Positions 1-7,028 of a stretch of DNA of 7,028 nt are shown piece by piece; positions within the stretch are counted from its first letter, which is position 1, and every line of letters starts with the position of its first letter. The notes under the pieces are model-generated. The model was not told where the DNA came from, ran no database searches, and worked only from the letters and a program-made list of their open reading frames with translations. Location of the stretch: NCBI GenBank assembly GCA_030745955.1, contig JASLNQ010000031.1, positions 1 through 7,028 on the forward strand. The letters are read 5' to 3'. Position numbers and translations under genes: made by a program. This DNA comes from Dehalococcoidia bacterium (GTDB taxonomy: Bacteria; Chloroflexota; Dehalococcoidia; UBA1151; UBA1328).

Positions 1-176
1 GGAAGCCCGGCATCACGACCGCAACTGAATGGACCCGTGAGCATCGGAGCGAAAGCGCAAGGCAAGTAGCTTCCGACGGAGTGGGCACCGTTACCAGGGC
101 CCAGGGCCTCCGGTCTCACATAGCCTTGACCGGGTGTCCGATAGAGATGCCGCACCGCAAAACACGGAGCGGTAAT

Positions 177-209
177 AAGGGTGGCACCGCGGGATATACC
201 TCGCCCCTT
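177..209 (+). promoter_or_regulatory. T-box antiterminator
   Basis: AAGGG (177-181) pairs with CCCTT (205-209), and GCG (189-191) pairs with CGC (202-204), leaving the seven-base bulge TGGCACC (182-188). This is the standard antiterminator, in which the TGGN bulge captures the free NCCA end of an uncharged tRNA. It uses bases 202-207, which also form the left arm of the terminator, so the two structures exclude each other. The pairings are read directly from the sequence. The switching mechanism is known for the family. Confidence 0.88.
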
Positions 210-234
210 GAGTTTTTGGGAGCGAGGTTTTTTT
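199..234 (+). terminator. Intrinsic terminator of the T-box
   Basis: CCTCGC (199-204) pairs perfectly with GCGAGG (222-227). The helix extends by CCC (205-207) with GGG (218-220) across a bulged A221. The loop is about ten bases, and seven T residues follow (228-234). This is a textbook rho-independent terminator and is the OFF state of the leader when tRNA-Trp is charged. Confidence 0.93.
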
Positions 235-294
235 GTGCCCGAAATTCTGTTGCCACTGTGCGCTAAGCCACTGTGAAAACAGAACGTCGGGCAC
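235..294 (+). other. Long two-part hairpin in the trpS 5' untranslated region
   Basis: GTGCCCGA (235-242) is the exact reverse complement of TCGGGCAC (287-294). Just inside it, TTCTGTT (245-251) is the exact reverse complement of AACAGAA (278-284). The two helices are separated only by a 2x2 internal loop (AA against CG), giving 15 base pairs. The 26-base loop (252-277) contains the nine-base direct repeat GCCACTGTG twice (252-260 and 267-275). The structure begins immediately after the terminator T-run and ends 41 bases before the trpS ATG. No T-run follows it, so it is not a second terminator. Its role is unknown: mRNA protection, a processing site after read-through, or control of translation are all possible. 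Confidence 0.6.
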
Positions 295-335
295 CCAGTT
301 CGGACAACAAACCGAATCGAAGGTCAAGCGACAAC

Positions 336-1364
336 ATGGCTGCGTCACAAACACAGGCGAAGAAGCGAATCCTCACCGGCATCCGGCCCACCGGGGCACT
401 GCACGTGGGCCACTACGTTGGCGCGCTGCACAACTGGGTCGCACTCCAGGACGAGTACGAGTGCTACTTCCTGATCGCCGACTACCAGGCGCTTGGCGAC
501 CACTTCCACGATATCGACCTGATCCGCGACTCGGTGCTCCAGGTAACGCTCGACTGGCTGGCGGTCGGCCTCGATCCCGAGCGGTCGTCGTTCGTGATCC
601 AGAGCTACGTCCCCGAGTTTGCGGAGCTGTCGATGTTGCTCAGCTTCATCACACCGCTCGGGATGCTCGAACGCAACCCGACTCTCAAGGGGGAGCTCGA
701 CGCGCTGCCGGTCGAGCGCCGCACCGTGGGGTTTTACTCGTACCCGATGAGCCAGGTGGCGGATATCCTGCTGCCACGAGCTCACCTGGTCCCCGTTGGC
801 GACGACCAGTCACCGCATGTCGAGATGACCCGCGAGGTCGCTCGCAAGTTCAACCGAATGTTCGGCGAGGTCTTCCCGGAATCCGACACGCTGATCGGCG
901 ATGTGCCACGGCTCCCGGGGACCGACGGGCAGGGCAAGATGAGCAAATCACGGGGCAACGCGATCATGCTGTCGGACGACGCCGACACGGTAACCAAAAA
1001 GGTCCGCAGCATGTTCACCGACCCCAACCGGATTCGGGCCGACATTCCGGGCAGGGTCGAGGGCAACCCGGTGTTCGAATACCACGATGCATTCAACCCG
1101 GACATCGCGCAGGTCGACGAGTTCAAGACCCGGTACCGTGAAGGCACCGTCGGTGATGTCGAGGTCAAGCTCGCACTCGCTGAGGCGTTGAATAACTTCC
1201 TCGACCCGATTCGCGAAAAGCGCGCCCACTACGAACAGAACATGGGCCTTGTCGAGGACGCCCTGATGTCCGGCATAGCCCACACCCGCGTGATCGCTGC
1301 CGAAACGATGAGGATGGTCCGTGACGCGATGCGTATTTCGAGCTACACGAAGAACTGGAAGTAG
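336..1364 (+). CDS. trpS: Tryptophanyl-tRNA synthetase
   Basis: Cytoplasmic class I aminoacyl-tRNA synthetase that charges tRNA-Trp with tryptophan using ATP. The protein is 342 residues, close to the usual 330-340 for bacterial TrpRS. The HIGH-type motif is HVGH at residues 23-26 within [14 protein letters not shown]. The KMSKS motif is intact at 201-205. PVGDDQ, typical of the tryptophan-binding side of TrpRS, and an ERNPTLK segment are also present, so the assignment rests on several family motifs. I chose the ATG at 336 because it puts the first strand just ahead of HVGH as in other TrpRS proteins. AAGG at 320-323 is a weak ribosome site with long spacing. The in-frame GTG at 273 would add 21 hydrophilic residues and lies in the loop of the 5' hairpin. 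The gene sits directly behind the T-box and so should be induced by tryptophan starvation. Confidence 0.96.
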
Positions 1365-1522
1365 GCCTGTATTCAGCGTTGCTGCCGCCTGCTGGCACCT
1401 CAAGAACCTTCCAAATGATTATTCACTCTCAAATATCCGATACGCCCCCTGCTGGCTGCTCCTGGCGAGGTCGCAACTAACTTCAATAGTTCGTCTCAGG
1501 AAAAACACCAGGAAAACTCATC
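1365..1522 (+). other. trpS-trpE intergenic region, no clear terminator or promoter
   Basis: These 158 bases hold no gene I can support. The nine-base word CCTGCTGGC occurs twice, at 1388-1396 and 1448-1456, exactly 60 bases apart. An AT-rich patch lies at about 1408-1442. A small hairpin can form from AACTA (1475-1479) and TAGTT (1487-1491), extended by CG/CG across a bulged C. AGGA at 1510-1513 is a good ribosome site for trpE copy 1. I see no GC-rich hairpin followed by T residues, no second T-box sequence and no convincing -35/-10 pair. Read-through from trpS is therefore plausible, but an internal promoter cannot be excluded. Confidence 0.6.
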
Positions 1523-3073
1523 ATGCCTGTCTACACGCCCGATCTCAGCACATTCAAATCGCTGGCGGTCGGCCACAACCTGATCCCCGTTTACCGGGAG
1601 ATAAGCGCCGACCTCGAAACGCCGGTCTCTGCGTTCCTCAAGACCGCAACGGGACCCTACTCGTTTCTCTTCGAGTCGGTCGAAGGCGGCGAAAACCTTG
1701 CCCGCTACAGCTTTCTCGGCAACGAGCCGTCTGAAATCCTGACCACCGGCGGCGGCACCGAGCACGGCGAGGTTGACCCGCTCGACCTGCTGCGGGACCG
1801 GATGTCGACCGTGAAGTACGCGAACGTCGAGGGACTCCCGAAGTTCCACGGCGGCGCGATCGGGTTTCTCTCCTACGACACGATCCGCTACTTCGAGCCG
1901 ACGGTCCCGCCGATAAGCGAAGAGAAGTCGGGCCTCGACGTGCCGGAATCCATTTTCATGCTTACGGATTCACTGCTGATCTTCGACCATGTCCGCCACA
2001 CGATCTTTGTCGTGTCGCACGCGGTTGTTAACGGCGACCCCGAGGCATCGTACGAACGGGCCACCCGAAAGATCGAAGAGATTATCGTCCGGCTCGACCG
2101 GCCCGTCCCGCCGGGTAACTCGCGCAGGAACTTCCTGCCGCCGTCGGGTTTTACCTCGCGTGACCCCAACCTCGATTACAGCGGGGTAGGTCATCCGGAC
2201 CAGCCCCTGCCCGAACAGGGCGAGACGACCGGTCAGCCGTACGTGCCGAACATGACCCGCGAGTACTACGGCACGATGATCGAAAAGTGCAAGCAGGCCA
2301 TCGAAGACGGCGAGGTGATCCAGGTCGTCTTCTCGCAGCGGCTGGCAAGGCGGACCCCCGTGCAGGCGTTCGACCTGTACCGGTCACTGCGGGCGATTAA
2401 CCCCTCTCCGTACATGTTCTTTCTCGACCTGAACGGCTGGCATATCATCGGAGCTTCGCCAGAACTGCTGACCCAGGTTATCGACGGCAAGATGGCTGTC
2501 CACCCGATCGCCGGGACGCGTCCGCGCGGGATAGACGCCGACCACGACGCCGAGCTCGAAAACGAGCTGATCCACGATGAAAAAGAGGTCGCCGAGCACG
2601 TGATGCTGCTTGACCTGGGCCGCAACGATGTGGGGCGTGTCTCGGACCCCGGTACCGTCGATGTAACGCAGAGCTTCGAGATCGAAAAGTACTCGCACGT
2701 GATGCACATCGTCTCGCACGTCACGGGCGACCTCTCCGGCAAGTACGACGCTTTCGACGCTATGAAGGCGGCGTTCCCGGCCGGGACCGTTTCGGGCGCT
2801 CCGAAAGTGCGGGCGATGCAGCTTATCGCCGAGCTTGAGCCCGACAAGCGGGGCCCCTACAGCGGGGCGGTCGGCTACTTCAGCTTCACCGGCAACATGG
2901 ACACCGCGATTTCACTGAGGACGATGATCCTGAAGGGCGGGGTTGCCTACCTGCAGGCCGGCGGCGGGATTGTTGCCGACAGCGATACGCAGACTGAGTA
3001 CGAAGAGACGCTCCACAAAATGGGCGCGCTGATGCGGGCTATCGACCACGCCGAGGAATCGTCGGGTGTCTAG
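1523..3073 (+). CDS. trpE: Anthranilate synthase component I, copy 1 (feedback-site motifs kept)
   Basis: Large subunit of anthranilate synthase, converting chorismate plus ammonia (from TrpG) to anthranilate and pyruvate, the first step of tryptophan synthesis. At 516 residues it has the normal family length. The N-terminal FLFES motif (Ser52) matches the LLES tryptophan-binding motif, and NPSPYMFF (293-300) is intact, so feedback inhibition by tryptophan is expected. Chorismate-site features include QVV with Gln267 (typical of ammonia-using members rather than isochorismate synthases), GASPELL, PIAGTRPRG (328-336; PabB usually has PIKGT), AEHVMLLDLGRND, His395 in HVMH, GTVSGAPKVRAMQLIAELEP and the C-terminal EYEET. 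A Pro/Gly/Asp-rich stretch at about residues 195-245 is some 23 residues longer than in the next gene. The start has AGGA nine bases upstream. Leucine codons are almost all CTG, CTC or CTT, with no TTG seen. Confidence 0.96.
   Translation: MPVYTPDLSTFKSLAVGHNLIPVYREISADLETPVSAFLKTATGPYSFLFESVEGGENLARYSFLGNEPSEILTTGGGTEHGEVDPLDLLRDRMSTVKYANVEGLPKFHGGAIGFLSYDTIRYFEPTVPPISEEKSGLDVPESIFMLTDSLLIFDHVRHTIFVVSHAVVNGDPEASYERATRKIEEIIVRLDRPVPPGNSRRNFLPPSGFTSRDPNLDYSGVGHPDQPLPEQGETTGQPYVPNMTREYYGTMIEKCKQAIEDGEVIQVVFSQRLARRTPVQAFDLYRSLRAINPSPYMFFLDLNGWHIIGASPELLTQVIDGKMAVHPIAGTRPRGIDADHDAELENELIHDEKEVAEHVMLLDLGRNDVGRVSDPGTVDVTQSFEIEKYSHVMHIVSHVTGDLSGKYDAFDAMKAAFPAGTVSGAPKVRAMQLIAELEPDKRGPYSGAVGYFSFTGNMDTAISLRTMILKGGVAYLQAGGGIVADSDTQTEYEETLHKMGALMRAIDHAEESSGV
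3053..3058 (+). promoter_or_regulatory. Ribosome binding site deciding the GTG start of trpE copy 2
   Basis: GAGGAA lies inside the end of trpE copy 1, seven bases before the GTG at 3066. No other start nearby has a comparable site, so this supports the 8-base gene overlap and translational coupling of the two trpE genes. Confidence 0.75.
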
Positions 3074-4628
3074 CCTGATCGTCAGAACGTCTTTCACTGA
3101 CTTCGAAGCAGCTTCGACACAATTCGATTTCGTGCCGGTTCGCGGTGTGGTCGACGGTATCGGGTGCCGCCCTGTCGATGCGTTCAGAATCCTCAGGGCG
3201 CCGGGTACCCCGATGGGAATGGGAAGCGAACCCGCCTTCATGCTCGAATTGGAATCACCGGAAGCCGGGGCATCGCGTTACTCCTATGTCTGTCCGCTGG
3301 CAGAAAGTGTCGTTCGCACCGGTGCAAGAGAACCGCTCGGAGACATTGATCCGATTGCTGCGTTGCGGGAGCATTTCGAATCTCGGACCATTGCCCAAAT
3401 CACGGAATTGCCGGGGTTGATTTCCGGTGCCTTCGGATACGTCGCCTACGAAGCGATCAGGCACTTCGAGCCATCGGTTGGCGACCTGCCAGGGGACCCG
3501 ACGGGCTCGCCGGTCTCCGCGTTTATCTTTCCGCGCGAGTTGCTGGTGTTCGACCGTCTCCTCGACCAACTTCACATCATCATTTACGCGTCGTCGACGG
3601 ATAAGTTCGATGCGGTGACCGAGCGCATTTCGGAAATATGTTTGGCGCTCGAACAGGCTGTTGCACGAGGCTCGATCACCGATTCGCCGGGCACGTATTT
3701 TGGTGACGAGCGACCGACTTCGGAAGTCCAGCCGGTATCGAAAATTGGCAACTACCCCGAGATGGTGCGGCTCGCTCGAAATGCAATCATCGATGGGGAG
3801 TTGATCCAGGTCGTGCTCGGACAGCGTGTCGAAATCAGCACCGCAGCCGATCCCATCGACGTTTACGAGCAGTTGTCGGCGATCAACCCATCGCCCTACA
3901 TGTACCTGCTCGATCTCGGCGACACGCAACTGATCGGCGCTTCGCCCGAGTTGATGATGAGGTCGACAAACGGCATCGCATCTGTACATCCCATCGCCGG
4001 GACCCGACCGCGCGGATCGACCGCCGAAGCCGACCTTCAGAACGAAGCAAACCTGGTCTCGAACGAGAAAGAATCGGCAGAACACGTGATGCTCGTCGAC
4101 CTCGCCCGCAATGACCTCGGGCGTGTGTGTGTACCGGGCACGGTTCGGGTTCGTTCGTTCAGACATGTCGAACGCTACTCCCACGTAATGCACCTTGTTT
4201 CACAGGTTGAGGGAACGCTTGCCGAGGGGAACGACGGAATCGACGCGTTCGAGGCCGGGTTCCCGATCGGGACGCTTTCGGGTGCACCGAAAATACGTGC
4301 CGTCCAGCTGATTGCTGAACTCGAACCGGAGGGTCGTGGTCCCTACTGCGGCGGAATCGGATGGTTCGGGGCGAACGGCGATGTCGATACCGGGACCATC
4401 ATCCGGTCGATCGTATTGCGAGACCGGACAGCACATGTCCAGGCCGGATCGGGAATCGTATTCGACTCCATTCCCGAGGCCGAAAATCTCGAATCTCTCC
4501 AGAAGGCCAAGGCACCGCTACTAGCAATCGCCCGGGCCGAAGCACTGCATGACCGGCACTGGCAAAGCAGCGAGCAAGTTTCGTCCGAATCCGCCCAAAC
4601 TGCGACAATGGCAATTACAACCGAGTAA
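3066..4628 (+). CDS. Second anthranilate synthase component I paralog with altered tryptophan-binding motif
   Basis: A complete 520-residue TrpE-family protein, clearly diverged from copy 1 and not a fragment. Catalytic features are kept: QVV with Gln248, GASPELM, PIAGTRPRG (309-317), AEHVMLVDLARND, His376 in HVMH, GTLSGAPKIRAVQLIAELEP, and the C-terminal acidic motif as EAENLES. The regulatory site differs. Aligned without gaps on the following RYS, copy 1 Ser52 (FLFES) falls on Leu62 (FMLEL), and NPSPYMFF becomes NPSPYMYL (274-281). Changes at the equivalent serine and phenylalanine are known to relieve tryptophan inhibition in enterobacterial TrpE. I infer a tryptophan-insensitive anthranilate synthase sharing TrpG. 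PIAGT argues against PabB, but another chorismate-to-amino product cannot be excluded. The CYCGGIGWF-like segment (PYCGGIGWF) and a Ser/Thr/Gln-rich tail of about 25 residues also differ from copy 1. It starts on GTG and overlaps copy 1 by 8 bases. It uses about ten TTG and two CTA leucine codons, unlike copy 1. Confidence 0.9.
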   Translation: MSSLIVRTSFTDFEAASTQFDFVPVRGVVDGIGCRPVDAFRILRAPGTPMGMGSEPAFMLELESPEAGASRYSYVCPLAESVVRTGAREPLGDIDPIAALREHFESRTIAQITELPGLISGAFGYVAYEAIRHFEPSVGDLPGDPTGSPVSAFIFPRELLVFDRLLDQLHIIIYASSTDKFDAVTERISEICLALEQAVARGSITDSPGTYFGDERPTSEVQPVSKIGNYPEMVRLARNAIIDGELIQVVLGQRVEISTAADPIDVYEQLSAINPSPYMYLLDLGDTQLIGASPELMMRSTNGIASVHPIAGTRPRGSTAEADLQNEANLVSNEKESAEHVMLVDLARNDLGRVCVPGTVRVRSFRHVERYSHVMHLVSQVEGTLAEGNDGIDAFEAGFPIGTLSGAPKIRAVQLIAELEPEGRGPYCGGIGWFGANGDVDTGTIIRSIVLRDRTAHVQAGSGIVFDSIPEAENLESLQKAKAPLLAIARAEALHDRHWQSSEQVSSESAQTATMAITTE

Positions 4629-4635
4629 ATGAACC

Positions 4636-5214
4636 ATGCTTCTCTTAATCGATAACTACGACAGCTTCACCTACAACCTGTTCCAGTACCTTTCGGAGCT
4701 AGGGGCCGAAGTAGAGGTGATTCGCAACGACAAGGCAACCGTCGACGAGCTAGCCGCGCTGGACCCCGAGCGAGTCGTGGTTTCACCCGGCCCGTCGACA
4801 CCCGACAACGCCGGTATTTCAGTTGATGTCATAAAACACTTCGCCGGAAAAGTACCGGTGCTCGGTGTTTGCCTGGGGCACCAGTGCATTGCGCAGGCCT
4901 TCGGGGGCGCAGTGAAGGGCGCCGGCGAGATCCGGCACGGCAAGACCTCGCTGATCCATCACGAAGGCGCAGGCGTGTTCCGGGGTTTGCCGCAGCCGTT
5001 CGAGGCCGTTCGCTACCATTCACTGGCGGTCGAAAAGGACACCGTGCCCGACATATTCGACGTAACCGCGAGGACCGATAACGGCATCATCATGGGCATC
5101 AAGCACAAAGAGATGGATGTCGAGGGCGTGCAGTTTCATCCCGAGTCGATCATGACCAAGGTCGGCAAGGACCTGCTACAGAATTTTCTCGACAAGCCCT
5201 CGCCCGGTAACTAG
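4636..5214 (+). CDS. trpG: Anthranilate synthase component II, glutamine amidotransferase
   Basis: Class I glutamine amidotransferase subunit that hydrolyses glutamine and passes ammonia to TrpE. The 192-residue protein is a stand-alone TrpG, not fused to TrpD or TrpE. The family opening LLLIDNYDSFTYNL, the oxyanion PGPSTP region, the nucleophile in GVCLGHQ (Cys79), RYHSLAV, and the catalytic His168 and Glu170 in QFHPES are all present. It begins seven bases after the stop of trpE copy 2. There is no clear Shine-Dalgarno sequence, so translation is probably coupled to the upstream gene. As the only amidotransferase in the window, it probably serves both TrpE proteins. Bacterial TrpG can also act as PabA for folate synthesis, and the sequence alone does not rule out such double duty. 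Confidence 0.96.
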   Translation: MLLLIDNYDSFTYNLFQYLSELGAEVEVIRNDKATVDELAALDPERVVVSPGPSTPDNAGISVDVIKHFAGKVPVLGVCLGHQCIAQAFGGAVKGAGEIRHGKTSLIHHEGAGVFRGLPQPFEAVRYHSLAVEKDTVPDIFDVTARTDNGIIMGIKHKEMDVEGVQFHPESIMTKVGKDLLQNFLDKPSPGN

Positions 5215-5283
5215 TGGTTTGGGCGAGCCGCCGGCAACGCTAAAAAACGTGAGCCGATCTGAAAGCGTAGAACAGAAGCAACC

Positions 5284-6336
5284 ATGAACATCCAACAGGC
5301 AATCCAGGCAACCGTCGACGGGGTGGACCTCGCGCGCGAAGACGCCGCCGACGCGATGCGCGAAATCATGTCGGGGGAAGCCACTCCGGCCCAGTTCGGT
5401 GCGTTTGTCACCGCACTGCGAATGAAGGGCGAGACGGCCTCCGAGATCGCGGGCATGGCGAGCGTTATGCGCGAGGTTTCGCTCCACATCGACACTGATC
5501 CTGACACTGGCATGGTCGACACCTGCGGCACGGGTGGGAGCGGTCTCAACTGGTTCAACATATCCACCGCCTCGGCGTTTGTCGTCGCGGGGGCCGGTGT
5601 GCAGGTGGCCAAGCACGGCAACCGCGCAATGTCGGGCTCTTCCGGAAGCGCCGATGTGCTCGAGGCGCTGGGGGTGAATATCGGCCTCGGTCCCGATGGC
5701 GTGAAGAACTGCATTACCGAGGCCGGAATCGGGTTCATGTTCGCCCAGGCGTTCCACCCGGCGATGAAATTCGCCGGACCGCTCCGCCCGCAGATCGGGA
5801 TTCGCACGATATTCAACTTCCTGGGACCGCTGACCAACCCGGCAGGGGCGACCCGGCAGGTGGTGGGTGTTTCCGACGCTATGTTCACCGAGCGAATCGC
5901 CAGGGCACTTGAGATCCTGGGGACCGAGTATGCATTCGTCGTTCATGCCGAATCGGGGGGCGACGAGGTCGATATCGAGGGCCACACGCTGATATACCAG
6001 GTCAACTCGGACGGTGTAAAACGCCGCCGGACCCGGCCTGCCGACTTCGGGCTCCCGGAGGGCAGGCGCGAGCACCTGGTCGCCGATTCCGTTGAGCATT
6101 CCGCCGAAATCGTCCGCGGCATATTCGCGGGGGCCGGCGGGGGTCACAACGCGCCGGTTGCGCCCGAGACTTCACGCCGCAACGTGGTTGTACTCAACGC
6201 CGCCACCGCCCTGTTGGCAACCGGCAAGGCGGCTGCCTTCCAGGAGGCGTCGGCGATGGCCCAGGACTCGATCGACTCCGGGGCGGCGCAGGCAAAACTC
6301 GACGCGCTGGCCAGGGTGAGCCAGGAGCAATCTTGA
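5284..6336 (+). CDS. trpD: Anthranilate phosphoribosyltransferase
   Basis: Transfers the phosphoribosyl group of PRPP to anthranilate, giving phosphoribosyl-anthranilate. The 350-residue length is normal. The N-terminal helical domain is followed by the PRPP-binding DTCGTGGSG motif (glycine loop 82-87), NIST (92-95) and KHGNRAMSGSSGSADVLEALG from residue 110. Downstream are FAQAFHPAMK and RTIFNFLGPLTNPA for anthranilate binding, and GDEVD, which fits the metal-binding Asp-Glu pair. All diagnostic motifs are present and no frameshift is seen. It follows trpG after 69 bases. Its ribosome site is weak (AGAAG at 5274-5278). Its last four bases overlap the trpC start, which indicates close coupling with that gene. 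Confidence 0.96.
   Translation: MNIQQAIQATVDGVDLAREDAADAMREIMSGEATPAQFGAFVTALRMKGETASEIAGMASVMREVSLHIDTDPDTGMVDTCGTGGSGLNWFNISTASAFVVAGAGVQVAKHGNRAMSGSSGSADVLEALGVNIGLGPDGVKNCITEAGIGFMFAQAFHPAMKFAGPLRPQIGIRTIFNFLGPLTNPAGATRQVVGVSDAMFTERIARALEILGTEYAFVVHAESGGDEVDIEGHTLIYQVNSDGVKRRRTRPADFGLPEGRREHLVADSVEHSAEIVRGIFAGAGGGHNAPVAPETSRRNVVVLNAATALLATGKAAAFQEASAMAQDSIDSGAAQAKLDALARVSQEQS
6323..6327 (+). promoter_or_regulatory. Ribosome binding site deciding the TTG start of trpC
   Basis: AGGAG inside the end of trpD lies five bases before the TTG at 6333. This strong site at normal spacing supports TTG as the trpC start and the TTGA overlap with the trpD stop. Confidence 0.75.
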
Positions 6337-7028
6337 CCGAGATACCCGGAATCCTTGGCGAAATTGTGAAGAAGCGCCTGGTCCGAATCGAAGAGGCGAA
6401 GAAGAATCGCGCCCTTGAGGAAGTTCGAACGATCGCCGAACACTCCCGCGCCACGCTGTCGCTGCAAAGGAAGATTGGCAGCAAAAACGGCATCTCACTG
6501 ATCGCCGAAATGAAGCGGTCATCGCCATCTGCGGGTTCGCTCGACCCCCGGCTCGATCCTGCCAACCGCGCCAGCCTGTACTGCGATGCCGGTGCCGATG
6601 TCATCTCGGTCCTAACCGAGCAGGACCACTTTTCGGGCTCGATCGACGACCTGGCGGCGGCATCGGTGATCGCACGCGCCTCGGGCGTGCCGTCGCTCCG
6701 GAAAGACTTCATCGTTGACGAATACCAGGTGTACGAAGCACGCGCTGCCGGGGCCGACTGCATCCTGTTGATCATCGCCATCCTCGACCCGGCACAATAC
6801 GCCGACCTCTTCACGCTCTCGGTTTCGATGGGCATGGACGTGCTGGTCGAAATTTTCGATGAGCCGGAACTGGAAGCGGCCATGCAGGTCGATCCACGGA
6901 TAGTCGGGATCAATAACCGGAACCTGAAAACGCTGGAGACATCGCTTTCAGTGTTCGAGACGATAGCGCCCAAAATCCCGGCCGACCGCATACGGGTCGC
7001 CGAGAGCGGCATGAGTGACGCCGCCGAT
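6333..7028 (+). CDS. trpC: Indole-3-glycerol phosphate synthase, 3' end outside the window
   Basis: Converts carboxyphenylamino-deoxyribulose phosphate to indole-3-glycerol phosphate, the ring-closing step of the pathway. The frame is open from TTG at 6333 to the window edge (232 codons, ending on a codon boundary), and about 25-35 residues should be missing. The (beta/alpha)8-barrel active-site residues of the family are visible: Glu59 and Lys61 in IAEMKRSSPSAG, Lys124 in LRKDFIVDEYQVYEARAAGAD, Glu173 in LVEIF, Asn194 in INNRNLKT, and Glu224-Ser225 in AESG. TEQDHFSGS matches the usual TExxFFGGS region. One small deviation is LVEIFDE where most relatives have VEVHDE. The catalytic Glu is kept. 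There is no in-frame ATG before residue 60, which lies inside the active-site motif, so the TTG start with its AGGAG site is the best choice. Confidence 0.94.
   Translation, partial: MTEIPGILGEIVKKRLVRIEEAKKNRALEEVRTIAEHSRATLSLQRKIGSKNGISLIAEMKRSSPSAGSLDPRLDPANRASLYCDAGADVISVLTEQDHFSGSIDDLAAASVIARASGVPSLRKDFIVDEYQVYEARAAGADCILLIIAILDPAQYADLFTLSVSMGMDVLVEIFDEPELEAAMQVDPRIVGINNRNLKTLETSLSVFETIAPKIPADRIRVAESGMSDAAD

Follow-up and report, generated by a model that had tools for sequence, protein, structure and literature searches.

A second, diverged trpE-family gene in the trp operon of a SAR202 family may encode an anthranilate synthase isoenzyme with altered tryptophan feedback

Introduction

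Anthranilate synthase is the textbook example of an enzyme under feedback control. What does a second complete gene for its component I encode, when it lies directly behind the first and ahead of a single trpG? The question is raised by a stretch of 7,028 nucleotides from a Dehalococcoidia bacterium (assembly GCA_030745955.1, contig JASLNQ010000031.1), called the window below. We compared the products of the two genes, E1 and E2, with profile models, reference proteins and the corresponding loci of related genomes.

Results

Two complete trpE-family genes overlap in one trp operon

Profile searches gave the gene order trpS-trpE1-trpE2-trpG-trpD-trpC. The features of the window are as follows.

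273..1364, forward strand: trpS, tryptophanyl-tRNA synthetase, upstream of trpE1 (TIGR00233, 272.6 bits, above the cut-off of 176.75)
1415..1480, forward strand: possible leader ORF, MIIHSQISDTPPAGCSWRGRN, putative, with a TGGCGNRGY motif at 1463-1471
1523..3073, forward strand: trpE1, anthranilate synthase component I, 516 aa, ATG start (TIGR00564, 534.4 bits, above the cut-off of 517.7)
3053..3073, forward strand: GAGGAA site and 8-base E1/E2 overlap, seen in the sequence, in a register that recurs in tandem loci
3066..4628, forward strand: trpE2, diverged TrpE paralogue, 520 aa, GTG start (PF04715 and PF00425; TIGR00564, 429.7 bits, below 517.7)
4636..5214, forward strand: trpG, glutamine amidotransferase subunit (TIGR00566, 263.5 bits, above the cut-off of 121.05)
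5284..6336, forward strand: trpD, anthranilate phosphoribosyltransferase (TIGR01245, 379.8 bits, above the cut-off of 199.05)
6333..7028, forward strand: trpC, indole-3-glycerol phosphate synthase, truncated where the window stops (PF00218, 232.5 bits)

The initial annotation had described two complete, diverged trpE-family genes in tandem, followed by one trpG, and had denied a recent repeat or an assembly error. The profile searches bear this out: both products match the Anth_synt_I_N and Chorismate_bind domains of Pfam, and a single trpG follows within the window. E1 and E2 share only 38% identity over 512 aligned columns (E 2e-111), so the pair is neither a recent repeat nor an assembly duplicate. 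The top NCBIfam model for E2 was trpE_most (430 bits, versus 250 for pabB), and against the isochorismate synthase model TIGR00543 both E2 (147.2 bits) and E1 (166.1 bits) stayed below the cut-off of 224.75. Scans for Rfam families, tRNAs and promoters or terminators gave no matches.

The overlap of the two genes, which had been reported together with a GAGGAA site belonging to the second, is exactly 8 bases long (GTGTCTAG, 3066-3073), and GAGGAA stands at 3053-3058, 7 nt 5' of the E2 GTG. The GTG start occurs in the identical 8-base register in 18 of the 30 tandem loci described below, and all 30 have a possible in-frame E2 start between −28 and +1, counted from the final base of the E1 stop codon. 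Such an arrangement of GAGGAA and overlap would couple translation of E2 to that of E1. Upstream, 48 trpS-trpE1 gaps measured 60 nt or more; the TGGCGNRGY motif was found in 32 of these, versus a shuffle mean of 0.345.

The pair recurs in one SAR202 family

A search of related genomes for the trpE-trpE-trpG arrangement, as the initial annotation had proposed, was rewarded in a survey of 76 genomes from one SAR202 family (Chloroflexota, Dehalococcoidia). The tandem pair is present in 30 of them, 28 carry E1 without E2, nine have E1 and a more distant second protein elsewhere, in one E2 lies at the edge of a contig, and eight gave no match. Its recurrence in 30 of 76 genomes, together with the GTG register shared by 18 of the 30, is more than chance would give. 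In the family loci, as in the window, E2 sits in the trp operon beside TrpG. One TrpG match over the cut-off was found in 29 of the 30 tandem genomes and two in the remaining one (G415); two were also seen in genome G411. Among the matches listed by a contig profile search, most were ordinary TrpE-like loci, with two TrpE-like genes in 1 of 80.

E2 arose once, as sister to E1, and was lost repeatedly

In three of three trees, E2 forms a single clade (support 100, starred) whose sister is the E1 of the same family, and it stays outside PabB. The E2+E1 clade (support 100/99, starred) lies on the TrpE side of the 39-row tree. A tree with PabB references, the comparison on which the identity of the second copy had been made to hang, thus leaves it outside the PabB clade every time. 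The proposal of an old duplication is upheld by the low identity and by the monophyly of E2 as sister to E1; the alternative offered with it, an acquired second copy, finds no support, given the same sister relationship, and we rejected horizontal acquisition.

In approximately unbiased (AU) tests, grouping E2 with PabB was not rejected at 0.05 with 62 rows (p 0.067); with 39 slower rows, picked after the first result had been seen, p was 0.005. The narrower grouping of E2 with just the Firmicutes PabB was rejected in the 62-row test (p 0.01).

E2 presence changes at least seven times on the E1 tree, or five times when only starred branches are counted, and the close relatives G430 and G432 differ in E2 presence, possibly through one event. 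A single E2 clade sister to E1, combined with this patchy presence, indicates one old duplication followed by later losses: E2 has a single origin and has been lost repeatedly.

Where E2 is retained, it is under purifying selection, yet it evolves faster than E1. NG86 dN/dS in seven pairs was about 0.12-0.27 for E2 versus 0.04-0.09 for E1, and the E2 frames remain open in 30 loci. We found no special relaxation of the E2 N-terminal domain: in E1 and E2 alike, this domain has diverged about twice as far as the catalytic domain.

Catalytic residues are kept and Trp-pocket residues are altered

Residues are numbered as in E. coli TrpE, and the E2 counts refer to 103 non-redundant sequences, with which an earlier set of 121 raw rows overlaps. 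We followed what we take to be the catalytic residues, a list drawn in part from the literature: Gln263, Gly328, Thr329, Glu361, His398, Thr425, Tyr449, Arg469, Gly485, Glu495, Glu498 and Lys502. All are intact in both window copies. Across the E2 sequences, Gly328, Thr329, His398, Thr425, Tyr449, Gly485, Glu495 and Glu498 are kept in 103 of 103, Gln263 and Lys502 in 102, and Glu361 and Arg469 also in 102, with one unreadable. At the further catalytic position 358, 97 sequences have Glu and the other 6 have Asp.

The initial annotation had argued for two active enzymes from the motifs PIAGT, QVV and HVMH, all of which E1 and E2 do contain. This argument holds in part: PIAGT and HVMH cannot settle an anthranilate synthase identity, because the solved PabB 7pi1, presumably from B. 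subtilis, has both. The only residue of the quoted motifs that separates the two enzymes in our set is the Val after QV, found in 16/16 TrpE and 26/26 E2, with Asn in 11/11 PabB. Val265 and Gly305, the complete TrpE/PabB separators in this set, are kept in 26 of 26 E2, while in our own comparison the 11 PabB references have Asn265 and Ser/Cys305.

The E2 clade has also changed at sites otherwise invariant or nearly so in TrpE: Asp355 to Asn or Ser (a PabB-like state), Gly369 to Ala, Ala423 to Ile in many, and Ile466 to Thr. Some of these adjoin active-site residues in sequence (Ile466Thr by Arg469, Ala423 by Thr425), so that they could mean a new activity and not only changed feedback.

The tryptophan contacts reported for Serratia TrpE are Ser40, Pro291, Met293, Val453 and Tyr455 (PMC10464499). 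Window E1 has all five, and in the family E1 proteins Ser40 is kept in 66 of 67, Pro291 and Met293 in 67, Val453 in 53 and Tyr455 in 65. Window E2 has Leu, Pro, Met, Ile and Trp at these positions and so lacks the full contact set; its pocket carries L62 for Ser40, W433 for Tyr455, and G443 and T444 for Ala/Cys465 and Ile466. Trp455 (102/103), Gly/Ser465 (101/103) and the nearby Thr466 (103/103) characterize the E2 clade. The Leu of window E2 is exceptional: of 57 close E2 orthologues, 56 retain Ser40 and all retain Pro291 and Met293; tryptophan binding may thus persist in most of the close E2 clade. Desensitization of the whole clade through Ser40 loss found no support on this count.

Folate genes do not track E2

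E2 scored below the cut-offs of both PabB models: 250.1 bits for TIGR00553 (cut-off 328.4) and 292.1 for TIGR01824 (cut-off 408.55). Two Firmicutes PabB references also fell below them (315.6/388.1 and 317.4/398.8 bits). Neither profile scores nor trees support E2 as a displaced standard PabB. The idea that E2 and a separate PabB are alternatives across genomes, suggested at first by the second PF00425 proteins of nine genomes, was dropped once two proteins had been typed: the distant protein L223 of G441 is an isochorismate synthase (232.8 bits, cut-off 224.75), and the copy G447:C35 is PabB-like, though below the cut-offs. Folate genes showed no tracking with E2 presence among the family genomes. 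As for the second class IV aminotransferase, it could be of the branched-chain, the D-amino-acid or the ADC-lyase type.

Discussion

The reading we prefer, at a probability of roughly 0.5, is that E2 is an anthranilate synthase isoenzyme, descended from TrpE, whose tryptophan feedback has changed or been lost and which shares TrpG with E1. One tandem trpE duplication at or near the base of the SAR202 family would have produced E2. Wherever it is retained, E2 has kept its place immediately after E1, its start overlapping or abutting the end of that gene, ahead of trpG. E2 most likely still forms anthranilate from chorismate by amination and release of pyruvate, and its inhibition by tryptophan may have changed or been lost, with the ordinary Trp site remaining in E1. 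Since E1 retains the pocket and E2 has an altered one, different regulation at the enzyme level is plausible, and the suggestion of differently regulated isoenzymes in the initial annotation survives to that extent. A tryptophan-controlled E1 and a less controlled E2 would offer two entries into one pathway. TrpG is probably common to both, which fits the layout given a single TrpG match in nearly all tandem genomes. We count against this reading the sub-threshold TIGR00564 score of E2, its repeated loss, the clade-wide changes at sites otherwise conserved in TrpE, the Ser40, Pro291 and Met293 that close orthologues retain, and an N-terminal domain that shows no special relaxation.

It is doubtful, but deserves serious weight, that E2 is instead the aminodeoxychorismate synthase component I of the pABA pathway, newly evolved from TrpE, with TrpG serving both partners. 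Bacillus has an amphibolic TrpG/PabA amidotransferase common to both partners. No family genome (0/76) has a match over the TIGR00553 cut-off, the 30 tandem genomes hold no third PF00425 protein although 26 have both folK and DHPS, and the sole genome with a pabB-pabA-Aminotran_4 cluster (G447) lacks E2. At 355 (Ser/Asn), 450 (Cys) and 455 (Trp), moreover, E2 matches states also found in PabB. Yet 25 of the 28 E1-only genomes have folK and DHPS and no PabB match. Across the class, just 120 of 393 genomes have a PabB above the cut-off, although the two Firmicutes references miss that cut-off too. It follows that E2 is not needed to account for folate synthesis. Val265 and Gly305 in E2 stand against the Asn and Ser/Cys of PabB, and the occurrence of the second class IV aminotransferase does not follow that of E2. 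The trees, too, join E2 with E1, but this reading asks for no more than convergence, against which a tree has no power. On balance it seems unlikely that E2 has ceased to be an anthranilate synthase and evolved, after duplication within the trp operon, into a different chorismate aminase that depends on TrpG; in that case pABA synthesis would most plausibly have originated from TrpE a second time, independently.

An altered pocket beside unchanged catalytic residues, and a conserved overlapping start, would also suit a protein acting mainly as partner or regulator of E1, in a heteromer that alters tryptophan cooperativity or by competing for TrpG, with its own catalysis secondary. In the mycobacterial TrpE homodimer, the Trp-motif loops of two subunits are reported to meet at the interface (PMC6437058), in line with such a role; but a regulator would hardly be expected to keep nearly all of its catalytic residues, and we consider this reading quite improbable. 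Still less probable is another amination product, such as 2-amino-2-deoxyisochorismate after loss of pyruvate elimination, or the feeding of a side pathway: the clade-wide changes near Arg469 and Thr425 would suit it, but His398 is kept and a non-systematic look at the ORFs read in the loci recognized no product-using gene. That E2 is a redundant copy being lost is very improbable. Its presence changes, including that between G430 and G432, and its faster evolution speak for this, and are outweighed by dN/dS well below 1 in all seven pairs, catalytic residues fixed across a deep clade and open frames in 30 loci.

Compared with known enzymes, E2 resembles TrpE (TIGR00564; solved structures 7bvd, 5cwa and 1i7q) in two-domain architecture, catalytic residues, trp operon and TrpG neighbour, and differs in its own clade, its score, its changed pocket and the presence of two tandem copies. 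With PabB (TIGR00553, TIGR01824; 7pi1) it shares the fold and W455, present in 6 of 11 PabB, but it has Val265/Gly305 rather than Asn/Ser, scores lower and groups with TrpE.

Ruta graveolens reportedly has tryptophan-sensitive and tryptophan-insensitive anthranilate synthase isoenzymes, a likeness in duplicated component I and differing feedback, which in SAR202 is predicted from sequence; those are plant genes, not a bacterial operon pair. Azospirillum brasilense is said to carry a second trpE in one genome. A second component I gene per genome is likewise reported for P. aeruginosa L10, with two trpE and two trpG copies under separate locus tags (PMC5980988), and Natronomonas pharaonis, with two trpE and two trpG homologues (PMC1854888). 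As described there, both have a second trpG, whereas the SAR202 copies are adjacent, overlapping and placed before one trpG.

SAR202 bacteria are described as ubiquitous in the ocean (PMC10444878). The pair is present in G185, apparently the cultivated Ca. Lucifugimonas marina, and is thus open to testing. If the pABA reading were true, one operon and one glutaminase would feed both tryptophan and folate. Adjacent copies with a standard and an altered Trp site make these operons a natural experiment in the evolution of feedback control and chorismate partitioning once a gene has been duplicated.

Two diverged trpE genes overlap in the trp cluster

The trp cluster of the window runs on the plus strand in the order trpS, trpE1, trpE2, trpG, trpD and trpC. 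Its features discussed here are:

273-1364, plus strand: trpS, upstream of trpE1
1415-1480: putative leader ORF, with the motif TGGCGNRGY at 1463-1471
1523-3073, plus strand: trpE1 (product E1), 516 aa, component I N-terminal and catalytic domains
3066-4628, plus strand: trpE2 (product E2), 520 aa, component I N-terminal and catalytic domains
3249-3251: Leu at the Ser40 position, E2 residue 62

The GTG start of trpE2 lies within the end of trpE1, giving an overlap of 8 bases, with GAGGAA 7 nt upstream of the GTG. E1 and E2 each contain both domains and share 38% identity (512 columns), confirming the initial annotation of two full-length, diverged and overlapping trpE genes. E1 scored 534.4 bits on the curated TrpE model, above its cut-off of 517.7; the top model for E2 was also TrpE, yet at 429.7 bits, below that value. 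E2 was also below the cut-offs for PabB (250.1 versus 328.4 bits), PabB-clade2 (292.1 versus 408.55) and isochorismate synthase (147.2 versus 224.75), and relative to the cut-offs it falls further short of these models than of the TrpE model.

The pair recurs in one family

Protein searches identified named relatives in Chloroflexi and Dehalococcoidia records and in Ca. Lucifugimonas marina. We infer that genome G185 is Ca. Lucifugimonas marina and that its 76-genome family is a SAR202 family. A search of related genomes for the trpE-trpE-trpG arrangement confirmed that the old, overlapping pair recurs in this family: when loci were read and tallied, E1 and E2 stood in tandem in 30 of the 76 genomes. 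E1 occurs without E2 in 28 (including G411, with two E1-type matches on two contigs, and G401, whose contig ends behind E1), E1 accompanies a more distant second protein elsewhere in the genome in nine, and E2 lies at a contig edge in one (G431). Chorismate-binding genes were found in 68 genomes and not in the other 8. The one distant second protein scanned for its family is an isochorismate synthase. G447, one of these nine genomes and without E2, carries an additional PabB-like gene, behind which lie genes for a pabA-like amidotransferase and an Aminotran_4 protein (L220, G447:C35).

The order trpS-E1-E2-trpG-trpD-trpC is repeated across the tandem loci, except that L151 and L177 lack contig ends and L153, L154 and L169 carry inserted ORFs. 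In G424 and G438, two ORFs separate trpE2 from trpG (L154:7547-9254; L169:2980-4703); judged by eye from sequence, they resemble a DNA methyltransferase and a restriction-type nuclease. All 30 tandem loci have a possible E2 start from −28 to +1, counted from the final base of the E1 stop codon, and in 18 this start is a GTG with the 8-base overlap seen in the window. When window E2 was compared with 393 genomes (the class of G002), all six matches above 440 bits belonged to the G185 family, a search that tandem pairs outside the family may escape because diverged E2 score below ordinary TrpE. Two TrpE-like genes were found in one of the 80 loci scanned by contig among the matches listed, and that locus is a family member.

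E2 is best read as a single trpE duplication

Three maximum-likelihood trees agree on the placement of E2. In the quick 90-row tree, E2 forms a single clade (100, starred), sister to the family's own E1 (96, starred) within Chloroflexota TrpE, with 12 PabB references apart (97, starred). The 62-row tree gave 100/100 (starred) for E2, 100/98 (starred) for E1 plus E2, 89/88 for E1 alone and 99/98 (starred) for PabB; with 39 slower rows, E1 plus E2 had 100/99 (starred) and E1 alone 89/93. Grouping E2 with PabB in AU tests yielded p 0.067 (62 rows) and p 0.005 (the 39 slower rows, picked after the first test); grouping it with Firmicutes PabB only yielded p 0.01 (62 rows). E2 lies outside the PabB clade in all three trees and is best read as one trpE duplication at the family's base or close to it; an old duplication was one of the two origins, beside acquisition of a second copy, that the initial annotation had offered. 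The presence of E2 changes at least seven times on a quick E1 tree of 67 loci (five if only starred branches are counted), mostly by loss because E2 has a single origin. These losses include the close relatives G430 and G432, in which trpG lies directly behind E1.

E2 is constrained but is diverging about 2.4 times as much as E1, evenly across both domains. Within the close clade of the window (17 rows per copy), E2 had mean pairwise identities of 0.597 in the N-terminal and 0.811 in the catalytic domain, versus 0.834 and 0.922 for E1. Across seven locus pairs, E2 had an NG86 dN/dS of about 0.12-0.27 and E1 one of about 0.04-0.09, values that are rough because several pairs had dS close to or over 1 and YN00 failed in some.

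E2 keeps catalytic residues and differs in the Trp pocket

Overlapping sets of E2 sequences (121 rows: 31 taken from genomes and the window, plus 57 close and 33 mid orthologues) were reduced to 103 non-redundant rows and numbered by alignment to E. coli TrpE. Gly328, Thr329, His398, Thr425, Tyr449, Gly485, Glu495 and Glu498 are present in all 103, Gln263 and Lys502 in 102, and Arg469 and Glu361 in 102 each, the remaining one being unreadable; at position 358, 97 rows have Glu and 6 have Asp.

The Trp contacts of Serratia TrpE given in the accessible part of a review (PMC10464499) are Ser40, Pro291, Met293, Val453 and Tyr455. Family E1 (n=67) retains them in 66, 67, 67, 53 and 65 sequences, respectively, whereas E2 carries Trp at position 455 in 102/103, Gly or Ser at 465 in 101 and Thr at 466 in all 103. 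Tyr455 was found in 52 and Ile466 in 51 of 53 TrpE-like genes with trp context (80 loci among the matches listed), one of the 53 being an E2 of the G185 family. E2 has Pro291 in 93/103, Met293 in 94 and Ser40 in 65; Ser40 is kept in 56 of 57 close orthologues, the sole exception being the Leu of window E2, and position 40 is Gly in 27 of 33 mid orthologues.

The initial annotation had taken motifs kept in both copies as an argument for two active ammonia-using enzymes, which may be isoenzymes. The isoenzyme reading remains the most likely, with a differing Trp pocket added to it, but PIAGT and YSHVMH do not settle the product of E2, because solved PabB (7pi1) carries both. Across nine columns that separate TrpE from PabB (16 and 11 references), E2 retains the TrpE state in every sequence at 265 and 305, in most at 21 (18/26) and in part at 282, 423 and 427; it has lost that state at 20, 355 and 369, with a PabB-like Ser/Asn at 355. 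E2 might be the missing PabB, with a role in pABA synthesis: no family genome has a match above the cut-off of the PabB model TIGR00553 (0/76), despite folK in 64 and DHPS above its cut-off in 65. However, 25 of the 28 E1-only genomes likewise combine folK and DHPS with the lack of a PabB match. G299 and G333 are among these 25, and the contigs that carry their trp loci, of 2.75 and 2.61 Mb, span almost the entire genome. A role in pABA synthesis is thus possible but not required, since genomes lacking E2 are in the same position. PabB exceeded the TIGR00553 cut-off in at least 120 of the 393 genomes, a lower bound because some true PabB score below it. Most genomes, whether or not they carry E2, have a second class IV aminotransferase, whose type is ambiguous.

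A leader-like element and one TrpG

In most loci read, trpS lies directly 5' of trpE1, with a gap of 0 to 428 nt (n=66 measured). Among the window and L153-L206, 48 trpS-trpE1 gaps measure 60 nt or more; TGGCGNRGY occurs in 32 of these, against a mean of 0.345 in shuffles, and is absent from 16. Another 18 gaps fall below 60 nt. Of the 32 gaps with the motif, 28 have it within a short ORF containing Trp-Arg-Ser or Trp-Arg-Gly. The element occurs whether or not E2 is present and resembles a trp leader; an Rfam scan of the window gave no match.

Two trpE genes in one genome are already known, as in P. aeruginosa L10 (PMC5980988), Natronomonas pharaonis (PMC1854888) and, by paper title, Azospirillum brasilense. 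No description of a tandem SAR202 pair was found in the accessible parts of the mostly non-subscription literature on duplicated trpE or SAR202 tryptophan synthesis, including PMC2395257 (Sargasso Sea trp genes), PMC6437058, PMC4833913 and PMC5399880; 'tryptophan' is absent from the accessible main text of a SAR202 cultivation paper (PMC10444878). In the first two organisms, according to the parts available, a second trpG accompanies the second trpE, whereas one TrpG match above cut-off was found in 29 of 30 tandem genomes (two in G415).

In the mechanism proposed, E2 would be active beside E1, with a predicted product and a predicted Trp response. Both proteins would be made from one message, with translation of E2 coupled to termination of E1, and a single TrpG would supply ammonia to the two. 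A single upstream control layer, the TGGCGNRGY region, would act on both copies, and these would differ as enzymes, through their Trp pockets.
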